Below, in pieces: positions 1-64,000 of a stretch of 64,000 nucleotides of DNA (position 1 is the first letter of the stretch; each line of letters opens with the position of its first letter). Both the position numbers and the translations under genes were made by a program. The stretch lies in assembly GCF_000012085.2 (NCBI RefSeq), contig NC_008710.1, positions 806,001-870,000 on the forward strand, in the 5' to 3' direction. The notes beneath the pieces are model-generated. The model was not told the origin of the DNA, ran no database searches, and saw nothing but the letters and a program-made list of their open reading frames with translations. Source of the stretch: Borrelia turicatae 91E135 (lineage in GTDB: Bacteria > Spirochaetota > Spirochaetia > Borreliales > Borreliaceae).

Positions 1-830
1 CTTTCACTAAAATGGATCAGTCCTGTTTGATGTACCTTTGCTTTTTTTGTAATTTTTGCTGCTAATTTTGCTGTTAAGTGTAATTTTTTTTTAGCCTCCT
101 CTTTTAATTCGTTTTTGAATGTACTCTCAATAATTACTAGATTGAAGTTTTTGATATGTGTGCTTAGTTCTTCAGAGTAAGCCGTGTCTGTAATATATGC
201 AAATTTTAGGCCTTTTTGAGGCTCTCCTAGTATGTCAGAAGGTAATATTTTTTTTTCATTAAGTATTACTTCATGTCCTTCCTGTAATTTTTTTCTAATA
301 GGTCCTTTTGGTATGTTTAAACTTTCTGCCTTTTGGGTATCAAATTTTCCAGGCTTATTTTTTTCTATAAATAGATATCCGACACAGTCTATTGAATGTT
401 TAAGTTTTATATATTCTATTCTTTTCTTTTTATCTTCATATAAAATTGATTCTGTTTTATTGATTATTATTTCTTTGTATATTATGTCATAATTTTTATG
501 TACTCGTAAAAGTTCTATATTTGTTTCTAGATATTTTTTGATGCCAATAGGTCCAATGATGGTTAAAGGTTCTTTCCTTGTATTGCCACTTTGTGCCATC
601 AACATTACTATTCCAAGTAAACCTGTGATGTGATCGGCATGTAAATGTGTAATACAAATCATTTTTATTTTTTGCCATGATATTTTTTGTTTTCTAAGAG
701 ACATTTGAGTAGCTTCTCCGCAGTCAAAGAGAAAGCTTTCTCCATGGTATTCTATTAAAACAGAAGTTAAGTATCTATTGTGTAGTGGTCTTGTTCCTCC
801 TGTGCCAAGAATATTGATATTAAAGTTCAA
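1..830 (-). CDS. rnz: Ribonuclease Z (tRNA 3' endonuclease), partial at left edge
   Basis: This metallo-beta-lactamase endonuclease trims the 3' trailer of tRNA precursors. The zinc motif THLHADH is visible, with an N-terminal ILGTGGTRP and a FDCGEAT stretch typical of RNase Z. The frame is open from 830 to the window edge, and the last visible residues are the HFSE of the conserved HFSxRY region, so only about 25 residues are missing. The start is TTG at 830, preceded by a GGGAG ribosome site 7 bases upstream; no in-frame ATG lies at the N-terminus. Neither tRNA gene in this window (Leu, Gln) encodes its CCA, so 3' trimming by this enzyme followed by CCA addition fits. Family identity is certain from the motifs. 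Confidence 0.95.
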
Positions 831-1149
831 AAATAATCTCCCAAATTTTTTTTGTTAGCAATGTGTAAAGATACGTTCCAAAACTGGTTTTGAAAGTGAG
901 CATGGAATTTATATTGGTACCTTTTATTTTTTTAAAATTATTTTTTAATTTAATAATACATGCTCCTTGATATTTTATGTAGAATCTCTGTCTTGATAAA
1001 GGGTAGGTAAATATTATTTTGATTATTAGATTTTAATTTTTCGTACACTTGGATATTATATTATTTTTTTGTAAATTTAGAAATATTTCAAGTGAAAATT
1101 ATTTATTGAAATAAAAATTTAGAGAAGATGAAGTTGTAGGATATTTTGT
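831..1149. other. Intergenic region, AT-rich, no gene seen
   Basis: This 319-bp gap lies between the 5' end of rnz and the 3' end of the FAD oxidoreductase gene, both on the minus strand. I find no coding frame of useful length and no convincing promoter. Two weak dyads are present: CAAAAC/GTTTTG with a 2-base centre near 882, and TATTTCAA (1084-1091) with TTGAAATA (1106-1113), which might form a weak terminator stem for the oxidoreductase transcript. Confidence 0.5.
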
Positions 1150-2211
1150 CTATTTTAAGGAATTATATAAATTTTCATATCTTTTAATATCATAATGAGT
1201 TGGAAGATTAGACTTGTTTTCAATATAATCTAAAATCTTTTTAGATAAATATGCTGCCATTGATATTCCCCTTGTTCCAAATCCATTTAATATAAATATG
1301 TTTTTGTATTTTGGATGTTCACCAAGAAAGGGTTCTCGGTCAAGTGTAGAGGGTCTAATGTGCGCTTTGTGTTGTATTACTTTGTAATTTAGGTTTGTAA
1401 TCTTTTTAAGCTTGTTTATTAATTCTTTTTTTGCCCATTCATTTGTGCTTGTATCTAACGTTTTCCATTCGTAAGTTCCGCCAAGGTAAAACTTGTTATC
1501 TTGTAGAGGTATTAAGGATACATGCCTATTATAAATTTCTTTAAGATTTAATCCTTGCATTTCTATTATAAGTATTTCTCCTTTTGCTAGTTTAAATGGA
1601 AGATATGAAAAAAGCCTTGCAATTTTTTCTTTGTATCCTCTTGTCAATATTAATTTTTTGAATTTAAATTCATTGATTATAAAAGATTTGTCATTTGTTT
1701 TAATTTCATCTTCATTGATTTCTGCTTCTATGTATGCGTTATACTTTATAAAGTACTTTTTAAGGGTTTGTATATATAAATTTGTGTTCATTATTGCACC
1801 CTTTATTAGTATGCCCCCATCATTGTCATTGGAAAAATCGTGTATTTTTCCATTTTTTATTTCCATGATGAAGTCTTTTATATTCTCATCACTTTTGATT
1901 TTTGAAATCAGTTCGTCTTTTTGTGTTTTTGTGGTAAATGGTCTAAAAATGGGATTTTCTTTTAAGAAATCACAGTTAATATTTTTTTCCATTTCTTTGT
2001 AGTATTGAATCGCAAATGTGAAAATTTCAGGTTCTCTCCAAGCAATGTTCATTTTTCTTCCCATAATAGGGTTAATAAGCCCTCCTGCTACGGTTGTTGC
2101 TTTCTCAGCTCCATTGTCAAAGAGAATCACACTTTTTTTTCTTTGAAGTATTTCATAAGTTAGAGTACTCCCAGCAATGCCACCACCAATGACTGCAAAT
2201 TCATATTCCAT
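1150..2211 (-). CDS. FAD-dependent oxidoreductase of the DAO (glycine/D-amino-acid oxidase) superfamily
   Basis: A 353-residue cytosolic flavoprotein. The N-terminus has the dinucleotide-binding glycine motif (GGGIAG, residues 9-14) followed by an acidic residue ending beta-2 (ILFDNG). The C-terminus has the second FAD contact, NGFGTRGIS. The blocks AGGLINPIMG near residue 42 and RPSTLDREPFLG near 287 resemble the oxidase half of the tRNA-modifying enzyme MnmC, so a role in wobble-uridine modification is possible, but amino-acid oxidation cannot be excluded. The ATG start has an AAGGA ribosome site 7 bases upstream. It stands alone between rnz and clpP, so context does not settle the substrate. 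Confidence 0.75.
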   Translation of the reverse strand: MEYEFAVIGGGIAGSTLTYEILQRKKSVILFDNGAEKATTVAGGLINPIMGRKMNIAWREPEIFTFAIQYYKEMEKNINCDFLKENPIFRPFTTKTQKDELISKIKSDENIKDFIMEIKNGKIHDFSNDNDGGILIKGAIMNTNLYIQTLKKYFIKYNAYIEAEINEDEIKTNDKSFIINEFKFKKLILTRGYKEKIARLFSYLPFKLAKGEILIIEMQGLNLKEIYNRHVSLIPLQDNKFYLGGTYEWKTLDTSTNEWAKKELINKLKKITNLNYKVIQHKAHIRPSTLDREPFLGEHPKYKNIFILNGFGTRGISMAAYLSKKILDYIENKSNLPTHYDIKRYENLYNSLK

Positions 2212-2385
2212 TTAAATATTCCTTTTTTTTAGTTCTGTTTTCTTTGTAATTTTAAAGAATTACTTTTGAGTAAGCAATTTATTTGTAATTTATTCCCAAA
2301 CCTTTCATTATTAAAAATTTCAGCTTGTTTTTTTTCAAATATTGGTCATCTTTAGTGGTGTGTCTTTCTTATTTTGATGTGGACA

Positions 2386-2414
2386 TTTAAAAACCTTTTG
2401 TTTTTAATTATAAT
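2386..2414 (+). promoter_or_regulatory. Probable sigma-70 promoter of clpP
   Basis: TTTAAA (2386-2391), 17-bp spacer, TATAAT (2409-2414), about 49 bp before the clpP start. The -10 is perfect; the -35 matches 4 of 6. Confidence 0.55.
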
Positions 2415-2435
2415 ATATATCAATAATATATATCA
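2410..2435 (+). repeat. Perfect 13-bp tandem direct repeat in the clpP leader
   Basis: The unit ATAATATATATCA occurs twice back to back (2410-2422 and 2423-2435). The first copy overlaps the -10 box and the second would lie in the first transcribed bases. It may be an operator or simple slippage; nothing else in the sequence decides. Confidence 0.8.
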
Positions 2436-2462
2436 CATTATATTTGTTGAAAAGGTAAGTTT

Positions 2463-3053
2463 ATGGATTTTAAAGATATGAAGATGCAAACAGAAATACA
2501 GCAATCATTGGAGTTTGCATTAAAGAGTAGATCAATAGTTATTACAGGCGAGATTAATAAAGATACTTCTAAGTTATTTCAGGAAAGAATATTATTTTTA
2601 GAAGCATCGGATTGTAATAAACCGATATTTGTTTATATTGACTCGGAAGGTGGTGATATTGATGCTGGGTTTGCTATTTTTAACATGATACGTTTTGTAA
2701 AGCCTAAAGTTTTTACAATTGGAGTTGGACTTGTGGCAAGTGCTGGTGCTTTAATTTTTTTGGCTGCAGATTCAAAGAGTAGATTTTCTTTGCCTCATGC
2801 GAGATATTTATTGCATCAACCTTTAAGTGGTTTTAAAGGGGTTGCTACAGATATTGAAATTTATACAAATGAACTTAATAAAGTTAAGAGTGAACTTAAT
2901 GATATTATTGCAAAAGAGACGGGTCAGGAACTTGATAAGGTTGAAAAAGATACCGATAGAGATTTTTGGTTAGGTAGTGAATCTGCAATGAAATATGGTC
3001 TTGTCTTTAAAATTGTTACAACTAGACTTGAGCTTGAAGAATTTATTTCTTAG
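2463..3053 (+). CDS. clpP: ATP-dependent Clp protease proteolytic subunit (ClpP, second paralogue type)
   Basis: A 196-residue serine protease that forms the barrel degrading substrates unfolded by ClpA/ClpX. The catalytic triad is visible: Ser93 in VASAGALI, His118 in LLHQPLSG and Asp167 in DRDFWLG. The nucleophile motif VASAG differs from the usual AASMG, as expected of the divergent ClpP2 of Borrelia, which carries two clpP genes (the other is with clpX elsewhere in the genome; family knowledge). The ATG is preceded by AAAGG. The stop lies inside the next gene, so the downstream lipoprotein gene is translationally coupled. Confidence 0.95.
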   Translation: MDFKDMKMQTEIQQSLEFALKSRSIVITGEINKDTSKLFQERILFLEASDCNKPIFVYIDSEGGDIDAGFAIFNMIRFVKPKVFTIGVGLVASAGALIFLAADSKSRFSLPHARYLLHQPLSGFKGVATDIEIYTNELNKVKSELNDIIAKETGQELDKVEKDTDRDFWLGSESAMKYGLVFKIVTTRLELEEFIS

Positions 3054-3759
3054 TCTTTTAGTATTATCTTGTAGCTTTCCAAGGAGAAACTTTAGCATTT
3101 TGGAATTTGGTATTACTAGTTTTTCAAAGAATTTTACTTCTTTGGATACATTAGTAGATATTGCTTATAATATGTTTTTGTCAGATTTTGATTTAGTCAT
3201 TATTAAAAATTTAGGTAATAAAGAGGAGTTGGATCTAGTTAATAACAGAGTTTCATTTGGAAGTTTTAAAAATGCCTATTTTATTAGGCAAAATAATAGC
3301 TCTTCTATTGGTATTCTTGCTAAAGAAAAGATTAAGATTCAAATTTTAGATTTTATCGAAGGACTTTATGAGTGCAGGTTAGGTGTGGTTGTTGATTTTA
3401 TGTTTAAAGATCATCATTATGGGATTGTTGTTTTTAATTTTGATGAAGAAATAGCTAATAATTTAGATATTTTTATTCTTGATGATCAGATAACCTATTT
3501 AAATTATAGGTATGAAAATTTACTTTTTATTTTGGGTAAGCGTGAGTTTGGTATGTTAGATATCATTATTAGGAATGGTTATTTTAGTTTGATTTATAAT
3601 TCAATTAATCCTTTGCATATAATTAATACCATTGATGATCGAGTTTATTCTAATTTTTCAGCTCAAATATCCCTTCGTTCTTTGATTTATGTTGTTTTAA
3701 GTTATTTATATGATGATTTTTATATAAATAGCTTTCCAAAAAGTATTTTGATTAAATAA
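3034..3759 (+). CDS. Putative lipoprotein overlapping the clpP 3' end
   Basis: An unrecognised 241-residue protein. Starting at TTG 3034 it begins MKNLFLSLLVLSC, a near-ideal lipoprotein signal peptide with lipobox LVLSC at residues 9-13, so it is probably a membrane-anchored lipoprotein. A TTG at 3028 would add two residues; the longer frame from ATG 2995 places extra residues before the signal and is less likely. The start lies 20 bases inside clpP in another frame, and no strong ribosome site is seen, so it probably depends on clpP translation. The mature part has no motif I recognise. Its last codons form the left arm of a long inverted repeat. Confidence 0.7.
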   Translation: MKNLFLSLLVLSCSFPRRNFSILEFGITSFSKNFTSLDTLVDIAYNMFLSDFDLVIIKNLGNKEELDLVNNRVSFGSFKNAYFIRQNNSSSIGILAKEKIKIQILDFIEGLYECRLGVVVDFMFKDHHYGIVVFNFDEEIANNLDIFILDDQITYLNYRYENLLFILGKREFGMLDIIIRNGYFSLIYNSINPLHIINTIDDRVYSNFSAQISLRSLIYVVLSYLYDDFYINSFPKSILIK

Positions 3760-3777
3760 ATTTTGGAAAGCTATTTA
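3725..3777 (+). terminator. Perfect 17-bp inverted repeat spanning the lipoprotein stop codon
   Basis: The left arm TAAATAGCTTTCCAAAA (3725-3741) is perfectly complementary to 3761-3777. The 19-base loop contains the TAA stop of the preceding gene. No T-run follows, so it is not a classical intrinsic terminator, but such a stem should stop or protect the clpP-lipoprotein transcript 3' end. The tRNA-Leu -35 box starts 5 bases after it. Confidence 0.7.
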
Positions 3778-3781
3778 GTTC

Positions 3782-3810
3782 TTGACATCATTATTGCATT
3801 ATTATATCAT
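3782..3810 (+). promoter_or_regulatory. Promoter of tRNA-Leu
   Basis: Perfect TTGACA (3782-3787), 17-bp spacer, TATCAT (3805-3810); start of transcription would fall about 5 bases before the mature tRNA. Confidence 0.8.
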
Positions 3811-3820
3811 TACTAGCGAT

Positions 3821-3904
3821 GCCGAAATGGTGGAAATGGTAGACACACAGGACTTAAAATCCTGAGGAGGAAACTCCGTACCGGTTCAAGTCCGGTTTTC
3901 GGTA
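3821..3904 (+). tRNA. tRNA-Leu (anticodon TAA)
   Basis: The cloverleaf folds by eye. The acceptor GCCGAAA pairs with TTTCGGT (G-U closing pair), discriminator A. Anticodon stem CAGGA/TCCTG has loop CTTAAAA, anticodon TAA. A long class II variable arm is present (GGAG-GAAA-CTCC), and the T arm is ACCGG/CCGGT with TTCAAGT. No CCA is encoded. Its 3' end overlaps the end of the convergent DUF368 gene. Confidence 0.95.
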
Positions 3905-4779
3905 TTTAAAGTTTTCAAATTGTTTAATCTATCCTTAAGTAGTTTATTTATATAGATTCCTGTGATAAATAGGCTACTTAAAGATAGATTAAGCATTAAA
4001 TTAGGTTGTACGTTGAGTTTTGTTATAATAAATAGCATATTTATGATTGATCCCAAGATTAAACCTGTAGATAAGTAGAGAAATTTTACAATATGCTTGT
4101 TTATTGTTTTTTTTATTATTAGTATTGTAGTTCCTGTTCCTATTATTGTGGATATTCCAAATATTATGCATAGTTTTATATTGAGTTGTGAAATGATGTT
4201 GATAATTTCTTTATAAGTTCCAAGGCTTAACAATATGAGTGAACCTGAAAGGCCCGGTAGAATCATTGCACTGCCACCTATTATTCCTGAGCTGGCAATG
4301 AGTAAGTAATATTTAATCGAGCTTTTATCTTGATATGCTGATATGTTTAGTGATATATCGTAAGTTTTTAATATCAATAAATATATTATAGTGAGCAATC
4401 CAATTAAAAATAATAAATATTTTGTACTTTCTTTATGCTTGTTAATTTTTGTTTTTATATCTATTTCTTTTTTTAATGTGAATATGCTTCCTGTGATTAA
4501 TCCTATAAAAAACACATTTAAGTATGTTTCTCTTATTGCTCCATCTAAAATATAGCTTTTAAATATTTTTGCAAGTATGGTTGTTGAAGTTAATATGCCA
4601 AGTGATAATATTCCAAGAAAAATTGTATTTTCTTTTACCTTTTTTAATTTTATTAAATTTGCAGATGAATTTATTATATTGTAGTAGATCCCTAGCATTA
4701 AGGCTAGAGTACCCCCTGAAACTCCTGGTATTATGCTTGCAATACCAATTAGTAAACCTTTTATATAAATGCTTATCAT
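3886..4779 (-). CDS. DUF368 polytopic membrane protein, probable polyprenyl-phosphate transporter (PopT type)
   Basis: A 297-residue hydrophobic protein with about eight membrane segments and two copies of the DUF368 signature: IPGVSGGTLALMLGIY near residues 18-33 and LPGLSGSLILLSLGTY near 173-188. The duplicated PGxSG motif is diagnostic. DUF368 proteins are reported to recycle undecaprenyl phosphate across the inner membrane for peptidoglycan synthesis, which fits a genome with murG and murJ in the same region. The ATG has only a weak upstream AAG. The last 19 bases overlap the tRNA-Leu gene on the opposite strand. Confidence 0.85.
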   Translation of the reverse strand: MISIYIKGLLIGIASIIPGVSGGTLALMLGIYYNIINSSANLIKLKKVKENTIFLGILSLGILTSTTILAKIFKSYILDGAIRETYLNVFFIGLITGSIFTLKKEIDIKTKINKHKESTKYLLFLIGLLTIIYLLILKTYDISLNISAYQDKSSIKYYLLIASSGIIGGSAMILPGLSGSLILLSLGTYKEIINIISQLNIKLCIIFGISTIIGTGTTILIIKKTINKHIVKFLYLSTGLILGSIINMLFIITKLNVQPNLMLNLSLSSLFITGIYINKLLKDRLNNLKTLNTENRT

Positions 4780-4816
4780 TATTTCTTATATATTTAAACG
4801 TATAACTTAATGTCTT

Positions 4817-5146
4817 TTATCTTTCATCGCCTTCGCCATTAATTGTGCCGTTTTCATGTCTTTTTTTTAATTTTTCTAAATTTGTAATAGCAACATCTTC
4901 AAGTGTTATTCCAAGATTATTACTTAAATTTGAAATGTACCATAACACATCACCAAGTTCTTTCTTAATTGCCAATAAATATTCATCATCAAGGATATAT
5001 TCTTTATCACGACCTAGTTTTTTTATTTTTTCTACAACTTCACCTGTCTCGCCAGCAAGCCCAAGGGTTGTTAAAATTAGTTCTTCCTTTTTATTTTTAT
5101 ATTTAGCAGTTTGTTTAGCCTTTATTTGATATTCATTTAATTTCAT
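4817..5146 (-). CDS. MazG-like nucleotide pyrophosphohydrolase
   Basis: A 109-residue all-alpha NTP pyrophosphohydrolase. The metal-binding signature is clear: GETGEVVE near residues 32-39, then KELGDVLWY near 62-70, the paired ExxE and ExxD blocks of the MazG/dUTPase-2 superfamily. The usual role is to hydrolyse non-canonical or excess (d)NTPs to NMP and pyrophosphate; the substrate cannot be told from sequence. The Borrelia orthologue has sometimes been called a phage gp37-like protein, but nothing else here is phage-like. It lies 37 bases upstream of the DUF368 gene on the same strand. I see no good ribosome site before the ATG. Confidence 0.8.
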   Translation of the reverse strand: MKLNEYQIKAKQTAKYKNKKEELILTTLGLAGETGEVVEKIKKLGRDKEYILDDEYLLAIKKELGDVLWYISNLSNNLGITLEDVAITNLEKLKKRHENGTINGEGDER

Positions 5147-5254
5147 AATTAAGATTAGTTTAATATAGTTTTTATTTATTTACAAGTTTATTTATTATTT
5201 CCTTTTTTTTAAATTTTTATTATATTAACCCCATATATTAAGTGGAGTTTATCT

Positions 5255-6142
5255 TTGAGTAAATTTGCTCTTTTATTAGAATTTGTCTTTTTCTTTTTGC
5301 AGTTTGATTGTGCCTATTCTTATCCTGTGATAAAGAATTTTTCAAATAAAGATCCTATTTTTTATGATCTTAAGTCAAAAATTGCTAAATATAATAAAAG
5401 AGTACAAATTCCTTTATTTATTTATTCATATAAAGTTAAAGAAGGTGATACTTTTTTTAAGATTGCAAATAAAGTAAATGGTTGGCAAACTAGCATTTCA
5501 ACAATTAATTTATTAGATTCTCCTTTTCTAAAGGCAGGAGAAGAGATCTTAATTCCTAGTAAAAAAGGCATTTTTATTATTGATAATAAGGAACATAGAT
5601 TTAATAGTTTACTTTTAGCAACAAGGGATTTAACAAAAGCAGAAAAGATAAAGGTTAGACAAAATAATAAGATTTGTGAGTTTTATTTTTTTGATTCTTT
5701 GATACAACCAGAGTTAAGTTACCTCTCAAGTACAGAAATGCTTTTCTTTTTAAATTCTGATTTTATTTTGCCTTTAAAGAGCTTTATTATTAGCTCTGAT
5801 TTTGGATTTAGAGCAGATCCGTTTACTGGTATTAAAGATTTTCATAGAGGTATAGATCTTGCAGTTCCAATGAATTCTTTGGTTTTTTGCTCATCTTATG
5901 GTGTTGTAGTTGTAGTTGACTATAATGATATTTATGGCAATTTTGTTGTGGTTGAACATAAAAACAATATTAAATCCCTTTATGGCCATCTTAGTTCTTA
6001 TATTGTAAGGAAAGGAGATGTTTTAAGAACAGGGGATATTATTGGTAGGGTAGGTCGAACTGGTCGTTCAACAGGTCCCCATTTGCATTTTGAAATATTG
6101 AAAAAAGATGCACCTGTGAATCCTATTAAGATTTTGAAGTAG
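5255..6142 (+). CDS. LysM and M23 metallopeptidase domain protein (periplasmic peptidoglycan hydrolase)
   Basis: A 295-residue exported protein. An N-terminal hydrophobic signal runs to about residue 20. A LysM domain (YKVKEGDTFFKIA, residues 59-103) should bind peptidoglycan, and a LytM/M23 domain occupies residues 178-290 with the zinc ligands His197, Asp201 and His278 and further catalytic histidines His245 and His276. With all ligands present it is probably an active endopeptidase for cell growth or division. The start is TTG at 5255 with GGAG 8 bases upstream. It is transcribed alone, convergent with rrp2. Confidence 0.92.
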   Translation: MSKFALLLEFVFFFLQFDCAYSYPVIKNFSNKDPIFYDLKSKIAKYNKRVQIPLFIYSYKVKEGDTFFKIANKVNGWQTSISTINLLDSPFLKAGEEILIPSKKGIFIIDNKEHRFNSLLLATRDLTKAEKIKVRQNNKICEFYFFDSLIQPELSYLSSTEMLFFLNSDFILPLKSFIISSDFGFRADPFTGIKDFHRGIDLAVPMNSLVFCSSYGVVVVVDYNDIYGNFVVVEHKNNIKSLYGHLSSYIVRKGDVLRTGDIIGRVGRTGRSTGPHLHFEILKKDAPVNPIKILK

Positions 6143-6278
6143 ATAGATATTTATTTTATCAGTATGTGATAGGTCGATTTTAAATATAAGGATATAGTTT
6201 TTTGCCATACTTTGTTTAAAATTATTTTAATTTGATGTATATATTGTCATAATGTATATTTTTTATACTAATTATTAA

Positions 6279-7649
6279 TTAATTGTGCTTTATTGAATCT
6301 ATATCATACTCTGTTATTTTATTGTGTAAGGTTTTTCTTCCTATTTTAAGTATTTCGGCACATTTGCTTTTATTATTCTTAGAGTGTAAAAGTGTTTGTT
6401 TAATGATTTCTTTTTCTGCTTCTTTTAAGCTTATACCTATTGGTAGTATAATTTTAACTATTTGGTTTGTGTTATTTCTAATTTTGGGAGGTAAATCATC
6501 TTTTACAATTTGCTTTTCTTTAGATAATATTAAGGCGCTCTCTAGTACATTTTTGAGTTCTCTAATATTTCCTGGCCAATCATATGCATAAAGGGCTTTT
6601 AGCGCATCATTGGAGAGACTTTTCTCTTCTCTATTATTTTCACTTGCAACATCTTTAATTAGTATTTTTGTTAACTTTGGTATGTCGTCTTTTCTCTCTC
6701 TTAAGGGAGGAATATTGATATTTATTATGTTAAGCCTATAAAACAAGTCTTCTCTAAACCTTCCTTTTTTAATTTCTTCTTCAATATTTTTGTTTGTTGC
6801 TGTTAATAATCTAATATCAACTTGCATAGTAGTTTCTCCACCTACTCGTTCGAATGTTCTATTTTGAAGCACTCTTAGTAGTTTTACTTGAACTTCAGGT
6901 GATGTTTCTACTATTTCGTCTAAAAATATCGTTCCTTTATCTGCTAATTCGAATCTGCCTTTTTTTTGAGATATTGCACCTGTGAATGCTCCTTTTTCAT
7001 GTCCAAAGAGTTCACTCTCAAGTGTGCTCTCAGAGAGTGCAGCGCAATTGACTTTGATGAAGGGTTTGTCATTTCTATTTGATAAGTCAAATATGGCATC
7101 TGCTATTACTTCTTTTCCAACTCCACTCTCTCCAGTTATTAAGACAGATGCTTTTGATTTTGCGATTTTTTTTACAAGTTCTAGAGTTTTTTGCATTATA
7201 AGTGATTTTCCAAATATACGTTCATAATAATTTAAATCTTTTCGAATTATGACATTATCTTGGGATATGTTTTCATGCCTTTTGTCATTTTTACCATTTA
7301 AGGCTCGCTTTATTATGAGTAACAGTCTTTCAAGATCAACAGGTTTTGTTAAAAAATCATAAGCACCTTCTCGCATAGCATCGACTGCTGAATCGACAGT
7401 TCCATGAGCTGTAAGAATAATGAAGGGAATATTTGGGTTTTTATCTTTTACTATTTTAAGTAGTTCTTCTCCTGATATTTGGGGCATTCTAAGATCAGAT
7501 ATTATAGCATCGATCTTTTCATTTTTAATTGTTTCAAGTGCTTCTTTTCCATCACTAGCAGTAAATACAAAATAACCTTCCTCTTCTAGATAAGTTGCTA
7601 TTCCTTCTCGTATATTTTTTTCATCATCTGCTACCAGTAGTTTACTCAT
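6279..7649 (-). CDS. rrp2: Sigma-54-dependent response regulator Rrp2 (NtrC family)
   Basis: A 456-residue enhancer-binding protein with three domains. The receiver (1-115) has phospho-acceptor Asp52 in ISDLRMP, Thr80 and Lys102. The AAA+ sigma-54 interaction domain (about 145-370) has Walker A GESGVGKE (173-180), the GAFTGA loop (220-225) that contacts sigma-54, and Walker B IFLDE (241-245). A Fis-type helix-turn-helix is at 420-450. In Borrelia Rrp2 activates RpoN-dependent transcription of rpoS, and the matching promoter is in this window (15208-15225). The stretch after Walker B reads DEIVETS where most relatives have DEIGE. The start overlaps the hk2 stop by 8 bases, so kinase and regulator are translationally coupled. 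Confidence 0.96.
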   Translation of the reverse strand: MSKLLVADDEKNIREGIATYLEEEGYFVFTASDGKEALETIKNEKIDAIISDLRMPQISGEELLKIVKDKNPNIPFIILTAHGTVDSAVDAMREGAYDFLTKPVDLERLLLIIKRALNGKNDKRHENISQDNVIIRKDLNYYERIFGKSLIMQKTLELVKKIAKSKASVLITGESGVGKEVIADAIFDLSNRNDKPFIKVNCAALSESTLESELFGHEKGAFTGAISQKKGRFELADKGTIFLDEIVETSPEVQVKLLRVLQNRTFERVGGETTMQVDIRLLTATNKNIEEEIKKGRFREDLFYRLNIININIPPLRERKDDIPKLTKILIKDVASENNREEKSLSNDALKALYAYDWPGNIRELKNVLESALILSKEKQIVKDDLPPKIRNNTNQIVKIILPIGISLKEAEKEIIKQTLLHSKNNKSKCAEILKIGRKTLHNKITEYDIDSIKHN

Positions 7650-8802
7650 TCTCTAAACATCCTTCAATTAGAATTTTGCCTGTATTTAATTTTGGAAGTG
7701 TAATTGTAAAAGATGTTCCCTTTGTCTCTTTACTTTCCACAAAAATTTCACCCCCATGTTCTTTAATTATTTTATAAGAAATAGTTAGTCCTATGCCACT
7801 TCCACTTTCTTTTGTGCTAAATTGAGGTTTGAATATATCATCTTTTGTTTCATTTTTTATTCCATGTCCATTATCTTTAATACCAATGTATATTTTTTCT
7901 GTATTTTCGTGAATAGAAATTTCTATTTTTTTTGTCTTTTTATTTGATTCAAGTAGTGCTTCTTCTGCATTTTTTACTATATTGATTATTACTTGCCGTA
8001 TGAGTTTTTCGTCAATTAATGCAGGGCTTACTTTTTTTAGATTGAGTAGGAATTTAATATCTTTATTGTTTAATTCTGGATTTAATAGGTTATAGACACT
8101 TTTTATAACGTCAGTAATATTTCTTTTTTCTGGTACTATTTTTATTGGTCTCACTGTTAATAAAAAATCTGTTACAGTTTTATCCATTCTATTTATTTCT
8201 TCTTTTATTATTTTGAAGTAATTATTTGCTTTTGTGCTTTTGATACTTTGTCTATCTATTTCTTTTTTGAGTAGTTGTAAGTTTATGTCAATTGCTCCTA
8301 GCGGATTTTTAATCTCATGAGCAATATTTCTTGCATGTCTTGTAAAAGCAGCTAAAGCCTCAGCTCTTCTAAAAAGTTCTTCTTTATGTTTTTTATCTTT
8401 AATATCTTCAATTAAAATAATATTTCCTTCAAGCTTTTGATCTCTGACGTATGGCATAAATGATATTTTAATGTATATGTTTGTTGAAATTTGTACCTCA
8501 AATCCTATTATTTTATCTTCGTTTGTTACTAGTTCTTCTATTAAGTTTGTTAGAGTTGGAATTTGAATATCTTTAAGGGTTTCTAGTTTGTATTTAGGAC
8601 TTATAACTAAAATTTGAAATAGCATTTTGTTTAGGTAAATTATGTTATTAAGTTTATCAAGAACTAGGATCCCTTCATTAATGGATGCAAAAATGCCATC
8701 GTATATTTCTATTTTTTTATAGATATCTTGAATAAATTTAAGTTTTTGATCACTTGATAATTTATTTAATTTGGTCAAGGTTTTCTTTAAAAATTTGCTC
8801 AT
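7642..8802 (-). CDS. hk2: Sensor histidine kinase Hk2 (partner of Rrp2)
   Basis: A 386-residue kinase without membrane segments, so it senses in the cytoplasm. A PAS-like domain covers about residues 30-140. The phospho-acceptor is His162 in the block RNIAHEIKNPLGA, followed by the ATPase domain with N box (IVKNAEEAL), G1 box (IKDNGHGIKN) and G2 box (GSGIGLTIS). It is immediately upstream of rrp2 with an 8-base overlap, and its own start shares one base with the stop of the clamp-loader gene (TAATG). The pair is known to act on the RpoN-RpoS pathway in Borrelia, though acetyl-phosphate can also phosphorylate Rrp2 (literature knowledge, not visible here). Confidence 0.95.
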   Translation of the reverse strand: MSKFLKKTLTKLNKLSSDQKLKFIQDIYKKIEIYDGIFASINEGILVLDKLNNIIYLNKMLFQILVISPKYKLETLKDIQIPTLTNLIEELVTNEDKIIGFEVQISTNIYIKISFMPYVRDQKLEGNIILIEDIKDKKHKEELFRRAEALAAFTRHARNIAHEIKNPLGAIDINLQLLKKEIDRQSIKSTKANNYFKIIKEEINRMDKTVTDFLLTVRPIKIVPEKRNITDVIKSVYNLLNPELNNKDIKFLLNLKKVSPALIDEKLIRQVIINIVKNAEEALLESNKKTKKIEISIHENTEKIYIGIKDNGHGIKNETKDDIFKPQFSTKESGSGIGLTISYKIIKEHGGEIFVESKETKGTSFTITLPKLNTGKILIEGCLENE

Positions 8803-9845
8803 TAATCCTCGTAATTTAGCATTAAATTTTCGATTATTAATTTTTTGTTCTGGTTGTATGGACTGTATTTTGAGATGTATTTTAGATATTCTAATCTTTT
8901 CAGATATGTATTAGTGTCTAAATTTTGGCTTAAAAATTCATGTCTAAGTTGGTTTGTAAGTTCTTGTAAAAATAATTTAAATATATTTTCATCTTTTAGG
9001 AAATTAAATGTGTCAAGATTAAATATACCCTGTTTTTCTTTTATTATATTTAAAATTCGCTTGACTTCTTCTTTTAATTTTGTGTGTTCTTCACTATGAA
9101 ATGAGTCGAAATATTCTTCTGTTGTTAGTTCATCATTTTTATTAAAGATTGCTTTGAATTGTTTGATCTCAAAATCTCTATTTTCCTTTCTGAATTTGTA
9201 TAGTCTTAGTCTTGAAAGGATTGTTTTTGGAATCTTGTTTTTGTTTCTTGTAGCTAAAATAAAATAAATGTTTAAAGGTGGTTCTTCTAGTATTTTTAGT
9301 AGTGCATTATAGACATTAAAATTTAGATTTTCAATTTCATTAATGTAAATTACCTTTATCTTATGCTTCTCTGATAATACCCAGGATTTAATTTTTCTAA
9401 CATCATTAATGGTAATGTTAAAGTTTATGTTTTTAATTATTTCCTCAATTTTTTTAATAAGTTCTTTTGTGATTGTCTCATTATATTCGTTTTTGTAATA
9501 GGTATTATTAATAAAATTGACGTCTGTTTCTATTTTTTTAAGGTTTTTATCACTGCTGAAATTGTATTTAGTAAAAATGATATTCTTAACATATTCTAGA
9601 TATTTATTTATAACTTTATTTGAGTTTACATTAAGATATGCCTTTGCCTCTATTATATTAAGATTTGAAAAAATTATTAAATTTGGGTTTGTTAAAGTTT
9701 GTGTATTTAAGATTCTTTTTGCAAGTTCAATTGCAGTTGTTTTTTTAGAAGAAAATCTCTCTCCCCAAAAAAGTATTGCATTTGGTAGGCTTCCTTTTTC
9801 ATACTCCTTAATTATTTCGTAAGTTATTTCGGATAAGCTTTCCAT
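8802..9845 (-). CDS. holB: DNA polymerase III clamp-loader subunit, delta' type
   Basis: A 347-residue clamp-loader ATPase relative. The hallmark YNALLKILEEPP block (near residue 182) followed by FILATRNKNKIPKTILSRLR is the box VI/VII region of gamma and delta' subunits. The P-loop region is degenerate (GERFSSKKT near 26-34) and the SRC motif reads SRL, without the Cys, which points to a non-hydrolysing delta' subunit. An insertion of about 80 residues lies between the first two motifs. It sits between cvpA (10-base gap) and hk2 (1-base overlap) in the minus-strand operon. Confidence 0.8.
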   Translation of the reverse strand: MESLSEITYEIIKEYEKGSLPNAILFWGERFSSKKTTAIELAKRILNTQTLTNPNLIIFSNLNIIEAKAYLNVNSNKVINKYLEYVKNIIFTKYNFSSDKNLKKIETDVNFINNTYYKNEYNETITKELIKKIEEIIKNINFNITINDVRKIKSWVLSEKHKIKVIYINEIENLNFNVYNALLKILEEPPLNIYFILATRNKNKIPKTILSRLRLYKFRKENRDFEIKQFKAIFNKNDELTTEEYFDSFHSEEHTKLKEEVKRILNIIKEKQGIFNLDTFNFLKDENIFKLFLQELTNQLRHEFLSQNLDTNTYLKRLEYLKYISKYSPYNQNKKLIIENLMLNYED

Positions 9846-9855
9846 GTGATTCTCT

Positions 9856-10344
9856 TTACTGTGTTTTTGATATTTTAAACAAATAGTTTATGCTAGGATT
9901 TAGATATTTAAGCAATTTGCTTTCTTCTAAGAAGTAGCTGGGATTAAAGAGTTGTTGAGAGTATATTATATATACTACAATTGCAATTATTCCAAAGGCT
10001 TCAAATAAACCAAGTATTAGTCCAAGTAACCTGTTGAAAAATAATAACTTAAGATGATTTATTATTGATTCGATTAATGCTTGTAAGATTAAAAATCCTA
10101 TGTGTATTATTAAAAAAAATACTAGTAGTGCTTGAACATATGATAAATCGAGAATAGGTGATATTAATATTTTAAAATCATTGGTTTTATTGTAGATCAA
10201 AAATATTAAAGTAAAAATTTCAACAAATCCAGCAATTTCTTTGATGAACCCCCGTAAAAATCCTCTAAATCCTAGTGATATAAAAATTATTATTATTAGT
10301 ATGTCTACTATACCAGTTATTTTGAAAGGATCGTTAACCAGCAT
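9856..10344 (-). CDS. CvpA family membrane protein
   Basis: A 162-residue protein with about four hydrophobic helices; the glycine-rich start [16 protein letters not shown] near residues 25-40 is typical of the CvpA (colicin V production) family. Its molecular role is unclear; in other bacteria loss affects envelope robustness. It overlaps the 3' end of murG by 11 bases, suggesting coupled translation and an envelope context. Confidence 0.8.
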
Positions 10345-11422
10345 TTATTTTCCCAAATTCTTTTAACAATAGATTAGCTATTAGGTTTGATGAGTCTTGA
10401 TTGTGAAATTCTTTTATATTATTTCTTAGTATATTGGACTTTTCTTTATTTTCTAGGATCTCTTTTATGATATTTATGATTTTGCTTTCACTTAAATTCT
10501 CTTCATCTATTTTGAAACACGCATTTTGTTCTTCTAATAGTTTTGCATTTCTGATTTGATCCCCTCTTGAGCCTTTTACAAATGGAATAAATATTACGCA
10601 TGCACCAGCATTGGCAAATTCTTTAATAGCACCTGATCCTGCTCTGCTTATTATTATATTTGAAAATTTTATTATGCTTGCCATTTCTTCTGCATTAAAA
10701 AATTGACTTCTTAAATAATTATTTTCTCTAGTTGCATCTAGATTCCTTCCACATTGATGGATAAAATATGCATCAATTTTGTTTTTGATATTGAGTGTTA
10801 ATTTATTTAGAATTTCTGCTCCAAGAGAGCCTCCAAGTATGCTAATTATGGGTTTTTTTGTATCTTGAGTTAAATTTTTTATTATATTTGGATTTGGATT
10901 TGAGAATTCTTTTCTGATTGGTGAGCCTGTATATAAGACATTTTTGTTTTTAAAATATTTTGTGCTTTCTTTAAAGCTGATATGTATTTTGTTTGCAAAT
11001 TTTGAATTGATTTTTGTTGCAAGCCCAGGATCAAGATCCATTTCGTGGGTTATGCTTTTTACCTTAAGTAAACTTGCTGCAATAATTGGTGGACTTGATA
11101 CAAAACCGCCAGTTGCGTATATAATTTGGGGTTTATACTTTTTTATTATGAAAAAGCTTTTGATTATTCCAAATATGACCTTAAAAAAGTCAGTAAAATT
11201 TTGCAGTGAAAAATATCTTCTAAGTTTTCCTGATGGAATTGCGATAAATTTGATATACGCGTGCTCTTTTATGATCTTGTCTTCCATTGAGTCTTTTTGT
11301 CCTAACCAAAAAAATTCGATATTTGTATCAAGTTCTCTTAATTTTGAAATTATTGCTATTCCTGGGAAAACATGCCCCCCTGTACCTCCCCCTGTAAAAA
11401 ATATTCTTTTCTTAGCTTTCAT
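10334..11422 (-). CDS. murG: UDP-GlcNAc:undecaprenyl-pyrophosphoryl-MurNAc-pentapeptide transferase MurG
   Basis: A 362-residue glycosyltransferase that makes lipid II from lipid I on the inner face of the cytoplasmic membrane. The N-terminal G-loop GGGTGGH (11-17) is complete. The C-domain UDP-GlcNAc site is seen as [12 protein letters not shown] (near 195) and [16 protein letters not shown] (near 255-270). The length is normal for the family. Its 193-bp upstream gap carries alternative hairpins that may serve as a leader. It is followed by cvpA in the same operon. Confidence 0.96.
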
Positions 11423-11438
11423 ATACCTCTTTTATATA

Positions 11439-11468
11439 CATTGTAATTTAACAATGCATTTTAATGCA
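11439..11468 (-). promoter_or_regulatory. Overlapping inverted repeats in the murG leader
   Basis: Between a TATAAT (minus strand, just above this position) and the murG start lie CATTGT/ACAATG (11439-11444 with 11451-11456) and TGCATT/AATGCA (11455-11460 with 11463-11468). They share two bases, so only one can fully form. The rest of the 11423-11615 gap holds nothing I recognise. Confidence 0.4.
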
Positions 11469-11615
11469 AATATTATACATTTTTTTACTTTTACAGTGAC
11501 TATTCTAAATTTTATTGAATTTAAAAAAATGTCAGTAGTCCATTTATATCAAATTATGTTTGTCTCTAAACCCACGTTTTGACTCTGCTAAGAGAGAATC
11601 TTATATTAAAATAGG

Positions 11616-12410
11616 TTAGAAAATATTTTTTAAAAATTGCTCAATTTGAATACCTTTATTTTTAATAGTATTATTTTCAATAGAAAATTTGATTATTGAG
11701 TGAATTACTTTAGTTGCTTTTTCTAAAGCATATTCTATCTCCGATTTTTCCAGATATCCTATTAGTAGACTTGCAAATAAATCCCCTGTTCCACCGAAGT
11801 TTTGTTCTAGTTTTTCTAAAAAGATTTCTGAATATTCTTTTGTGTGCGTGTTATAAACAACATTTCCTATAAGATTTTCCTTTTCTACACTTGTAACTAC
11901 GATTATTCCGTTTATTTCAAGATTTAATATTGCTTTTATTATTTCATCCTTATTGTTTATCTTTTCCGTTTTAGCTAACATTTTCAATTCTGTGATATTA
12001 GGTGTTATGATGTTTGCATGTTTTATTAGGCTTCTAAATCCATTCACTATTTTTTCATCAAAAGTAGGGTAGAGTACACCATTGTCTGCAAATACAGGAT
12101 CAATTATTATTTTTTCAAAATTGAGTAGTTTGAACATATTTTTTATTATTTTTTGCTGGGTGTTGCTTCCAAGAAATCCACTATAGAATATGTCAAAGTT
12201 TTCATTTTGATTTTTCCAAGATAAAATAAACTTTTTTAATTTATTTGTTAAATCTATTATTTCAAATTCTTTGTAATCTGTTGTTGCTGAGAGAACTGCA
12301 GTTACAAATGGACAAACTTGCATATTAAATGATGATATGACTGGTATGCATATTGTAAGTGATGCTCTACCTATAGTTGAAATGTCATGCATGGCTAATA
12401 CTCGTTTCAT
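11616..12410 (-). CDS. pdxK: Pyridoxal/pyridoxamine kinase (ribokinase superfamily)
   Basis: A 264-residue small-molecule kinase. The N-terminal block [14 protein letters not shown] and the C-terminal anion-hole motif [15 protein letters not shown] (catalytic Asp in GTGD) place it in the PdxK/ThiD branch of the ribokinase family; [12 protein letters not shown] resembles the substrate loop of pyridoxal kinases. It would phosphorylate salvaged B6 vitamers, sensible in an auxotrophic host-dependent spirochaete. It overlaps tsaD by 4 bases (ATGA). A hydroxymethylpyrimidine kinase is the main alternative, but no thiamine gene is nearby. Confidence 0.82.
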
Positions 12411-13423
12411 ACTGTCTTTCCTTTTGTATGTTTATAGTTTTCTATTCTTGAATTTGCATCAATTTCAATTGGACTTGCCCCGTATTTTAAATACATAAGG
12501 TAACCAATCCCTGCAATCATTGCTCCGTTATCTGTGCAAAGGTCGATTGGGGGATAGTATGTTTCTATTTCAAGGTTTTTGATCTTTTCTCTTAAATAAA
12601 GATTGCTTGCAACTCCTCCAGATATTATTAATTTTTTTATATTGGTATCCTTTATTGCTCTTTTAATTGGAATAATTAAATTTTCAAAAGCTACTCTTTG
12701 GAAGCTTGCAGCAATATTATTTTTTGTTATGTTTTCATTTTTGTCTTTAAACTTTTCAAGTTGATGTATACATGCTGTTTTGAGGCCTGAATATGAAAAA
12801 TCATACCTATTTTCTTTTTTGTCAAAAATTGTAATTGGAAAATTAAATGCATATTGGTTACCGTTTTTGGCTAATTTTTCTATGTTTGGCCCACCTGGGA
12901 ATCCCATTTTATAGTATTTTGCTACCTTGTCAAATGCTTCTCCACAAGCATCGTCAAGCGTTCGTCCAAGTATTTCAATGTCATCGAAGTTATTTTGTTT
13001 TGCAAGTATTGTGTGTCCTCCACTTAATATTAAAGATAGAAATGGATATTCTATCTTTTTAATCATTAGAGGAGCATAAAGATGACCTAAAATATGGTCA
13101 ATGCAAATTAGAGGCTTTTTGAGGGCAATTGATAAACCTTTAGCAAAGTTTACACCAACAATTAAGGAGCCAATAAGACCAGGTTTAGATGTGACTGCTA
13201 TTAAATCAATTTCTGATGCATGTATTTGAGCATTTGTTATGGCCTGTTGACAAACAGACATGATAAATTCCGTGTGTAGCCTTGAGGCAATCTCTGGAAC
13301 TACACCATAATATTTTTTGTGTTCTTTTTGACTAAGCTTGATATTACTTAAAATCTTAACACCATCTTCTACTATAGCTGCACAGCAATCATCGCATGAA
13401 GTCTCTATTCCAAGCACTCTCAT
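12407..13423 (-). CDS. tsaD: tRNA N6-threonylcarbamoyladenosine transferase TsaD
   Basis: A 338-residue ASKHA-fold enzyme that attaches threonylcarbamoyl to A37 of ANN-decoding tRNAs, acting with TsaB and TsaE (not in this window). The metal ligands His110 and His114 are in [11 protein letters not shown]. The N-terminal GIETSCDD and C-terminal ISGGVASN blocks are canonical. The start lies 35 bases inside the upstream deacetylase-like gene, an unusually long overlap within this operon. Confidence 0.96.
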
Positions 13424-14300
13424 TGTTTTCCTCTCTTTTATAAAGGTTGATTAAATTTTTAAATTCAAATTCTTTATTTAGGTTTACTGCTTCTTGTTTG
13501 AGTATTTTAAGAGTATTTTTTGACCAAATATGTCCTATTACTTTAACAATTCCTTTTGTTCTAGCTATTTGTTTTGCTCTCTCAAGTGCTTTAATTACGG
13601 CTTTTTCGTTATCTTTGTTATCAAGAAATATGTCTCTTTGCTCTACTATAATCCCAATTTTTTTACCAATTTTTGCGGATATGCTTTTTTGCGTAGTTAG
13701 GCTATCGAAAAAGTATCTATTTTCTTCTTTAAGTTTGATTAGAATAATTTGCATTATATTTTCATTTGCAGTAATAAGACTTCCCATATGATTATTCATG
13801 ATCTTTGCATTGGAGTATGTTTGAAATGTTTTTTCAATTTTTGTTCGTATTGCAAATTCATTATCGTTAATGTTTATGTGAAATTTTTCTATTGAATTTT
13901 TATATTTTGATTGCATTGGTAAATGAATCATTATAATTTTATTTTTACTTGCTAGTTTGTTATAAAAATCCATTGATTTTGGTAAAAAGGGAATAATTGA
14001 AAAATTGATGTTTAAGTCAATTTTTATAAATTCGTCTAACATAAATTCGTCATAGCCAACATCATCAATTATGAGATAAAATGTAGGTTTTAAATTTTTT
14101 TGTATTTTTATTAAATTTTCTTTTTTAATTTTTGCTAATTTGTTCTTAAAGTTTAGATTGAATTTTTTTGCATTTGATTTTATATATACAAGGCTAGAAA
14201 ATAGCATGATTATTGAGACAAAAGATGTAATAATAACAAATGATATTGTGATTTTTAATTTATGTTTCTTTAGAAAAATAGAAACATTGTGAATACTCAT
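13389..14300 (-). CDS. Divergent polysaccharide deacetylase family protein (YibQ-like)
   Basis: A 303-residue protein with one N-terminal membrane segment (about 14-38) and a periplasmic domain. The sequence [13 protein letters not shown] near 75-87 followed by FSIIPFLP matches the start of the divergent polysaccharide deacetylase (DUF610) family; the later MIHLPMQSK and NNHMGS blocks are the family's other conserved points. The classical metal-site Asp-Asp is retained as IDDVGY. A cell-wall substrate is likely but unproven. It follows rpoS by 46 bases and overlaps tsaD by 35 bases. Confidence 0.8.
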
Positions 14301-14346
14301 GTCCAGTAGCTTCTCATTATATCAAAATCTGGTATTAAGTCAACGT

Positions 14347-15150
14347 TTATTGATAAAGTTCTTCTTTGAGTTTTTTTAGTACTCTTTTTTCAATTTGTCT
14401 AACGGTTTCTGAGGAGATTCCAAGTTCATTGGAAATGTCTTTTAAGGTGCTTTTTTTATCACTGTTGTCTAAGTTATATCTTTTTATTATGATGTATCTT
14501 TCCTTTTCATTTAGTTTGGTCTCTAGTATGTGATTGAGATGTTTTAATGTTGAATTTTGTTCAAGGGTACTCTCAGGATTAAAAGAATTGTCTTCATAGA
14601 GGTTTAGTAGCGTAGAATTTTCTGAACCTTCGATCTTTTTATCAAGGGAATATTCTTTTTCAAGATAGGGAATGATTTTTATATATTGAGCAGTTGTTAA
14701 GTTAAATCTTTCCATTATGTCTTCTTTTTTTGGTGATTTTTCTTCTTCCATGAGATATTTATTTATTTGGAGTATTAAATTTTCTTTTCTGTATGGTACC
14801 TTTACAAGTCTGGTTTTGGTATTTAATGCTCTTTGAAGCGATTGTTTAATCCAAAATGAGGCGTAAGTTGAAAATTTGGTGTTCTTACTTGGATCATATT
14901 TTTCAGCTGCTCTAATTAAACCTAGATTTCCTTCTTGTATTAAGTCTTCAACTTTTAATCCTTTGCCAGCATATCTTTTAATTATTTTTAAGACGAGACG
15001 TAAATTGGCATTTATCATTTTGTTTTTGGCTTTCAGGTCTCCTAGTTTAATTTGTTTTGCAAGTTCAATTTCTTCTTCGTGAGTTATCAGTCTGTGTTCT
15101 CTTACGGATTTTAAGTATATGTTTAAATCTTCATTGCTAAATATATTCAC
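14347..15150 (-). CDS. rpoS: Alternative sigma factor RpoS
   Basis: A 267-residue sigma-70 family protein. Region 2 is clear (ANLRLVLKIIKRYAGKGL, then DLIQEGNLGLIRAAEKYDP and FSTYASFWIKQSLQRAL); region 4 ends with the helix-turn-helix DISNELGISSETVRQIEKR. Region 1.1 is absent, as in group 2 sigma factors. The start is GTG at 15150 with GGGAG upstream. A sigma-54 promoter lies 58-75 bases before the start, so Rrp2-RpoN control is expected. In Borrelia RpoS switches the outer-surface lipoprotein programme between tick and mammal. Its location directly after flagellar genes means read-through from them is also possible. Confidence 0.96.
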   Translation of the reverse strand: MNIFSNEDLNIYLKSVREHRLITHEEEIELAKQIKLGDLKAKNKMINANLRLVLKIIKRYAGKGLKVEDLIQEGNLGLIRAAEKYDPSKNTKFSTYASFWIKQSLQRALNTKTRLVKVPYRKENLILQINKYLMEEEKSPKKEDIMERFNLTTAQYIKIIPYLEKEYSLDKKIEGSENSTLLNLYEDNSFNPESTLEQNSTLKHLNHILETKLNEKERYIIIKRYNLDNSDKKSTLKDISNELGISSETVRQIEKRVLKKLKEELYQ

Positions 15151-15207
15151 AATACTTCTCCCATTTTTGAAATTTGCGTATCAACATTCCTCTCTCTTTT
15201 TGATGTG

Positions 15208-15225
15208 ATGCAAAAATCATGCCAA
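15208..15225 (-). promoter_or_regulatory. Sigma-54 (RpoN) promoter of rpoS
   Basis: Reading the minus strand, TTGGCATGATTTTTGCAT has the invariant GG (-24) and GC (-12) dinucleotides exactly 10 bases apart and matches the TGGCAYR-N4-TTGCW consensus. Transcription should start near 15198, giving a leader of about 48 bases. Only 36 bp separate it from the flgJ stop codon, so any activator site would lie inside flgJ or be absent. The bases just upstream are very AT-rich (ATTTAA/TTAAT runs), which could suit a BosR-type site, but I cannot assign one. Confidence 0.92.
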
Positions 15226-15261
15226 CTTAGAAAATAATTAATATTTTTTATTAAATATGAA

Positions 15262-15603
15262 CTATTTTCTAAAGTTATTTACTTCTGCTATTTGGTTATA
15301 AATTAAATCAGCAAGTCTAAAACTTTTAGATTTGGCTATTTGTTTTGCTCTTTCTGAATAGAGCATATCTTCAAAAATTTCTTCTGTTTGACCCCCATTA
15401 ATTAGATTATTTTCTTTTTTTAAAGAATTTTTCATGCTCTTGAGCATTTGATTTATAAAGATTGACTCAAATTCTAGTGCAGCTTCATAGAGTTTGTTGT
15501 CATTTTTGTGCTGATTTGTTTTTTCTATTTTGTCTTTTAGAATTTTTACCTGTTTTGTTTGATTTTTTGTTTCTAAGCATTGTAAATTGATTTTACTTGT
15601 CAT
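15262..15603 (-). CDS. flgJ: Flagellar rod-binding protein (FlgJ N-terminal domain only)
   Basis: A 113-residue protein matching the rod-binding domain of FlgJ: AALEFESIFINQMLKSMKNSL then GGQTEEIFEDMLYSERAKQIAKS, with the C-terminal LADLIYNQI. The muramidase domain found in enterobacterial FlgJ is absent, as usual in spirochaetes. It should cap or scaffold periplasmic rod assembly. It begins 2 bases after the flgI stop and precedes the rpoS promoter. Confidence 0.88.
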   Translation of the reverse strand: MTSKINLQCLETKNQTKQVKILKDKIEKTNQHKNDNKLYEAALEFESIFINQMLKSMKNSLKKENNLINGGQTEEIFEDMLYSERAKQIAKSKSFRLADLIYNQIAEVNNFRK

Positions 15604-15605
15604 AT

Positions 15606-16601
15606 CTATTCCTCCAGAATTAATTCCCCATGTAATTTATTAATTTTTTTAGCTGCCTTAATTACTTTTATTAATTCTTCATTGCTAAGCATATTTGAAT
15701 TTTTTGATATAAATTCATTTATTTTCATCTTTTGTATTTCTATTTTTATTTTTTCATTGCTTCTGTTACTAAATAAGTTTTCCCCGTTTCTTTCAATTAA
15801 AAATATAAGGGGTCCTATTTCTGCATTTGTACTTGCTATAATGATTTTGTTTTGTTCACTTATTAGAACTTTAGGCATAGTTTTTATTTCTATTTCTTCA
15901 ATTTCGCCTAGCAATCCAATTTCGTTGATCTCAATTTCTATGATATTTCCTGATTTTATATTATTTTTTATGTTTTTACTTGTTAGTTTTTTACTTATTG
16001 AATCTGCTAAGATATAATCCTCTTTTTTAAGAATTATATTGTAATTTGTATAGTTTTTATTCTCATGTATTGTTGCTCCGTTTAGTATATATCCTGTACC
16101 TTTTGATTTTTCGTTAGTTATTATTGGACCTGAGGCTGTTGCTAGTACTTTCCCTTCTTTATCTTTCAGTTCTGTTCTTAAAAGTATACCATTTGTTAAG
16201 TCTTTTGAATCTAGCATTGATGCTATGTAAACATTGTGATTTACACCTTTAATTATGTTTCCATTTATTTTGACTGTTGTGCTTACTAATGCGATGTTTT
16301 TGCTTCCTATGTTTGTTAGATCTATTTCATTTATGCCAATTTTATTTAAAGCCTTATTTAAAATGTCTTTTCTCTTTAGAGAATCTCCTTTATCAGCAAG
16401 GCCTGCTACTATTCCAATTCCTGTTAACGTATATGAACCTGTAGATTTAATTTCAGCGATATTTTTTAATTTTATTTGCTCACTTATTTGATTTATAGTG
16501 CTATTTTCATTAGCAAAATTTTTTAAAGGTTGATTTTCTTGTGCGAATGAGCTTAGGACTATTTTTAAGTTTAAGATGGTTAGCATTATCAATAGTTTCA
16601 T
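15606..16601 (-). CDS. flgI: Flagellar P-ring protein FlgI
   Basis: A 331-residue exported protein starting at the ATG at 16601, which has AAAAGGAAC six bases upstream and leads directly into a signal peptide (MKLLIMLTILNLKIV...SSFAQ). An ATG at 16625 would add eight charged residues before the signal and is less likely. GTGSYTLTGIGIVAGLADKGDS (shown in parts: STGSYTLTGIG, GLADKGDS) and NVYIASMLD are FlgI landmarks. Borrelia has no LPS and flagella stay in the periplasm, so the ring sits in the peptidoglycan layer without an L-ring partner here. Confidence 0.93.
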   Translation of the reverse strand: MKLLIMLTILNLKIVLSSFAQENQPLKNFANENSTINQISEQIKLKNIAEIKSTGSYTLTGIGIVAGLADKGDSLKRKDILNKALNKIGINEIDLTNIGSKNIALVSTTVKINGNIIKGVNHNVYIASMLDSKDLTNGILLRTELKDKEGKVLATASGPIITNEKSKGTGYILNGATIHENKNYTNYNIILKKEDYILADSISKKLTSKNIKNNIKSGNIIEIEINEIGLLGEIEEIEIKTMPKVLISEQNKIIIASTNAEIGPLIFLIERNGENLFSNRSNEKIKIEIQKMKINEFISKNSNMLSNEELIKVIKAAKKINKLHGELILEE

Positions 16602-16811
16602 GATTTTGTTCCTTTTGTATGGCAATATAGTTTACCTTTATTTTAATATTATTGCAATTGCTTTTAGTTTATTCATTTTTTCTTTGGGTTTACTTGACAA
16701 TTTAAAGCTTAATTATAAAATAAAGAGAAAATTTCCTATAATTTTTTTGTCATTATAATCGATTAGTAAAGCTAATAACAGAATTGGGAATTTATATGTT
16801 TGAATATGGTA
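16602..16811 (-). other. 210-bp non-coding gap inside the flagellar operon
   Basis: All other junctions between flgF and flgJ are under 15 bases. I find no continuation of FlgA in any frame. A weak promoter for flgI may be TTGCAA, 17 bp, TAAACT on the minus strand about 30 bases before the flgI start. A 5-bp dyad ATTAG/CTAAT lies near 16763. Confidence 0.5.
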
Positions 16812-17450
16812 TTATTGTTGTTTTTGTATTTTATTTAGCCTAAGCTCTTCATTTTTGATTATATCTTGTAATACCATATAGTTACTTTGGTTTAATTCGT
16901 TTAGGCTTAGCGTTTCGTTGTTTTTAGTTGTGTTTATTTGATATTTAAAATAAACATTATATTCATTTAAGCTTTGGCCCGTCTTTAAATCTGTTTTTGC
17001 AAATACGATTGGTTCTATTATGTCAATATACATATTTACTTTATTATGTTTCTTATAGTCTTCAAATTTTTTTGTATAATAAACCAAAGTTTTTTGTATT
17101 GGTATATTTTTATATGATATACTTTTTATTGCCTTAAATTTTATATCGGTGGAAAATTTATCTTCTATATTGATCTCTGATTCATCAAAACTGAATTGTA
17201 ATATGTAAATGTTTTTGCTTGCTAGATTCTTTGTGATATGGCTAATCATTTCAAATATTATTTGCTTTTGCTTAAGATGTGGGCTTATGTAAATTTGTGA
17301 TAAGTTATTATCATTGCACATTTTTGAGTATTCTTTTGAGAAAAAATATGTTTTACTAGGAGATATTGTAAAACAGGTATCATAAGGCATTATTTGTGAT
17401 AAATTTATTGTAAATAGATAGAATATAAATTTATTTTTGAGTGTTTTCAC
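16812..17450 (-). CDS. flgA: FlgA-like P-ring assembly chaperone (short C-terminus)
   Basis: A 212-residue exported protein with an N-terminal hydrophobic segment. The C-terminal SAF-like block VFAKTDLKTGQSLNEYNVYF, followed by MVLQDIIKNEELRLNKIQ, matches the FlgA pattern of paired inducible steps before the beta-clip. Position between flgG and flgI supports the call. It ends soon after the second block, shorter than typical FlgA, and is followed by an unusually long gap. The start is GTG sharing one base with the flgG stop (TAGTG). Confidence 0.72.
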   Translation of the reverse strand: MKTLKNKFIFYLFTINLSQIMPYDTCFTISPSKTYFFSKEYSKMCNDNNLSQIYISPHLKQKQIIFEMISHITKNLASKNIYILQFSFDESEINIEDKFSTDIKFKAIKSISYKNIPIQKTLVYYTKKFEDYKKHNKVNMYIDIIEPIVFAKTDLKTGQSLNEYNVYFKYQINTTKNNETLSLNELNQSNYMVLQDIIKNEELRLNKIQKQQ

Positions 17451-18244
17451 TACCTTTTTAAGTTGTTTGCAATTCCTAGCATATTATCTGAGGTTTGAAT
17501 TGCTTTTGAGTTTATCTCATAAGCTCTTTGCGCAACGATCATTGTTACCATTTCTTCTGCAATTGATACGTTTGACATTTCAAGGATGCCTTGTCTTAGC
17601 CTACCCATTCCACTACTTCCTGGTGTTCCTGATATTTCTTCTCCAGAACCAATGGTTTCTTTAAATATATTGTTTCCAATTGCATTGAGACCTGCTGGGT
17701 TTACAAATCTTGCAATTTCCATTTGACCAAGTTCAATTGGATCAGGGCTTCCATCAACTTTTACAGATATTATTCCTTCTTGAGATATTATAATAGAATC
17801 TTTTATATATTCTTCAGGAAAGGATATTTCAGGCAATAATTTGTATCCTTGACTTGTTACAAGATCTCCGTTTGCGTCGATTTTGAATGAACCATCTCTG
17901 GTGTATCCGTAAGTGCCGTCTGGTAAGAGAATCTTGTAAAATCCATCACCTTCAATTGCAACATCAGTTTTCAAATTAGTGGCTTGCAGATTGCCTTGTT
18001 CAAAGATTCTGTGTGTTGCTGATACTTTTGTTCCGTGTCCAACTTGATTGCCAAGGGGACTTACTGTATCCTCAGTTGCAGGAGTACCTGCTCTTTTTTG
18101 TGTTTGATATATTAGATCTTCAAATTCGGCTCTTATTTTTTTAAATCCTGTAGTGTTTACATTTGAAAGATTATTGGCAATTGTATCCACGTTATATTGT
18201 TGTGCTTTCATTCCGCTGGCTGCTGTCCAGAGTGCTCTCATCAT
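17450..18244 (-). CDS. flgG: Flagellar distal rod protein FlgG
   Basis: A 264-residue axial protein. The N-terminal LWTAASGMKAQQYNVDTIANNLSN pattern (in parts: TAASGMKAQQ, IANNLSNVNTTGFKK) and C-terminal SNVSIAEEMVTMIVAQRAYE are the rod/hook signature that forms the coiled-coil D0. It has no cleaved signal, as it is exported by the flagellar type III system. AAGGGG lies 8 bases before the first of two consecutive ATGs; the second could be used. It is 12 bases downstream of flgF. Confidence 0.96.
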   Translation of the reverse strand: MMRALWTAASGMKAQQYNVDTIANNLSNVNTTGFKKIRAEFEDLIYQTQKRAGTPATEDTVSPLGNQVGHGTKVSATHRIFEQGNLQATNLKTDVAIEGDGFYKILLPDGTYGYTRDGSFKIDANGDLVTSQGYKLLPEISFPEEYIKDSIIISQEGIISVKVDGSPDPIELGQMEIARFVNPAGLNAIGNNIFKETIGSGEEISGTPGSSGMGRLRQGILEMSNVSIAEEMVTMIVAQRAYEINSKAIQTSDNMLGIANNLKR

Positions 18245-18256
18245 AAGCTAATCCCC

Positions 18257-19105
18257 TTAAAATTTTCCAATTTCGTTAATTAATTTACCAAGAAGTGAAT
18301 CCTCGGTTTGTATTGTTTTTTGATTTGCTTCATAGGCCCTGTTAACTGTAATCATTGATACCATTTCATTGATGGCATTTACATTTGAGCCTTCTAAAGT
18401 ACCAGTTTCAATTTTAGGTCTTGAATTTATTTCGATATTTCTAGCTTGTCCAGATATTTCTGTACTATTCCAGAGTGAACTTCCTTGTTTTTGTAGAAAT
18501 CTTGTTTTTTCAAAATTTACAATCTTTAAGTTGTCAAGGAGTTCATAGTTTTCCCATGAATTTTCATATTCACTTACAAGTTTTTTGGGATTTCTTTCAA
18601 ATGTTGAATTATGAAATATTTGTCCTTGAGCTGTTATTTTAAAGTTATTATCTTTTAGATATATGTATCCCTTCTCTCCAATTACAGGATATCCATCTTT
18701 TGTCATAAGTATGCCTTCTGCTCCGAGTATGAAAGAACCGTTTCTTGTATATCTCTCTCCTTCTGGTGTTTGAACAACAAAAAAGCCCTCATCAGTTAAT
18801 GCTAAGTCAAGAGGATTCCCAGTTATTTTTAGTGGTCCTTGTTCAAAAGAAGTATAGATTTCATTTTCTTCAACTCCTGTACCAAGCTTGCCAATAACAG
18901 GTGCTGTCTCCAGGTATCCTTTGGGAAATTTGTAAAGACCATCATCATTAATTCGCCTAATTAACATTTCGGGAAATGCCTTTTGAACAGATAAATCTTT
19001 TTTGTATCCCGTAAGGTCAATATTTGCTAAATTATTCGCAATAACATCTAATCTGTGTCTTTGTGCCATCATTCCGCTGGCAGCAGTATAAATACCTCTT
19101 ACCAC
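18257..19105 (-). CDS. flgF: Flagellar rod protein FlgF/FlhO
   Basis: A 282-residue proximal rod protein with the N-terminal VRGIYTAASGMMAQRHRLD and the C-terminal SNVNAINEMVSMITVNRAYEAN rod signatures. The likely start is GTG at 19105, six bases after GAGG; the ATG at 19117 overlaps this ribosome site and would add four residues not seen in relatives. In Borrelia this paralogue is often called FlhO. It is the first gene of the minus-strand flagellar run that ends at rpoS. Confidence 0.9.
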   Translation of the reverse strand: MVRGIYTAASGMMAQRHRLDVIANNLANIDLTGYKKDLSVQKAFPEMLIRRINDDGLYKFPKGYLETAPVIGKLGTGVEENEIYTSFEQGPLKITGNPLDLALTDEGFFVVQTPEGERYTRNGSFILGAEGILMTKDGYPVIGEKGYIYLKDNNFKITAQGQIFHNSTFERNPKKLVSEYENSWENYELLDNLKIVNFEKTRFLQKQGSSLWNSTEISGQARNIEINSRPKIETGTLEGSNVNAINEMVSMITVNRAYEANQKTIQTEDSLLGKLINEIGKF

Positions 19106-19128
19106 ATAAAACCTCATTATTTATCATC

Positions 19129-19167
19129 GATATATACTATATATTATCACTAAAATTAGTATATATC
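19129..19167. repeat. 11-bp inverted repeat upstream of flgF
   Basis: GATATATACTA (19129-19139) is perfectly complementary to TAGTATATATC (19157-19167), with a 17-base centre. It lies 24-62 bases above the flgF start, where the operon promoter should be, and could be an operator or leader hairpin. Confidence 0.6.
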
Positions 19168-19265
19168 AATTTTGATTTCTTTATTGTTTTGTGTATTTTG
19201 ATTTTCTAAGATTGAACTATCAATTTGTATTGAGTAATTTAAATTATGTAAGTAAATTATTCCTT

Positions 19266-19294
19266 TTGCAAAAAGTATGAAATAAATGTATAAT
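19266..19294 (+). promoter_or_regulatory. Promoter of the DUF2147 gene
   Basis: TTGCAA (19266-19271), 17-bp spacer, perfect TATAAT (19289-19294), about 59 bases before the start codon. Confidence 0.7.
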
Positions 19295-19352
19295 CTTTCT
19301 TTGTCATGATCTATTTAAATTGTTGGCTCAGATGTTAATTTTAGGAGTTTAT

Positions 19353-19889
19353 ATGGATAAGAATGTATTGAGAATTATTCTTTTATTTTATTTTTCGTTT
19401 TTTGCATTTGCAGAGTCTGAAAAAACAGACAATAAAAAAGACGGTAGTGAGGTTTTAGGATATTGGGTTGGATATGATGGTACTACGAATGTTAAAAATT
19501 CTGTAATTTATGTTTATAAGTATAATGATAAAGTCTATGGTAGAATTTTAAATGTAATAAAAGATGGGAAGGTGCATGATATTAATGATCCTTCTGGTTA
19601 TAGGGTTGTAGGTTTTGAACATTTAAGTACCGAAGGTCTTGATTTTATGTGGGGGCTTAAATATATTAAGTCTTCTGGCAAGTGGGATAAGGGTAAGATT
19701 ATTGATCCTAAGAATGGTAAAATTTATACTTCTGAAATGAGGGTAGATCCAAAAACGGGTAATCTTATTACCAAGGGTAAGGTATGGATTTTTGGTAGAA
19801 GTAAGATTTGGACAAGAGCTAATGAAGATGAGATTCCAAAATTAGATGTAGAAGGCATAGTGCCAAACCCCCCTGTAGCGGAAAAATAA
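19353..19889 (+). CDS. DUF2147 family exported protein
   Basis: A 178-residue protein starting at the ATG at 19353, seven bases after TTAGGAG, with a signal peptide ending near ...FFAFA-ES. The mature part follows the DUF2147 plan: an opening GYWVGYDG, a middle NVIKDGKVHD, GLDFMWGLKYI with GKWDKGKIIDPKNGKIYTSEM, and a closing KGKVWIFGRSKIWTR. These small lipocalin-like proteins are of unknown function. A TTG frame from 19320 would place residues before the signal and is rejected. It is followed by apt after 35 bases. Confidence 0.82.
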   Translation: MDKNVLRIILLFYFSFFAFAESEKTDNKKDGSEVLGYWVGYDGTTNVKNSVIYVYKYNDKVYGRILNVIKDGKVHDINDPSGYRVVGFEHLSTEGLDFMWGLKYIKSSGKWDKGKIIDPKNGKIYTSEMRVDPKTGNLITKGKVWIFGRSKIWTRANEDEIPKLDVEGIVPNPPVAEK

Positions 19890-19924
19890 AAGAATAAATA
19901 TTTAATTTTTTGTGGGAAATCTTA

Positions 19925-20455
19925 ATGAAAGATAAAACGGAATATTATGATAAGTTTATTATGAAAGTACCTAACTTTCCAAAGGAAGGTATACTTTTTT
20001 ATGATATTACTAATGTTTTACTCAAAGCAGAAGCATATAAATCTTTAATTGAAGATGCACATGCTTTTTATTTATCAAGAAACATCGATTACATTGCTGC
20101 TATTGAATCAAGAGGTTATCTTATTGGTGCGCCTTTGGCTTTAAAAATGGGATTGCCTCTTTTGTTAATTCGAAAAGAAGGTAAACTTCCAAGGCAAGTC
20201 TTAAGAGAGGAATATAATCTTGAATATGGATTTAGCAGTATTGAAATACATAAAGATGATGTTAAACAACATTCAAATATTTTGTTAGTTGATGATATTT
20301 TAGCTACCGGAGGCACTTTGAAAGCAGCCGCTATGTTGCTTAAAAAGTCGGGTGGGGTGGTATCTGATATCTTTTGTTTTATTGAACTTGTGAGTATGAA
20401 TGGTAAAGATGCTTTACGGGAATATAGTTTGAATTCTCTTGTTAAGTATTTTTGA
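19925..20455 (+). CDS. apt: Adenine phosphoribosyltransferase
   Basis: A 176-residue purine-salvage enzyme converting adenine and PRPP to AMP. The PRPP loop LLVDDILATGGTLKAA is complete and the N-terminal PNFPKEGILFYDIT block is typical of Apt. The ATG at 19925 follows GGGA; the TTG at 19910 is a poorer start. Borrelia lacks de novo purine synthesis, so this salvage step is important. It probably shares the DUF2147 promoter. Confidence 0.94.
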   Translation: MKDKTEYYDKFIMKVPNFPKEGILFYDITNVLLKAEAYKSLIEDAHAFYLSRNIDYIAAIESRGYLIGAPLALKMGLPLLLIRKEGKLPRQVLREEYNLEYGFSSIEIHKDDVKQHSNILLVDDILATGGTLKAAAMLLKKSGGVVSDIFCFIELVSMNGKDALREYSLNSLVKYF

Positions 20456-20523
20456 TAGTTATTTAATAAATAATTTGTGTTATTAATTGAGAGAGATTAA
20501 ATAAGTTAATTGAGCTTAAATAA

Positions 20524-20552
20524 TTGACTTTAAAGTTCATTAAATTTATAAT
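20524..20552 (+). promoter_or_regulatory. Strong promoter of the rplU-prp-rpmA-obg operon
   Basis: TTGACT (20524-20529), 17-bp spacer, TATAAT (20547-20552), 30 bases before the rplU start. Confidence 0.85.
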
Positions 20553-20581
20553 ACTTAGCTGAACATTGAGAGGTGATTGTG

Positions 20582-20896
20582 ATGTATGCGTTGTTGGAAA
20601 TAAAGGGTAAGCAGTACAAGGCTATTATGGGAGAGATGTTAAAGATAGATAAAATTAGAGCTAGTGAAGGTGATAAAATAGAATTTAGCAGTGTAATGCT
20701 TGTAAACAAGGATGGAGATGTAAAGATAGGAAAACCTTATGTTTTAGGTTCTTGTGTAAAATGTACTTATATAGAAAATAAAAAAGATAAAAAAGTTATC
20801 TCTTACAGATATAGAAGAAGAAAGTCAAGTGAGCGAAAGGTCGGCCATCGTCAATCCTATTCTTATGTTTTGGTTGATGATATAGTTGTTAGTTAG
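20582..20896 (+). CDS. rplU: 50S ribosomal protein L21
   Basis: A 104-residue ribosomal protein. The start [12 protein letters not shown] and C-terminal [19 protein letters not shown] pattern (parts: [14 protein letters not shown]) are those of L21, and the length fits the usual 103. The ATG at 20582 is preceded by GAGAGGTGATT; a GTG at 20573 lies within that ribosome site. Its stop shares one base with the prp start. Confidence 0.96.
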
Positions 20897-21228
20897 TGAT
20901 TAATGTTTTAATAAAGACCCGTAATGATATAATTATTTATATTTTAGCCAATGGACATGCTAAAGGGAATAATCATATTAATATAGTTTGTTCTTCCTTT
21001 TCTTTTATTTTAAGGACTTTTTTAAGTGTTCTTGATTGTGAGAAAGAAGATTTTACTGTGGACAATTCTTTAAGAGGTTGTTTAGAATTTGAGGCTTTTT
21101 TTGAAGATTTGGATAGACAGAATCTTTTTTATTATAGTAAATTTTTAATACAAGGTGTAAAGGATTTGTGCTTTGAATATCCTTGTGATATTAAATTGAT
21201 TTTGGAGGAAACTAGTGGCAACAAGTAA
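20896..21228 (+). CDS. prp: Ribosomal-processing cysteine protease Prp-like protein
   Basis: A 110-residue protein between L21 and L27, the classical position of Prp. The catalytic pair is visible: His in NGHAKGNN (residue 21) and Cys in NIVCSSFSF (residue 32). In Firmicutes Prp removes an N-terminal extension from L27. Here L27 has no such extension, so the substrate is unclear. The start is GTG overlapping the rplU stop (TAGTG), and the 3' end overlaps rpmA by 14 bases, so translation is tightly coupled. Confidence 0.85.
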
Positions 21229-21460
21229 AAGTGGTGGTAGTTCTAAGAATGGAAGAGATTCTATATCTAAGAGGCTTGGTGTTAAGAGAAGTGGTGGGCA
21301 ATTTGTGAGATCTGGAGAAATAATTGTACGTCAAAGAGGTACAAAATTTCATAAAGGCAAAAATTCTGGACTTGGCAGAGATCATACAATATTTGCATTA
21401 AAGGATGGTGTAGTAGAGTTTAAAACTTCTAAGGGCCGAAAATATATAAATATTATTTAA
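21215..21460 (+). CDS. rpmA: 50S ribosomal protein L27
   Basis: An 81-residue protein beginning [16 protein letters not shown], which aligns directly with the mature N-terminus of E. coli L27. [21 protein letters not shown] is conserved (in parts: [16 protein letters not shown]). The GTG start follows a strong GGAGG six bases upstream inside prp, so a longer N-terminal form is not made. The N-terminal tail of L27 reaches the peptidyl transferase centre. Confidence 0.96.
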
Positions 21461-21482
21461 TATTGTTATAGTTGAGGTTGAT

Positions 21483-22466
21483 TTGCATACATTTAAGGAT
21501 TCTTTAAACATAACTGTGTCTTCAGGTAGTGGGGGTGCAGGATGTGTTTCTTTTTTGCGTGAAAGATTTAAAGCCAAAGGAGGTCCTGATGGTGGTGATG
21601 GAGGTCGGGGTGGAAATGTAGTCTTTAAGGTTAAGCCAGATCTTAAAACCTTATCTTTTTATAAAAATGGTCAAAAGCTTGCTGCTAATAATGGTAAGCC
21701 TGGGATGGGTTCTAGGAAAAGTGGGGCTTCTGGTGAAGATTTAGTTATTTTTGTTCCCCCCAATACCCGTGTTTATGATGTTTTTACTGATTCTATGTTG
21801 TTTGAGCTTCAGAACTTTGATGATGAAGTTATTGCTTTAAAGGGTGGAAGAGGTGGCCTTGGAAATGTAAATTTTAAAAGTTCTACAAAACGGACACCAA
21901 GGTTTGCTCAACCTGGAGAATCTGGTACTACTTTGGATTTACGTCTTGAATTAGTATTGATAGCTGATATTGGACTTGTTGGGCTGCCTAATGCAGGTAA
22001 ATCTTCTCTTATTTCTACGATAACTGCTTCAAGGTCAAAGGTTGGAAATTATCCTTTTACTACTAAAGTTCCGCATCTTGGTGTTTTGAAGTCCTCTTAT
22101 GAGGATTTGGTAATTGCTGATGTGCCTGGGATAATTGAGGGTGCAAGTCGAGGGATGGGTCTTGGTTTTGAATTTTTAAGACATATTTCAAAGACCAAAA
22201 TTTTGGTCTTTTTGATTGATGTTGCCAGTAATGACTTTATGAGTACTTATAGCATTCTTGTTAATGAGCTTAGTGTGTATGATGTTGGCCTTTCAAGTAA
22301 GAAGAGAATAATTGTTGCTAATAAACTTGATTTAGAAGGTGCTATTGAAAATTTTAATCAGTTAAAAAGAGCTTTGGATGGCGAAAAAGTTTTAGGAATT
22401 TCTATTTATGATAATAGGGGAATAGATGAGCTTGTTAATGAACTTTTTGCTTTATCGAGGATTTAA
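21483..22466 (+). CDS. obg: Obg family ribosome-associated GTPase
   Basis: A 327-residue GTPase. The glycine-rich Obg fold fills residues 1-158 (GGPDGGDGGRGGNV, GGRGGLGN). The G domain has G1 GLPNAGKSSL, G3 DVPGII and G4 NKLD. The C-terminal extension of E. coli ObgE is absent. The start is TTG at 21483 with GAGG six bases upstream. It acts in 50S assembly and stress control and ends the L21-L27 operon. Confidence 0.95.
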   Translation: MHTFKDSLNITVSSGSGGAGCVSFLRERFKAKGGPDGGDGGRGGNVVFKVKPDLKTLSFYKNGQKLAANNGKPGMGSRKSGASGEDLVIFVPPNTRVYDVFTDSMLFELQNFDDEVIALKGGRGGLGNVNFKSSTKRTPRFAQPGESGTTLDLRLELVLIADIGLVGLPNAGKSSLISTITASRSKVGNYPFTTKVPHLGVLKSSYEDLVIADVPGIIEGASRGMGLGFEFLRHISKTKILVFLIDVASNDFMSTYSILVNELSVYDVGLSSKKRIIVANKLDLEGAIENFNQLKRALDGEKVLGISIYDNRGIDELVNELFALSRI

Positions 22467-22551
22467 AGTTATTGTTTTTTTAGAAGTTCAAAATTAATAT
22501 TGTTCAGACATTAATTAATGTAGTAAATTAAATGTATAACATGGGAGATTT

Positions 22552-23124
22552 ATGCGAATAGCAATATTGGGTGGTACTTATAATCCTGTTCATGTTGGGC
22601 ATATGTTTTTAGCAAAAGAGATAGAGCATTTTTTAAATGTTGATAAAATACTATTCATTCCTACTCATAAACCTGTTCATAAGTGTGTTGAAAATATTAG
22701 TGTTAAAGATAGAATTGCGATGCTTAAGTTGGCCGTACAACATGAAAATAATATGTTTATCGATGAATGCGATATTATAAATGGCGGAATAACTTATACT
22801 GTTGATACCATTGCTTGTATTAGGAATAAATATGTTCATGATGATATTTATTTGGTAATTGGAGATGATCTTTTTGAGAGTTTTGATTCATGGAAAAATC
22901 CAGAAAAAATAATCGACTCTGTTAATCTTGTGGTGGTTCACAGAATTTACAGTGAAAGATTAGTTAGTCGGTTTAAACATACCTATATTGATAATAGAAT
23001 ATTTTCTATTTCTTCTTCAGAAATTAGAAGTAGAATTGAGCAAGGATTACCTGTCGATTATTTGCTTCCCTTTGATGTTTTGCAATATATTAAGAGTAAT
23101 AATTTATATGTTAAAGGTAAATAA
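22552..23124 (+). CDS. nadD: Nicotinate-nucleotide adenylyltransferase
   Basis: A 190-residue nucleotidyltransferase with the N-terminal [11 protein letters not shown] motif (residues 7-17) and the C-terminal [10 protein letters not shown]. It converts NaMN and ATP to deamido-NAD. GGGAG lies just before the ATG. The following LytR-like gene starts at the base after its stop, so nadD, the LytR-like gene and rsfS form one unit, a common bacterial arrangement. Confidence 0.95.
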
Positions 23125-24309
23125 TTGAGAAAAGAATTATTTTTTTTAGTTTTAATTATTTTAATAGTTCTTGGTATTGTGATTTTTTTTGTTGATAGTT
23201 CTAAAAGAGAGCAAATATATTTTGAATTGAATACTAAGAGTAATATTAGTTTTTTATTTCTTATAGAAGATGATAATGACAATCTTTTAAGTATGCAAGA
23301 GATTTTTATTAATATAAAAACAGGAAATGTTGGATTTTTAGATATTCCTGTTTATACAGGTTATGAGGATTTAAAGGGAAATGTATCTTGGTTTGAAGAT
23401 TTATATAAAAAGAATAGCTTTAATGAATTTTTGTCTAAAGTATCTAGACAGTTGAATCATGAACCCGATTATTATATTTGTTTTAAAAAGAGTAATTTTG
23501 TGAAATTTGTTGACTATATTGGTGGAGTTCGTCTTCTTGTTAAAAATCCTGTTAAAATATACAGTTTAGTACGTCCTATATTAATACCTTCTGGTAATTC
23601 TGTTTTTGATGGGGATAAATCTTATGATTATTTAAGTTATTTCAGAGATATTTCTTCTTACGATGAAAGATTTGAGTTTTTTAAGGAATTTTTTAAGAAA
23701 ATCTTGACACAATTTTCTGATTTTAAAGAAGAGTATGATTATTTTTCTAAAATGTATTTCATGTTAGATACGGATCTTTCTGAAACTGTGTTTAAATATA
23801 TTCTTGCTAATTATAAAATAAATAATGAGAAATTTATTTTTATCAATATTAAAGGGCAAGAGGAAACATTTAAGGATAATAATGATAATTTAATAAAAGT
23901 TGTTTTTCCTTATTATGGGGGAGCGGTTCTTAAGGAATCGATAGAAAATTTAAATAGAGATTTAATGGGTGAAACTAGAAATGAAGAGGTGATTAAAGTT
24001 ATTGTTTTAAATGGCACTAAGACTGCTGGACTTGCAAGGAATGCGGCGGATATTTTTAAATCTTTAAAATTTAAGGTTGTAAGGTTTGGTAATGCAGATA
24101 GGCATAATTATTCTCATACTTTGATAATAAATAATTCAGATAATTTAGAGATCGCCATTAAGGTTGGGGATGTAATTGGAGCAAGAAACATTAAACCAAT
24201 TTCTGAGTTTCGTGTAGATACTTTAGGACTTGATGTGCCTGATATGAGTCCTGATGTAATAATCATTTTGGGAGATGATTTTGATGGAAGATATGTTAAA
24301 AATAGATGA
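23125..24309 (+). CDS. LytR-CpsA-Psr-like membrane protein with LytR C-terminal domain
   Basis: A 394-residue protein with one N-terminal membrane helix (about 5-25) and a periplasmic part. Residues about 38-230 have the LCP-like pattern including YIGGVRLLVKNPV, and residues about 295-380 match the LytR C-terminal domain (IKVIVLNGTKTAGLARNAADIFKS in parts: VIVLNGTKTAGLA). LCP enzymes attach polymers to the wall in Gram-positives; the role in a spirochaete without teichoic acid is unknown, and the LCP part here is divergent. The start is TTG 7 bases after AAAGG, immediately after the nadD stop. Confidence 0.75.
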   Translation: MRKELFFLVLIILIVLGIVIFFVDSSKREQIYFELNTKSNISFLFLIEDDNDNLLSMQEIFINIKTGNVGFLDIPVYTGYEDLKGNVSWFEDLYKKNSFNEFLSKVSRQLNHEPDYYICFKKSNFVKFVDYIGGVRLLVKNPVKIYSLVRPILIPSGNSVFDGDKSYDYLSYFRDISSYDERFEFFKEFFKKILTQFSDFKEEYDYFSKMYFMLDTDLSETVFKYILANYKINNEKFIFINIKGQEETFKDNNDNLIKVVFPYYGGAVLKESIENLNRDLMGETRNEEVIKVIVLNGTKTAGLARNAADIFKSLKFKVVRFGNADRHNYSHTLIINNSDNLEIAIKVGDVIGARNIKPISEFRVDTLGLDVPDMSPDVIIILGDDFDGRYVKNR

Positions 24310-24634
24310 TGTTAAGAAATTATGTAAGATTATATCTGATTTTGGCGGAATTGATGTTTTAGGTATTAATGTTGGTTCTGTTTGTAATTGGGCTGATTTT
24401 TTTATTATTGTTTCATGTTCATCATTTAAGCAAATGGAAGCTTTGTATGCCGAAAGATTAATAACATTTTTTAAGGAAAAGGATTTTAATTATTGTATTC
24501 AGGGTAAAGGTTTTGTTCATGATTGGACAATTATTTCATGTGAAGGGTTAGTTGTACATTTAATGAGTGAAAAGGCCAGAGAATATTATGAACTTGAAAA
24601 GATATGGGATCAGGGAAAAATTATTTATCCTTGA
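24284..24634 (+). CDS. rsfS: Ribosomal silencing factor RsfS
   Basis: A 116-residue protein of the RsfS/Iojap family, which binds L14 and blocks subunit joining in starvation. WADFFIIVSCSSFKQMEALY and the C-terminal DWTIISCEGLVVHLMSEKAREYYELEKIW pattern (parts: GLVVHLMSEKAREYYELE) are diagnostic. The ATG at 24284 lies 9 bases after GGGAG; ATGs at 24275 and 24293 are alternatives. The 5' end overlaps the LytR-like gene by 26 bases. Confidence 0.92.
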   Translation: MEDMLKIDDVKKLCKIISDFGGIDVLGINVGSVCNWADFFIIVSCSSFKQMEALYAERLITFFKEKDFNYCIQGKGFVHDWTIISCEGLVVHLMSEKAREYYELEKIWDQGKIIYP

Positions 24635-24733
24635 GAGTTATTTAATTAAAAAAAATAAAAATATCGCAAGAATTATTTACAAAAAATTAAAAATATTCTA
24701 GATTTAAAACATGTATTTTAGGGAGGCCTAGGA

Positions 24734-25024
24734 GTGAATATTACAGACGTAAGAATTAGGAGAGTTGATAATAAAAATCCCGGTTCGAAGCTATTGGCAT
24801 ATGTGACAGTTACTTTTGATGATTGTTTAGTTTTGCATAATATCAGGGTTATTAGGGGGCAAAAAGGTGTTTTTATTGTTATGCCTAATAGAAGAACTAA
24901 GGTCGGAGAGTATAAAGACATTGTACATCCTATTAATCAAAATTTTAGAGAGATTTTGCAAAGTGCTATTTTTAAAGAATATGTGAAGGAAAATCCTTCA
25001 AGTCTTGAACTTGAATTAGGCTAA
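24734..25024 (+). CDS. spoVG: SpoVG nucleic-acid-binding regulator
   Basis: A 96-residue SpoVG protein: [26 protein letters not shown] and the [11 protein letters not shown] block are all present. In Borrelia SpoVG is reported to be a site-specific DNA- and RNA-binding protein. The start is GTG; GGGAGG is 8 bases upstream and a nearer GGA is also present. It is in its own unit, with a 99-bp AT-rich upstream gap in which I could not assign a promoter with confidence. Confidence 0.95.
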
Positions 25025-25033
25025 TAAATATTA

Positions 25034-25062
25034 TTGACAAAGTGTATTGTATTTTGTATCCT
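25034..25062 (+). promoter_or_regulatory. Promoter of tRNA-Gln
   Basis: Perfect TTGACA (25034-25039), 17-bp spacer, TATCCT (25057-25062). It may also drive rplY and genes downstream, as rplY starts 28 bases after the tRNA. Confidence 0.75.
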
Positions 25063-25087
25063 TTTGACTTATGGATAATTAAGTATT

Positions 25088-25159
25088 TGGGACGTGGACA
25101 AGTGGTAAGTCACCTGGTTTTGGTCCAGGCATTCGAGGGTTCGAATCCTTCCGTCCCAG
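25088..25159 (+). tRNA. tRNA-Gln (anticodon TTG)
   Basis: The acceptor TGGGACG pairs with CGTCCCA, discriminator G. The anticodon stem CCTGG/CCAGG has loop TTTTGGT, anticodon TTG. The T arm GAGGG/CCTTC with TTCGAAT is present. No encoded CCA. Confidence 0.95.
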
Positions 25160-25187
25160 TATTTTATATTAGGTTAGGAGTTGCATT

Positions 25188-25736
25188 GTGGATAGTAGTA
25201 GGATTTTAAAATATGAAAGTCGATTAAATTTTGGTTCTTTGTGTGCTCGTAGAATACGCGCAAAATCTGAGATACCAGCTGTTGTGTATGGAAAAGAAAG
25301 TGATGTCCTGCATATCAAAATTGCAAGTAATGAATTTAATAAGAGATTTGCAAAATTTACAGATAATACTGTTTTAATTTTAAGTGACGGAAAAGTCGAG
25401 AGATGTGTTTTTATTAAGGATGTGAGCGAAAATATTACTAAGGGACTTATTTATCATGTTGATTTTTATGAGGTTGATAGGAATAGAGATATTGAAAGAT
25501 ATATTGCAATTAAATTTGTAGGGGCTTCTATTGGTGTTAAGGAAGGTGGTACTTTAAGTGTGCTTCGGACTAAAATCAAAGTTAAGGCATTGCCTTTAGA
25601 TTTGCCAGAATTTGTTGAAGTAGATTTAACGCCTGTTAAGAAGGGACATCAAATAACTTTTAAGGATATTGTACTTCCTGAGAATGTGAAACTTGCTGAA
25701 GAGGATGAAAATTTGTCTATTTTGCTTGTAAAATAA
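25188..25736 (+). CDS. rplY: 50S ribosomal protein L25 / general stress protein Ctc
   Basis: A 182-residue long-form L25 (TL5/CTC type): the N-terminal 5S rRNA-binding domain (RRIRAKSEIPAVVYGKE, residues 19-35) and a C-terminal domain (VGASIGVKEGGTLSVLRTKIKVKALP region, 110-182). The GTG start has AGGAG seven bases upstream. It is followed by pth after 6 bases, the usual ctc-pth arrangement. Confidence 0.94.
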   Translation: MDSSRILKYESRLNFGSLCARRIRAKSEIPAVVYGKESDVLHIKIASNEFNKRFAKFTDNTVLILSDGKVERCVFIKDVSENITKGLIYHVDFYEVDRNRDIERYIAIKFVGASIGVKEGGTLSVLRTKIKVKALPLDLPEFVEVDLTPVKKGHQITFKDIVLPENVKLAEEDENLSILLVK

Positions 25737-25742
25737 AAAAAT

Positions 25743-26309
25743 ATGGATTTGTTAATAGTTGGCCTGGGTAATCCCGGGTCTAATTTTTTTCATACTAGAC
25801 ATAATGTTGGTTTTGGGCTTATAGATAAATTGGTTGTAAAGCATGGTCTCTCTTTGAAAAAGGTAAAAAATTATGAATACTCTGATTTTAATTTTGAGAA
25901 TAAACGGATAGTTTTAATTAAACCTTTAACTTATATGAATTTGAGTGGTAATATTTTTCCTTCTGTTTTTGCTAGATTTTATATGAAAATGACTAATCTG
26001 TTGATTGTAGTTGATAATGTTGATTTACCTTTGGGAAAGTGTAAACTTAGAAAGGTAGGGGGTACTTCTACGCATAATGGACTTCGTTCTATTTCTGGGA
26101 GCCTTGGAAGTACTAAATATAGTAGACTTTATATTGGAGTTGGAAATAATAATGAATCTAGTCTTAGAGATTTTGTTCTTGCAAAGTTTAGCGATAGTGA
26201 GCTTAAGCGTATTAAAAATGTATTTAATTTTTTAAGTGAAGAGATATTAAGTATTGATGAGTGTAATTTTGAGAATAAAATTGCGACTATTAATTCTAGT
26301 AGTTTTTGA
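25743..26309 (+). CDS. pth: Peptidyl-tRNA hydrolase
   Basis: A 188-residue enzyme that releases tRNA from stalled peptidyl-tRNA. [18 protein letters not shown] contains the catalytic His20 region (residues 7-24), and [10 protein letters not shown] and [11 protein letters not shown] follow as expected. I see no ribosome site before the ATG, so translation probably re-initiates from rplY 6 bases upstream. Confidence 0.95.
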
Positions 26310-27625
26310 TGTTTTGGAATAATATTTTAACAAAAATAGAAAGTTTTTACTTTAAAAATTCTTTAACCAAAGAAAAAGTAATCGTTGCTTTTTCTGGGGG
26401 GGCAGATTCTACTACCTTGTTATTGAGTTTAAAGGAATATTTAAATAATAATATTGTTGCACTTTATTTTGCGCATTATATAAGATCAGATTTCGAGCAA
26501 AATCTGGAAATAGAACATATAAAAAAGTTTTGTAATTTTTATAGTATTACTTTTCAAATAAAGAGATGTAGTGTTGATATAAAGAGAAAGTCTAGGCAGC
26601 TTGGTATGTCAGTTGAGGAGTTGGCTAGAAAATATCGCTATGATGCTTTGTTAGAATCTTTTATAGAAAATGGGGCAAGTTATATTGCTCTTGCTCATAA
26701 TCAAAATGATCAATTTGAAACTTTGGTAATGAGATTTTTTCAAGGCTCGTTTTTGGATGGATTGTCTGGTATTCCAGTTATCAATGGCAATATTATTAGA
26801 CCTTTAATTGAGGTATCAAGAGAGGATATTGAAAAATTTCTTTCTTTGAATAATATTGTTTATTCTGTTGATAGTACTAACCGTGAAGATTTGTATTTAA
26901 GAAATAGAATTAGAAATAATCTTATGCCAGTTATTAAGAAGATTTTTAAGGGATATGAAAGGGGTTTGAAAAGAATATCTGATTTTTCAGGTGAGCTTGT
27001 AGATTATTTTGATAAAGAAGATTATCTTCCTCCTAGTAAGGGTAATTATTATTATTCTTTTGATGCTATGACTTTTTTCAGGCTGCCAAAGTATTTGGTT
27101 TTTAGGAGTATTTTTAAGATTTTAAATTCAGAAGGCATTGTGTCAAATTTGTCATATGGCACTTTAGGTGAGATTTTTAGGGTAAATCTTGTTAATAAAA
27201 AAAGTAAAATATTACTTAAAACCAATGATTTTTTTTTGGAAAAACGTCAAGATAAGATTAACCTTATCTTTAGAAAATCTGAAGAGATGCATGAGCCTTT
27301 TGATTTTTTCTTAAGACTTAATGAATATCATAGTTTATCTTTAGGTAAGATTTTGTTAGAATATTTGGAGTGTGAAGATAATTCTATACTAACATTGAGA
27401 TGTTGTTCTTATGAGTTTAGGCATAGATTTTTTAAAAGTAAGTTACAATCAAAGAAGTTCTTTTCTAAGTTTGTAAGATATAATCCACTTTATTTAATGT
27501 TGTTAGTGTTAGATGATAAGGTAATTGGCATTATTGATTTAAATACTTTAAACTTAATGTGGAGTGATAAGAGTATTCTTAAAAAAATTAATATATCTTT
27601 GTTCGGAGGATTTTTAAAGGAATGA
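26309..27625 (+). CDS. tilS: tRNA(Ile)-lysidine synthetase
   Basis: A 438-residue enzyme that modifies C34 of tRNA-Ile(CAU) to lysidine. The ATP-pyrophosphatase P-loop SGGADST is at about residues 28-34, and VEELARKYRYDAL plus AHNQNDQFETLVMRFFQGS are the TilS signatures. The start ATG overlaps the pth stop (TGATG), and the stop overlaps ftsH by 4 bases. The hpt gene often found between tilS and ftsH in other phyla is absent. Confidence 0.94.
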   Translation: MFWNNILTKIESFYFKNSLTKEKVIVAFSGGADSTTLLLSLKEYLNNNIVALYFAHYIRSDFEQNLEIEHIKKFCNFYSITFQIKRCSVDIKRKSRQLGMSVEELARKYRYDALLESFIENGASYIALAHNQNDQFETLVMRFFQGSFLDGLSGIPVINGNIIRPLIEVSREDIEKFLSLNNIVYSVDSTNREDLYLRNRIRNNLMPVIKKIFKGYERGLKRISDFSGELVDYFDKEDYLPPSKGNYYYSFDAMTFFRLPKYLVFRSIFKILNSEGIVSNLSYGTLGEIFRVNLVNKKSKILLKTNDFFLEKRQDKINLIFRKSEEMHEPFDFFLRLNEYHSLSLGKILLEYLECEDNSILTLRCCSYEFRHRFFKSKLQSKKFFSKFVRYNPLYLMLLVLDDKVIGIIDLNTLNLMWSDKSILKKINISLFGGFLKE

Positions 27626-29529
27626 ATATTAACAATAATAATTTGAATAATAATGGTAAATCTAATAACAAAAAGAAAAATAAGAATTGGATTTTGGTTC
27701 TTGTTATAGTCTTTTTAGTTTTAGCAATATTCATGTCTTATTTTATACGTGGCGGAGAAAATTATAAAAACGTGCCTTATAGTACATTTCAAACTTATTT
27801 AGATAGTGGTTTAATTGAATCAGCTATAATAATTGATAAAAGTCAAATTCAATTTATTGTCAAAAATTCAAATTTAGGAAAATCTTATTTCTCTACTAGT
27901 ATTCCTTATTTTGATATCAATCTGCTTTCTGAGCTTAAAGCAAAGAGAGTTGAGGTAAGTTCTGGAAAGAGTCAGTCATCTTTAATTGGTGTTATTCTTC
28001 AAACTTTGCCATGGATATTATTTTTTATTTTCTTTTTCTTTATATTTCGTCAAACTCAGGGTGGTGGAGGCAAGGTTTTTTCATTTGGAAAGAGCAATGC
28101 TCAAAAGTATGAGGCAGGAAAGAATAAAGTTACCTTTAAAGATGTTGCTGGGCAAGAAGAAGCTAAGCAGGAACTTAGGGAAGTAGTTGAATTTCTTAAA
28201 AACCCTAAGAAATTTGAAAAGATAGGTGCAAGGATTCCAAAAGGTGTTCTTTTAGTAGGATCCCCTGGGACAGGAAAGACCTTGCTTGCCAAAGCAGTTG
28301 CAGGTGAAGCGGGTGTAAATTTTTTTCATATGTCAGGTTCTGATTTTGTTGAGATGTTTGTAGGGGTTGGAGCAAGTCGTGTTAGAGATTTGTTTGACAA
28401 TGCAAGAAAAAATGCTCCTTGCATAATTTTTATTGATGAACTTGATGCTGTTGGAAGAAGTCGTGGAGCTGGCCTTGGTGGTGGTCATGATGAGAGAGAA
28501 CAAACTCTTAATCAGTTATTAGTCGAGATGGATGGTTTTGGGACATATACTAATGTAATTGTGATGGCAGCAACAAATAGGCCTGACGTTCTTGATTCTG
28601 CTTTGCTTAGACCTGGGAGGTTTGACAGGCAAGTAACCGTGACGCTTCCTGATATTAAGGAGAGAGAAGCAATACTGAATATACATGCTCAAAAGACTAA
28701 ACTTTCAAAAGAAATTGATTTGCATGTAATAGCAAGAGCTACTCCTGGTGTTAGTGGTGCTGATCTTGCAAATTTGATTAATGAGGGTGCTTTAATTGCT
28801 GCAAGGAATGATCAATCTGAGATTCTTATGCATGATTTGGAAGAAGCTAGGGATAAAATATTAATGGGTGTTGCTAAAAAGTCTATGACTATTACTGATA
28901 GACAGAAACTTGAAACAGCTTATCATGAAGCAGGACATGCATTGCTTCATTATTATCTTGAATATGCTGATCCTTTACATAAGGTTACTATTATTCCTAG
29001 AGGTAGAGCTCTTGGAGTTGCTTTTTCTCTTCCTAAGGAGGATAGGCTTTCAATAAATAAAAATCAGATTCTTGATAAGATTAAGATATGTTATGGTGGT
29101 TATGCTAGTGAGCAGATTAATTTGGGTTTTACTACAGCTGGTGTGCAAAATGATTTGATGCAAGCTACTAATTTGGCAAAAAAAATGGTTACAGAATGGG
29201 GTATGGGGGAAGATGTAGGTCCAATATTTTTAGTGGATGATGAAGCTCCAATTTTTCTTCCAAAAGAATTTTCTAAGTCAAGAGCATATTCTGAGCATAC
29301 TGCTGATAGAGTAGACAGGGAAGTTAAGAGGATTCTTGAAGGATGTTTAAAAGAAGCTTCAGATATTTTGATGAACCATAAAGATCAGTTAGTTAAGCTT
29401 GCAGAAGCTTTGGTTGCAAGAGAAACTTTGACAGATAATGAAGTAAGAGAGCTTTTAGGATTTGAAATTGTTGAGAGTGAGCATGAGAAAAGTTTAAGAG
29501 AGTCTAAACTGGAGACAGTCAATGGGTAA
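27622..29529 (+). CDS. ftsH: ATP-dependent zinc metalloprotease FtsH
   Basis: A 635-residue membrane-bound AAA+ protease. Two membrane helices (about 22-43 and 130-146) flank a periplasmic domain. Walker A GSPGTGKT and Walker [12 protein letters not shown] are complete, with the second region of homology ([19 protein letters not shown]). The zinc site is HEAGH. It degrades misfolded membrane proteins. An Asn/Lys-rich N-terminal tail of about 20 residues precedes the first helix. It overlaps tilS by 4 bases. Confidence 0.97.
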
Positions 29530-29550
29530 ATAAAATTTTGAAGGGGTCTT

Positions 29551-31041
29551 ATGGTTATCTTGAAAATTATGTTTCTGTTTTTCTTTTTAGTAAGCTTGAA
29601 TGATTTAAATGCTAGTTTAAATCATAGAGACAAAGATATATCAGACATTCTTTTTATTGAGGCTAAAGATTTTGATGGTACTCAAAGGGGGCTTGATATG
29701 CTTTATGGTTCTCTTGAGTTTAATTTAAGAAACTCAGATTCTCTTTATGAACTTTCATTGAGAAATGATATTTCTCTGTTGGATAAAATTTATTTGTTGA
29801 GATCAGCAATAGATATTAATAATTTTACGTTTGTAAAGCCTAGAGATTTGTATTATCAATATTTTTCATTGATTCTACGTCAAAATGAGGATATTGATAA
29901 AAACAGGGAAATTATTACTATTTATGATAAGTTGTATGGGGATCTGCAAAGTGATAAAGACTTGATTTACATGAGACTTGAAGCTTCCAGTAAACTTGGG
30001 GATTTTAAGGGAAGTTTTAGTAAAGTGTTAGCCGACTCTTTTGCTATGTATAGTGATGATTTGAGGTTTTTTAAATGGTTTTTAAAAGAAGATAAATTTT
30101 TTCCAAGTCTTTTTGGTAAACTTAAATTAAAAGAAGATTCTTTTTTTAGTAGTGATAATATTGATTTTATTTTTAGAAATACAACATTAAATGAGGTTAA
30201 TTCTGTTGCTTTATTTACTTTTTTAAAAAATAAGAGCGAAAAATTAAACGGTCTTCAGAGTACGTATTTGCTTAAATATAGACTCTTGACACCTGATGAA
30301 GCTTATATGTTTTTTAAAAAAGCCCCTCCAAAAATGATAGGTGAATATAAAATGTTTTATGATCTCTTAAGAGATCCTAGTATACGAGATGAATTTTTAA
30401 GTCATTATAAGGATTTGACCGGTATGTATTTTGTAGATGACAAAAATAATGCCGCAGTATTTGAGAATGGAGTTTTGGTAAGTTTTTTTTCAAAAATAGT
30501 GGACTATTCTATGGATTTAAACTTAGGTGAAAAGTATTTTAATAAAGTTTATTTCAAAGATAAAGTCCCTGTTCGTTATGAAAATGCTTTGCTTGGTTAT
30601 AAGGTTAATTATTCTGTTTATCCTTATGTCAATATGATTGAGATTGATTATTCAGATAAAAAACATGTATATACTTTTGCTTTAGATTCTTTTCGGTATG
30701 AAATTTTTGATAATTATTTTAATTACAACTTTGATTATGTAGGTATTAATGAGTTTTTAATAGCTAATGTTCCAGAAATTTTTCTTCCCAGTATGTTAAG
30801 TTTAAATCCAAAACGAGTTTCTGTTTTAGATATTCAAAAAAATTTAATAGAGAAAAAAACTTTTAATAATTCTGATATTATTGAAGTGAAGAATTACTCT
30901 TCTGGGAATTTGGTTTCAATTTATAGAAAAATTAATGGGTCTGAGAAATTCAATTATATTGAAATTTATGATAAAGGAGTTTTGAAAGTTAAGAAAGTTA
31001 TTTTAGATGATAGTTTTGATGTCTATCATAACATTAATTAG
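29551..31041 (+). CDS. Conserved exported protein of unknown function
   Basis: An unrecognised 496-residue protein with an N-terminal signal peptide (MVILKIMFLFFFLVSL...NA). Residues about 30-270 look all-helical with evenly spaced Leu/Tyr/Asp, like a solenoid of short helical repeats; residues 290-496 look rich in beta strand (many alternating Tyr/Val/Ile segments). No catalytic motif is apparent. It follows ftsH by 21 bases and precedes the lipoprotein protease by 16 bases, so the two exported proteins may work together, possibly alongside FtsH in envelope quality control. That is inference from position only. Confidence 0.75.
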   Translation: MVILKIMFLFFFLVSLNDLNASLNHRDKDISDILFIEAKDFDGTQRGLDMLYGSLEFNLRNSDSLYELSLRNDISLLDKIYLLRSAIDINNFTFVKPRDLYYQYFSLILRQNEDIDKNREIITIYDKLYGDLQSDKDLIYMRLEASSKLGDFKGSFSKVLADSFAMYSDDLRFFKWFLKEDKFFPSLFGKLKLKEDSFFSSDNIDFIFRNTTLNEVNSVALFTFLKNKSEKLNGLQSTYLLKYRLLTPDEAYMFFKKAPPKMIGEYKMFYDLLRDPSIRDEFLSHYKDLTGMYFVDDKNNAAVFENGVLVSFFSKIVDYSMDLNLGEKYFNKVYFKDKVPVRYENALLGYKVNYSVYPYVNMIEIDYSDKKHVYTFALDSFRYEIFDNYFNYNFDYVGINEFLIANVPEIFLPSMLSLNPKRVSVLDIQKNLIEKKTFNNSDIIEVKNYSSGNLVSIYRKINGSEKFNYIEIYDKGVLKVKKVILDDSFDVYHNIN

Positions 31042-31057
31042 CTTTTGAGAGTTATTG

Positions 31058-32695
31058 ATGCATAGAAAAATTTTTATTATTTTTATGTTAATTTTTTCAT
31101 GCAACACAATAAAAGACATAGATGACAAACAAATTTATTATATACCATCTAAAAGCATAAATAAACATATTGAAGATAATAATTTTGAGATTGCTCTTTC
31201 AAGTTATTATAATCTAAGAAATAATGGTTTTGAAATGGATCAAGGTATTCTAGGCTTAAGAAATAAAGCTTTAACCGGGATTCAAAATGAATATATTAAA
31301 TTTTGTAAGGAAGGAAATTATGATAAAGCACTCTTTAAGCTTGAAACTTTAAATTTGTTTGGTATGATGCTTGCTGAGAGTAGAGAACAATTAATTTTAA
31401 AGCATCTTGAGAGTGTAAAACGCAAGGACCCAATGCTTGCGAGTTTCTTTGCAAAATATTATTCATTGGATAATACTTTTGATTCTTTGCAAGATTTTGT
31501 TATTAATGAAAAATCTCCTCTGAGAAATGTTTTGCTTGATACGGCTGTTTTAACAGTTTGGGTGGATATGGGTACTAAAATTTTAAACGGTCATAGGTTG
31601 CCAAATATTGCATTAGGCTCTGCTTTTGTTGTTGATAGTCTTAAAGGATATGCTTTGACCAATTATCATGTAATTAGTTCTCAAGTTGATAATAATTATA
31701 ATGGGATTTCCAATCTTTATGTAAGACTTCCAAGAGGCAAGGGTGAAAAACTCCCCGCAACAGTCATTTCTTATTCAAAGGAAATGGATCTTGCTTTAAT
31801 TAAGGTATCTTTTAAATTAGAGCATCAATTTAATTTGCATTATTCTTCGAATATTAATATTGGAGATAGAATTTATGCCATGGGTTCTCCTATGGGTTTT
31901 GAGAAAACTATTACATCAGGAATAATTTCTGGGCAGAATAGAAATTTATTATCTGTTGGCGATTCTTATCAAATTGATGCTGCCATTAATCAGGGAAATT
32001 CCGGTGGACCTGTGGTAAATGAAAGTGGTGAGTTAGTTGGACTTACATTTGCTGGAATTTTACATTCTCAAGGTCTTAATTTCGTTATACCTTCAAAATG
32101 GGTTTTAAAGGTTTTACCATTTATGTATGGAGGTGGAATTTTAAGAAATAAGTGGTTGGGATTTACTTTTTCTGAAAGTTTGAAAGATTTAGAGATATCA
32201 TATGTAGCTCCTAATTCTCCTGCAGATATTGGGGGCTTAAGGAGTGGGGATTCTATTCTTAGTGTTGATTCTTTGAAATTTAATAGCTTAAGAGATCTTC
32301 AATATTATATTTTGCAAAAAAAATCTATGGTTAAATTTAAGTATAGAAGAGATAATAAAGAGTATGAGAGTTATTTGTATCCACAAGACCGGCCGGACAA
32401 TATTATTGAGAGTATTATAGAGGGTGATTCTTTTAAGAATTTGATGGGAGCTTTTTTGGGTTTGAATTTGAGTTTAGTTTCTGGAAGGGAATATAGAGTT
32501 GCTAAGGTCTTTGCAAATGGTCTTGGTGATGAACTTAATTTTAGGGATAATGATGAAATTTTTGTTTATGCTTCTAATTATATTAAGGATAAGAGAGTGT
32601 TTGTCTTATTGCTTTATGTTAAAAGACTGTTTTCAGGGTATTTAGGAGCTCCTTTACAACTTGTTATTCCTTTTGATTCTCTTGTATTTGTATAA
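31058..32695 (+). CDS. Trypsin-like (S1C/HtrA-type) serine protease lipoprotein with helical N-terminal domain and PDZ
   Basis: A 545-residue predicted lipoprotein: a short signal with lipobox IFSC (Cys15). Residues about 35-160 form a helical TPR-like region. The protease domain (about 180-360) has a full catalytic triad: His in LTNYHV (about 204), Asp in MDLALIK (about 244) and Ser in QGNSGGPV (about 315), with GSPMGFEKTITSGIIS as in HtrA. A PDZ-like region follows (about 365-445; VAPNSPADIGGLRSGDSILSVD in parts), then about 100 further residues. It is distinct from the Borrelia HtrA/DegP, which has a plain signal and no N-terminal repeat domain. ATG 31058 follows GAGAG; a TTG directly before is possible. 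Confidence 0.82.
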   Translation: MHRKIFIIFMLIFSCNTIKDIDDKQIYYIPSKSINKHIEDNNFEIALSSYYNLRNNGFEMDQGILGLRNKALTGIQNEYIKFCKEGNYDKALFKLETLNLFGMMLAESREQLILKHLESVKRKDPMLASFFAKYYSLDNTFDSLQDFVINEKSPLRNVLLDTAVLTVWVDMGTKILNGHRLPNIALGSAFVVDSLKGYALTNYHVISSQVDNNYNGISNLYVRLPRGKGEKLPATVISYSKEMDLALIKVSFKLEHQFNLHYSSNINIGDRIYAMGSPMGFEKTITSGIISGQNRNLLSVGDSYQIDAAINQGNSGGPVVNESGELVGLTFAGILHSQGLNFVIPSKWVLKVLPFMYGGGILRNKWLGFTFSESLKDLEISYVAPNSPADIGGLRSGDSILSVDSLKFNSLRDLQYYILQKKSMVKFKYRRDNKEYESYLYPQDRPDNIIESIIEGDSFKNLMGAFLGLNLSLVSGREYRVAKVFANGLGDELNFRDNDEIFVYASNYIKDKRVFVLLLYVKRLFSGYLGAPLQLVIPFDSLVFV

Positions 32696-32726
32696 AAAAT
32701 CTTTAACGTGTTTGGAGTTTATTTTT

Positions 32727-33833
32727 ATGAGCTTTTATTTTAATTTAGTTAGTGGAGATACTAAATCCAAACTAGATGATATTGTGTCTATTAGTCATTT
32801 TGATTTTAAAGCTAATTTAAATTTAATGCTTATAATTGGTCCTATGGGTAGTGGTAAGACAGAATATGCTGCTAAAATTTATAAAGATTCTCTTATTATC
32901 AAGAATAAATCTTCTAAAGTGTTAGATCCCATTACCAAGGGACGTAGAAACAGAGCCAATATATTTTTTATTAGAAATATTCTTGATAAGAAAAGGTTTA
33001 AAGATTATCCTAAAAATGTTATTCCTTATAGAGGCGGTGGAAGTGATAGGATTGATGGAGTTGATTTTGCAGGTGATTCTTTTGATGTAGGCCAATTAAT
33101 AGATGATAATCCTGAATATGGAACTTTTATTATTGATGAAACTTGTTTTTACGATGAACGCTTGGTTTTTATTTTAAATAAAATCGCATTAGATTCAAAT
33201 GTATTATTTATACTTCCTACTTTACTTTATAATTTTAGGAAAGAAATATTTAATAATACTGCTAAACTCTTAATAGAATATTCAGATAAGATTTGTCGTC
33301 TTGGTGCTTATTGTGAGCATGTTAATTGTATGGATGAATCTTTTTTAACATACAGATATTATTTTTACAAGGGAGAAGAAATAGCTGCACCTTATTTTGA
33401 TCCTTTGTTAATTGTTGGTGGTGATGAGATTGTTGAGTCTGCTATTTATCCAAATTATGCTACAAGATGTTCTAGGCATCATTATCTTGTTGGTAGGGAG
33501 TATTTTTTTACCATTCTTAAACCTTTTGCATTGTTGTATACGCAAGGTGATAGAAAATTGTTTGAGAGAGAAATAATGGATTTGAGCAGTAATGTGAGGA
33601 ATTCAAATTTTGAAAATTCTCTTTTGATTGAATCTAGAGGAAAATGTGATATTGCAGTTTTAGAGAATTTGTTAGGATTGCCTTTTTTAGCAGAAAGAGC
33701 TTTAATTACACTGTCATTGGAATGTAATATTCTTAGTAAGGGAGATCTTAAAGAGCTTATTGATAAATTTTCTCTTAGTAAGGACTATATTCAAAAAGTA
33801 ATTGTTTCAAAAGAGTATCAGTGGATTTTTTAG
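32727..33833 (+). CDS. tdk: Thymidine kinase, extended form
   Basis: A 368-residue protein starting at ATG 32727, with GGAG upstream; the frame is open further 5' but without a start signal. The type II thymidine kinase plan is visible: P-loop GPMGSGKTEY (about 38-47), Walker B-like TFIIDETCFYD, and a lid/zinc region CEHVNC ... YATRCSRHHY equivalent to the two CxxC pairs of TK1, preceded by IVGGDE. Standard Tdk is about 190-210 residues, so this one has extra material in the middle and an added C-terminal helical region (about 290-368). With tmk 0.7 kb away it would convert thymidine to dTDP. Confidence 0.75.
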   Translation: MSFYFNLVSGDTKSKLDDIVSISHFDFKANLNLMLIIGPMGSGKTEYAAKIYKDSLIIKNKSSKVLDPITKGRRNRANIFFIRNILDKKRFKDYPKNVIPYRGGGSDRIDGVDFAGDSFDVGQLIDDNPEYGTFIIDETCFYDERLVFILNKIALDSNVLFILPTLLYNFRKEIFNNTAKLLIEYSDKICRLGAYCEHVNCMDESFLTYRYYFYKGEEIAAPYFDPLLIVGGDEIVESAIYPNYATRCSRHHYLVGREYFFTILKPFALLYTQGDRKLFEREIMDLSSNVRNSNFENSLLIESRGKCDIAVLENLLGLPFLAERALITLSLECNILSKGDLKELIDKFSLSKDYIQKVIVSKEYQWIF

Positions 33834-33840
33834 AAAAATA

Positions 33841-34458
33841 TTAATAATAATTTGGTCTTTTTTGAAAGAATTTCTTTGTTTGTTCAATACGTGTTAATTC
33901 TCTTTTAATTATATCATAGTAGTTAAGTTCTTTGGTCTCAATTCTATGATATTCATCTTCCCAGTTTGTTATTCCATCGCTTTGCATTTTAGTAAATTTA
34001 TATTTTTGCAATTGTTTGTGATACTTTAAAGCTTCTGTATAGTATTCAGCAGCTATTTTATAAAAATTTGTAGACTTATTTAAGTTTTCAAGAATCCCCT
34101 TCTTTTTTGGGGTTTTATAAAAATATGTATGTCTTGTGTCAAATAAATCGCCTAAATACAGATGTTGCTTAACAAGAAGTAAATTTACATGCATTTTAAA
34201 GAGAAGTTTATATTTATTCCATTCTTCTCGTGTTTCTACTTTTGATAAGGAATAATTTGGATTTCCAAATGGATATTTTAATGCATTTTGTAAAAAAAAT
34301 ATATTTCTTTTATAGCTATTGGGATTTTTTTTCATTTGTTCGTTGAAAATGATATACCATTGTTCAGCATAGAAAAATTTTGATGATGCATTTATATTGG
34401 TTATGAGTAGAATTGAAAATATTATTAGACATAATATGAAAAAATTTTTATGGAACAT
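33841..34458 (-). CDS. Conserved spirochaetal exported protein, unknown function
   Basis: A 205-residue protein with a signal peptide (cleavage likely after ITNINAS). The mature part is helical and rich in Tyr, Lys and Phe: FYAEQWYIIFNEQMKK, then NIFFLQNALKYPFGNPNYSL, a pattern I associate with small spirochaete-specific periplasmic proteins linked to TPR-like structure, and a helical region AAEYYTEALKYHKQLQ. I do not recognise a function. AGGA lies before the ATG. It is the second gene after tmk on the minus strand (31-base gap) and converges with tdk. Confidence 0.72.
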   Translation of the reverse strand: MFHKNFFILCLIIFSILLITNINASSKFFYAEQWYIIFNEQMKKNPNSYKRNIFFLQNALKYPFGNPNYSLSKVETREEWNKYKLLFKMHVNLLLVKQHLYLGDLFDTRHTYFYKTPKKKGILENLNKSTNFYKIAAEYYTEALKYHKQLQKYKFTKMQSDGITNWEDEYHRIETKELNYYDIIKRELTRIEQTKKFFQKRPNYY

Positions 34459-34489
34459 GCTCTGTATCCTTGCCTTTGTTTTAATTATA

Positions 34490-35098
34490 TTAAAATTTTA
34501 TTAAATCAAAAATTTTTCTTGTACTTGTTTCTAGGTCTTCTTCATTTGAGTTTTCAATGTATACAATATCAATTAGGTCGTCAAAAATTTTGAGCATTTC
34601 TGTATATCTAGAGTTAATTTCTTTAAATTTTGCTGCTTCAAACTCAAAGAGATCAGCTTGTATTCTGTTTTCTTGAATGCGTTTGTATGCAATACCGGGA
34701 TCTGTTTTTATGAAGAAAAGTTTTTCAGGAAGTGGGAAGTCTTTGTTTAGTTTATATCCCAATTCCCCTTGATATGCTATAGATGAAAATAAATATCTGT
34801 CGGTTATTACTTTTGTTTTACCTTTATTTAATATTTCTATTATTCCATTCTTTGTGTTGTATAAATGTTCATATCTGTCTGCTACATACAAGTATGCTAG
34901 TGATACCTTTCTTAAGGGATTTTTAAAATTAGTTAGTTGCTGTCTTATGAATTCTCCAATGACTCCTTGTGATGGTTCTTTTGTAAAATAATATTTAAGT
35001 TTGTTATTACAGAGTTTTTGTAGTTTTTGAATTATACTTGTTTTTCCACTTCCATCGATTCCTTCTATGCAATAGAAATTTTTTAGGATTTTATTCAC
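34490..35098 (-). CDS. tmk: Thymidylate kinase
   Basis: A 202-residue kinase converting dTMP to dTDP. P-loop EGIDGSGKTS (about 12-21), the DRY-type motif TDRYLFSSIAYQG, and the lid stretch RIQENRIQADLFEFE are present. The start is GTG with AAGGGG 9 bases upstream. It shares a 74-bp divergent promoter region with tamB. Confidence 0.94.
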   Translation of the reverse strand: MNKILKNFYCIEGIDGSGKTSIIQKLQKLCNNKLKYYFTKEPSQGVIGEFIRQQLTNFKNPLRKVSLAYLYVADRYEHLYNTKNGIIEILNKGKTKVITDRYLFSSIAYQGELGYKLNKDFPLPEKLFFIKTDPGIAYKRIQENRIQADLFEFEAAKFKEINSRYTEMLKIFDDLIDIVYIENSNEEDLETSTRKIFDLIKF

Positions 35099-35146
35099 AA
35101 AAATTGTCCCCTTAAATGTTTTGAGTAATTAGATACTTACTTAAGT

Positions 35147-35156
35147 ATTATATAAT
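35147..35156. promoter_or_regulatory. Palindromic -10 region between tmk and tamB
   Basis: ATTATATAAT is its own reverse complement and contains TATAAT on each strand, so it could be the -10 of both divergent genes. A second palindrome, TACTTAAGTA, lies at 35138-35147. No good -35 is seen for either direction. Confidence 0.45.
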
Positions 35157-35172
35157 ATATATAAATATATAT

Positions 35173-38100
35173 ATGAATTTGTTTTTTATAAGAAATAAGA
35201 TTGCTCTATCTTTTATTTTTTCAATGATAGTTTTTGTATCAATTCTTGTAATCTTTATTTTATTTATTCAAGCCCAAGTTTATTCTGCTAGATTTTTTAT
35301 TATGAATTACCTTGAATCGAAAACAGGCTTTAAAATCAAATATGATAAAATTGCTCCTTATTTTTTATCTTCAATAAAAATAGATAATCTGGAGTTGAGC
35401 TTAAATGATAAAGATACAATATTGATGAATACTGTTAAAGTCAATTTGGATTTGTTTAAACTCTTATTAGGAGATAAGAACATTATTTTAGATATTTTTG
35501 TAAGGGGAAGTACTTTAAATTTTGATTTAAATGATTTTAAATTTCTTGACCCCCAGAGTGCACATTCTCGTACATTGAAATTAGATGATGATAGTACTAA
35601 TCATGCAATATTTGGTAAAATGTTTAATTTTTTTGATAGTCTTCATATGCATTTAGAAGATATTAATATGAATTTTAAACTATCTTCTGATAAGTTTCTG
35701 AAATTTCAGATTAAGAGTTTTGCATTAAAGACTATTGACGATGATTTTTTATTTAGTTTTATTGTTGATTTTAGTTCTCTTGCAGTTTTAAATCCCAATG
35801 TTAGTCATAAAAATATTCTTGATTCGACTTTTTATTTTGAAGGTAAGTTTAAAAAAGAGCTTGAAGATGGATATATTAACTTTAGTTTTTTAAAATTACA
35901 TACAAGTTATTTTGATTTGCTTGAGCAAGGCTTTCAAATAAATTATTCTAAGGGAAATATTGAAATTTTTAATATTCTCCGAGAGAATTTGGATTTTAAT
36001 TTAAAATATGATTTTAATAAAAAATTTTTAAGATTGGATGCTTTGTTCTTTGATGTAAATCTTGTAAATTGGATAAGCTTTAATGAAAATTTGAGTGATT
36101 ATAAGGATTACCTTGATACGAATTTAAATGGTCAATTAGCATTTTCTTATGATTTTAAAGATAAAGATTTACGGTATGCATTTTTATTAAATTCATCTTC
36201 AAATGCTAATATGGTAAATAAGGAGATTCAGGGATTAAAAGTCCAAATTAAAGGGAATGAAGCAGTTGTAGATGTACAAAATGCTTTTGTAAAACTTAAG
36301 AGAGGATTTATTGGTTATAAGGGCTATTATTCTTTAAAAGATTTAGTACCAATAGGAAGGCTTGATTTTAGGTCTGCAAAGATTTTTAATTTTAAGGATA
36401 TTAATGGGCATTTAAATTTTAGTAAAAGAAATCAAAAATTTTGCGTAAAATCTGATGATTTTAGGGTTGGCAGGCTTAAAATTCGAGATTTGAATATGAA
36501 AACGAGTTTTGCTCAGGATCGTATCTATGTTAATTATTTATTAAGTTTTGCTAACAATAATTCTGAAATTTCATTAAAGGGTGATTTTAATAAGGAAAAT
36601 TTTAATCTTAATTTAGGTGTTAAAGAGTTTCCTATGCTTTTTTTGAAAGATGTTCTTCCAGAAACTTTTATTACTAAAGTTATTCCTGAATATTTTTTGT
36701 CGGGTAAGTATTTAAATTTGACTTCAGATTTTGATTTAAATACCGTTGATTATACTAAAAGTAAGTTGAATAGTCTTAATTTTGTTGTCTTATCAAAATT
36801 AGATGATTTTAATTTAATGTTTAATGCAAGTGGAGAGAAGAATATTTATACGGTAAATTACTTTAATTATAGTAATGGGGATTATAATGTAAATTCTAAT
36901 TTTTTGATACAGTTGTTTGATGATAGTTTTAAGATAAATACCGAGTTTAATTATTTGAATAGAAATTATCCTTTGTATTTTGAGTTGAATTTTAAAGATA
37001 GGTATGCCAACTTGAAATTGTCACCTAGGTCGAAAGTCAGTTTAACTTATTCTGATTCGTCTATAGTTTATTTTTTTGATATTAATGATTTTTGTCTTTA
37101 TAATGGAGATTCTGAGATTTTGTTAAATGTTAATTCTTTAGGAAATTACCAAAGAATGAATGATGATTTAAATGTCAAAATTACTAAGTTTAAATTAGGT
37201 AAGATTGCTGGTAATCCTGCTTATAATTTTAATTTTAGCTTTGAAGGTTTATATAAAGATAAACAAGTTAGTCTTTCAAATATTAGATTTATAAATGGGG
37301 TTTCAAATTTACAAGGGCAAGGACATTTTAATTTAAATGATAAACTTAGTGGTAATTTGAACTTGTTTTCGCATGTAAATTCAGAGCGTTATTTTTTTGG
37401 TGTTGATTCTAATGAAGATGGCAGTTATTTTGTTGGTAGATTTCAGGGATTCAATTTCAATAATTTAAAATTCTTTTCGTTCTTAAATGGAAATATTAAT
37501 GGTAACTTTATATTGAGTTTTAAAGATAGTGATTTATTTAATTATTCTCTTAGTGCGTATCTTGAAACAAATGACCTGTCTTTAGTAGGTGTTCCTACAT
37601 ATTGCTCTTTGAATTTGGGATTGGTTGATAATAATCTTAATATTTATAATATAAAGGCGAGTCAGAATGAAAGAGAAATTCTGACAGGTAATTTTAGATA
37701 TGATATTAAGAATTCTATTGGGATTTCTAATTTGAATGTTAATAGCAAGCTTTTTTCTTCAAGTGTGAATGCGAGTTTTCAAAAATTTGAAAATAAAACA
37801 GAGGAAGAATTTGGTATTTTAAAGAGTGAAACTGATGGAGAGATTGCTTTAAGAGGTTTAAGATATAAAGACAAAGATCTTTCTGATCTTACAATTGAAT
37901 TTAAAAGTAACCCTGAAAGATTTATCATGTCATCAATTGAATATGATCTTTTTAGTTGTTTATATGAATATAATGATGGTAATTTTGATATTAGGTTAAA
38001 TGATTATTTGCCTTTTAGTTTTGTTGCCTCAGGTAACATTTTTGGGGATAAAATTACTAGTAATATTCAAGATATTAAATTTGACTCAAAGTTAATTACA

Positions 38101-39561
38101 AAAGATTTATTAGGTTCAAAAACTTTTTTTAATATTAAAGATCATTTTGTTCTGTATGATCTTAATGTGATTGGCAGGTTGGATGTTGATGGTGATTTAT
38201 ATAATCCAAATCTTAATGGAGAGTTTGAAGTAGTACATGGTTTAGTAAGCAGTGAATATTTAAAAATGTCTAGACAATATGGAAAGAGTAGAATTTTAGA
38301 ATTAATTAATGTACCAGTTATTATTAAAGATAATAATATAATTATTGAGAACAAATTTAATTTAGACTATTATTCTGATGTCAATGTCGCTGCACATCTG
38401 AATCTAAACTTTTTAAGTGATAGTATTGTTGATTATTATAAGATAGATATTGGTGTTTCTGGTAGCTCTGGAGTACCTATTAAATTTGATAAAGTAACTA
38501 TAAATTTTGTTGGACATGCTTCAGGTGATTTTTTTATTGAAGGTAATTCTGAAGAGATTATGTTTAGAGGAGAGCTAAATGTTTCAAATGCTTGGATTTA
38601 TTTACTTGAAAATTCGATTGTCGATCTATTAATAGATCCTTATAAGAGATCAAAAAAAGTTGGAGCATCTGATGTTAGCTCTAAGGGGTTAGATGTTGTT
38701 ACAGATCTTAAAATTAATTTTGATAGTAATGTTGCTTTTCATTGGCCAGATAATAAAATTTCCTTCTTGAATGCTATTATTGCAAGAGGGAATAAACTTG
38801 AGGTTAAATCTGATACTAAAACGGATGATTTTATCCTTAAGGGAGATTTAAATGTTGCAAGTGGTTCTTTCAATTATCATAATAAACAATTTGTTTTCAG
38901 AGGAGGGTCATATATATCTTTTAATGAAAATAAGAACAAATTTGATCCGTGGGTCAAGGCAGAGGCTACAAATGTGATTAAAGATGGTAATGAAAATTTG
39001 TTAATAACAATGAGCATAGATGGTCCTTTGAGTTTGTGGAATCTTAGTTTTTCATCTTATCCTGTGCGAACGGAGCAAGAGATCAAATATCTTTTATCAA
39101 GTGCAATAATTGGGGGTGAACATGGGCTACAATCGGCGGGCACAAATACAGCTGAAATGGCACTTGGGTTAGCTAGTGATATTCTTGTTGATCTGATAGT
39201 ACAACCTATTGAAGATTATATACGTTCTGTATTAAAATTAGACCTATTGAGTATAAAAACAGATATATTAAGGAACGCTATTGGTATCTTGGGTAGTACA
39301 ACAACTTTTGCAGGTGTTCTTGATAAAACAAATGTTAAAGTGGGTAAATATATTATTGATGGTGTTTTTGCTAAGGCGGGATTTGGATTTTTAAAAGAGG
39401 AAGTAACACCATTGTCTCAGAATTTAAATTTTAGTATTAATTTTGGTCTTGAACTTGATTCACCGTTTTTCTTTGTTGATTATATTTTTGATTATAATTT
39501 TATGAAATATGGTCACGGAATAGGAAATCAAATATCTATTTTTTGGAAATTTAAATACTGA
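35173..39561 (+). CDS. tamB: TamB-like translocation and assembly module protein
   Basis: A 1462-residue AsmA-like protein: one N-terminal membrane anchor (about 10-35), then a very long series of short beta strands forming the lipid-conducting groove, and a C-terminal DUF490/TamB domain (about 1250-1462) with IKYLLSSAIIGG and the usual aromatic end. It spans the periplasm between inner membrane and BamA or TamA. In Borrelia the orthologue is reported to bind BamA, and bamA follows 19 bases later. There is no ribosome site before the ATG and the predicted leader is about 10-15 bases. Confidence 0.93.
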   Translation: MNLFFIRNKIALSFIFSMIVFVSILVIFILFIQAQVYSARFFIMNYLESKTGFKIKYDKIAPYFLSSIKIDNLELSLNDKDTILMNTVKVNLDLFKLLLGDKNIILDIFVRGSTLNFDLNDFKFLDPQSAHSRTLKLDDDSTNHAIFGKMFNFFDSLHMHLEDINMNFKLSSDKFLKFQIKSFALKTIDDDFLFSFIVDFSSLAVLNPNVSHKNILDSTFYFEGKFKKELEDGYINFSFLKLHTSYFDLLEQGFQINYSKGNIEIFNILRENLDFNLKYDFNKKFLRLDALFFDVNLVNWISFNENLSDYKDYLDTNLNGQLAFSYDFKDKDLRYAFLLNSSSNANMVNKEIQGLKVQIKGNEAVVDVQNAFVKLKRGFIGYKGYYSLKDLVPIGRLDFRSAKIFNFKDINGHLNFSKRNQKFCVKSDDFRVGRLKIRDLNMKTSFAQDRIYVNYLLSFANNNSEISLKGDFNKENFNLNLGVKEFPMLFLKDVLPETFITKVIPEYFLSGKYLNLTSDFDLNTVDYTKSKLNSLNFVVLSKLDDFNLMFNASGEKNIYTVNYFNYSNGDYNVNSNFLIQLFDDSFKINTEFNYLNRNYPLYFELNFKDRYANLKLSPRSKVSLTYSDSSIVYFFDINDFCLYNGDSEILLNVNSLGNYQRMNDDLNVKITKFKLGKIAGNPAYNFNFSFEGLYKDKQVSLSNIRFINGVSNLQGQGHFNLNDKLSGNLNLFSHVNSERYFFGVDSNEDGSYFVGRFQGFNFNNLKFFSFLNGNINGNFILSFKDSDLFNYSLSAYLETNDLSLVGVPTYCSLNLGLVDNNLNIYNIKASQNEREILTGNFRYDIKNSIGISNLNVNSKLFSSSVNASFQKFENKTEEEFGILKSETDGEIALRGLRYKDKDLSDLTIEFKSNPERFIMSSIEYDLFSCLYEYNDGNFDIRLNDYLPFSFVASGNIFGDKITSNIQDIKFDSKLITKDLLGSKTFFNIKDHFVLYDLNVIGRLDVDGDLYNPNLNGEFEVVHGLVSSEYLKMSRQYGKSRILELINVPVIIKDNNIIIENKFNLDYYSDVNVAAHLNLNFLSDSIVDYYKIDIGVSGSSGVPIKFDKVTINFVGHASGDFFIEGNSEEIMFRGELNVSNAWIYLLENSIVDLLIDPYKRSKKVGASDVSSKGLDVVTDLKINFDSNVAFHWPDNKISFLNAIIARGNKLEVKSDTKTDDFILKGDLNVASGSFNYHNKQFVFRGGSYISFNENKNKFDPWVKAEATNVIKDGNENLLITMSIDGPLSLWNLSFSSYPVRTEQEIKYLLSSAIIGGEHGLQSAGTNTAEMALGLASDILVDLIVQPIEDYIRSVLKLDLLSIKTDILRNAIGILGSTTTFAGVLDKTNVKVGKYIIDGVFAKAGFGFLKEEVTPLSQNLNFSINFGLELDSPFFFVDYIFDYNFMKYGHGIGNQISIFWKFKY

Positions 39562-39580
39562 GTTATGTGAGGGATGTGGG

Positions 39581-42028
39581 GTGAAGTTATTTAGAATCTT
39601 TTTGTTCTTTTTTGTATTTAATTTAGTGTATTCTCAAGAGAACTATAAGGGTAAGGTGATAAAAAGTATTGATTTTAATGGGCTTAAGAATATAAGAGAA
39701 AATGACTTTGGCTCTATTTTAAATGTTTATTTGGGACAAGCTTATTCTGATGAACTTTTTGATAGATTGCAAGTTGACCTTTATGCTCTTGATTATTTTG
39801 AGGGACTTATTAGACCTGAGTTTAGAGTAGAAAATGATAAACTTGTAATTACATTTTTTGTGAAGGAAAAATCCTTAATACAGACTGTTACTTTTATTGA
39901 TGATAGTGGAGTTTTTTGGAATAGTGAACTGCGTGATAAATCAAATGTTAATGCAAAAGAGGCTTTAAATCTTGCAAAAATTAAAAAAAGTGTTCTTAAA
40001 TTTGAAGAAATGTACAAAGATGCTGGATATCTTGATGTTACTGTTGAATTTGATATTAAAGAGAAAAATAGTTTAGTAGATATTGTGTTTAAAATTAATG
40101 CTGGTCCTAAGTATGTTGTTAAAGAGGTTTCTTTTGAGGGAAATTTGAACTTTAAGAGTCGTATTCTTAGAAAATATTTAGTATCAAAACCCGCATCTTT
40201 ATTTTTTGATGGTAAGTATTTAAAATCAAATGTTGATAAAGATAAAGTGAAACTTGAGTCTTATTATAAGAATAATGGATATATTAATGCAAAAGTTGTA
40301 GATAGCATTGTAGATATACGAATTCCCAGTGATGCTAAAAAATTGGAAAGAGAAGTTTTCTTAAAATATTTTATTTCAGAGGGTAATGTTTTTAAATTTG
40401 GTAAATTTGAAATTACTGGTAATTTAGTTTTTAAATTAGAAGAATTGCAATCCTTGATTACTTTTAAGGAAGGAGATATTTTTGATGATTCAAGATTTGA
40501 GCAAGATTTTGCAAAAATTAGGGAAAAGTATTATTCCGATGGTTATATCTTTACAGAGATTGTGCCTTCTCGGACGATAAGAGATGAATTTGTCGATTAT
40601 TCTATTAAGATATTAGAAAAAGAGAAAGCACATATTGAATCTATTACTGTTTCAGGTAATAAAAAAACAGCTTCTCATGTAATTCTTAGAGAAATTCCGC
40701 TAATTGAGGGTGATATTTTTAGTTTGGAAAATCTTCGGATGGGAATGCTTAATTTACAAAGACTTGGCTATTTTGGAAATGTTGTACCCGATGTTGTTCC
40801 AAGTGATATTGAGGGTTTAATGAAGATAAATTTTGTTGTTGAAGAGCGAGAGACAGCAAGTTTTAGATTTGGTATGAATTTTGGTGCGGTGAGTAATTCT
40901 TGGCTTCCATTTTCAGTTTTTGGACAGTGGGAGCAATCTAATTTTTTAGGTGAAGGGTATTCTCTTTCCGCAAGGCTTAATCTTGCTTTTTCAGAGCAAA
41001 GTTTTAGGTTAATGTTTGAAGATAATTGGTTTATGCAGACTAGATGGACTATTGGAGGATTTTTTGATTTTTCACATTCTATAAATACAGCGTATCAGGA
41101 TATTAATGGACCTATATTTACGGATAAGAAAGAAGTTCCAGATCCTTTTGTAAGTTGGGAAGCATATAATAATTCTAAAAATTTTTCGGATTTTAATGTT
41201 ATGAATTATTCTTTAGCGAAATTTAGTATTAGTGGGTTTACTGGTTATACTTTTTCTAATTATCTTGGAAAGCAATCAGTTGTTGGAACTGCACAAACTG
41301 CCTTGAAATATGTGTATTATGATGATAATGTTAACAGACCTTCAAATTATTATTTGAGGGATAATTATAATACTATTAGATTTGAAAATTCTTTTGGTAT
41401 TAGCGTTGCATGGGATACAAGAAATTCTCAGTCTTTATCTAATAATGGTTTTTTGCTTAAGCAGCAATTTGATCTTTTTGGTGGATTTTTGTTTGGACAG
41501 AGTCATTTTTCAAAATCCACAACAACTTTTGAGAGATATTTCTCTCTTTTAGGCTATCAGGATGTTTTCACCCCATTTTTTGATTTAATTTTAACTTTGC
41601 GGAGTGTTTATTCAAATATTTTACCACCACTTGGGAATGGTTTTGAGATAGAAGTTCAACCACATCACCTTATAGTTATTAGTGAAAACTTTATGATTGC
41701 AAGAGGATGGGGCACTTTGAGTAATATTTATAGTTCGTTTGTAAATACTCTTCAGTTATCAATGCCTTTGATTAAGAATATTTTGGTTTGGGATGTTTTG
41801 TTTTTAGATATGGCTTCATATTCTCTAGAAGGTCAAGAAAATTCTTTGTTTGTTCCTTTGAGTAATTTTATTTTTAGTTGGGGTTTTGGAATTAGAAGTG
41901 TATTACCTCAAATGCCTTTGTCTTTTGTAATAGCTTATCCATTTCATTTTAATAATGAAGGTGTTAATAGATATTATAATTATTTTGGAGGATTTAAATT
42001 TTTCTTAGCCATTGATATGAGATACTGA
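39581..42028 (+). CDS. bamA: Outer membrane protein assembly factor BamA
   Basis: An 815-residue Omp85 protein: signal peptide (to about residue 20), POTRA repeats (about 24-425; for example KSIDFNGLKNIRENDF, and VSGNKKTASHVILREIPLIEGD in parts), and a C-terminal 16-strand barrel with the IARGWGTLSNI element in place of the usual VRGF of loop 6, ending in a aromatic-rich FFLAIDMRY. The start is GTG with GAGGG 7 bases upstream. It folds and inserts outer membrane proteins and forms an operon with tamB and skp. Confidence 0.96.
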   Translation: MKLFRIFLFFFVFNLVYSQENYKGKVIKSIDFNGLKNIRENDFGSILNVYLGQAYSDELFDRLQVDLYALDYFEGLIRPEFRVENDKLVITFFVKEKSLIQTVTFIDDSGVFWNSELRDKSNVNAKEALNLAKIKKSVLKFEEMYKDAGYLDVTVEFDIKEKNSLVDIVFKINAGPKYVVKEVSFEGNLNFKSRILRKYLVSKPASLFFDGKYLKSNVDKDKVKLESYYKNNGYINAKVVDSIVDIRIPSDAKKLEREVFLKYFISEGNVFKFGKFEITGNLVFKLEELQSLITFKEGDIFDDSRFEQDFAKIREKYYSDGYIFTEIVPSRTIRDEFVDYSIKILEKEKAHIESITVSGNKKTASHVILREIPLIEGDIFSLENLRMGMLNLQRLGYFGNVVPDVVPSDIEGLMKINFVVEERETASFRFGMNFGAVSNSWLPFSVFGQWEQSNFLGEGYSLSARLNLAFSEQSFRLMFEDNWFMQTRWTIGGFFDFSHSINTAYQDINGPIFTDKKEVPDPFVSWEAYNNSKNFSDFNVMNYSLAKFSISGFTGYTFSNYLGKQSVVGTAQTALKYVYYDDNVNRPSNYYLRDNYNTIRFENSFGISVAWDTRNSQSLSNNGFLLKQQFDLFGGFLFGQSHFSKSTTTFERYFSLLGYQDVFTPFFDLILTLRSVYSNILPPLGNGFEIEVQPHHLIVISENFMIARGWGTLSNIYSSFVNTLQLSMPLIKNILVWDVLFLDMASYSLEGQENSLFVPLSNFIFSWGFGIRSVLPQMPLSFVIAYPFHFNNEGVNRYYNYFGGFKFFLAIDMRY

Positions 42029-42063
42029 TATAATTTAGTTAGCTTTTTGTAGGGAGGATTTTT

Positions 42064-42582
42064 ATGGCTTTTATAGTGTTTTTGTTTGCATGTTTTTTTC
42101 CATTAAATCTTTTTTCAGTTAATGTTACAAAAGTGGGTATTGTAGATTTTGAGAAGGTTGTAATTGAGTTTTTAAGTCCGCAATTAAAGTCTAATCTTGA
42201 GCAATTGAAAAATCATTATCAAGAAAAAATAGATATCTTGAATTCTGAGATTAAAGATTTGAGGAAAATATATGATGAATCTGTTAGTGTTCATGATTTA
42301 GAGAGTGCTAAATTGTATGGTAATCAATATAACTTGAAGATTGATGAACTTAAGAAGCTTAAGAGCTTGGCTAAGAGTAATCTTGAGCAACAGAAACAGA
42401 TTAATATAAACAGTTTAAATAGTGATGGATTACTTTGGGGCAAAATACTTAATGGTATTCAATATATTGCAGAGACTAATGGTATTTCTTTGGTTATGAA
42501 AAAAGATAATCCATATATTCTTTATTATAATAGTACAGTTGATATAACAGATGATATTATTAAGTATTTGAGTGAACAGTAG
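42064..42582 (+). CDS. skp: Skp/OmpH-like periplasmic chaperone
   Basis: A 172-residue protein with a signal peptide (MAFIVFLFACFFPLNLFS) and the OmpH start KVGIVDFEKVV, followed by a long Lys/Glu/Leu-rich helical hairpin (about 45-125) as in the tentacles of Skp. It would hold unfolded outer membrane proteins before BamA. GGGAGG precedes the ATG. Position after bamA is conserved in many bacteria. Confidence 0.88.
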   Translation: MAFIVFLFACFFPLNLFSVNVTKVGIVDFEKVVIEFLSPQLKSNLEQLKNHYQEKIDILNSEIKDLRKIYDESVSVHDLESAKLYGNQYNLKIDELKKLKSLAKSNLEQQKQININSLNSDGLLWGKILNGIQYIAETNGISLVMKKDNPYILYYNSTVDITDDIIKYLSEQ

Positions 42583-42602
42583 TATATTACTAAAATTGCT
42601 TT

Positions 42603-43112
42603 TTAATTGTTGTTTTCTTTTTTTAGTCTTCTAATTAGGGTGCAGAATTCTTTTTTGTTGTCTTTATTGAGGCTTGAGAGTAAAATATGTGATTTTAACA
42701 TTGATTTAAATATTGTATTTTTATGTGCACTGAAACAAAAATACTCTTTCATGTCACTTTTTTGTAATTTTTCTTCTCTATTTTCTATTTTTAATATTTT
42801 TTCAAGACCAAGAGATTGTAAATTTTTAAGTGCTTCTTTGCTAGAGTTTATTATTTTAAAGGTTTTTTTGTGTTCATTGCTCTTATTATCAATGTATATT
42901 AGTACTCCCATAAAAGTTGAATCTAAATATTTTGTTTCCGATAAATCTATGTATAATTTGTTGATTTTATCGTTATTATTTATGAATATATTTTTGATAA
43001 ATGTTTTAAAATTGACAGAATATAATGCAGTAAGTCTGTTAATTAATTTTATGAAAACAAAATCGTCTTTACATACATAAAAGACATTGCTTTGAGAAGT
43101 ATCTTTTTCCAT
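42603..43112 (-). CDS. STAS-domain protein (anti-sigma factor antagonist-like)
   Basis: A 169-residue cytosolic protein. Residues about 48-105 form a STAS domain, with KLYIDLSETKYLDSTFMGVLIYI carrying the DS(S/T) site that is phosphorylated in SpoIIAA relatives (Ser/Thr near residues 65-66; quoted block is split here as LYIDLSETKYLDS and TFMGVL). A charged helical C-terminal region of about 60 residues follows. No kinase or phosphatase partner is adjacent. It converges with skp (20-base gap) and diverges from mutS with interleaved promoters. Confidence 0.8.
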   Translation of the reverse strand: MEKDTSQSNVFYVCKDDFVFIKLINRLTALYSVNFKTFIKNIFINNNDKINKLYIDLSETKYLDSTFMGVLIYIDNKSNEHKKTFKIINSSKEALKNLQSLGLEKILKIENREEKLQKSDMKEYFCFSAHKNTIFKSMLKSHILLSSLNKDNKKEFCTLIRRLKKENNN

Positions 43113-43136
43113 TGTTAATTCTTTTTGATAGTTTTA

Positions 43137-43165
43137 AGTATATTGTAAAGTTTTAATAATATCAA
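43137..43165 (-). promoter_or_regulatory. Promoter of the STAS gene
   Basis: On the minus strand TTGATA (43160-43165), 17-bp spacer, TATACT (43137-43142); start near 43130, leader about 18 bases. Confidence 0.75.
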
Positions 43166-43172
43166 TTATAAT
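43143..43172 (+). promoter_or_regulatory. Promoter of mutS
   Basis: TTGTAA (43143-43148), 18-bp spacer, TATAAT (43167-43172); start near 43179, only about 9 bases before the mutS ATG. It interleaves with the divergent STAS promoter. Confidence 0.75.
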
Positions 43173-43187
43173 TTTAGTATTGCTTAT

Positions 43188-45770
43188 ATGAGAAAAGATG
43201 TTACGCCGATGATGAGGCAATATTTGAATATTAAAGATAAACATAAAGATGCTATTCTGTTTTTTAGAGTAGGTAGTTTTTATGAAATGTTTTTTGATGA
43301 TGCTCTTGAGGGAAGCAAGCTTTTAGGATTAACTTTGACTAAAAGAGAAAATGTTCCTATGTGTGGAGTGCCTTGTCATACAAGTAAAGATTATATAAAA
43401 AAATTGATTTTGCTTGATAAAAAGGTTGCAATTTGTGAGCAAGGATTGCAAACTGATCCTAAAGGGCCTTTAGAAAGAGAAGTTGTTGAAGTTATAAGTC
43501 CTGGAGTTGTTATCGATGAAGATTTTTTGCAAGATGATATTAATAATTATTTGATAGCTATTAGTGATTATAAGGATTATTATTCATTTTCTTATATAGA
43601 TTTGTCGACATCTAGACTTGGAATAATCCTTTATGAGGGAAATTTTTTAGAAAAGTTGAGACGGGATATTGAGAAGTATTCTCCAAAGGAAATAATAGTT
43701 TCAGAGGATTTTTATTATGAATATTTAGAAAAACTTGCTCTTGATCGATTTTTAGTTAATAAGATTCCCCATTGGCATTTTGACAAAGAGATTGCCATGA
43801 AATCACTAAAAGAGCATTTTAATGTTCTTAGTTTGAGTGCTCTTGGGTTTAAAGAGGATGAGCCTTATTATGTTTCATCTTTTTTAATAATAGATTATAT
43901 AAAGAATAACTTGAAAAATTTATTAATTAATATTGACACAATTCATATTAATAATGATTCTGAATATATGTTTCTTGATGATGTTACTCAAATAAACCTT
44001 GAACTTGTTAAAAACAATAATGATTTAACATCCTGCTATTCTCTTTATTCAGTATTAAATGATTGTAAAACTCCCATGGGGAAGAGACTTTTAAGAGAAT
44101 ATATATTAAATCCGCTTTTAGATATTGTTGCAATTAACAATAGATTAGATCATGTAGAATTTTTAAACAATAATATTAACTTAAGTATGAAATTGAGAGA
44201 TATTCTTAGTAATGTTTGGGATATTGAGAGAATAATCTCAAGACTTCAAATGAAAAAATATGTTAAAAAAGATTTTTTATTGATTAAGGAATCTTTGACA
44301 GCATTTTTTTTAGCAAAAAGGCTTCTTAATGAACATTCTTTTAGTTATTGGATATTTGATGTTAATGATGAAAATAATATAAGAGAAATTTATTCTTTAA
44401 TTGATTGTTCCATTTCAAAGGAGCCAGATGAGCTTATTCAACATGGGTATAATTTTGAGATTGATCGTTTAAGAGAGATTAAAAATAATGCAAGCAAGTA
44501 TGTTGATGATTATCTTAATTTTGAGAGGAATTTTAGCAAAATTAGTAGCCTTAAAATTAGGAGAATTAATGTTCGAGGTTTGTTTTTTGAGGTTACAAAG
44601 AGTTATTATGGACAAGTTCCATCTCATTTTATAGAAAGTCAGACTTTAAATTCTGTTAAGAGATATAAAACTAACAAACTTATTGAACTTGAAAGGGATA
44701 TTAATGATGCTGAGGATAATTTATTGGCTCTTGAGCAAGAAGTGTTTGATGACATAGCTTCAAAAATTGTTAAGCATAGTGTGGTTATTAAAAAAATTGC
44801 TAATTTTTTTGCGTATGTTGATGTAGTCTCTGATTTTGCGTATTTGGCTAAAAAAAATGAATATGTAAGACCCACTCTAACTAACAATAAAGAAATTATT
44901 CTTGAGTGTTCTAGACATCCTGTTGTTGAGCATTATATGAAGGGAGTTGAGGCTTTTACTAAAAATTCTGTAAAAATTGACAATGATAAGTATTTTTGTT
45001 TAATTACTGGTCCTAATATGGCAGGCAAATCAACTTATTTACGTCAGACTGCTTTAGTTGTTTTAATGGGACATATTGGTTCTTTTGTGCCTGCTAATCA
45101 GGCCATCATAGGAATTACAGATAAGATTTTTTGTCGAATCGGGGCAAGTGATAATATTTCCAAAGGTGAGTCTACATTTTTAGTAGAGATGAATGAAACG
45201 GCTAATATTTTAAGAAATGCAACTCAGAATAGCTTGATAATTATGGATGAAGTTGGGAGGGGTACTAGTACTAATGATGGACTTGCTATTGCGTATTCAA
45301 TTGTTGAATATATTTTAGAACATATTCAAGCTAGAAGTTTATTTGCAACTCATTTTCATGAGCTTTCAGCTATTAAGCATGATTCTTTTGTTAATCTTTC
45401 AATGAAAATTGAAAGACAAGGTGATGAACTTATTTTTTTAAGAGAGGTTGAAGAAAAACCTTCTCTTAATTCTTATGGGATTTATGTTGCTCGCATAGCA
45501 GGAATACCTTTAAAAGTTATTGAGAGGGCTAATGTTATTCTTAAAAGTTTGACTAGTCGAGAGCATTTGTATGTGCCGGAATTTTTTACTTCAGCCACTT
45601 TGGTTATTAATGATGGTGAAGAAGCAATGAAAGAAGATTTAAGTTATGAGTTAGAACTTAATGATTACTTAGAACTTAAAAATTTTATTTCTAAAATAGA
45701 TGTCAATAATATTACTCCTTTTCAAGCAATGAATTTACTAAGTGAAATAATTTTAAAGACTAAGACATAG
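43188..45770 (+). CDS. mutS: DNA mismatch repair protein MutS
   Basis: An 860-residue MutS. The mismatch-reading motif GSFYEMFFDD (Phe-x-Glu) is near residues 29-38; the ATPase domain has P-loop GPNMAGKSTYLRQTA, Walker B IIMDEVGRGTST and FATHFHEL. The start MRKDVTPMMRQYL aligns with family N-termini, so the ATG at 43188 is right even though no ribosome site precedes it. It is followed by comFC after 10 bases. Confidence 0.97.
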   Translation: MRKDVTPMMRQYLNIKDKHKDAILFFRVGSFYEMFFDDALEGSKLLGLTLTKRENVPMCGVPCHTSKDYIKKLILLDKKVAICEQGLQTDPKGPLEREVVEVISPGVVIDEDFLQDDINNYLIAISDYKDYYSFSYIDLSTSRLGIILYEGNFLEKLRRDIEKYSPKEIIVSEDFYYEYLEKLALDRFLVNKIPHWHFDKEIAMKSLKEHFNVLSLSALGFKEDEPYYVSSFLIIDYIKNNLKNLLINIDTIHINNDSEYMFLDDVTQINLELVKNNNDLTSCYSLYSVLNDCKTPMGKRLLREYILNPLLDIVAINNRLDHVEFLNNNINLSMKLRDILSNVWDIERIISRLQMKKYVKKDFLLIKESLTAFFLAKRLLNEHSFSYWIFDVNDENNIREIYSLIDCSISKEPDELIQHGYNFEIDRLREIKNNASKYVDDYLNFERNFSKISSLKIRRINVRGLFFEVTKSYYGQVPSHFIESQTLNSVKRYKTNKLIELERDINDAEDNLLALEQEVFDDIASKIVKHSVVIKKIANFFAYVDVVSDFAYLAKKNEYVRPTLTNNKEIILECSRHPVVEHYMKGVEAFTKNSVKIDNDKYFCLITGPNMAGKSTYLRQTALVVLMGHIGSFVPANQAIIGITDKIFCRIGASDNISKGESTFLVEMNETANILRNATQNSLIIMDEVGRGTSTNDGLAIAYSIVEYILEHIQARSLFATHFHELSAIKHDSFVNLSMKIERQGDELIFLREVEEKPSLNSYGIYVARIAGIPLKVIERANVILKSLTSREHLYVPEFFTSATLVINDGEEAMKEDLSYELELNDYLELKNFISKIDVNNITPFQAMNLLSEIILKTKT

Positions 45771-45780
45771 GGGCATATAA

Positions 45781-46386
45781 GTGTGGAATTGGGGTGTTTT
45801 AAAAAGCATATTTCTTCCCTTTTGTTCTTGTTGTCATAAAGATTATGTTTACTTAAATGCTCTTTGCAAGGATTGTATTGAGTTTTTTCATTTCGATGTT
45901 AAGTTGAGAGATGATGTTTGGTATTTTTTTGACTATAAAAATGAATATAAGAACTTGGTTCTTACTTACAAGAGAGATGGACAAAGATTGCTTGGTCGGT
46001 TTTTTGCAAATGGGATTTTACATTTTTTGATGAGTATTGATTTTGACCTTGTTGTTAGTATTCCTTGTAGTTTTAAAAGAAAAATTTTTTATGGTTTTGA
46101 TCACATGGAATATATTGGAAATTTGTTAAGTCATAGTGAAATAAATTATATTAATGTTTTTAAGCGAAGATTAGGCAAAAGTCAAAAGCTATTGCGTGGA
46201 GATTTAAGGCATAGTAATTTGGAGAATAAAGTTAAATTAAAGTTGAGGTATAGGAATATTAAGTTTAAAAGGGTTGTACTTATTGATGATATTGTAACAA
46301 CAGGAGCATCTATGACTTTTTGTAAAGATATTCTTATAAGACATGGGGCTTTAAGTGTAATAAAACTATCAATTGCGAGAGTTTAG
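45781..46386 (+). CDS. comFC: ComF family phosphoribosyltransferase-like protein
   Basis: A 201-residue protein with an N-terminal zinc-finger pattern CSCCHKDY ... CKDC (residues about 14-31) and a C-terminal PRPP loop VLIDDIVTTGASM (about 171-183). ComFC homologues act in DNA uptake in competent bacteria and occur in many non-competent ones with unknown role. Start is GTG directly after mutS. Confidence 0.85.
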   Translation: MWNWGVLKSIFLPFCSCCHKDYVYLNALCKDCIEFFHFDVKLRDDVWYFFDYKNEYKNLVLTYKRDGQRLLGRFFANGILHFLMSIDFDLVVSIPCSFKRKIFYGFDHMEYIGNLLSHSEINYINVFKRRLGKSQKLLRGDLRHSNLENKVKLKLRYRNIKFKRVVLIDDIVTTGASMTFCKDILIRHGALSVIKLSIARV

Positions 46387-46401
46387 TTGATTATTGTTTT
46401 C

Positions 46402-46430
46402 TTGACATTTATTGTCGTTAATGTTATTCT
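46402..46430 (+). promoter_or_regulatory. Promoter of the rimP-nusA-infB operon
   Basis: Perfect TTGACA (46402-46407), 17-bp spacer, TATTCT (46425-46430); start near 46437, leader about 62 bases that contains a terminator-like hairpin. Confidence 0.75.
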
Positions 46431-46454
46431 TAGGTTGTATTGATTATTTTATTT

Positions 46455-46488
46455 AATAAGGTTCTTTTAAGAGAGCCTTATTCTTTTT
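46455..46488 (+). terminator. Intrinsic terminator or attenuator before rimP
   Basis: AATAAGG (46455-46461) pairs with CCTTATT (46476-46482), extended inward by a further four or five pairs including two G-U, and followed by TTTTT (46484-46488). It lies downstream of a good promoter and directly before the rimP ribosome site (AGGA 46489-46492), so it is either the end of comFC transcription or an attenuator in the rimP leader. Confidence 0.8.
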
Positions 46489-46498
46489 AGGAATATGA

Positions 46499-46930
46499 TT
46501 GGTTAAAATTATTGATAATAGTGAAGTTTACAATTTAATAAAGAATGTAACAGATCAATTAGGAATTGAAATTATAGAAATTAACACTTTCAAGAAAAGA
46601 GATGAAGGGAGAATTCAAATAGTTCTTTATAAGGGTAATGATTTTGGAGTTGATACTCTTTGTGATTTACATAAAATGATTTTATTGAGTTTAGAAGTGG
46701 TTCTTAAATATAATTTTAGTTTAGAAATCTCTACGCCTGGGATAAATAGGAAAATTAAGAGTGATAGAGAGTTTAAAATTTTTGAGGGCAGGAAGATTAA
46801 GTTAATGTTAGATAATGATTTTGAAGAAGGTCTTATCTTAAAAGCAGAGGCAGACGGTTTTATTTTTAAAACAGATACTAAAGAGATAAGAATTCTTTAT
46901 AGTGATGTTAAGAAGGCTAAATTATCGTGA
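46499..46930 (+). CDS. rimP: Ribosome maturation factor RimP
   Basis: A 143-residue 30S maturation protein. [28 protein letters not shown] (in parts: [14 protein letters not shown] and [10 protein letters not shown]) is the diagnostic centre. The start is TTG at 46499 with AGGA six bases upstream; the nearby ATG at 46495 is out of frame and closes at once. First gene of the rimP-nusA-infB-rbfA-truB operon. Confidence 0.9.
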
Positions 46931-46943
46931 AGGAGTCTTGGAT

Positions 46944-48389
46944 ATGATAAAGGGCACTGGTCAAATGATTGCCAATATTGCTAATGAGCGAGGAATGAGC
47001 ATAGATGCTATTCGAAAGACGGTTAGGGAATCTATAATGATAGCTTATAAGAAGTATTTTGGAACGAGTGAGAATGCTTTAATTAAGTTTGATGAGGATA
47101 CTGGGGATTTGATAGTTTATTCTAAAAAAAAGATTGTAGAGGAAGTTCAAGACGATATACTTGAAATATTGAAAGACGATTCTCAAGAATTTGAAGTCAT
47201 GGAAGATGGATATGCATATATTGAGATTGATCCAAAGATTTTTGATAGGCTTTCAATTCAAGTTGCTAAGCAGAGAACTAAGAGCGATTTGCAGGGAATC
47301 GAAGATAATGAACTTTATTTAGAATTTAAACACAAATTGCATAAAATTGTTATTGGGTATGTTCAGCAAAATAGGAATGGAGATCTTTATGTGAATCTTG
47401 GGAGTACAGATGGTGTTATTCCTAAGAAATATCAATCTCCAAGGGAAGTTTATGGGCTTAATGATAAAGTTCGAGTTCTTGTTTACAGTGTAAAGAAGGG
47501 AAAAAATGGAATAGAGGTAGTCTTATCAAGGACTCATCCTAAATTTATTGAGGAACTTCTTACTCTTGAGATTCCTGAGATTGAGGAAGGTCTTATTAAG
47601 ATTCATAAGATAGTAAGAGATCCAGGTTATAGAACTAAGGTTGCTGTTTATTCTGAGAAAGAAGAGATTGATCCTGTAGGTCCTTGTATTGGGCAAAAAG
47701 GTGTTAGGATTCAATCAATAATTAAGGAACTTGAAGGTGAAAAAATAGATATTATTCCTTATTCTAAGGATATTAAAGAATTTATTAGAGATGCCTTAAC
47801 CCCTGCTAAAATAGATAATGTATATATTGTTGATGAGGATTTGCATAAAGCTTTGGTGGTTGTTAGCGATGAACAGCTCTCGCTTGCAATAGGTAAAATG
47901 GGACAGAATGTTAGACTTGCAAATAGACTGCTTGATTGGGCAATTGATGTTAAAACTAGTAGTCAATTTGCTGAAATGAAAGCAAGTGGAGAGTTTAAAC
48001 AAGAGACTTTTGAAATGTTTGATAAAATTATTCAGGATAATGTTCAGGAAGATGAATTTGAGGAAATAAATAAAATTAGTGAGCTTAAAATTCTTGATAA
48101 TGATATTGTTGATAAATTGGTTGAAGCAGGTTTTGATGATATTGATAGTTTTTTGGATGCTAGTGAGGAAAAGCTTTTTGAGTTGGGAATAGGTTATGAA
48201 AAGCAAGAAGAAATAAATAAGATACTAAAGGAAGGGATGGTAATAATTTCTAATGATGATGGATCTATTGAAGGTATGAAAGATGAAGAAGAGTTGCTTT
48301 GTCCTGAGTGTGGGGCTGTTATTAATGAAAATATGACTTTTTGTCCAGGTTGTAAGATAGGGCTTAGCTTTGAATTTGAAGAGGAGTAA
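46944..48389 (+). CDS. nusA: Transcription factor NusA with C-terminal zinc ribbon
   Basis: A 481-residue elongation/termination factor: N-terminal polymerase-binding domain (1-130), S1 (about 133-200), KH1 and KH2 (about 210-345; GPCIGQKGVRIQSI and AIGKMGQNVRLANRLL), then a helix-hairpin-helix-like repeat (about 380-430). The C-terminus carries Cys453-x2-Cys456 and Cys467-x2-Cys470, a zinc ribbon absent from E. coli and B. subtilis NusA. The ATG at 46944 has AAGGAG 8 bases upstream; a longer frame from 46902 lies inside rimP. Confidence 0.94.
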   Translation: MIKGTGQMIANIANERGMSIDAIRKTVRESIMIAYKKYFGTSENALIKFDEDTGDLIVYSKKKIVEEVQDDILEILKDDSQEFEVMEDGYAYIEIDPKIFDRLSIQVAKQRTKSDLQGIEDNELYLEFKHKLHKIVIGYVQQNRNGDLYVNLGSTDGVIPKKYQSPREVYGLNDKVRVLVYSVKKGKNGIEVVLSRTHPKFIEELLTLEIPEIEEGLIKIHKIVRDPGYRTKVAVYSEKEEIDPVGPCIGQKGVRIQSIIKELEGEKIDIIPYSKDIKEFIRDALTPAKIDNVYIVDEDLHKALVVVSDEQLSLAIGKMGQNVRLANRLLDWAIDVKTSSQFAEMKASGEFKQETFEMFDKIIQDNVQEDEFEEINKISELKILDNDIVDKLVEAGFDDIDSFLDASEEKLFELGIGYEKQEEINKILKEGMVIISNDDGSIEGMKDEEELLCPECGAVINENMTFCPGCKIGLSFEFEEE

Positions 48390-48393
48390 TAGT

Positions 48394-50955
48394 TTGTCAG
48401 AAAATATTGATGATGATCGCAGTGAAGATGAAAAAAAAATTAAAGTTGTTAAATTACGAAAGAAAGTAGTAAAGGTTGTAGCCCATACTGATAAAAGTTT
48501 GAATAAATCCAAAGATAATTTTGTGGACCTCTCAAATTCAAGAGGAAATCAGGATTCTAATAGAGGATATTCTTATGGCAATAAAGATAGGGGAGTTAGG
48601 ACTTCTTCTTTAAATGTAGATAAGGATAATACTACTAGCCAGCAACAAGGTAATAGGGGCTATTTCAATAGGAACAATGCTTATAATAGAGATAATAGAG
48701 GATATTCTTATGGCGGTAAAGATAAGGGAGTTAGGACTTCTTCTTTAAATGTAGATAAGGGTAATACTAGTAGCCAGCAACAAGGTAATAGGGGCTATTT
48801 CAATAGGAACAATGCTTATAATAGAGATAATAGAGGATATTCTTATGGCGGTAAAGATAGGGGAGTTAGGACTTCTTCTTTAAATGTAGATAAGGATAAT
48901 ACTAGTAGCCAGCAACAAGGTAATAGAGGATATTTCAATAGAACTAATACTCATGGTAGTAGTAGTCCTCAGACATTTAGACGAGTAATAAGAACTAAGG
49001 TTATCTCTAGTGTTGCAATTTCACCTTCTGATTCTGATAATAAGGGTCTTAATAGGAAACTTGGTGAGAAGAAGAAGCAGCAACAAGAAAGTCAAAAAGG
49101 TTACAAGAGGAAAAAGGAAGAAATTGAGAGCAAAACAATAGAACAAAAAGTGTTTGAGCAGCTTCAAAAAAAGAAGAAAGAAAATCTAGCAAATCCAATT
49201 CCTAAGTCAATTGATATTATGGGAACTATTACTGTTGCTGAACTTGCAAGGAAAATGAATTTAAAATCCTCAGATTTAATTGCTAAGTTAATGACTTTAG
49301 GTGTAATGGTAACTATTAATGAGAAGATTGATTCTGATACTGCTACTATTTTGGTTGAAGAATATGGCTCTAAAGTTAATGTTGTGTCAATCTATGATGA
49401 AACAGTTATCGAAGCAGAAGAAGATGATGAGAGCAAGAGGGTTGCAAAACCCCCTATTATTACAATAATGGGACATGTTGATCATGGAAAAACCAAACTT
49501 CTATCAGTGTTGCAAAATATTGATATAAATCAAACAGAGTTTGGAGGAATTACACAACATATTGGTGCTTATACTATTAATTATAATGATCATGAAATAA
49601 CATTTTTAGATACTCCAGGACATGAAGCTTTTACTATGATGAGGAGTCGGGGGGCACAGGTTACAGATATTGTTGTGCTTGTTGTTTCTGCTGTGGATGG
49701 AGTAATGCCGCAGACTGTTGAGGCTATTAATCATGCAAAGGACGCAGAAGTGCCCATTATTGTTGCAATCAATAAGATTGATTTGCCAGATTCAAATCTA
49801 GATAGAGTTAAACATCAGCTTTCAGAGTATGATTTGGTTCCTGAAGATTGGGGTGGAAGTACAATTTTTGTTGCAATTTCGGCTCTTAAAAATATTGGTA
49901 TTACTGAACTTCTTGATATGATTATTCTGCAATCTGAAGTAATGTTATTGAAGGCAAACCCAACTAAAAGGGCTATTGGTAGAGTACTTGATGCTAGAGT
50001 TGACTTAGGTAGAGGAGTAGTTTGTTCTGTGATAATTGAGGATGGAACCCTTTCTATAGGAGATTCTTTTGTTGGAGGAGTCTATCATGGTAAGGTGAGA
50101 GCATTAATTAATGAGAGAGGAGTAGCTGTTAAGAGCGTTGGTCCTGCAAAAGCTGTTAATGTTTTGGGTTTTTCATCAATTCCTCAGGCTGGTGATCCAT
50201 TCCAGGTTACAAAGACAGAAAAAGAATCCAAATTAATTAGTTCTAAAAGACAAGATCTTAAAAAATATGAAGATGCTAAGAATGTAAAAAAAGTTACTGT
50301 ATCAAATCTTTATGATTCAATTAAGGATGGAGCACTTAAGGAACTTAAGATAATTTTAAAAGCGGATGTGCAGGGCTCTGTTGAGGCTTTAAAGCATTCT
50401 CTTGAAAAATTAACTAATAATGAAATTAGAGTAAAAGTTATCCATTCATCAGTAGGAGCAATAACTGAGACTGATATTAGTTTTGCATCAGCAAGTGAAG
50501 CAATTATTATTGGTTTTCACGTACGCCCTGCAGCAAAAGCACAATTGTTAGCCGATCAAGAAAAAGTTGAAATTAGAAAATATAATATAATTTATGATGC
50601 AATTAATGATATTAAATCAGTTCTTGAAGGCATGTTAGAACCAGACATTGAACAAAAATTTATTGGATTTGCTGAAGTTCGTGCTGTTTTTAATATTTCT
50701 AAGGTTGGAGTAGTGGCTGGATGTTATGTTTCACAAGGATGCATAAAACGGGATGCCGTAACTAATGTTATGAGAGAAGGATTTCAGGTGCATTCTGGTA
50801 AAATTTCTTCATTAAGGCGAGCTAAAGAAGATGTTAAAGAAGTTAATGCGCAATATGAATGTGGAATTATGATTGATAATTATTTTGATATTAGGGAAGG
50901 AGATATAATTGAGGCATTTGAGATTAAGAAAGTGAAGAGACGCTTTGAATCTTAA
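48394..50955 (+). CDS. infB: Translation initiation factor IF-2 with repetitive N-terminus
   Basis: An 853-residue IF2. The start is TTG at 48394 with GAGGAG 7 bases upstream, so the frame reaching back into nusA is not used. Residues about 56-184 are three near-identical 45-residue repeats (third incomplete) rich in Arg, Gly, Tyr, Asn and Gln. The IF2N domain ([14 protein letters not shown]) starts near 275. The GTPase domain begins with GHVDHGKT (about 360), with DTPGHE and NKIDLP. C-terminal initiator-tRNA domains are complete. Fourth gene cluster member after nusA. Confidence 0.96.
48559..48945 (+). repeat. In-frame 135-bp tandem repeat in infB
   Basis: Copies start at 48559, 48694 and 48829, exactly 135 bp apart, the third broken off after about 115 bp. 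Copies differ by only a few bases. Each encodes [26 protein letters not shown] and NNAYNRD segments. The high DNA identity means recent expansion or ongoing homogenisation. Confidence 0.97.
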
Positions 50956-50979
50956 GCATCTGCTTTATTGTTTTTATGT

Positions 50980-51342
50980 ATGGAAAAAGAGATAAGAAAA
51001 TCAAAACTTGAGAGTTTATTAGTTCAAGAGATTAGTAATTTAATAGTATCAAAAGGAATTAAAGATCCTAGGGTTCATGCATTTTTAACTGTTGTGAGAG
51101 TTGAAATTTCAAACGATTTAATAAATGCCAAAGTATTTATTGGTTCTATCAAAGAAGGTGCATCACTTGATAATGCTATTAAAGCATTAAATAATGCTAA
51201 GGGATTTATTCAAAGAGAAATTGTTAAACGTATTAGAGTTAGGAATACTCCAAAATTGAATTTTTTAAGAGATGATACTATTTCTAAGGCTTTTTATGTT
51301 AATAAAATAATTGAAAATTTAAGTTTTAGTGAAGAACAATAA
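50980..51342 (+). CDS. rbfA: Ribosome-binding factor A
   Basis: A 120-residue KH-fold 30S maturation factor. [24 protein letters not shown] and [12 protein letters not shown] match RbfA (first quoted block in parts: [15 protein letters not shown]). ATG at 50980 is chosen because the protein then aligns with the family; TTG at 50968 would add four residues. Neither has a clear ribosome site. Confidence 0.88.
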
Positions 51343-51348
51343 AATTAA

Positions 51349-52194
51349 ATGAATGGGATTATTTTACTAAATAAAAGAATTGGAATAACGTCTTGTAATA
51401 CCCTCTGTCCTTTAAAGAGATATTTTTCTACAAGTCGAGTTGGACATACAGGTACTCTTGATAAGTTTGCAAGTGGTCTGTTGGTCGTTTTAGTTGGCAA
51501 ATACACTAAACTTTCAAATTATATTATATCTTTAGATAAAGAATATATATCAGAGTTTGAGTTTGGAATTGAAACCGATACTCTTGATCCTAATGGTAGA
51601 GTAGTAAATACTACAAATTATATTCCAAGTTTAGAGGAATTAATCCTTGGTATTAAGTCTTTAGTAGGTGAGATTTATCAAATTCCACCTAAGTTTTCTT
51701 CAGTACATGTTAAAGGAAAAAGAGCTTATAAGTTAGCTCTTAGTGGAGAGTCTTTCAATCTTAAGTCTAGGAAAGTTAATATATATGATATTCAGATCTT
51801 GAATTATAATGTTGATTCTCGTATTTTAAAGCTACAAATAAAATGCTCTAAGGGAACTTATGTTAGAAGTATAGCAAGAGATTTGGCATTGTCTTTAGGG
51901 TCATATGCTTATGTTAAGAGCCTTGAGAGAATTAAGATTGGGGATTTTAGATTAGATAATGCTTGTTTTTGTGAAGATTTCACTAGCAATTCTTTAATGA
52001 ATTTAGAATCTTTAGGGCTTTTTGAAAAATTTTATGTTGATAATAGTATGATTAAGCTTGTCAAGAATGGTGTTTATATCAATGTTATGATTAGTGTTGG
52101 TGAGTTTAAGATTTTGAAGTCTAGCAATGAAGAGATATTAGCAGTAGTTTGTGGCATTGGTTTGAATAAATATAAATATGTTATTATTTTTTGA
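51349..52194 (+). CDS. truB: tRNA pseudouridine(55) synthase TruB
   Basis: A 281-residue enzyme making pseudouridine 55 in the T loop. The catalytic Asp is in GHTGTLDKFASGLL (about 31-44), and the KGTYVRSIARDL block (about 168-179) is present. It begins 6 bases after rbfA and ends the nusA operon. Confidence 0.94.
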   Translation: MNGIILLNKRIGITSCNTLCPLKRYFSTSRVGHTGTLDKFASGLLVVLVGKYTKLSNYIISLDKEYISEFEFGIETDTLDPNGRVVNTTNYIPSLEELILGIKSLVGEIYQIPPKFSSVHVKGKRAYKLALSGESFNLKSRKVNIYDIQILNYNVDSRILKLQIKCSKGTYVRSIARDLALSLGSYAYVKSLERIKIGDFRLDNACFCEDFTSNSLMNLESLGLFEKFYVDNSMIKLVKNGVYINVMISVGEFKILKSSNEEILAVVCGIGLNKYKYVIIF

Positions 52195-52401
52195 TAGTTG
52201 ATTTTCGAAAAATAATTAGTAGTATAAATCTTTTTAAGAATAAGACTATTAGTTTTTATTGCAGTACTTTTTACAAGTAACAGTAAAATAGAAAATCTTT
52301 TAAAGAGAGGGTTGAGTATGCTGAAGTCACGATTGAGAATTAGCTTAATTGATTTGATTGGTATTTTATGCAACTTGGTAAAAAAGTCTTCGGTTTGTTT
52401 T
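52195..52401 (+). other. Gap between truB and the rpsO promoter
   Basis: Apart from the candidate small ORF at 52318, the 307-bp truB-rpsO gap holds an imperfect dyad around 52243-52262 that is too weak to call a terminator, and the rpsO promoter and leader hairpin listed separately. Confidence 0.5.
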
Positions 52402-52428
52402 TGTTATTTGAATGAAAAAATATTATAA
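52318..52428 (+). CDS. Candidate small protein (36 residues) before rpsO
   Basis: An ATG-started frame of 36 codons with AGAGGG exactly 6 bases upstream, one of the better ribosome sites in the window. The product starts MLKSRLRISLIDLIGILCNL and has a basic N-terminus, a hydrophobic middle and three Cys near the end. Its stop codon lies inside the -10 box of the rpsO promoter. I recognise no family. It may be a genuine small gene or a leader peptide read from the truB transcript; it may also be chance. Confidence 0.35.
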   Translation: MLKSRLRISLIDLIGILCNLVKKSSVCFCYLNEKIL

Positions 52429-52429
52429 T
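52401..52429 (+). promoter_or_regulatory. Promoter of rpsO-pnp
   Basis: TTGTTA (52401-52406), 17-bp spacer, TATAAT (52424-52429); start near 52436, leader about 66 bases. Confidence 0.8.
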
Positions 52430-52448
52430 TTACTTTGAAGATTTAATT

Positions 52449-52480
52449 ATAGCAAAAAGGTCTATTTTAGGCTTTGCTAT
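52449..52480 (+). promoter_or_regulatory. Leader hairpin of rpsO, candidate S15 autoregulatory element
   Basis: ATAGCAAA (52449-52456) pairs with TTTGCTAT (52473-52480); above a 3-base bulge, GTCT pairs with AGGC around an ATTTT loop. The upper stem has a U-G pair beside G-C pairs, resembling the GU/GC site that S15 recognises in 16S rRNA. The AGGAG ribosome site follows 9 bases later. Confidence 0.55.
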
Positions 52481-52501
52481 GATGGTATAGGAGTCACTTT
52501 T

Positions 52502-52768
52502 ATGATTAGTAAAGAACAAAAACAAAAAATAATTACAGAGTTTGGTAAAAATCCAAATGATACAGGTTCGGTTGAAGTGCAAATAGCGTTAATTACAGAT
52601 AGAATAAGGTATTTAACAGAGCATTTAAGGAGCAATAAAAAAGATCATAGCTCTAAGAGAGGTTTATTAAAGTTGGTTGGGCAGAGAAGAAATTTGTTAA
52701 GATATTATCAGAAGAAAAATTTGGAAGCTTATAGAACCTTAATAGCTAAACTTGGACTTAGAAAGTAA
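52502..52768 (+). CDS. rpsO: 30S ribosomal protein S15
   Basis: An 88-residue protein of the exact family length: [23 protein letters not shown] (parts: [12 protein letters not shown]) and [22 protein letters not shown] (parts: [15 protein letters not shown]). It binds 16S rRNA early in 30S assembly. AGGAG precedes the ATG. pnp follows 13 bases after the stop, the usual rpsO-pnp pair. Confidence 0.97.
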
Positions 52769-52781
52769 TAAGGGGTTAATT

Positions 52782-54935
52782 TTGAGAAAAATTTTGAAGT
52801 TGAAAGTAGGAAGGGAAGATTTAATTTTAGAAACAGGCTTATTGGCTAAGCAAGCAAATGGTGCGGTTCTTGCTACTTATGGTGGTTCTACTGTTCTTGC
52901 TACGGTATGTTGTTCAGATTCAGCTCGTGAGAATTTGGATTTTGTTCCTTTATCTGTTGAATATAATGAAAAATATTATGCTGCTGGAAAAATTCCTGGA
53001 GGATTTATTAAAAGAGAAGGTAAACCAAAAGACAAGGAAGTACTTGTTTCTAGATTAATAGATAGACCTATGAGACCGCTTTTTGATAAGAGGTTTGGTA
53101 GAGAAATTCAGGTTGTTCCAACGACATTGTCTACAGATCAGATGAATCCCCCTGATATTGTTGGGATGAATGCTGCTTTTGCGGCAGTTTTTTTGTCAGA
53201 TATTCCGTTTAATGGTCCCATTGCGGCTGTTAGAATAGCTTATTTAAATAGTGAGTTTATAGTAAATCCTTCTTTTGATGAGATACAAGATTCTATTCTA
53301 GATATTGTTGTTGCGGGTAGTTTGGATGGTATTACAATGGTTGAAGGTGGTGCTAATGAGGTTAGCGAGGAAGTGTTGCTTGCTGCAATAGATCAAGCTT
53401 ATGAATATATTAAACAAATTTGTAATCTTCAAAAGGAATTTATACTTATAGTAGGTGAGAGAGAAAAATTACCACTTGCTTATGAAGAAAGAGTATTTGA
53501 ATTTAAGGCTGAACTTAAAGATTTTATTTACTCTGAACTTAAAGATGCTTGTTTTGTAAAGGGGAAACTTAATAGAGATAAGGCTATAAAATTAGTTAAG
53601 CAAAAAGCCTATGAACATTTTTCTTCTGTAAGTCAGGTAGATGAAGAGAATGAAACTCTTTTTTATAAAGCTCTTGATGATTTTGAGCAAGAAATTGTTA
53701 GGAGATCAATCCTGGAAAATAATCTTAGGACTGATGGGCGTAATCCTACACAGATAAGAGATATTGTTGCCGAAGTTGATCTTTTAAGAAGAACGCATGG
53801 TTCTGCTCTTTTTACAAGGGGTGAGACCCAGGCATTGGCTGTAACGACTTTAGGTACAAGTATTGATGAGCAGATAATGGATGATATTGATGGCGATAAG
53901 CGTCTTAATTTTATGCTTCATTATAATTTTCCTCCATTTTCTGTTGGTGAGACAGGTAGACTTATGACTGGCAGACGTGAGATTGGGCATGGTCATTTAG
54001 CTCAAAGGTCTCTGGAAGCTATGTTACCTAAGAAAGATGATTTTCCATATACTATTAGAGTAGTATCTGAGATATTAGAATCAAATGGATCCTCATCGAT
54101 GGCTACAGTATGTTCTGGGAGTATGTCTTTAATGGCAGCTGGTGTTCCTGTTAAGGAACAAGTCGCAGGAATAGCTATGGGACTTGTTAGTGAGGGGGAT
54201 AAGTATGTTATCTTAAGTGATATTCTTGGAGAAGAAGATCATTTGGGCGATATGGACTTTAAGGTTGCAGGAACTAAGAATGGAATTACTGGTTTTCAGA
54301 TGGATATTAAGATTTCAAATGTTACAAAGCAGTTGATGAAAGATGCTCTTGCACAGGCACGAATTGGAAGAATGCATATTTTATCTATTATGGATTCTGT
54401 AATTTCAAGGTCAAGAGATGATATATCTGTTAATGCTCCTAAGATTATTCAGTTACAAATTGATATTGATAAAATTTCTCTTGTTATTGGGTCTACTGGT
54501 AAGACAGTTAAAGCGATTACAGATGAGTTTGAGGTTAGGGTGCAAATTGAGCAAGATGGTAGAATTACTCTTTTTGGGACTGATAGCTTAAAGATGCAAA
54601 AAGCTAAGGCAAGGATAGAGAGTATTGTAAGAGAACCTAAAATTGGTGAGATTTATGAAGGGGTTGTTAAAAAGATTAACAGTTTTGGGGCCTTTATTGA
54701 ACTTACTCCTACCAAAGAAGGATTTTTAAGTAATCGACCAAAATCAAGGGATGATAGATATGGTGATATGAGGCATTCCAGATATGGCAGTGGTAGACAT
54801 TCTAGATATGGTAGAGATAGTAGGAATACATTTGCTATGCGTCCTCCAAGATTAGAGGAAGGACAAATGGTTAAGGTTAGAATATCTGATATTGATAAGT
54901 TTGGTAAGATTGAACTTGAATTAGTTAGAGATTAG
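52782..54935 (+). CDS. pnp: Polynucleotide phosphorylase
   Basis: A 717-residue 3'-5' exoribonuclease: two RNase PH domains (about 5-220 and 310-545; [25 protein letters not shown]), KH (about 553-610; [13 protein letters not shown]) and S1 (about 622-717). The S1 domain is interrupted near residues 650-690 by an Arg/Tyr/Gly/Asp/Ser-rich stretch with three HSRYG or DRYG units. The start is TTG at 52782, six bases after AAGGGG; the frame reaching back into rpsO is not used. Confidence 0.96.
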
Positions 54936-54943
54936 TAAATGTT

Positions 54944-56461
54944 ATGAGATTTGTAGATCATATAAATAATATTTTTAAAAATAAGCTTATTTTCGTGAGC
55001 TTATTTTTCTTTTTTTCATGTTTGACTAGTAAAGATGTTGATTTATCTCCTAATTTTCTCGATGATATTCAAAAATTGAATGTCGATGAATTTGATATTG
55101 ATGAGTTAGATCTTAATAAAAGAAGTCATTTATTGGGTCTTAGAGATGATGAATCTTTTTTCTTAAGTGATGCTTTTTTAAAAGAGGATAATTCTTATTT
55201 TAAAAGTGCTAGAGAGAGTTATGCCCAAAAAAATTTTGGCATGACCAGTTACTACTTAAATAAAATAGTGACTGATGAGAAAAATTATGATAAAGAATTA
55301 ATTGCTAAAGCCAATTTATTTTTTGGTTATATGAATTATAACATAGGCGCTTATGATCTAGCTGAATATCATTTTGATAATTTTTTAAAAGATTATCAAA
55401 ATTCTCATGCTAGTCTTAGGATTGCTGAATTAAAATATTTTGTTAAGGATAAAGTGGGTGCAATCTCTGCATTAAAGGATATTGATAAAACTTCTCTTAA
55501 GTCAGGCTATGATCTAGGAATTTATAATTTCTTGAATAATAAATTTGGAATAAATTATTTAAATCTAGAAGCTTTAGGATTTTTAGATAATAGTATTTTT
55601 GATATGTTTGTTTTAGGGAGTAATATTTTTGTTTCAAACATATTTGGTGGTCTTTTAAGATATGATGTTAAGAGTAATAAATATAAGGTTTATATTAAAG
55701 ATAAAAAAAGTATCGTTTTAAATGGACTTAAAGGATTTGCAGAGCATAAAGGAGTTATATACGTTGGTGGGAATAATGCTCTTTATTATATTGATGATTT
55801 GGAAGGGGCTATTAAAAAAGTTAAAATACCTTTAAATGTTAACTTAAATAGTATACAAGTTTTACTGGGTGCTAAAGATGGCATTTTTGTTGGTACTCTA
55901 GATGCTGGACTCTGGTTTTACTCCGATGTAGGTGATTGGACTTATATCAAACTTGGTTCTAATAAGATTTCATCACTGTATTTAGATGAGCGGAAAAATT
56001 TGTTATTGGTAGGAACAATGGATAAGGCTATTTATAGCATTGATCTAACTAATTTTAATAAAATTAAACATTTAAATTTTTTTAGCAAAATAGAGAGTGA
56101 GAGAAATGTTAATTTTATAAAGAAGCATGATGGTGGTTATTACGTTGGAACTTATGGAGGAGGTCTTTTTAGATTAAGTTTAGATAATAATACATATGTA
56201 AAATATAATGTTAACAATGATCCTAGCATTGGATATTTTCTTGATATGGAGATTAGGGATAATAAATTATTATTTGCAACTTTTGAACATGGTTTATTAA
56301 TTTATGATACAGTAAATGATAGTTGGGATTATTTAGGCCCTAGTGATGGACTTATTAGTTTAAATTTAGTAAAAATTTTAAATTTTAATGATTATGTTGT
56401 ACTTGGGACTTTAAATAATGGTTTGGTTTTTGTAAATGAGAGTATTAAAAAACAATTATGA
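54944..56461 (+). CDS. Lipoprotein with TPR-like and beta-propeller regions
   Basis: A 505-residue predicted lipoprotein: signal with lipobox FFSC (Cys near residue 26). Residues about 80-190 form TPR-like helices (SARESYAQKNFGMTSYYLNK, KANLFFGYMNYNIGAYDLAEYHF in parts). Residues about 205-500 contain at least five blade-like repeats (IYVGGNNALYYID, IFVGTLDAGLWFY, LLLVGTMDKAIYSID, YYVGTYGGGLFRLS, LLFATFEHGLLIYD). A scaffold or sensor role is likely; no enzyme motif is seen. It starts 8 bases after pnp. Confidence 0.8.
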   Translation: MRFVDHINNIFKNKLIFVSLFFFFSCLTSKDVDLSPNFLDDIQKLNVDEFDIDELDLNKRSHLLGLRDDESFFLSDAFLKEDNSYFKSARESYAQKNFGMTSYYLNKIVTDEKNYDKELIAKANLFFGYMNYNIGAYDLAEYHFDNFLKDYQNSHASLRIAELKYFVKDKVGAISALKDIDKTSLKSGYDLGIYNFLNNKFGINYLNLEALGFLDNSIFDMFVLGSNIFVSNIFGGLLRYDVKSNKYKVYIKDKKSIVLNGLKGFAEHKGVIYVGGNNALYYIDDLEGAIKKVKIPLNVNLNSIQVLLGAKDGIFVGTLDAGLWFYSDVGDWTYIKLGSNKISSLYLDERKNLLLVGTMDKAIYSIDLTNFNKIKHLNFFSKIESERNVNFIKKHDGGYYVGTYGGGLFRLSLDNNTYVKYNVNNDPSIGYFLDMEIRDNKLLFATFEHGLLIYDTVNDSWDYLGPSDGLISLNLVKILNFNDYVVLGTLNNGLVFVNESIKKQL

Positions 56462-57725
56462 ATCTTACATAATTATTGAATTTTTTAAGTATTTTTTAAT
56501 TACTTTTTTGTTTTTTTTCTTTGTATTTTTCATAAACCAAATACTTTTTTTTATGAGAATACTTCTTCAAAACTATGTTCCGTTTTTAAAGGCTTTTATT
56601 TTTGTTATATATTCACTTCCTATGATAATTGCTCTTTCACCTCCCTTTGCGGCTTTACTCTCTGTAATACTTACCATTTATAGATTTAAACTTAATAATG
56701 AAATATTGGCTTTTAGGTCAATTGGAATATCTATTTTTAATTTATTAGTTCCATTTTTTAAATTAGGTGTAGTTATTGCATTAATTTCGTTTATTACTAA
56801 TGATTTTTTACTTCCCCTTGGTTCTATTGGTAGATTGAAAATTTTTAATGAAATCAAAGAAGAAATACCTCATTTGATATTAAAGCCTTATTCAAGCAAA
56901 CAGTATGGAGATTTAATATTTGTATCAGGAGAAAAATCTGAAACGGGGTATAAAAATGTTACTTTTTTTGATAATACTAGACTTAAAGGTTATGACAGAA
57001 TATTGATGGCAAGGGAACTTAATATTCAAAAAGAAAATTATCAGGTATATTTTATTTTGAATGATGTTTTATCAATTGCCTTAACAGAGGATGAGAGTGG
57101 GTTTTATGACTATTTTTATGCTGATCGGATGAAATATTCAATTGATCAAGTAACGTTTAGTGATAGTTGGTTATTAAGTTATGTGGCACCATCGCAGATG
57201 AGTATTAGAGATGTTATGAAACTTATTGTTAAGCAAGATAAGTTAGTTAAAGAATTAAATATGAAAAATGATTTAGAGGAAGATCTTTTGTATTTAAATT
57301 TTTCAAATATTTATTTGAATTATTTGTATGATAAGAATAGTTTTTTAGATGAAGAATCTGTTCTTGAAAACTTAAGTTATATGCATAATTTAATTTTAAA
57401 TTATAGCCCTTATGAAGATCTAATTGTTAAGAGAAGTTATGCTCTTTATTGTTTGGAATTTTATCAAAAAATTAGTTTACCATTGTCTGTTTTATTTTTT
57501 ATCTTTTTGGCTTTTGGTATGGGCATGTACTCAAATAAAAAATATTCTATTATTCTTGAACTTGTGATTTCAATTCTTATTTGTGTTTTCTATTGGGTAA
57601 TGTTTATTGGTGGAAAAGTTTATACTGTTCAGTATTCCCCAAATCCTTTTCTTATTACTGTCTTACCAAATGTGATGTTAATTTTTGCAGGTTTGATACT
57701 TTTTTTGAGACTTTTAAAGAAATGA
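56436..57725 (+). CDS. LptF/LptG family permease (first of pair)
   Basis: A 429-residue YjgP/YjgQ family membrane protein: an N-terminal helix pair (about 13-60 and 60-110), a periplasmic jellyroll-like domain (about 130-340), and three C-terminal helices. ILAFRSIGISIFNLLVPF is the cytoplasmic coupling loop for the LptB ATPase. Borrelia makes no LPS, so the cargo must differ; a role in moving surface lipoproteins has been proposed for Borrelia Lpt parts. The start at 56436 lies 26 bases inside the previous gene and has no ribosome site, so the exact start is uncertain. Confidence 0.85.
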   Translation: MRVLKNNYESYIIIEFFKYFLITFLFFFFVFFINQILFFMRILLQNYVPFLKAFIFVIYSLPMIIALSPPFAALLSVILTIYRFKLNNEILAFRSIGISIFNLLVPFFKLGVVIALISFITNDFLLPLGSIGRLKIFNEIKEEIPHLILKPYSSKQYGDLIFVSGEKSETGYKNVTFFDNTRLKGYDRILMARELNIQKENYQVYFILNDVLSIALTEDESGFYDYFYADRMKYSIDQVTFSDSWLLSYVAPSQMSIRDVMKLIVKQDKLVKELNMKNDLEEDLLYLNFSNIYLNYLYDKNSFLDEESVLENLSYMHNLILNYSPYEDLIVKRSYALYCLEFYQKISLPLSVLFFIFLAFGMGMYSNKKYSIILELVISILICVFYWVMFIGGKVYTVQYSPNPFLITVLPNVMLIFAGLILFLRLLKK

Positions 57726-58789
57726 AAGTAGATAAGCTTTTCGTGAATAATATATCATTAACTTTTTTGTTTATGAATTTTCTTTTTGTGATCTTAATTG
57801 TGCTTATCGATTTATTTACCAATCTTTTTAATTATCTTGATCATAATCTTAGTATTAGTGATATTGTTTATATTTATTATCTTTATTTGCCAAAGTGTTT
57901 TTCAGATGGTTTGGCTTTATCTTTTCTTTTTGCCGTTTCTAATCTTATTGGTAATCTTTCTATGAGAAACGAAATAATAGGACTTTTTAGTTGTGGTATT
58001 TCTATTTCTAGAATATTAAGATCAATAATTATGCTTAGTGTTTTTATCTCAGTAATGCTCTTTTTTTTTGATAATTATTTGGTTATAGATACTATTGCTA
58101 AAAGGGATGCTTTTCTTAAGAATAGTGTTGGCAATCAAGGTGCAAATGATAGAAATATAATCATTAGGGATTTTGCGAGAGAAATTTACAATATTAAGCA
58201 TTATGATATCGAGAATGATACTATTGCTAACTTGATGATTATTTTAAAAGATCAAAATGATAATTTTAAAAAAAGGTATGATATAAGTAAGGCTGAGTGG
58301 ATTGATTCCAGATGGAGGCTTTATGGTGTTAGGGAATTTTCTAAGATCGAACGAGATGTGATAGAAAAATTTCATGAAGTTCTTGATGGTAGGGGGATTA
58401 TTAATTTAGAGCCTGAATATATTAAAATAGTTATGCTGTCGTCAAAAACGTTGAATTTTTCAAAGCTTATTAGCTGGATTAAGGCTCTTAGGAGAGAAAA
58501 ATTAGATTATTCTGAAGCTTTATTTGATTTGTTAAGCAGAATCTTTTTTTCATTTAGATTAATACTTCTTAGTTTTACTGTGAGTTTTGTAAGTCTTGCT
58601 TTGAAAAAAAATATTTTTATATGGAGTTTGTTAAATAGTATTGCATTTGCAGTTGTGTATGTTATGTCAATTATGGTTTTTAGCTTTTTAGCAGATCTTG
58701 GATATTTGCCTATAGCAGTTGCAAGTTCGTTACCCACTATTTTGTTTATTGTTATTAATTTTATCATTTATAATCTTGTGTGTAAGTAG
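57722..58789 (+). CDS. LptF/LptG family permease (second of pair)
   Basis: A 355-residue YjgP/YjgQ protein with the same plan, starting at ATG 57722 that overlaps the previous stop (ATGA); the frame extending back to 57581 is not used. EIIGLFSCGISISRILRSII is the coupling-helix region, and four C-terminal hydrophobic stretches follow. LptF and LptG normally form one heterodimer with LptB. The adjacent order and coupling support that here. Confidence 0.87.
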   Translation: MKVDKLFVNNISLTFLFMNFLFVILIVLIDLFTNLFNYLDHNLSISDIVYIYYLYLPKCFSDGLALSFLFAVSNLIGNLSMRNEIIGLFSCGISISRILRSIIMLSVFISVMLFFFDNYLVIDTIAKRDAFLKNSVGNQGANDRNIIIRDFAREIYNIKHYDIENDTIANLMIILKDQNDNFKKRYDISKAEWIDSRWRLYGVREFSKIERDVIEKFHEVLDGRGIINLEPEYIKIVMLSSKTLNFSKLISWIKALRREKLDYSEALFDLLSRIFFSFRLILLSFTVSFVSLALKKNIFIWSLLNSIAFAVVYVMSIMVFSFLADLGYLPIAVASSLPTILFIVINFIIYNLVCK

Positions 58790-58807
58790 TAGGTTTTTTT
58801 AAATTTT

Positions 58808-59935
58808 ATGTTTAGTATTATTAAAAATGACAAAAATTCTAATGCAAGACTTGGTGTTCTTGAACTTCCTCATGGGAAGGTTGAAACACCGTGTTTCATG
58901 CCAGTTGGTACTTTGGGTGCAATGAAAGCTTTAAAGCATGATGTGCTTGAAAAATTGGGATGTGATCTCATGCTTGCAAATACTTATCATCTTTATTTAA
59001 GACCCGGTATTGATGTGATAAAAAAATATGGAAGTTTACATAATTTTACAGCCTGGGATAAAAATTTTTTGACAGATTCTGGAGGATTTCAAGTATTTTC
59101 TTTAGCTAATTTTAGAAAGATTGAGACTGAGGGAGTAGATTTTAAATCGCATATTGATGGTTCTAGGCACTATTTTACACCTGAGAGTGTATTTAAGATG
59201 CAAGAAATTTTTGAGAGTGATATTATTATGGCGCTTGATATTTGTAGTTCTTATGGGATTGATTACAGTGAGGCGAGTTTGTATACAAATATTACAACCT
59301 CTTGGGCTCGTCGTACACTGCGTGCTTATGAGAATAGAAAAGAAGGGTATGATGGTCTTTTATTTTTAATAACTCAGGGTAATTTTTTTAAAGATTTGAG
59401 AAAAAGAAGTACCGAGGCGATTTTAGAATTAGATAGTCCTGGTATCGCAATTGGTGGAATTTCTGTTGGAGAACCACGAGATAAATACTTAGAAATTCTT
59501 GAATATAATTCTTCATTAATACCTAAGGTTAAGCCAAAGTATGTAATGGGAATTGGTACTCCTCACTATATATTGGATGCAATATATTATGGTATTGATA
59601 TTTTTGATTGTGTTAATCCTACAAGAATTGCTAGGCATGGTTCACTTTTAACTGATAATGGAATATTGCGTATTAAGAGGGCTGAGTTTAATTTTGATAC
59701 TTGTCCTGTTGAGCGAGATTGTTCTTGTACTTTATGTACAAGGTATTCAAGAGGGTATTTAAGACATTTAATCAAATCAGAAGAAACTCTTGGAGTGATG
59801 TTGGCCAGTGAGCATAACATTCATTATATGTTTAGACTTATTAAAAAGGCTCGCAATGCAATTATGAATGGTGATTTTACAAAATTTAGAAAGCTTTATT
59901 TGAGCAAATATGATGAAGGTAATTTTGATGAATAA
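58808..59935 (+). CDS. tgt: tRNA-guanine transglycosylase (queuine tRNA-ribosyltransferase)
   Basis: A 375-residue TIM-barrel enzyme exchanging G34 in GUN tRNAs. Catalytic and substrate motifs [19 protein letters not shown] and [10 protein letters not shown] are complete, and zinc is bound by CxCxxC (CSCTLC, about 305-310) and a later His. Borrelia is not thought to make preQ1, so queuine or preQ1 would have to be scavenged. The murJ start lies in its last codons. Confidence 0.95.
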
Positions 59936-61451
59936 AGATATTCTCTCAACAGTTATTGTTATGGTTTCGATTTTTTTTTCACGTATAATGGGTTTTATTA
60001 AAATTAAGGTATTTTCTTACTATTTTGGGGCAAGTCTTGAGTCAGATATTTTTAATTATGTTTTTAATATTCCGAATAATTTAAGGAAGATTATTTCAGA
60101 AGGTGCAATGACTTCAGCTTTTATGCCGGAATTCACTCATGAGAGGAAAAAATCTAGTAAACATGCTATTGATTTTTTCAGACGAGTTATCACTTTTAAT
60201 ATTATAAGTATTAGTCTTCTTATTTCTGTTATGATTCTTTTTTCTCGACAAATTATGTATTTTGTATCTTCTTATAGAGGTAGTCATTTGGAATTGGCTA
60301 GTTATATATTTAACTACTTAATACTTTATGTGTTACTTATAAGCTTATCATCGATATTTTCATCGGTTTTAAATTCTTATAAGTTTTTTTTTATTCCATC
60401 TTTTTCTCCCGTTATGCTCTCTTTTAGCATTATATTAAGCATATATTTATTTTATAAGCAATATGGAATATATAGTGCTGTTATTGGAGTAATTGTTGGT
60501 GGGATTTTGCAATTTTTAGTTCAGATGATAAATTGTATTTATATTGGTCTTACATATAGACCAATGTTTAACTTTAATGATTCTTCATTTTTGAGATTTT
60601 TAAAAAGATGGGCGCATATGATTATATCAGCTTTAGTAGCAATTACTACTCAGCAAATTTCATTTGCTTTGGCATCAATCCTGGATATTGGGAGTGTTTC
60701 TATTTTAAGTAATGCAATTGTTTATTATCAGCTTCCTGTTGGAATTTTTTATGTCTCTATTTCTACAGTTATTTTTCCTAAGATGGCAGAATATGCTTCT
60801 TTAGGCAATAATAAAGGATTAAATTTGATTTTGAATCATGGAATTGATATTTTGATTTTTATTTTGATTCCAATGTCATTTTTAATGTATATTTGGGCTG
60901 GTCCTATTCTAAATTTATTGCTTACAGGAGGTAAGTTTTCCGTATATGACACTCAAAGAACCGTTAACGTATTACAATATTTTTTAATTGGATTACCATT
61001 TTCTTCGATTTTTGGATTGTTTCAAAAATATTATTTTTCGATACGTAACTCAAAAATTCCGCTTTACTTTAATCTTCTTTTTGCTGCTATTGATATTACA
61101 ATCTCAATTTTTGGTATTAGATTTTATAAAGTGGTAGACATTTTGCCTATTGCACAATCAATTTCTTTTGCTTTATGTGTAGTTATTTTTTATTTCATTG
61201 GACTTAAGGGGGGGATGAAGCTTGAATTTGTTAGGTCTTTAGTAGCTCTTATTAAGGCATTTATTTCCCTTATTCCCTTATATTTATTTTATACTCTTTT
61301 TAAGAATGTTAAATGGGATGTAGGATTTAGTTTCAGTAATTTTTACTTATTAAGTGTTGCAGGCGTAATTAGTATTGTTATTTTAATACTGTGTTATTAT
61401 TTACTTGGTGTTAATAAACTTTTTAAGTTTATTAGTAGGGAGATTTTATGA
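59928..61451 (+). CDS. murJ: Lipid II flippase MurJ
   Basis: A 507-residue MOP-superfamily protein with about 14 membrane helices. [46 protein letters not shown] (in parts) are the N-terminal MurJ signature with the conserved Arg and Asn-Pro elements; [12 protein letters not shown] is the mid-protein element. ATG 59928 has AAGG upstream and overlaps tgt by 8 bases. It flips lipid II made by MurG to the periplasm. Confidence 0.94.
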
Positions 61452-62869
61452 AGTATTTAGAGCTTGTTTTTTTCTTTTGTATTATGCTTGATATTTTTGC
61501 TATTAAAGGGACAATATTATCAATTAAACCTTTAGCGTCTCAGGAACATAAGATCGGTAAGGATATTACAGAAAATGATTTAAAGAGAGATGATACTCAA
61601 AATCCTGTTCTTAAAAATGTTAACTTAGATGTGAAGCGGGTAAATGATGCTATTTCTTATGGACTTGATGCCCAAGTTATTGAAATTATTAATAGTCTTA
61701 AAAAATCAGGTGATGGTGAATATAATGCGTTGCTTGAAAAGAGGTTGCAGAAAACTTTTAATATTGATCTTAAATTAGCAATTCTTGATTTGTTTTTATC
61801 ACTTAAATATGCAGGCAGTGTTGATGCTGCTAATTATATTCTTGATAATTATGAGAGTAATAGATATCCTAACAATTTGATTAATTTGGCAATTTTGTAT
61901 CTTAAGGAATTTGGCAGTAAGGATTCTTTAAAAAAGACTCTTATTGATATCCTTGAGAATAAGGAAGGGAATATTGTGGCTACTGCTGCTTATTATCTTG
62001 GTGAGCTTTCTTCTCCTGAATACTCAAAAGATATGATGAATGTTTATGATAAATATTCTGGTAATGATGGAGTTAAATCGGCAATACTCATTGCTCTTGG
62101 AAAATCTGATGCTGTTGATTATGCAGATAGATTTTATGAAATTTCTGTTGATAGTTATGAAAATCCATCAATTAAGGCCTCAGCTATTAAGGCTTTATCA
62201 TATCTTTTGCCTGAAAAAATAACAGAGAGCGCCGATTTGTATCTTCAAAATAATAATAACAATTATAATATTAAAATTGCCATTGTGGAGGCACTCTCAA
62301 GGGATGTATCTTTGAAATCAAAAGAGATTTTGCATGATTTTTTAAGAGATTCTGATGCTAACATTAGGATTAGTGCCGTTGAGGCTATTAAGAGTCATGG
62401 CGATATTGCTTCAAAAGAGGTATTAATTTATAAGATCAAAAGTGATCCTTCTTTAAAAGTCCGAGAAGCATCAGGTAAAGCTTTAGTAGATATGGGGTCT
62501 GGTTATGAAGAGATACAAAATATAATGCTTGATTTTAGTGTTGAGAATAACTTTAAACTTACTATGTTTAGTTATCTTTTGGATAAAGATATAAATTCTG
62601 CAGGTTTAATCGCTTTAAATCTCTTGGAAAAGGAAAATATTAATAAACCTTCAAAGTTGCTTACAAATATTGCTATGTGTCTTGCAGCTAGGAAGGGTAA
62701 TTTTGATAATTTTTATTCTAAGATCATTGAGAGTAAAAATGTTGATTTAATGAATCTTGCAATTAAGGGCGCTGTTTATAATAAATCTGCATTACTCTCA
62801 GGTAAGCTTAAAGAGATCAAGAGAACAACTCGTTCAGAGTATTTAAGGAAACTTTTAACGAATTATTGA
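61448..62869 (+). CDS. Exported HEAT-repeat protein
   Basis: A 473-residue protein with a signal peptide ([18 protein letters not shown]). From about residue 90 to the end it is built of helical HEAT/PBS-type repeats, clearest in NIRISAVEAIKSHGDIASKEVL and LKVREASGKALVDMG, and VKSAILIALGKSDA. It is probably a periplasmic scaffold. The start overlaps the murJ stop (ATGA), suggesting a link with cell-wall synthesis; the 3' end overlaps coaBC by 7 bases on the other strand. Confidence 0.82.
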   Translation: MKYLELVFFFCIMLDIFAIKGTILSIKPLASQEHKIGKDITENDLKRDDTQNPVLKNVNLDVKRVNDAISYGLDAQVIEIINSLKKSGDGEYNALLEKRLQKTFNIDLKLAILDLFLSLKYAGSVDAANYILDNYESNRYPNNLINLAILYLKEFGSKDSLKKTLIDILENKEGNIVATAAYYLGELSSPEYSKDMMNVYDKYSGNDGVKSAILIALGKSDAVDYADRFYEISVDSYENPSIKASAIKALSYLLPEKITESADLYLQNNNNNYNIKIAIVEALSRDVSLKSKEILHDFLRDSDANIRISAVEAIKSHGDIASKEVLIYKIKSDPSLKVREASGKALVDMGSGYEEIQNIMLDFSVENNFKLTMFSYLLDKDINSAGLIALNLLEKENINKPSKLLTNIAMCLAARKGNFDNFYSKIIESKNVDLMNLAIKGAVYNKSALLSGKLKEIKRTTRSEYLRKLLTNY

Positions 62870-64000
62870 TATAAAATTTTTAAAATTTCTGTTGCCGTTT
62901 CTTTTTTTGATATTTCAGGAAGTTCTTTAACACTATTTTTGTCTATTATATAAGTTTTGTTTAGGCTTGATCCAAAATATTTTAAGTCGTTTGCAATAAT
63001 ATAGTCTAAATTTTTAGTTTTTAGTTTTTCTTTGGCTTTTTCTATTAAGATTTCATCTTTTTGAGCACAAAATCCAATAACAATTTGGTTTTTAGTTTTG
63101 TTTTTACCTATATATTTTATTATGTCCGGATTTTTGATAAATTTAATATGAAGGTCTTCAATAGTATCTTTTTTGATTTTAGTCTTATAAATTTTATCGG
63201 GTCTAAAGTCTGCAACAGCAGCAGCGCCAATTATAACGTCGAATTCTTGGTATATGTTTATTGCTTCTTTGTACATTTCTGATGCTGTTTTTATTCTAAT
63301 AACGTTTATTCCATAAGGTGTTTTTTCATTGCTGGGACCTGTAATTATTGTTACATGGGCTCCAAGATTTCGTGCCTCAATGCCTAAACTGAATCCCATT
63401 TGTCCTGTTGATTTATTTGAGAAGTAACGAATTGGATCTAATTCTTCTTCAGTTCTGGATGCGGTTATTAGTATTTTTTTGTTTTTTAATGGTAATTTTG
63501 GATCTAATGCGTTTAATATTATTTTTAAAATATCATTTTCATTTTTAAGTCGTCCAATAGCATTTAAAGAACATGCCAGGAATCCTTCATCAGGTTCAAT
63601 AAATTTATAATTATATTTTTTTAGTTTTTTAATGTTTTCTTCTAGAATGGGGTTTTGATACATTATGTTGTTCATTGCTATTGCAAAATAGGTTGGAACA
63701 GTACTTGCAGATATGACTGTAGTTAAAGTATCATCAGCAATTCCTGATGCAATTTTAGAAATGATGTTGTATGTTGCTGGAATAATTAATATTAAATTTG
63801 CCCATCTTGCCAAATTTATGTGTTCTACTTCTTCATGGCTTGTATTCCATAGGCTTTGAACCACTCTATTTTTAGAGACCGTCTCTAATGTTAAGGGAGT
63901 AATAAATTTAGTCGCGTTTCTTGTCATTATAACTTTGATATTATATCCCATCTTTACTAGACTTGAGATAATATAGGTTGACTTATAGGCTGCGATTCCC
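62863..64000 (-). CDS. coaBC: Bifunctional phosphopantothenoylcysteine decarboxylase/synthetase CoaBC, partial at right edge
   Basis: A coenzyme A biosynthesis enzyme; 379 codons are visible and the N-terminus is cut by the window edge. The frame continues past the internal Met at 63951 to the edge, where GIAAYKS, the FMN-binding start of the CoaC domain, can be read, so about 10-15 residues are missing. The decarboxylase domain has ARWANLILIIPATYN with TNTxxK-like downstream elements; the synthetase domain starts near KKILITASRTEEELDPIRYFSNKSTG (in parts) with IIGAAAVADFRP. Confidence 0.93.
   Translation of the reverse strand, partial: GIAAYKSTYIISSLVKMGYNIKVIMTRNATKFITPLTLETVSKNRVVQSLWNTSHEEVEHINLARWANLILIIPATYNIISKIASGIADDTLTTVISASTVPTYFAIAMNNIMYQNPILEENIKKLKKYNYKFIEPDEGFLACSLNAIGRLKNENDILKIILNALDPKLPLKNKKILITASRTEEELDPIRYFSNKSTGQMGFSLGIEARNLGAHVTIITGPSNEKTPYGINVIRIKTASEMYKEAINIYQEFDVIIGAAAVADFRPDKIYKTKIKKDTIEDLHIKFIKNPDIIKYIGKNKTKNQIVIGFCAQKDEILIEKAKEKLKTKNLDYIIANDLKYFGSSLNKTYIIDKNSVKELPEISKKETATEILKILYQ

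Follow-up and report, generated by a model that had tools for sequence, protein, structure and literature searches.

The nearest described analogue of the signalling module considered here is the SypE-SypA pair of Vibrio fischeri, in which SypE is an HPK-like kinase-REC-PP2C protein and SypA a STAS protein (PMC3610818, PMC8256260). Both systems bring together a receiver, a PP2C phosphatase and a STAS protein that consists of one domain and has a conserved serine. However, we detected no kinase domain in the Borrelia phosphatase, whose gene lies far from the STAS gene, and the Vibrio system includes no connection with mutS. The anti-sigma antagonists SpoIIAA and RsbV share with the Borrelia protein the STAS fold and the DST/DSS motif, but lack its C-terminal extension of about 55 residues. 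As for the RsbU/RsbV/RsbW partner switch, the PP2C/SpoIIE phosphatase is present in STAS-bearing Borrelia, but the search of 36 Borreliaceae for an RsbW-like anti-sigma kinase (HATPase_c_2) yielded nothing above the cut-off, which leaves the partner switch of classical type incomplete.

Leaderless genes offer a second comparison. They are characterized by an adjacent -10 box, TANNNT, with the start about 12 bp further on, and a survey put them at 3.9% of genes in those spirochaete genomes, 6 of 18, in which any occurred, with no mention of mutS (PMC3160421); in Leptospira, about 440 mRNAs have leaders shorter than 10 nt (PMC5243855). The locus described below resembles these cases in having a -10 box just before the start codon and no Shine-Dalgarno sequence. 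Whereas the published lists are genome-wide, here a single orthologous gene keeps the architecture over many families, together with a conserved -35. The third precedent is bacterial transcriptional interference, in which divergent promoters overlap and occlude each other: here too, two sigma70-type promoters, predicted in our case, lie on opposite strands within 36 bp. The difference is that, judging by their domains, neither the STAS protein nor MutS regulates the region by binding its DNA. The spirochaete literature that we searched contained no mapped transcript start for this locus, and mutS is not mentioned in the main text of a paper on B. burgdorferi RNA ends. Our search, which covered the open-access literature, found no earlier report of the STAS/mutS pair or of a leaderless mutS.

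The window, i.e., the whole stretch of 64,000 nucleotides of Borrelia turicatae 91E135 that was analysed, contains a STAS gene and mutS in divergent orientation (Table 1), with 75 bp from start codon to start codon. An in-frame stop occurs at 43146, and between this stop and the mutS ATG there is no alternative mutS start.

Table 1. Features of the STAS/mutS locus and its neighbourhood (window coordinates)
Feature	Position	Strand	Remarks
bamA-like gene	39581..42028	+	part of the conserved neighbourhood
ompH/skp-like gene	42064..42582	+	upstream neighbour of the STAS/mutS pair; PF03938, E 7.6e-15
STAS-domain gene	42603..43112	-	169 aa; PF01740, E 1.6e-7
STAS promoter -10, TATACT	43137..43142	-	abuts the mutS -35; kept in 15/16 STAS-bearing species
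STAS promoter -35, TTGATA	43160..43165	-	within the mutS promoter spacer; in 22/22 aligned Borreliaceae, STAS-less included
mutS promoter -35, TTGTAA	43143..43148	+	from sequence and scan; invariant in 18/18 same-genus genomes
mutS promoter -10, TATAAT	43167..43172	+	from sequence and scan; invariant in 18/18 same-genus genomes
Conserved block AAGTATATTGTAAAGTTTTAATAATATCAATTATAATT and core, with both promoters inside	43137..43174	.	near-invariant within the genus
Predicted 5' end of the mutS transcript (about 43179), with a 9-nt leader that has no Shine-Dalgarno	43179..43187	+	deduced from the -10
mutS (MutS1)	43188..45770	+	860 aa; ATG at 43188; MutS domains I-V

A preliminary description of this DNA had assigned a promoter to each of the two genes, and both hexamers of either promoter were indeed found at the positions it gave, those for STAS on the minus strand. 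Each promoter scores 10/12, with a spacer of 18 nt for mutS and 17 nt for STAS. The two share 36 bp, as had been claimed: the STAS -10 touches the mutS -35, and the STAS -35 falls between the two mutS hexamers; the overlap is confirmed as an observation at this very place, and promoter activity is predicted. Transcript starts were placed by the usual 7-nt rule from the -10, giving about 43130 for STAS, with a leader of 18 nt, and the mutS start listed in Table 1. No Shine-Dalgarno sequence precedes the mutS ATG. The earlier proposal of a mutS start some 9 bases before the ATG, without a ribosome site, was backed by the sequence as well as by the comparison across species, the start itself being a prediction.

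The STAS protein served as query against 347 Spirochaetia genomes, and we then read the neighbourhoods of the matches. STAS was directly divergent from mutS in 28/28 of the best non-Borrelia relatives whose contig reaches mutS. At least 12 other families are represented among these loci, where the order is usually bamA, ompH/skp, reversed STAS, mutS; the pair was kept even though the STAS proteins of other families are only 30-50% identical. In a tree, the mutS-adjacent STAS proteins, those of Borrelia included, fell on one side of a moderately supported branch (86/69) and STAS proteins from elsewhere on the other. On this distribution, the head-to-head arrangement is an ancient feature of Spirochaetia and not specific to Borrelia. 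Outside Borrelia the start-to-start distance was about 26-137 bp, except in one family (f29), where it was 245-424 bp, so overlap is not universal. The loci of that family (L140, L146, L151 and L153) also contain a small divergent ORF with a strong Shine-Dalgarno sequence, which apparently starts beside mutS, between mutS and STAS.

The comparison was also informative about the mutS start. A TATAAT-like box stood 5-10 nt before the mutS start codon in 26 of the 28 STAS-adjacent loci outside Borrelia, the gap being exactly 9 nt in 18 loci and exactly 6 nt in 6. The same placement was seen in 6/30 spirochaete mutS loci without STAS and in 0/80 mutS loci from other phyla, the latter collected by a contig scan with MutS; the contrast between STAS-adjacent and STAS-less spirochaete loci gave a Fisher value of 1e-8, uncorrected for relatedness. 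A Shine-Dalgarno-like sequence preceded mutS in 1/28 STAS-adjacent loci, versus 64/80 in the other phyla. For background, a comparable box without Shine-Dalgarno was found at 7-10% of genes genome-wide, as estimated by sampling three genomes (20 x 20 kb). The 26 loci had been selected by their -10 box, the -35 playing no part in the selection, and they nevertheless had an independent -35, TTGTA, exactly 17 nt upstream (T 26/26, T 22/26, G 19/26 and T 18/26 at fixed spacing). Given a -10 at 6-9 nt and an independent -35 at 17 nt, the mutS mRNA is predicted to be ancestrally leaderless. The 16 STAS-bearing Borrelia species, with a gap of 15 or 13 nt between -10 and ATG, are only near-leaderless; the leaderless state looks ancestral, and the 7-9 nt leader of Borrelia would then be derived.

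The presence of STAS itself, considered as the cause of the leaderless arrangement, was weakened as a candidate by STAS-less genomes with room upstream of mutS, which are also leaderless. In STAS-less genomes, a leaderless-type mutS promoter was found where ompH lies at least 63 nt upstream or far off, and none where the end of ompH is no more than about 50 nt away from mutS. The pattern would thus arise because mutS has its own promoter, and not because of STAS.

Within the genus, the AAGTATATTGTAAAGTTTTAATAATATCAATTATAATT block was nearly constant over 18 species, with variable flanks on both sides. The mutS -35, the mutS -10 and the STAS -35 were invariant in 16/16 STAS-bearing Borrelia; the STAS -10 read TATACT in 15 of these and TACACT in the remaining one, and it was changed in 6/6 aligned STAS-less species. 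This element-by-element conservation is the decisive support for both predicted Borrelia promoters.

According to the mutS tree, STAS was lost twice independently within Borreliaceae, with mutS kept. The Lyme group shows a mutS -10 gap of 21 nt and AGGAA(G) before the ATG, the original -10 having often decayed; the mutS promoter of this group seems to have been rebuilt following STAS loss. In the STAS-less relapsing-fever branch (G005 and G006), the gaps were 42 and 32 nt. Judged by these predicted promoters, both STAS-less branches are further removed from leaderlessness than the STAS-bearing Borrelia.

Some further details were seen in these mutS regions. Many Lyme-group species (L302-L315) have a degraded ancestral mutS -10 and an invariant TATAAT about 12 nt further upstream. 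One Lyme-group genome (L319, G030:C1:838920-839216) has a TAG in the N-terminal part of mutS, leaving an open frame of 124 aa, which reflects either decay or a sequencing error. In G009, which is presumably B. recurrentis, the mutS1 frame is intact (G009:C1:863321-865891, 870 aa) and a second MutS-like frame, at about 107 kb (G009:C1:107183-108289), is short, with 698 aa versus 783-789 in relatives. Consequently, the frameshifted 'mutS' reported for B. recurrentis (BRE_100; PMC2525819) is probably mutS2.

Could the arrangement simply reflect compact packing? STAS may sit, with no crosstalk, inside a rarely rearranged bamA-skp-mutS block, the two promoters being real but weak and their co-occupancy too rare to matter. 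The order bamA-skp-mutS is in fact retained in genomes without STAS too, divergent genes are often separated by short spacers here (14/39 pairs sampled in this genome have a gap of 100 bp or less), and mutS was kept through both STAS losses in Borreliaceae. However, the STAS -10 decays with the loss of STAS, whereas species that still have STAS retain the interleaved geometry, and the head-to-head pair has lasted in the 12 or more other families despite the divergence of the STAS proteins. We regard packing without crosstalk as a tentative alternative, of appreciable though not leading probability.

The core ATAATATCAATT (43155-43166) raises a different issue. It is identical in 22/22 aligned species, and it is unaltered in the six STAS-less loci L115, L120 and L123-L126, with the entire STAS -35 included. 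Because the core persists with the STAS -35 in the absence of STAS, part of its conservation is not due to STAS and, as far as the alignment tells, it has some role beyond STAS transcription. It could be mainly an operator or structural element of the mutS promoter for some regulator, the match to a STAS -35 being secondary, and in the Lyme group it does form a near-palindrome, TTATAAT-ATCA-ATTATAA. Yet the second half of this palindrome is degraded in many species of the group (TTGTAA, TTATTA, TTAAAA), and we consider an operator unlikely to be the main explanation.

We attach very little weight to the idea that the hexamers are chance promoter-like matches in 29% GC DNA, with the true transcript starts elsewhere. 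Promoter-like sites were no commoner than expected in the region (24 observed in 4.5 kb, against 29 in shuffles), so the scan by itself is no proof. However, a pair of 10/12 promoters that overlap on opposite strands appeared in only 0.25% of shuffles of the 75-bp spacer (P = 0.0025); such pairs were found in 1/8 sampled divergent pairs of the same genome with spacers of 60-100 bp. Chance would also leave unexplained the element-specific conservation, as well as the recurrence of this -35/-10/start-codon geometry in relatives whose higher GC content makes chance matches less frequent. Translation of MutS from a downstream ATG (43209 or 43212), which would give a leader of about 30 nt and an mRNA that is not near-leaderless, is hardly credible: most species do have the ATGATG at 43209-43214, but conserved residues before TPMM would be lost, the upstream ATG and first codons align across 22 Borreliaceae, and in other families this motif likewise comes after a start codon that is 6-9 nt from the -10.

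The STAS protein is SpoIIAA-like, with a profile match to the solved anti-sigma antagonists TM1442 and SpoIIAA. D63, S64 and T65, forming a D-S/T loop with a serine predicted to be phosphorylatable, were invariant in ten aligned sequences, and the C-terminal extension has invariant residues of its own (L, H, L, N, F). The receiver-PP2C phosphatase is encoded next to nadE (L203:3315-4898; 527 aa). Its PF07228 match is strong (E 1.2e-32), and the receiver-like middle domain is weak, below the Pfam cut-off (E 3.2e-5). The N-terminal segment of 150 residues had no Pfam match.

Among 36 Borreliaceae, STAS and the phosphatase co-occurred perfectly, 16 having both and 20 neither, a co-loss that rests on two events. 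In other spirochaetes, distant STAS relatives that are not beside mutS lay directly behind a SpoIIE phosphatase gene in 19 or 20 of the 24 loci examined. Taken together, the co-occurrence and the adjacency in relatives make it likely that phosphatase and STAS are a biochemical pair, and the association of STAS with a receiver-PP2C phosphatase points to a partner-switch-type module. As for the missing partner, weak HATPase matches were rejected as candidates, since they turn up whether or not a genome has STAS; one in the window, on checking, proved to be inside a histidine kinase ORF. The second STAS of the genome, a separate 110-aa protein, was also rejected. On the minus strand of the window, at 6279-8802, genes for an NtrC-like response regulator (456 aa) and a histidine kinase (386 aa) overlap by 8 bp; presumably, these are the Rrp2/Hk2 pair of Borrelia.

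The explanation that we favour, with moderate confidence, is that of an ancient bidirectional STAS/mutS promoter region of Spirochaetia, with a leaderless or near-leaderless mutS, an interleaving of the promoters in Borrelia, and a STAS/phosphatase module. In this scheme mutS would be read from a sigma70-type promoter (TTGTA, 17-18 nt, TATAAT) very near its start codon, and the mRNA, leaderless or with a leader of 7-9 nt in Borrelia, would be translated without a Shine-Dalgarno sequence. Since the STAS promoter of Borrelia is interleaved with that of mutS, a polymerase on one should exclude the other, a behaviour that we infer from the geometry of two promoters within 36 bp; the two transcripts would thereby be inversely coupled, at low, constitutive levels. 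The STAS protein would probably be dephosphorylated by the receiver-PP2C phosphatase encoded elsewhere, as suggested by the co-loss in Borreliaceae and the adjacency in relatives. Any effect of the module on mismatch repair would have to pass through promoter competition or through some further partner.

The preliminary description had gone on to suggest that a signalling protein could oppose the expression of mismatch repair. The comparison upheld the interleaved promoters and the near-leaderless mutS on which this interpretation was built, but promoter competition would reside in the DNA and not in the STAS protein, and hence the signalling step is only an idea. That STAS or the phosphatase alters mismatch repair is speculative. 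A bolder version would be an ancient and dedicated coupling of the receiver-PP2C/STAS module to mismatch repair, in which the transcription of STAS and that of a leaderless mutS are mutually exclusive owing to the shared promoter region, a stress signal thereby shifts the mutation or recombination rate, and the mutS leader was re-engineered wherever the module was lost, in the Lyme group and in one relapsing-fever branch; we deem this improbable.

Irrespective of such coupling, the head-to-head STAS/mutS arrangement, extending over the class with a predicted leaderless mutS, is more interesting than the claim from which the analysis started. The retention of leaderless mutS over many families provides one orthologous gene in which the evolution of leaderless initiation may be studied, and the Borreliaceae offer two apparent exits from this state, coinciding with STAS loss. 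MutS1 protects Borrelia against oxidative damage (PMC5013056), which is why the pair matters in this genus. Mismatch repair is usually seen as housekeeping, and the STAS/mutS pair is a specific locus at which one can examine whether repair in spirochaetes is adjusted in response to signals.

Follow-up and report, generated by a model that had tools for sequence, protein, structure and literature searches.

The infB gene of Borrelia turicatae 91E135, which encodes the essential translation initiation factor IF2, contains a long, near-perfect tandem repeat within its coding sequence. The question is what is kept in such an array: its exact sequence, its amino acid composition, the length of the encoded segment, or nothing beyond a product of recombination. 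All coordinates below are those of the window, the 64,000-nucleotide stretch of contig NC_008710.1 (positions 806,001 to 870,000, forward strand) that was analyzed.

The infB array and its position in IF2

The infB gene occupies positions 48394 to 50955 of the forward strand and encodes a protein of 853 amino acids. Its start codon is likely the TTG at 48394, which is preceded, 7 nt upstream, by a Shine-Dalgarno-like GAGGAG sequence (48381-48386); the open frame itself runs from another TTG at 48370. Pfam searches find the IF-2 (E = 6.6e-42), GTP_EFTU, and IF2_N domains in the order of IF2, and the accessions matched are PF04760, PF00009, PF22042, and PF11987. The folded part begins with the IF2_N domain (residues 276-325, positions 49219 to 49368; PF04760, E = 1.8e-15), and the GTPase domain, as delineated by Pfam, spans residues 355-511. 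The match of solved IF2 structures to the B. turicatae protein begins only at residue 254; the IF-2 chain 3jcj_f from PDB aligns with residues 254-850 (E = 5.8e-169). Residues 1-247 (positions 48394 to 49134) are predicted to be disordered, with pLDDT values below 50 in an AlphaFold2 run that used a 23-sequence alignment, in line with the disorder suspected in an earlier, sequence-only reading of this locus. Thus, the array belongs to an N-terminal disordered arm, and the "tail" named in that reading must be understood as N-terminal instead of C-terminal. Ahead of the array, the arm contains a short basic block of 18 residues (positions 48427 to 48480), identified from the sequences and their alignment, which is conserved across Borreliaceae; Lys/Val-rich blocks of a similar kind are found in other spirochaetes.

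The array consists of a 135-bp unit (45 codons), repeated in frame at positions 48558 to 48941 (TRF period 135, 2.84 copies, 96% matches, 0% indels, score 719). Across 100 random 64-kb sequences generated by a Markov-1 model with matching dinucleotide content, the best TRF score was 87, which rules out a chance repeat and bears out the near-identical 135-bp repeat reported from the sequence alone. The 135-bp spacing given there was correct, but the first copy begins one base earlier, at 48558 instead of 48559. As delineated by TRF and copy comparison, copy 1 (48558-48692) and copy 2 (48693-48827) are each 135 bp long and differ in 5 of 135 bases, every one of these changes altering an amino acid. 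Copy 3 (48828-48941) is partial, with 114 bp and a decayed 3' end: it differs from copy 2 at two of the first 99 bases and decays thereafter, for a total of 14 differences out of 135. A genome search shows no further copies of the repeat elsewhere in B. turicatae, and the list of open reading frames contains no antisense frame of at least 80 amino acids on the opposite strand over the array.

Arrays in Borreliaceae and other spirochaetes

The infB gene was found in all 36 Borreliaceae genomes searched, with one genome compared per species. Two of them, in which the arm contains a run of N, were set aside, leaving 34 gap-free arms. A TRF-detectable array is present in the N-terminal arm in 31 of these 34. 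The other three, all in the relapsing-fever genus, to which the window belongs, carry a single unit bracketed by perfect or near-perfect direct repeats (47/47, 46/48, and 42/42 bp) at offsets divisible by 3; these forms could be either what unequal exchange starts from or what it leaves behind. The main array periods in Borreliaceae are all multiples of 3, and the length of the disordered arm (IDR) ranges from 77 to 192 residues. The arrays of the nearest genome pair, G003 and G004, are identical.

The sister (Lyme) genus has an infB (BB_0801) array of its own, previously described as a variable-number tandem repeat. It is similar to the relapsing-fever one in that it is an in-frame repeat in the N-terminal arm of the same gene, with the same Arg/Gly/Tyr/Asn/Gln composition. 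However, its unit is 33 bp (36 bp in one genome), or 11 amino acids (QNRDNRTGGYS-like), in approximately 6 to 13 copies, whereas the relapsing-fever unit is 135 to 153 bp, or 45 to 51 amino acids, in approximately 2 to 3 copies. Copy number differs between species. The predicted variation among strains is already published for the Lyme group: a 2013 comparison of 13 B. burgdorferi sensu stricto chromosomes reported few large indels and variable tandem repeats in three genes including infB, with 10 to 12 copies of the infB repeat among strains (PMC3833655), and a 2015 study reported 6 to 12 copies among B. afzelii strains and B31 (PMC4370689). For the long-unit relapsing-fever array, its concerted evolution, and its conserved composition, a literature search, incomplete in its coverage, found no published account.

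Outside Borrelia, 48 of the 71 spirochaete infB genes contain TRF arrays in the N-terminal arm. These are likewise tandem and often rich in Gly, Arg, Gln, and Asn, but the units are mostly shorter (12 to 57 bp) and several of the arms are Pro/Ala-rich. The arrays of three such spirochaetes, L044, L053, and L080, comprise 9.7 copies of a 57-bp unit, 5.8 copies of a 33-bp unit (98% match), and 10.4 copies of a 33-bp unit, respectively. In a survey of low-complexity regions, IF-2 was the top bacterial annotation (PMC6821194); its passage on IF-2 supplies counts, without a description of the Borrelia infB array.

Concerted evolution and selection on the arm

The repeat copies undergo concerted evolution. 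Among 13 genomes with at least two copies each, the mean distance between copies is 0.107 within a genome, as opposed to 0.287 between copies at the same position in different genomes, and none of 2,000 permutations of these copies reached this contrast (p ≤ 0.0005). The Lyme genus shows the same pattern in its 33-bp units (0.092 within versus 0.152 between genomes, p = 0.002). In a FastTree phylogeny, the copies from 8 of the 13 genomes form clades of their own. Within the closest trio (the window genome, G008, and G010), the first two copies cluster by genome in two of the three genomes and copy 3 clusters across species, a pattern to be expected if exchange does not reach the copy at the edge. 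Certain residues have been altered in all three copies together, giving GVRT in the window genome, GVRS in G008, and GART in G010.

The description of the array as young or actively homogenized fits copies 1 and 2 of the window genome, where dS is 0, but it does not extend to several relatives. Sister copies in G005, G009, and G010 have diverged silently (dS 0.15-0.28) and still encode nearly identical protein (dN 0-0.009), indicating that purifying selection also keeps the copies alike. Between species, the dN/dS of the IDR, approximate since it depends on the alignment of the repeats, is 0.26 to 0.64 for relapsing-fever pairs and 0.04 to 0.20 for Lyme pairs; for the rest of infB, it is 0.03 to 0.14.

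The two sister genera use different repeat units and arrive at the same charge and amino acid make-up. The net charge of the IDR is +0.05 to +0.09 per residue across both unit types, and its R/(R+K) ratio is 0.52 to 1.0, compared to 0.29 in the rest of IF2; among the open frames of at least 200 amino acids in the window, the median of this ratio is 0.28 and the highest value is 0.49. The Arg/Gly/Tyr/Asn/Gln richness recognized in the sequence-only reading is indeed extreme: these residues make up 62 of 100 in the array region, the maximum for any 100-residue stretch in the same set of frames, where the median is 23. The array contains six Arg-Gly-Tyr motifs (three each within NRGYSYG and NRGYFNR), and RGG boxes are absent. 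In the relapsing-fever genus, GC3 is 0.221 in the IDR versus 0.217 in the rest of infB, and GC2 is 0.498 versus 0.323. Flat GC3 with raised GC2 points to amino acid choice and away from GC-biased gene conversion, which is rejected as an explanation for the abundance of Arg and Gly in this genus. In the Lyme genus, where GC3 is 0.274 in the IDR versus 0.209, a small contribution of such conversion is possible.

These data also bear on a neutral explanation, in which nearly any disordered and soluble sequence would do for the arm, slippage keeps rebuilding arrays, and the repeat has no function. It would account for the free change of repeat type, unit length, and copy number over the family, for the prevalence of arm repeats in the other spirochaetes, and for the Lyme strains that vary in copy number with no reported phenotype (PMC4370689, PMC3833655). 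It is harder to reconcile with IDR dN/dS values below 1, with the near-zero dN of sister copies in the three genomes where dS has reached 0.15 to 0.28, with the strong preference for Arg over Lys in an AT-rich genome in which GC3 is not raised, and with a charge held in the same range throughout. We consider this explanation possible but on the unlikely side.

Possible functions of the arm

The explanation that we favor, with a probability of about 0.6, is that a recombination-prone repeat resides in a functional Arg/Tyr/Gly-rich disordered arm, which might bind RNA weakly and possibly form condensates in the cold. The array constitutes the middle of the long N-terminal IDR. Slippage or unequal exchange between the copies, the presumed mechanism at the DNA level, would change their number and spread variants, and selection, as composition, dN/dS, and GC3 show, holds the make-up of an arm of roughly 80 to 190 residues (Arg over Lys, Tyr, Gly, Asn/Gln, and a charge of about +0.07 per residue) as the exact sequence turns over. 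Judging from its homologous position and its chemistry, the arm may be multivalent and weakly RNA-binding and may raise the local concentration of IF2.

The analogy comes from Escherichia coli and Caulobacter crescentus, where the N-terminal IDR of IF2 drives RNA-dependent phase separation; the E. coli condensates are cold enhanced and reversible, and the IDR supports fitness in the cold (PMC11838494, a preprint). These IDRs are similar to the Borrelia arm in being long, disordered, and located before the folded core, and no sequence similarity is claimed. By this analogy, the Borrelia arm might drive reversible, RNA-dependent, cold-favored condensates, for which the cool tick phase would be a speculative natural setting. 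Counting against RNA binding and condensation are the low net charge (+0.07) and the absence of classical RGG boxes, as well as the preprint status of the condensate evidence and the very different IDR sequences from which it was obtained. The further suggestion that the array is a tunable, heritable setting of IF2 condensation or RNA affinity, with copy-number shifts adjusting translation initiation between the cool tick and the warm mammal, appears highly doubtful. A further point against the favored explanation is the existence of species with a 77-residue IDR and a single unit, which indicates that copy number is not critical.

As a bacterial example of an essential protein that keeps the composition of its disordered arm while tandem-repeat recombination repeatedly overwrites the sequence, IF2 is unusually clear. 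With two genera sharing one chemistry in different units, it is feasible to test directly what is selected in the IF2 arm, its chemistry or its mere length, and the natural copy-number alleles of the Lyme group make it feasible to test the behavior of IF2 at tick and host temperatures.

Alternatively, the arm might serve as a tether, holding the basic block, which might be a peptide that binds NusA or RNA, away from the ribosome-bound core, with the repeats setting its length. Such a tether is a real alternative because in E. coli IF2 a long flexible linker connects the core with domain I, to which NusA binds (PMC12297416); the conservation of the block in Borreliaceae and the location of nusA directly upstream of infB are consistent with it. 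Against it stand the range of IDR lengths, from 77 to 192 residues, and the constant Arg/Tyr/Gly content, of which a pure spacer has no need. Furthermore, Borrelia IF2 has a single recognized IF2_N match, so that a contact of the E. coli domain I type may be absent. We consider the tether improbable.

A collapse or expansion of the repeat by the assembler, to which the runs of N located exactly at the infB array in two draft relatives (L038, 2826-2995, and L018, 1400-1499) might seem to point, is very unlikely and is rejected: the three-copy layout recurs in two close relatives whose IF2 is 97% identical, each with its own species-specific changes, and the array of B. recurrentis is identical to that of its nearest relative. 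The same gaps indicate that short-read assemblies break at the array, and copy numbers taken from such assemblies should be treated with caution.

The array lies in a gene cluster with the conserved order nusA-infB-rbfA-truB-rpsO-pnp, in which NusA and PNPase were confirmed by Pfam and rbfA, truB, and rpsO were assigned by eye. The 3' end of nusA (48280-48389) encodes a zinc-ribbon-like CPEC...CPGC tail, with a weak match to the Pfam Zn_Ribbon_1 domain (E = 6e-4) that falls below the cut-off. At the other end of the cluster, the S1 domain of PNPase (pnp, 52752-54935) contains an Arg/Tyr/Gly/Ser-rich insertion of approximately 30 residues. The 12 pnp genes read from other Borreliaceae all have a counterpart of this insertion, with a variable sequence; therefore, two RNA-handling proteins of one cluster carry RGY-like segments.
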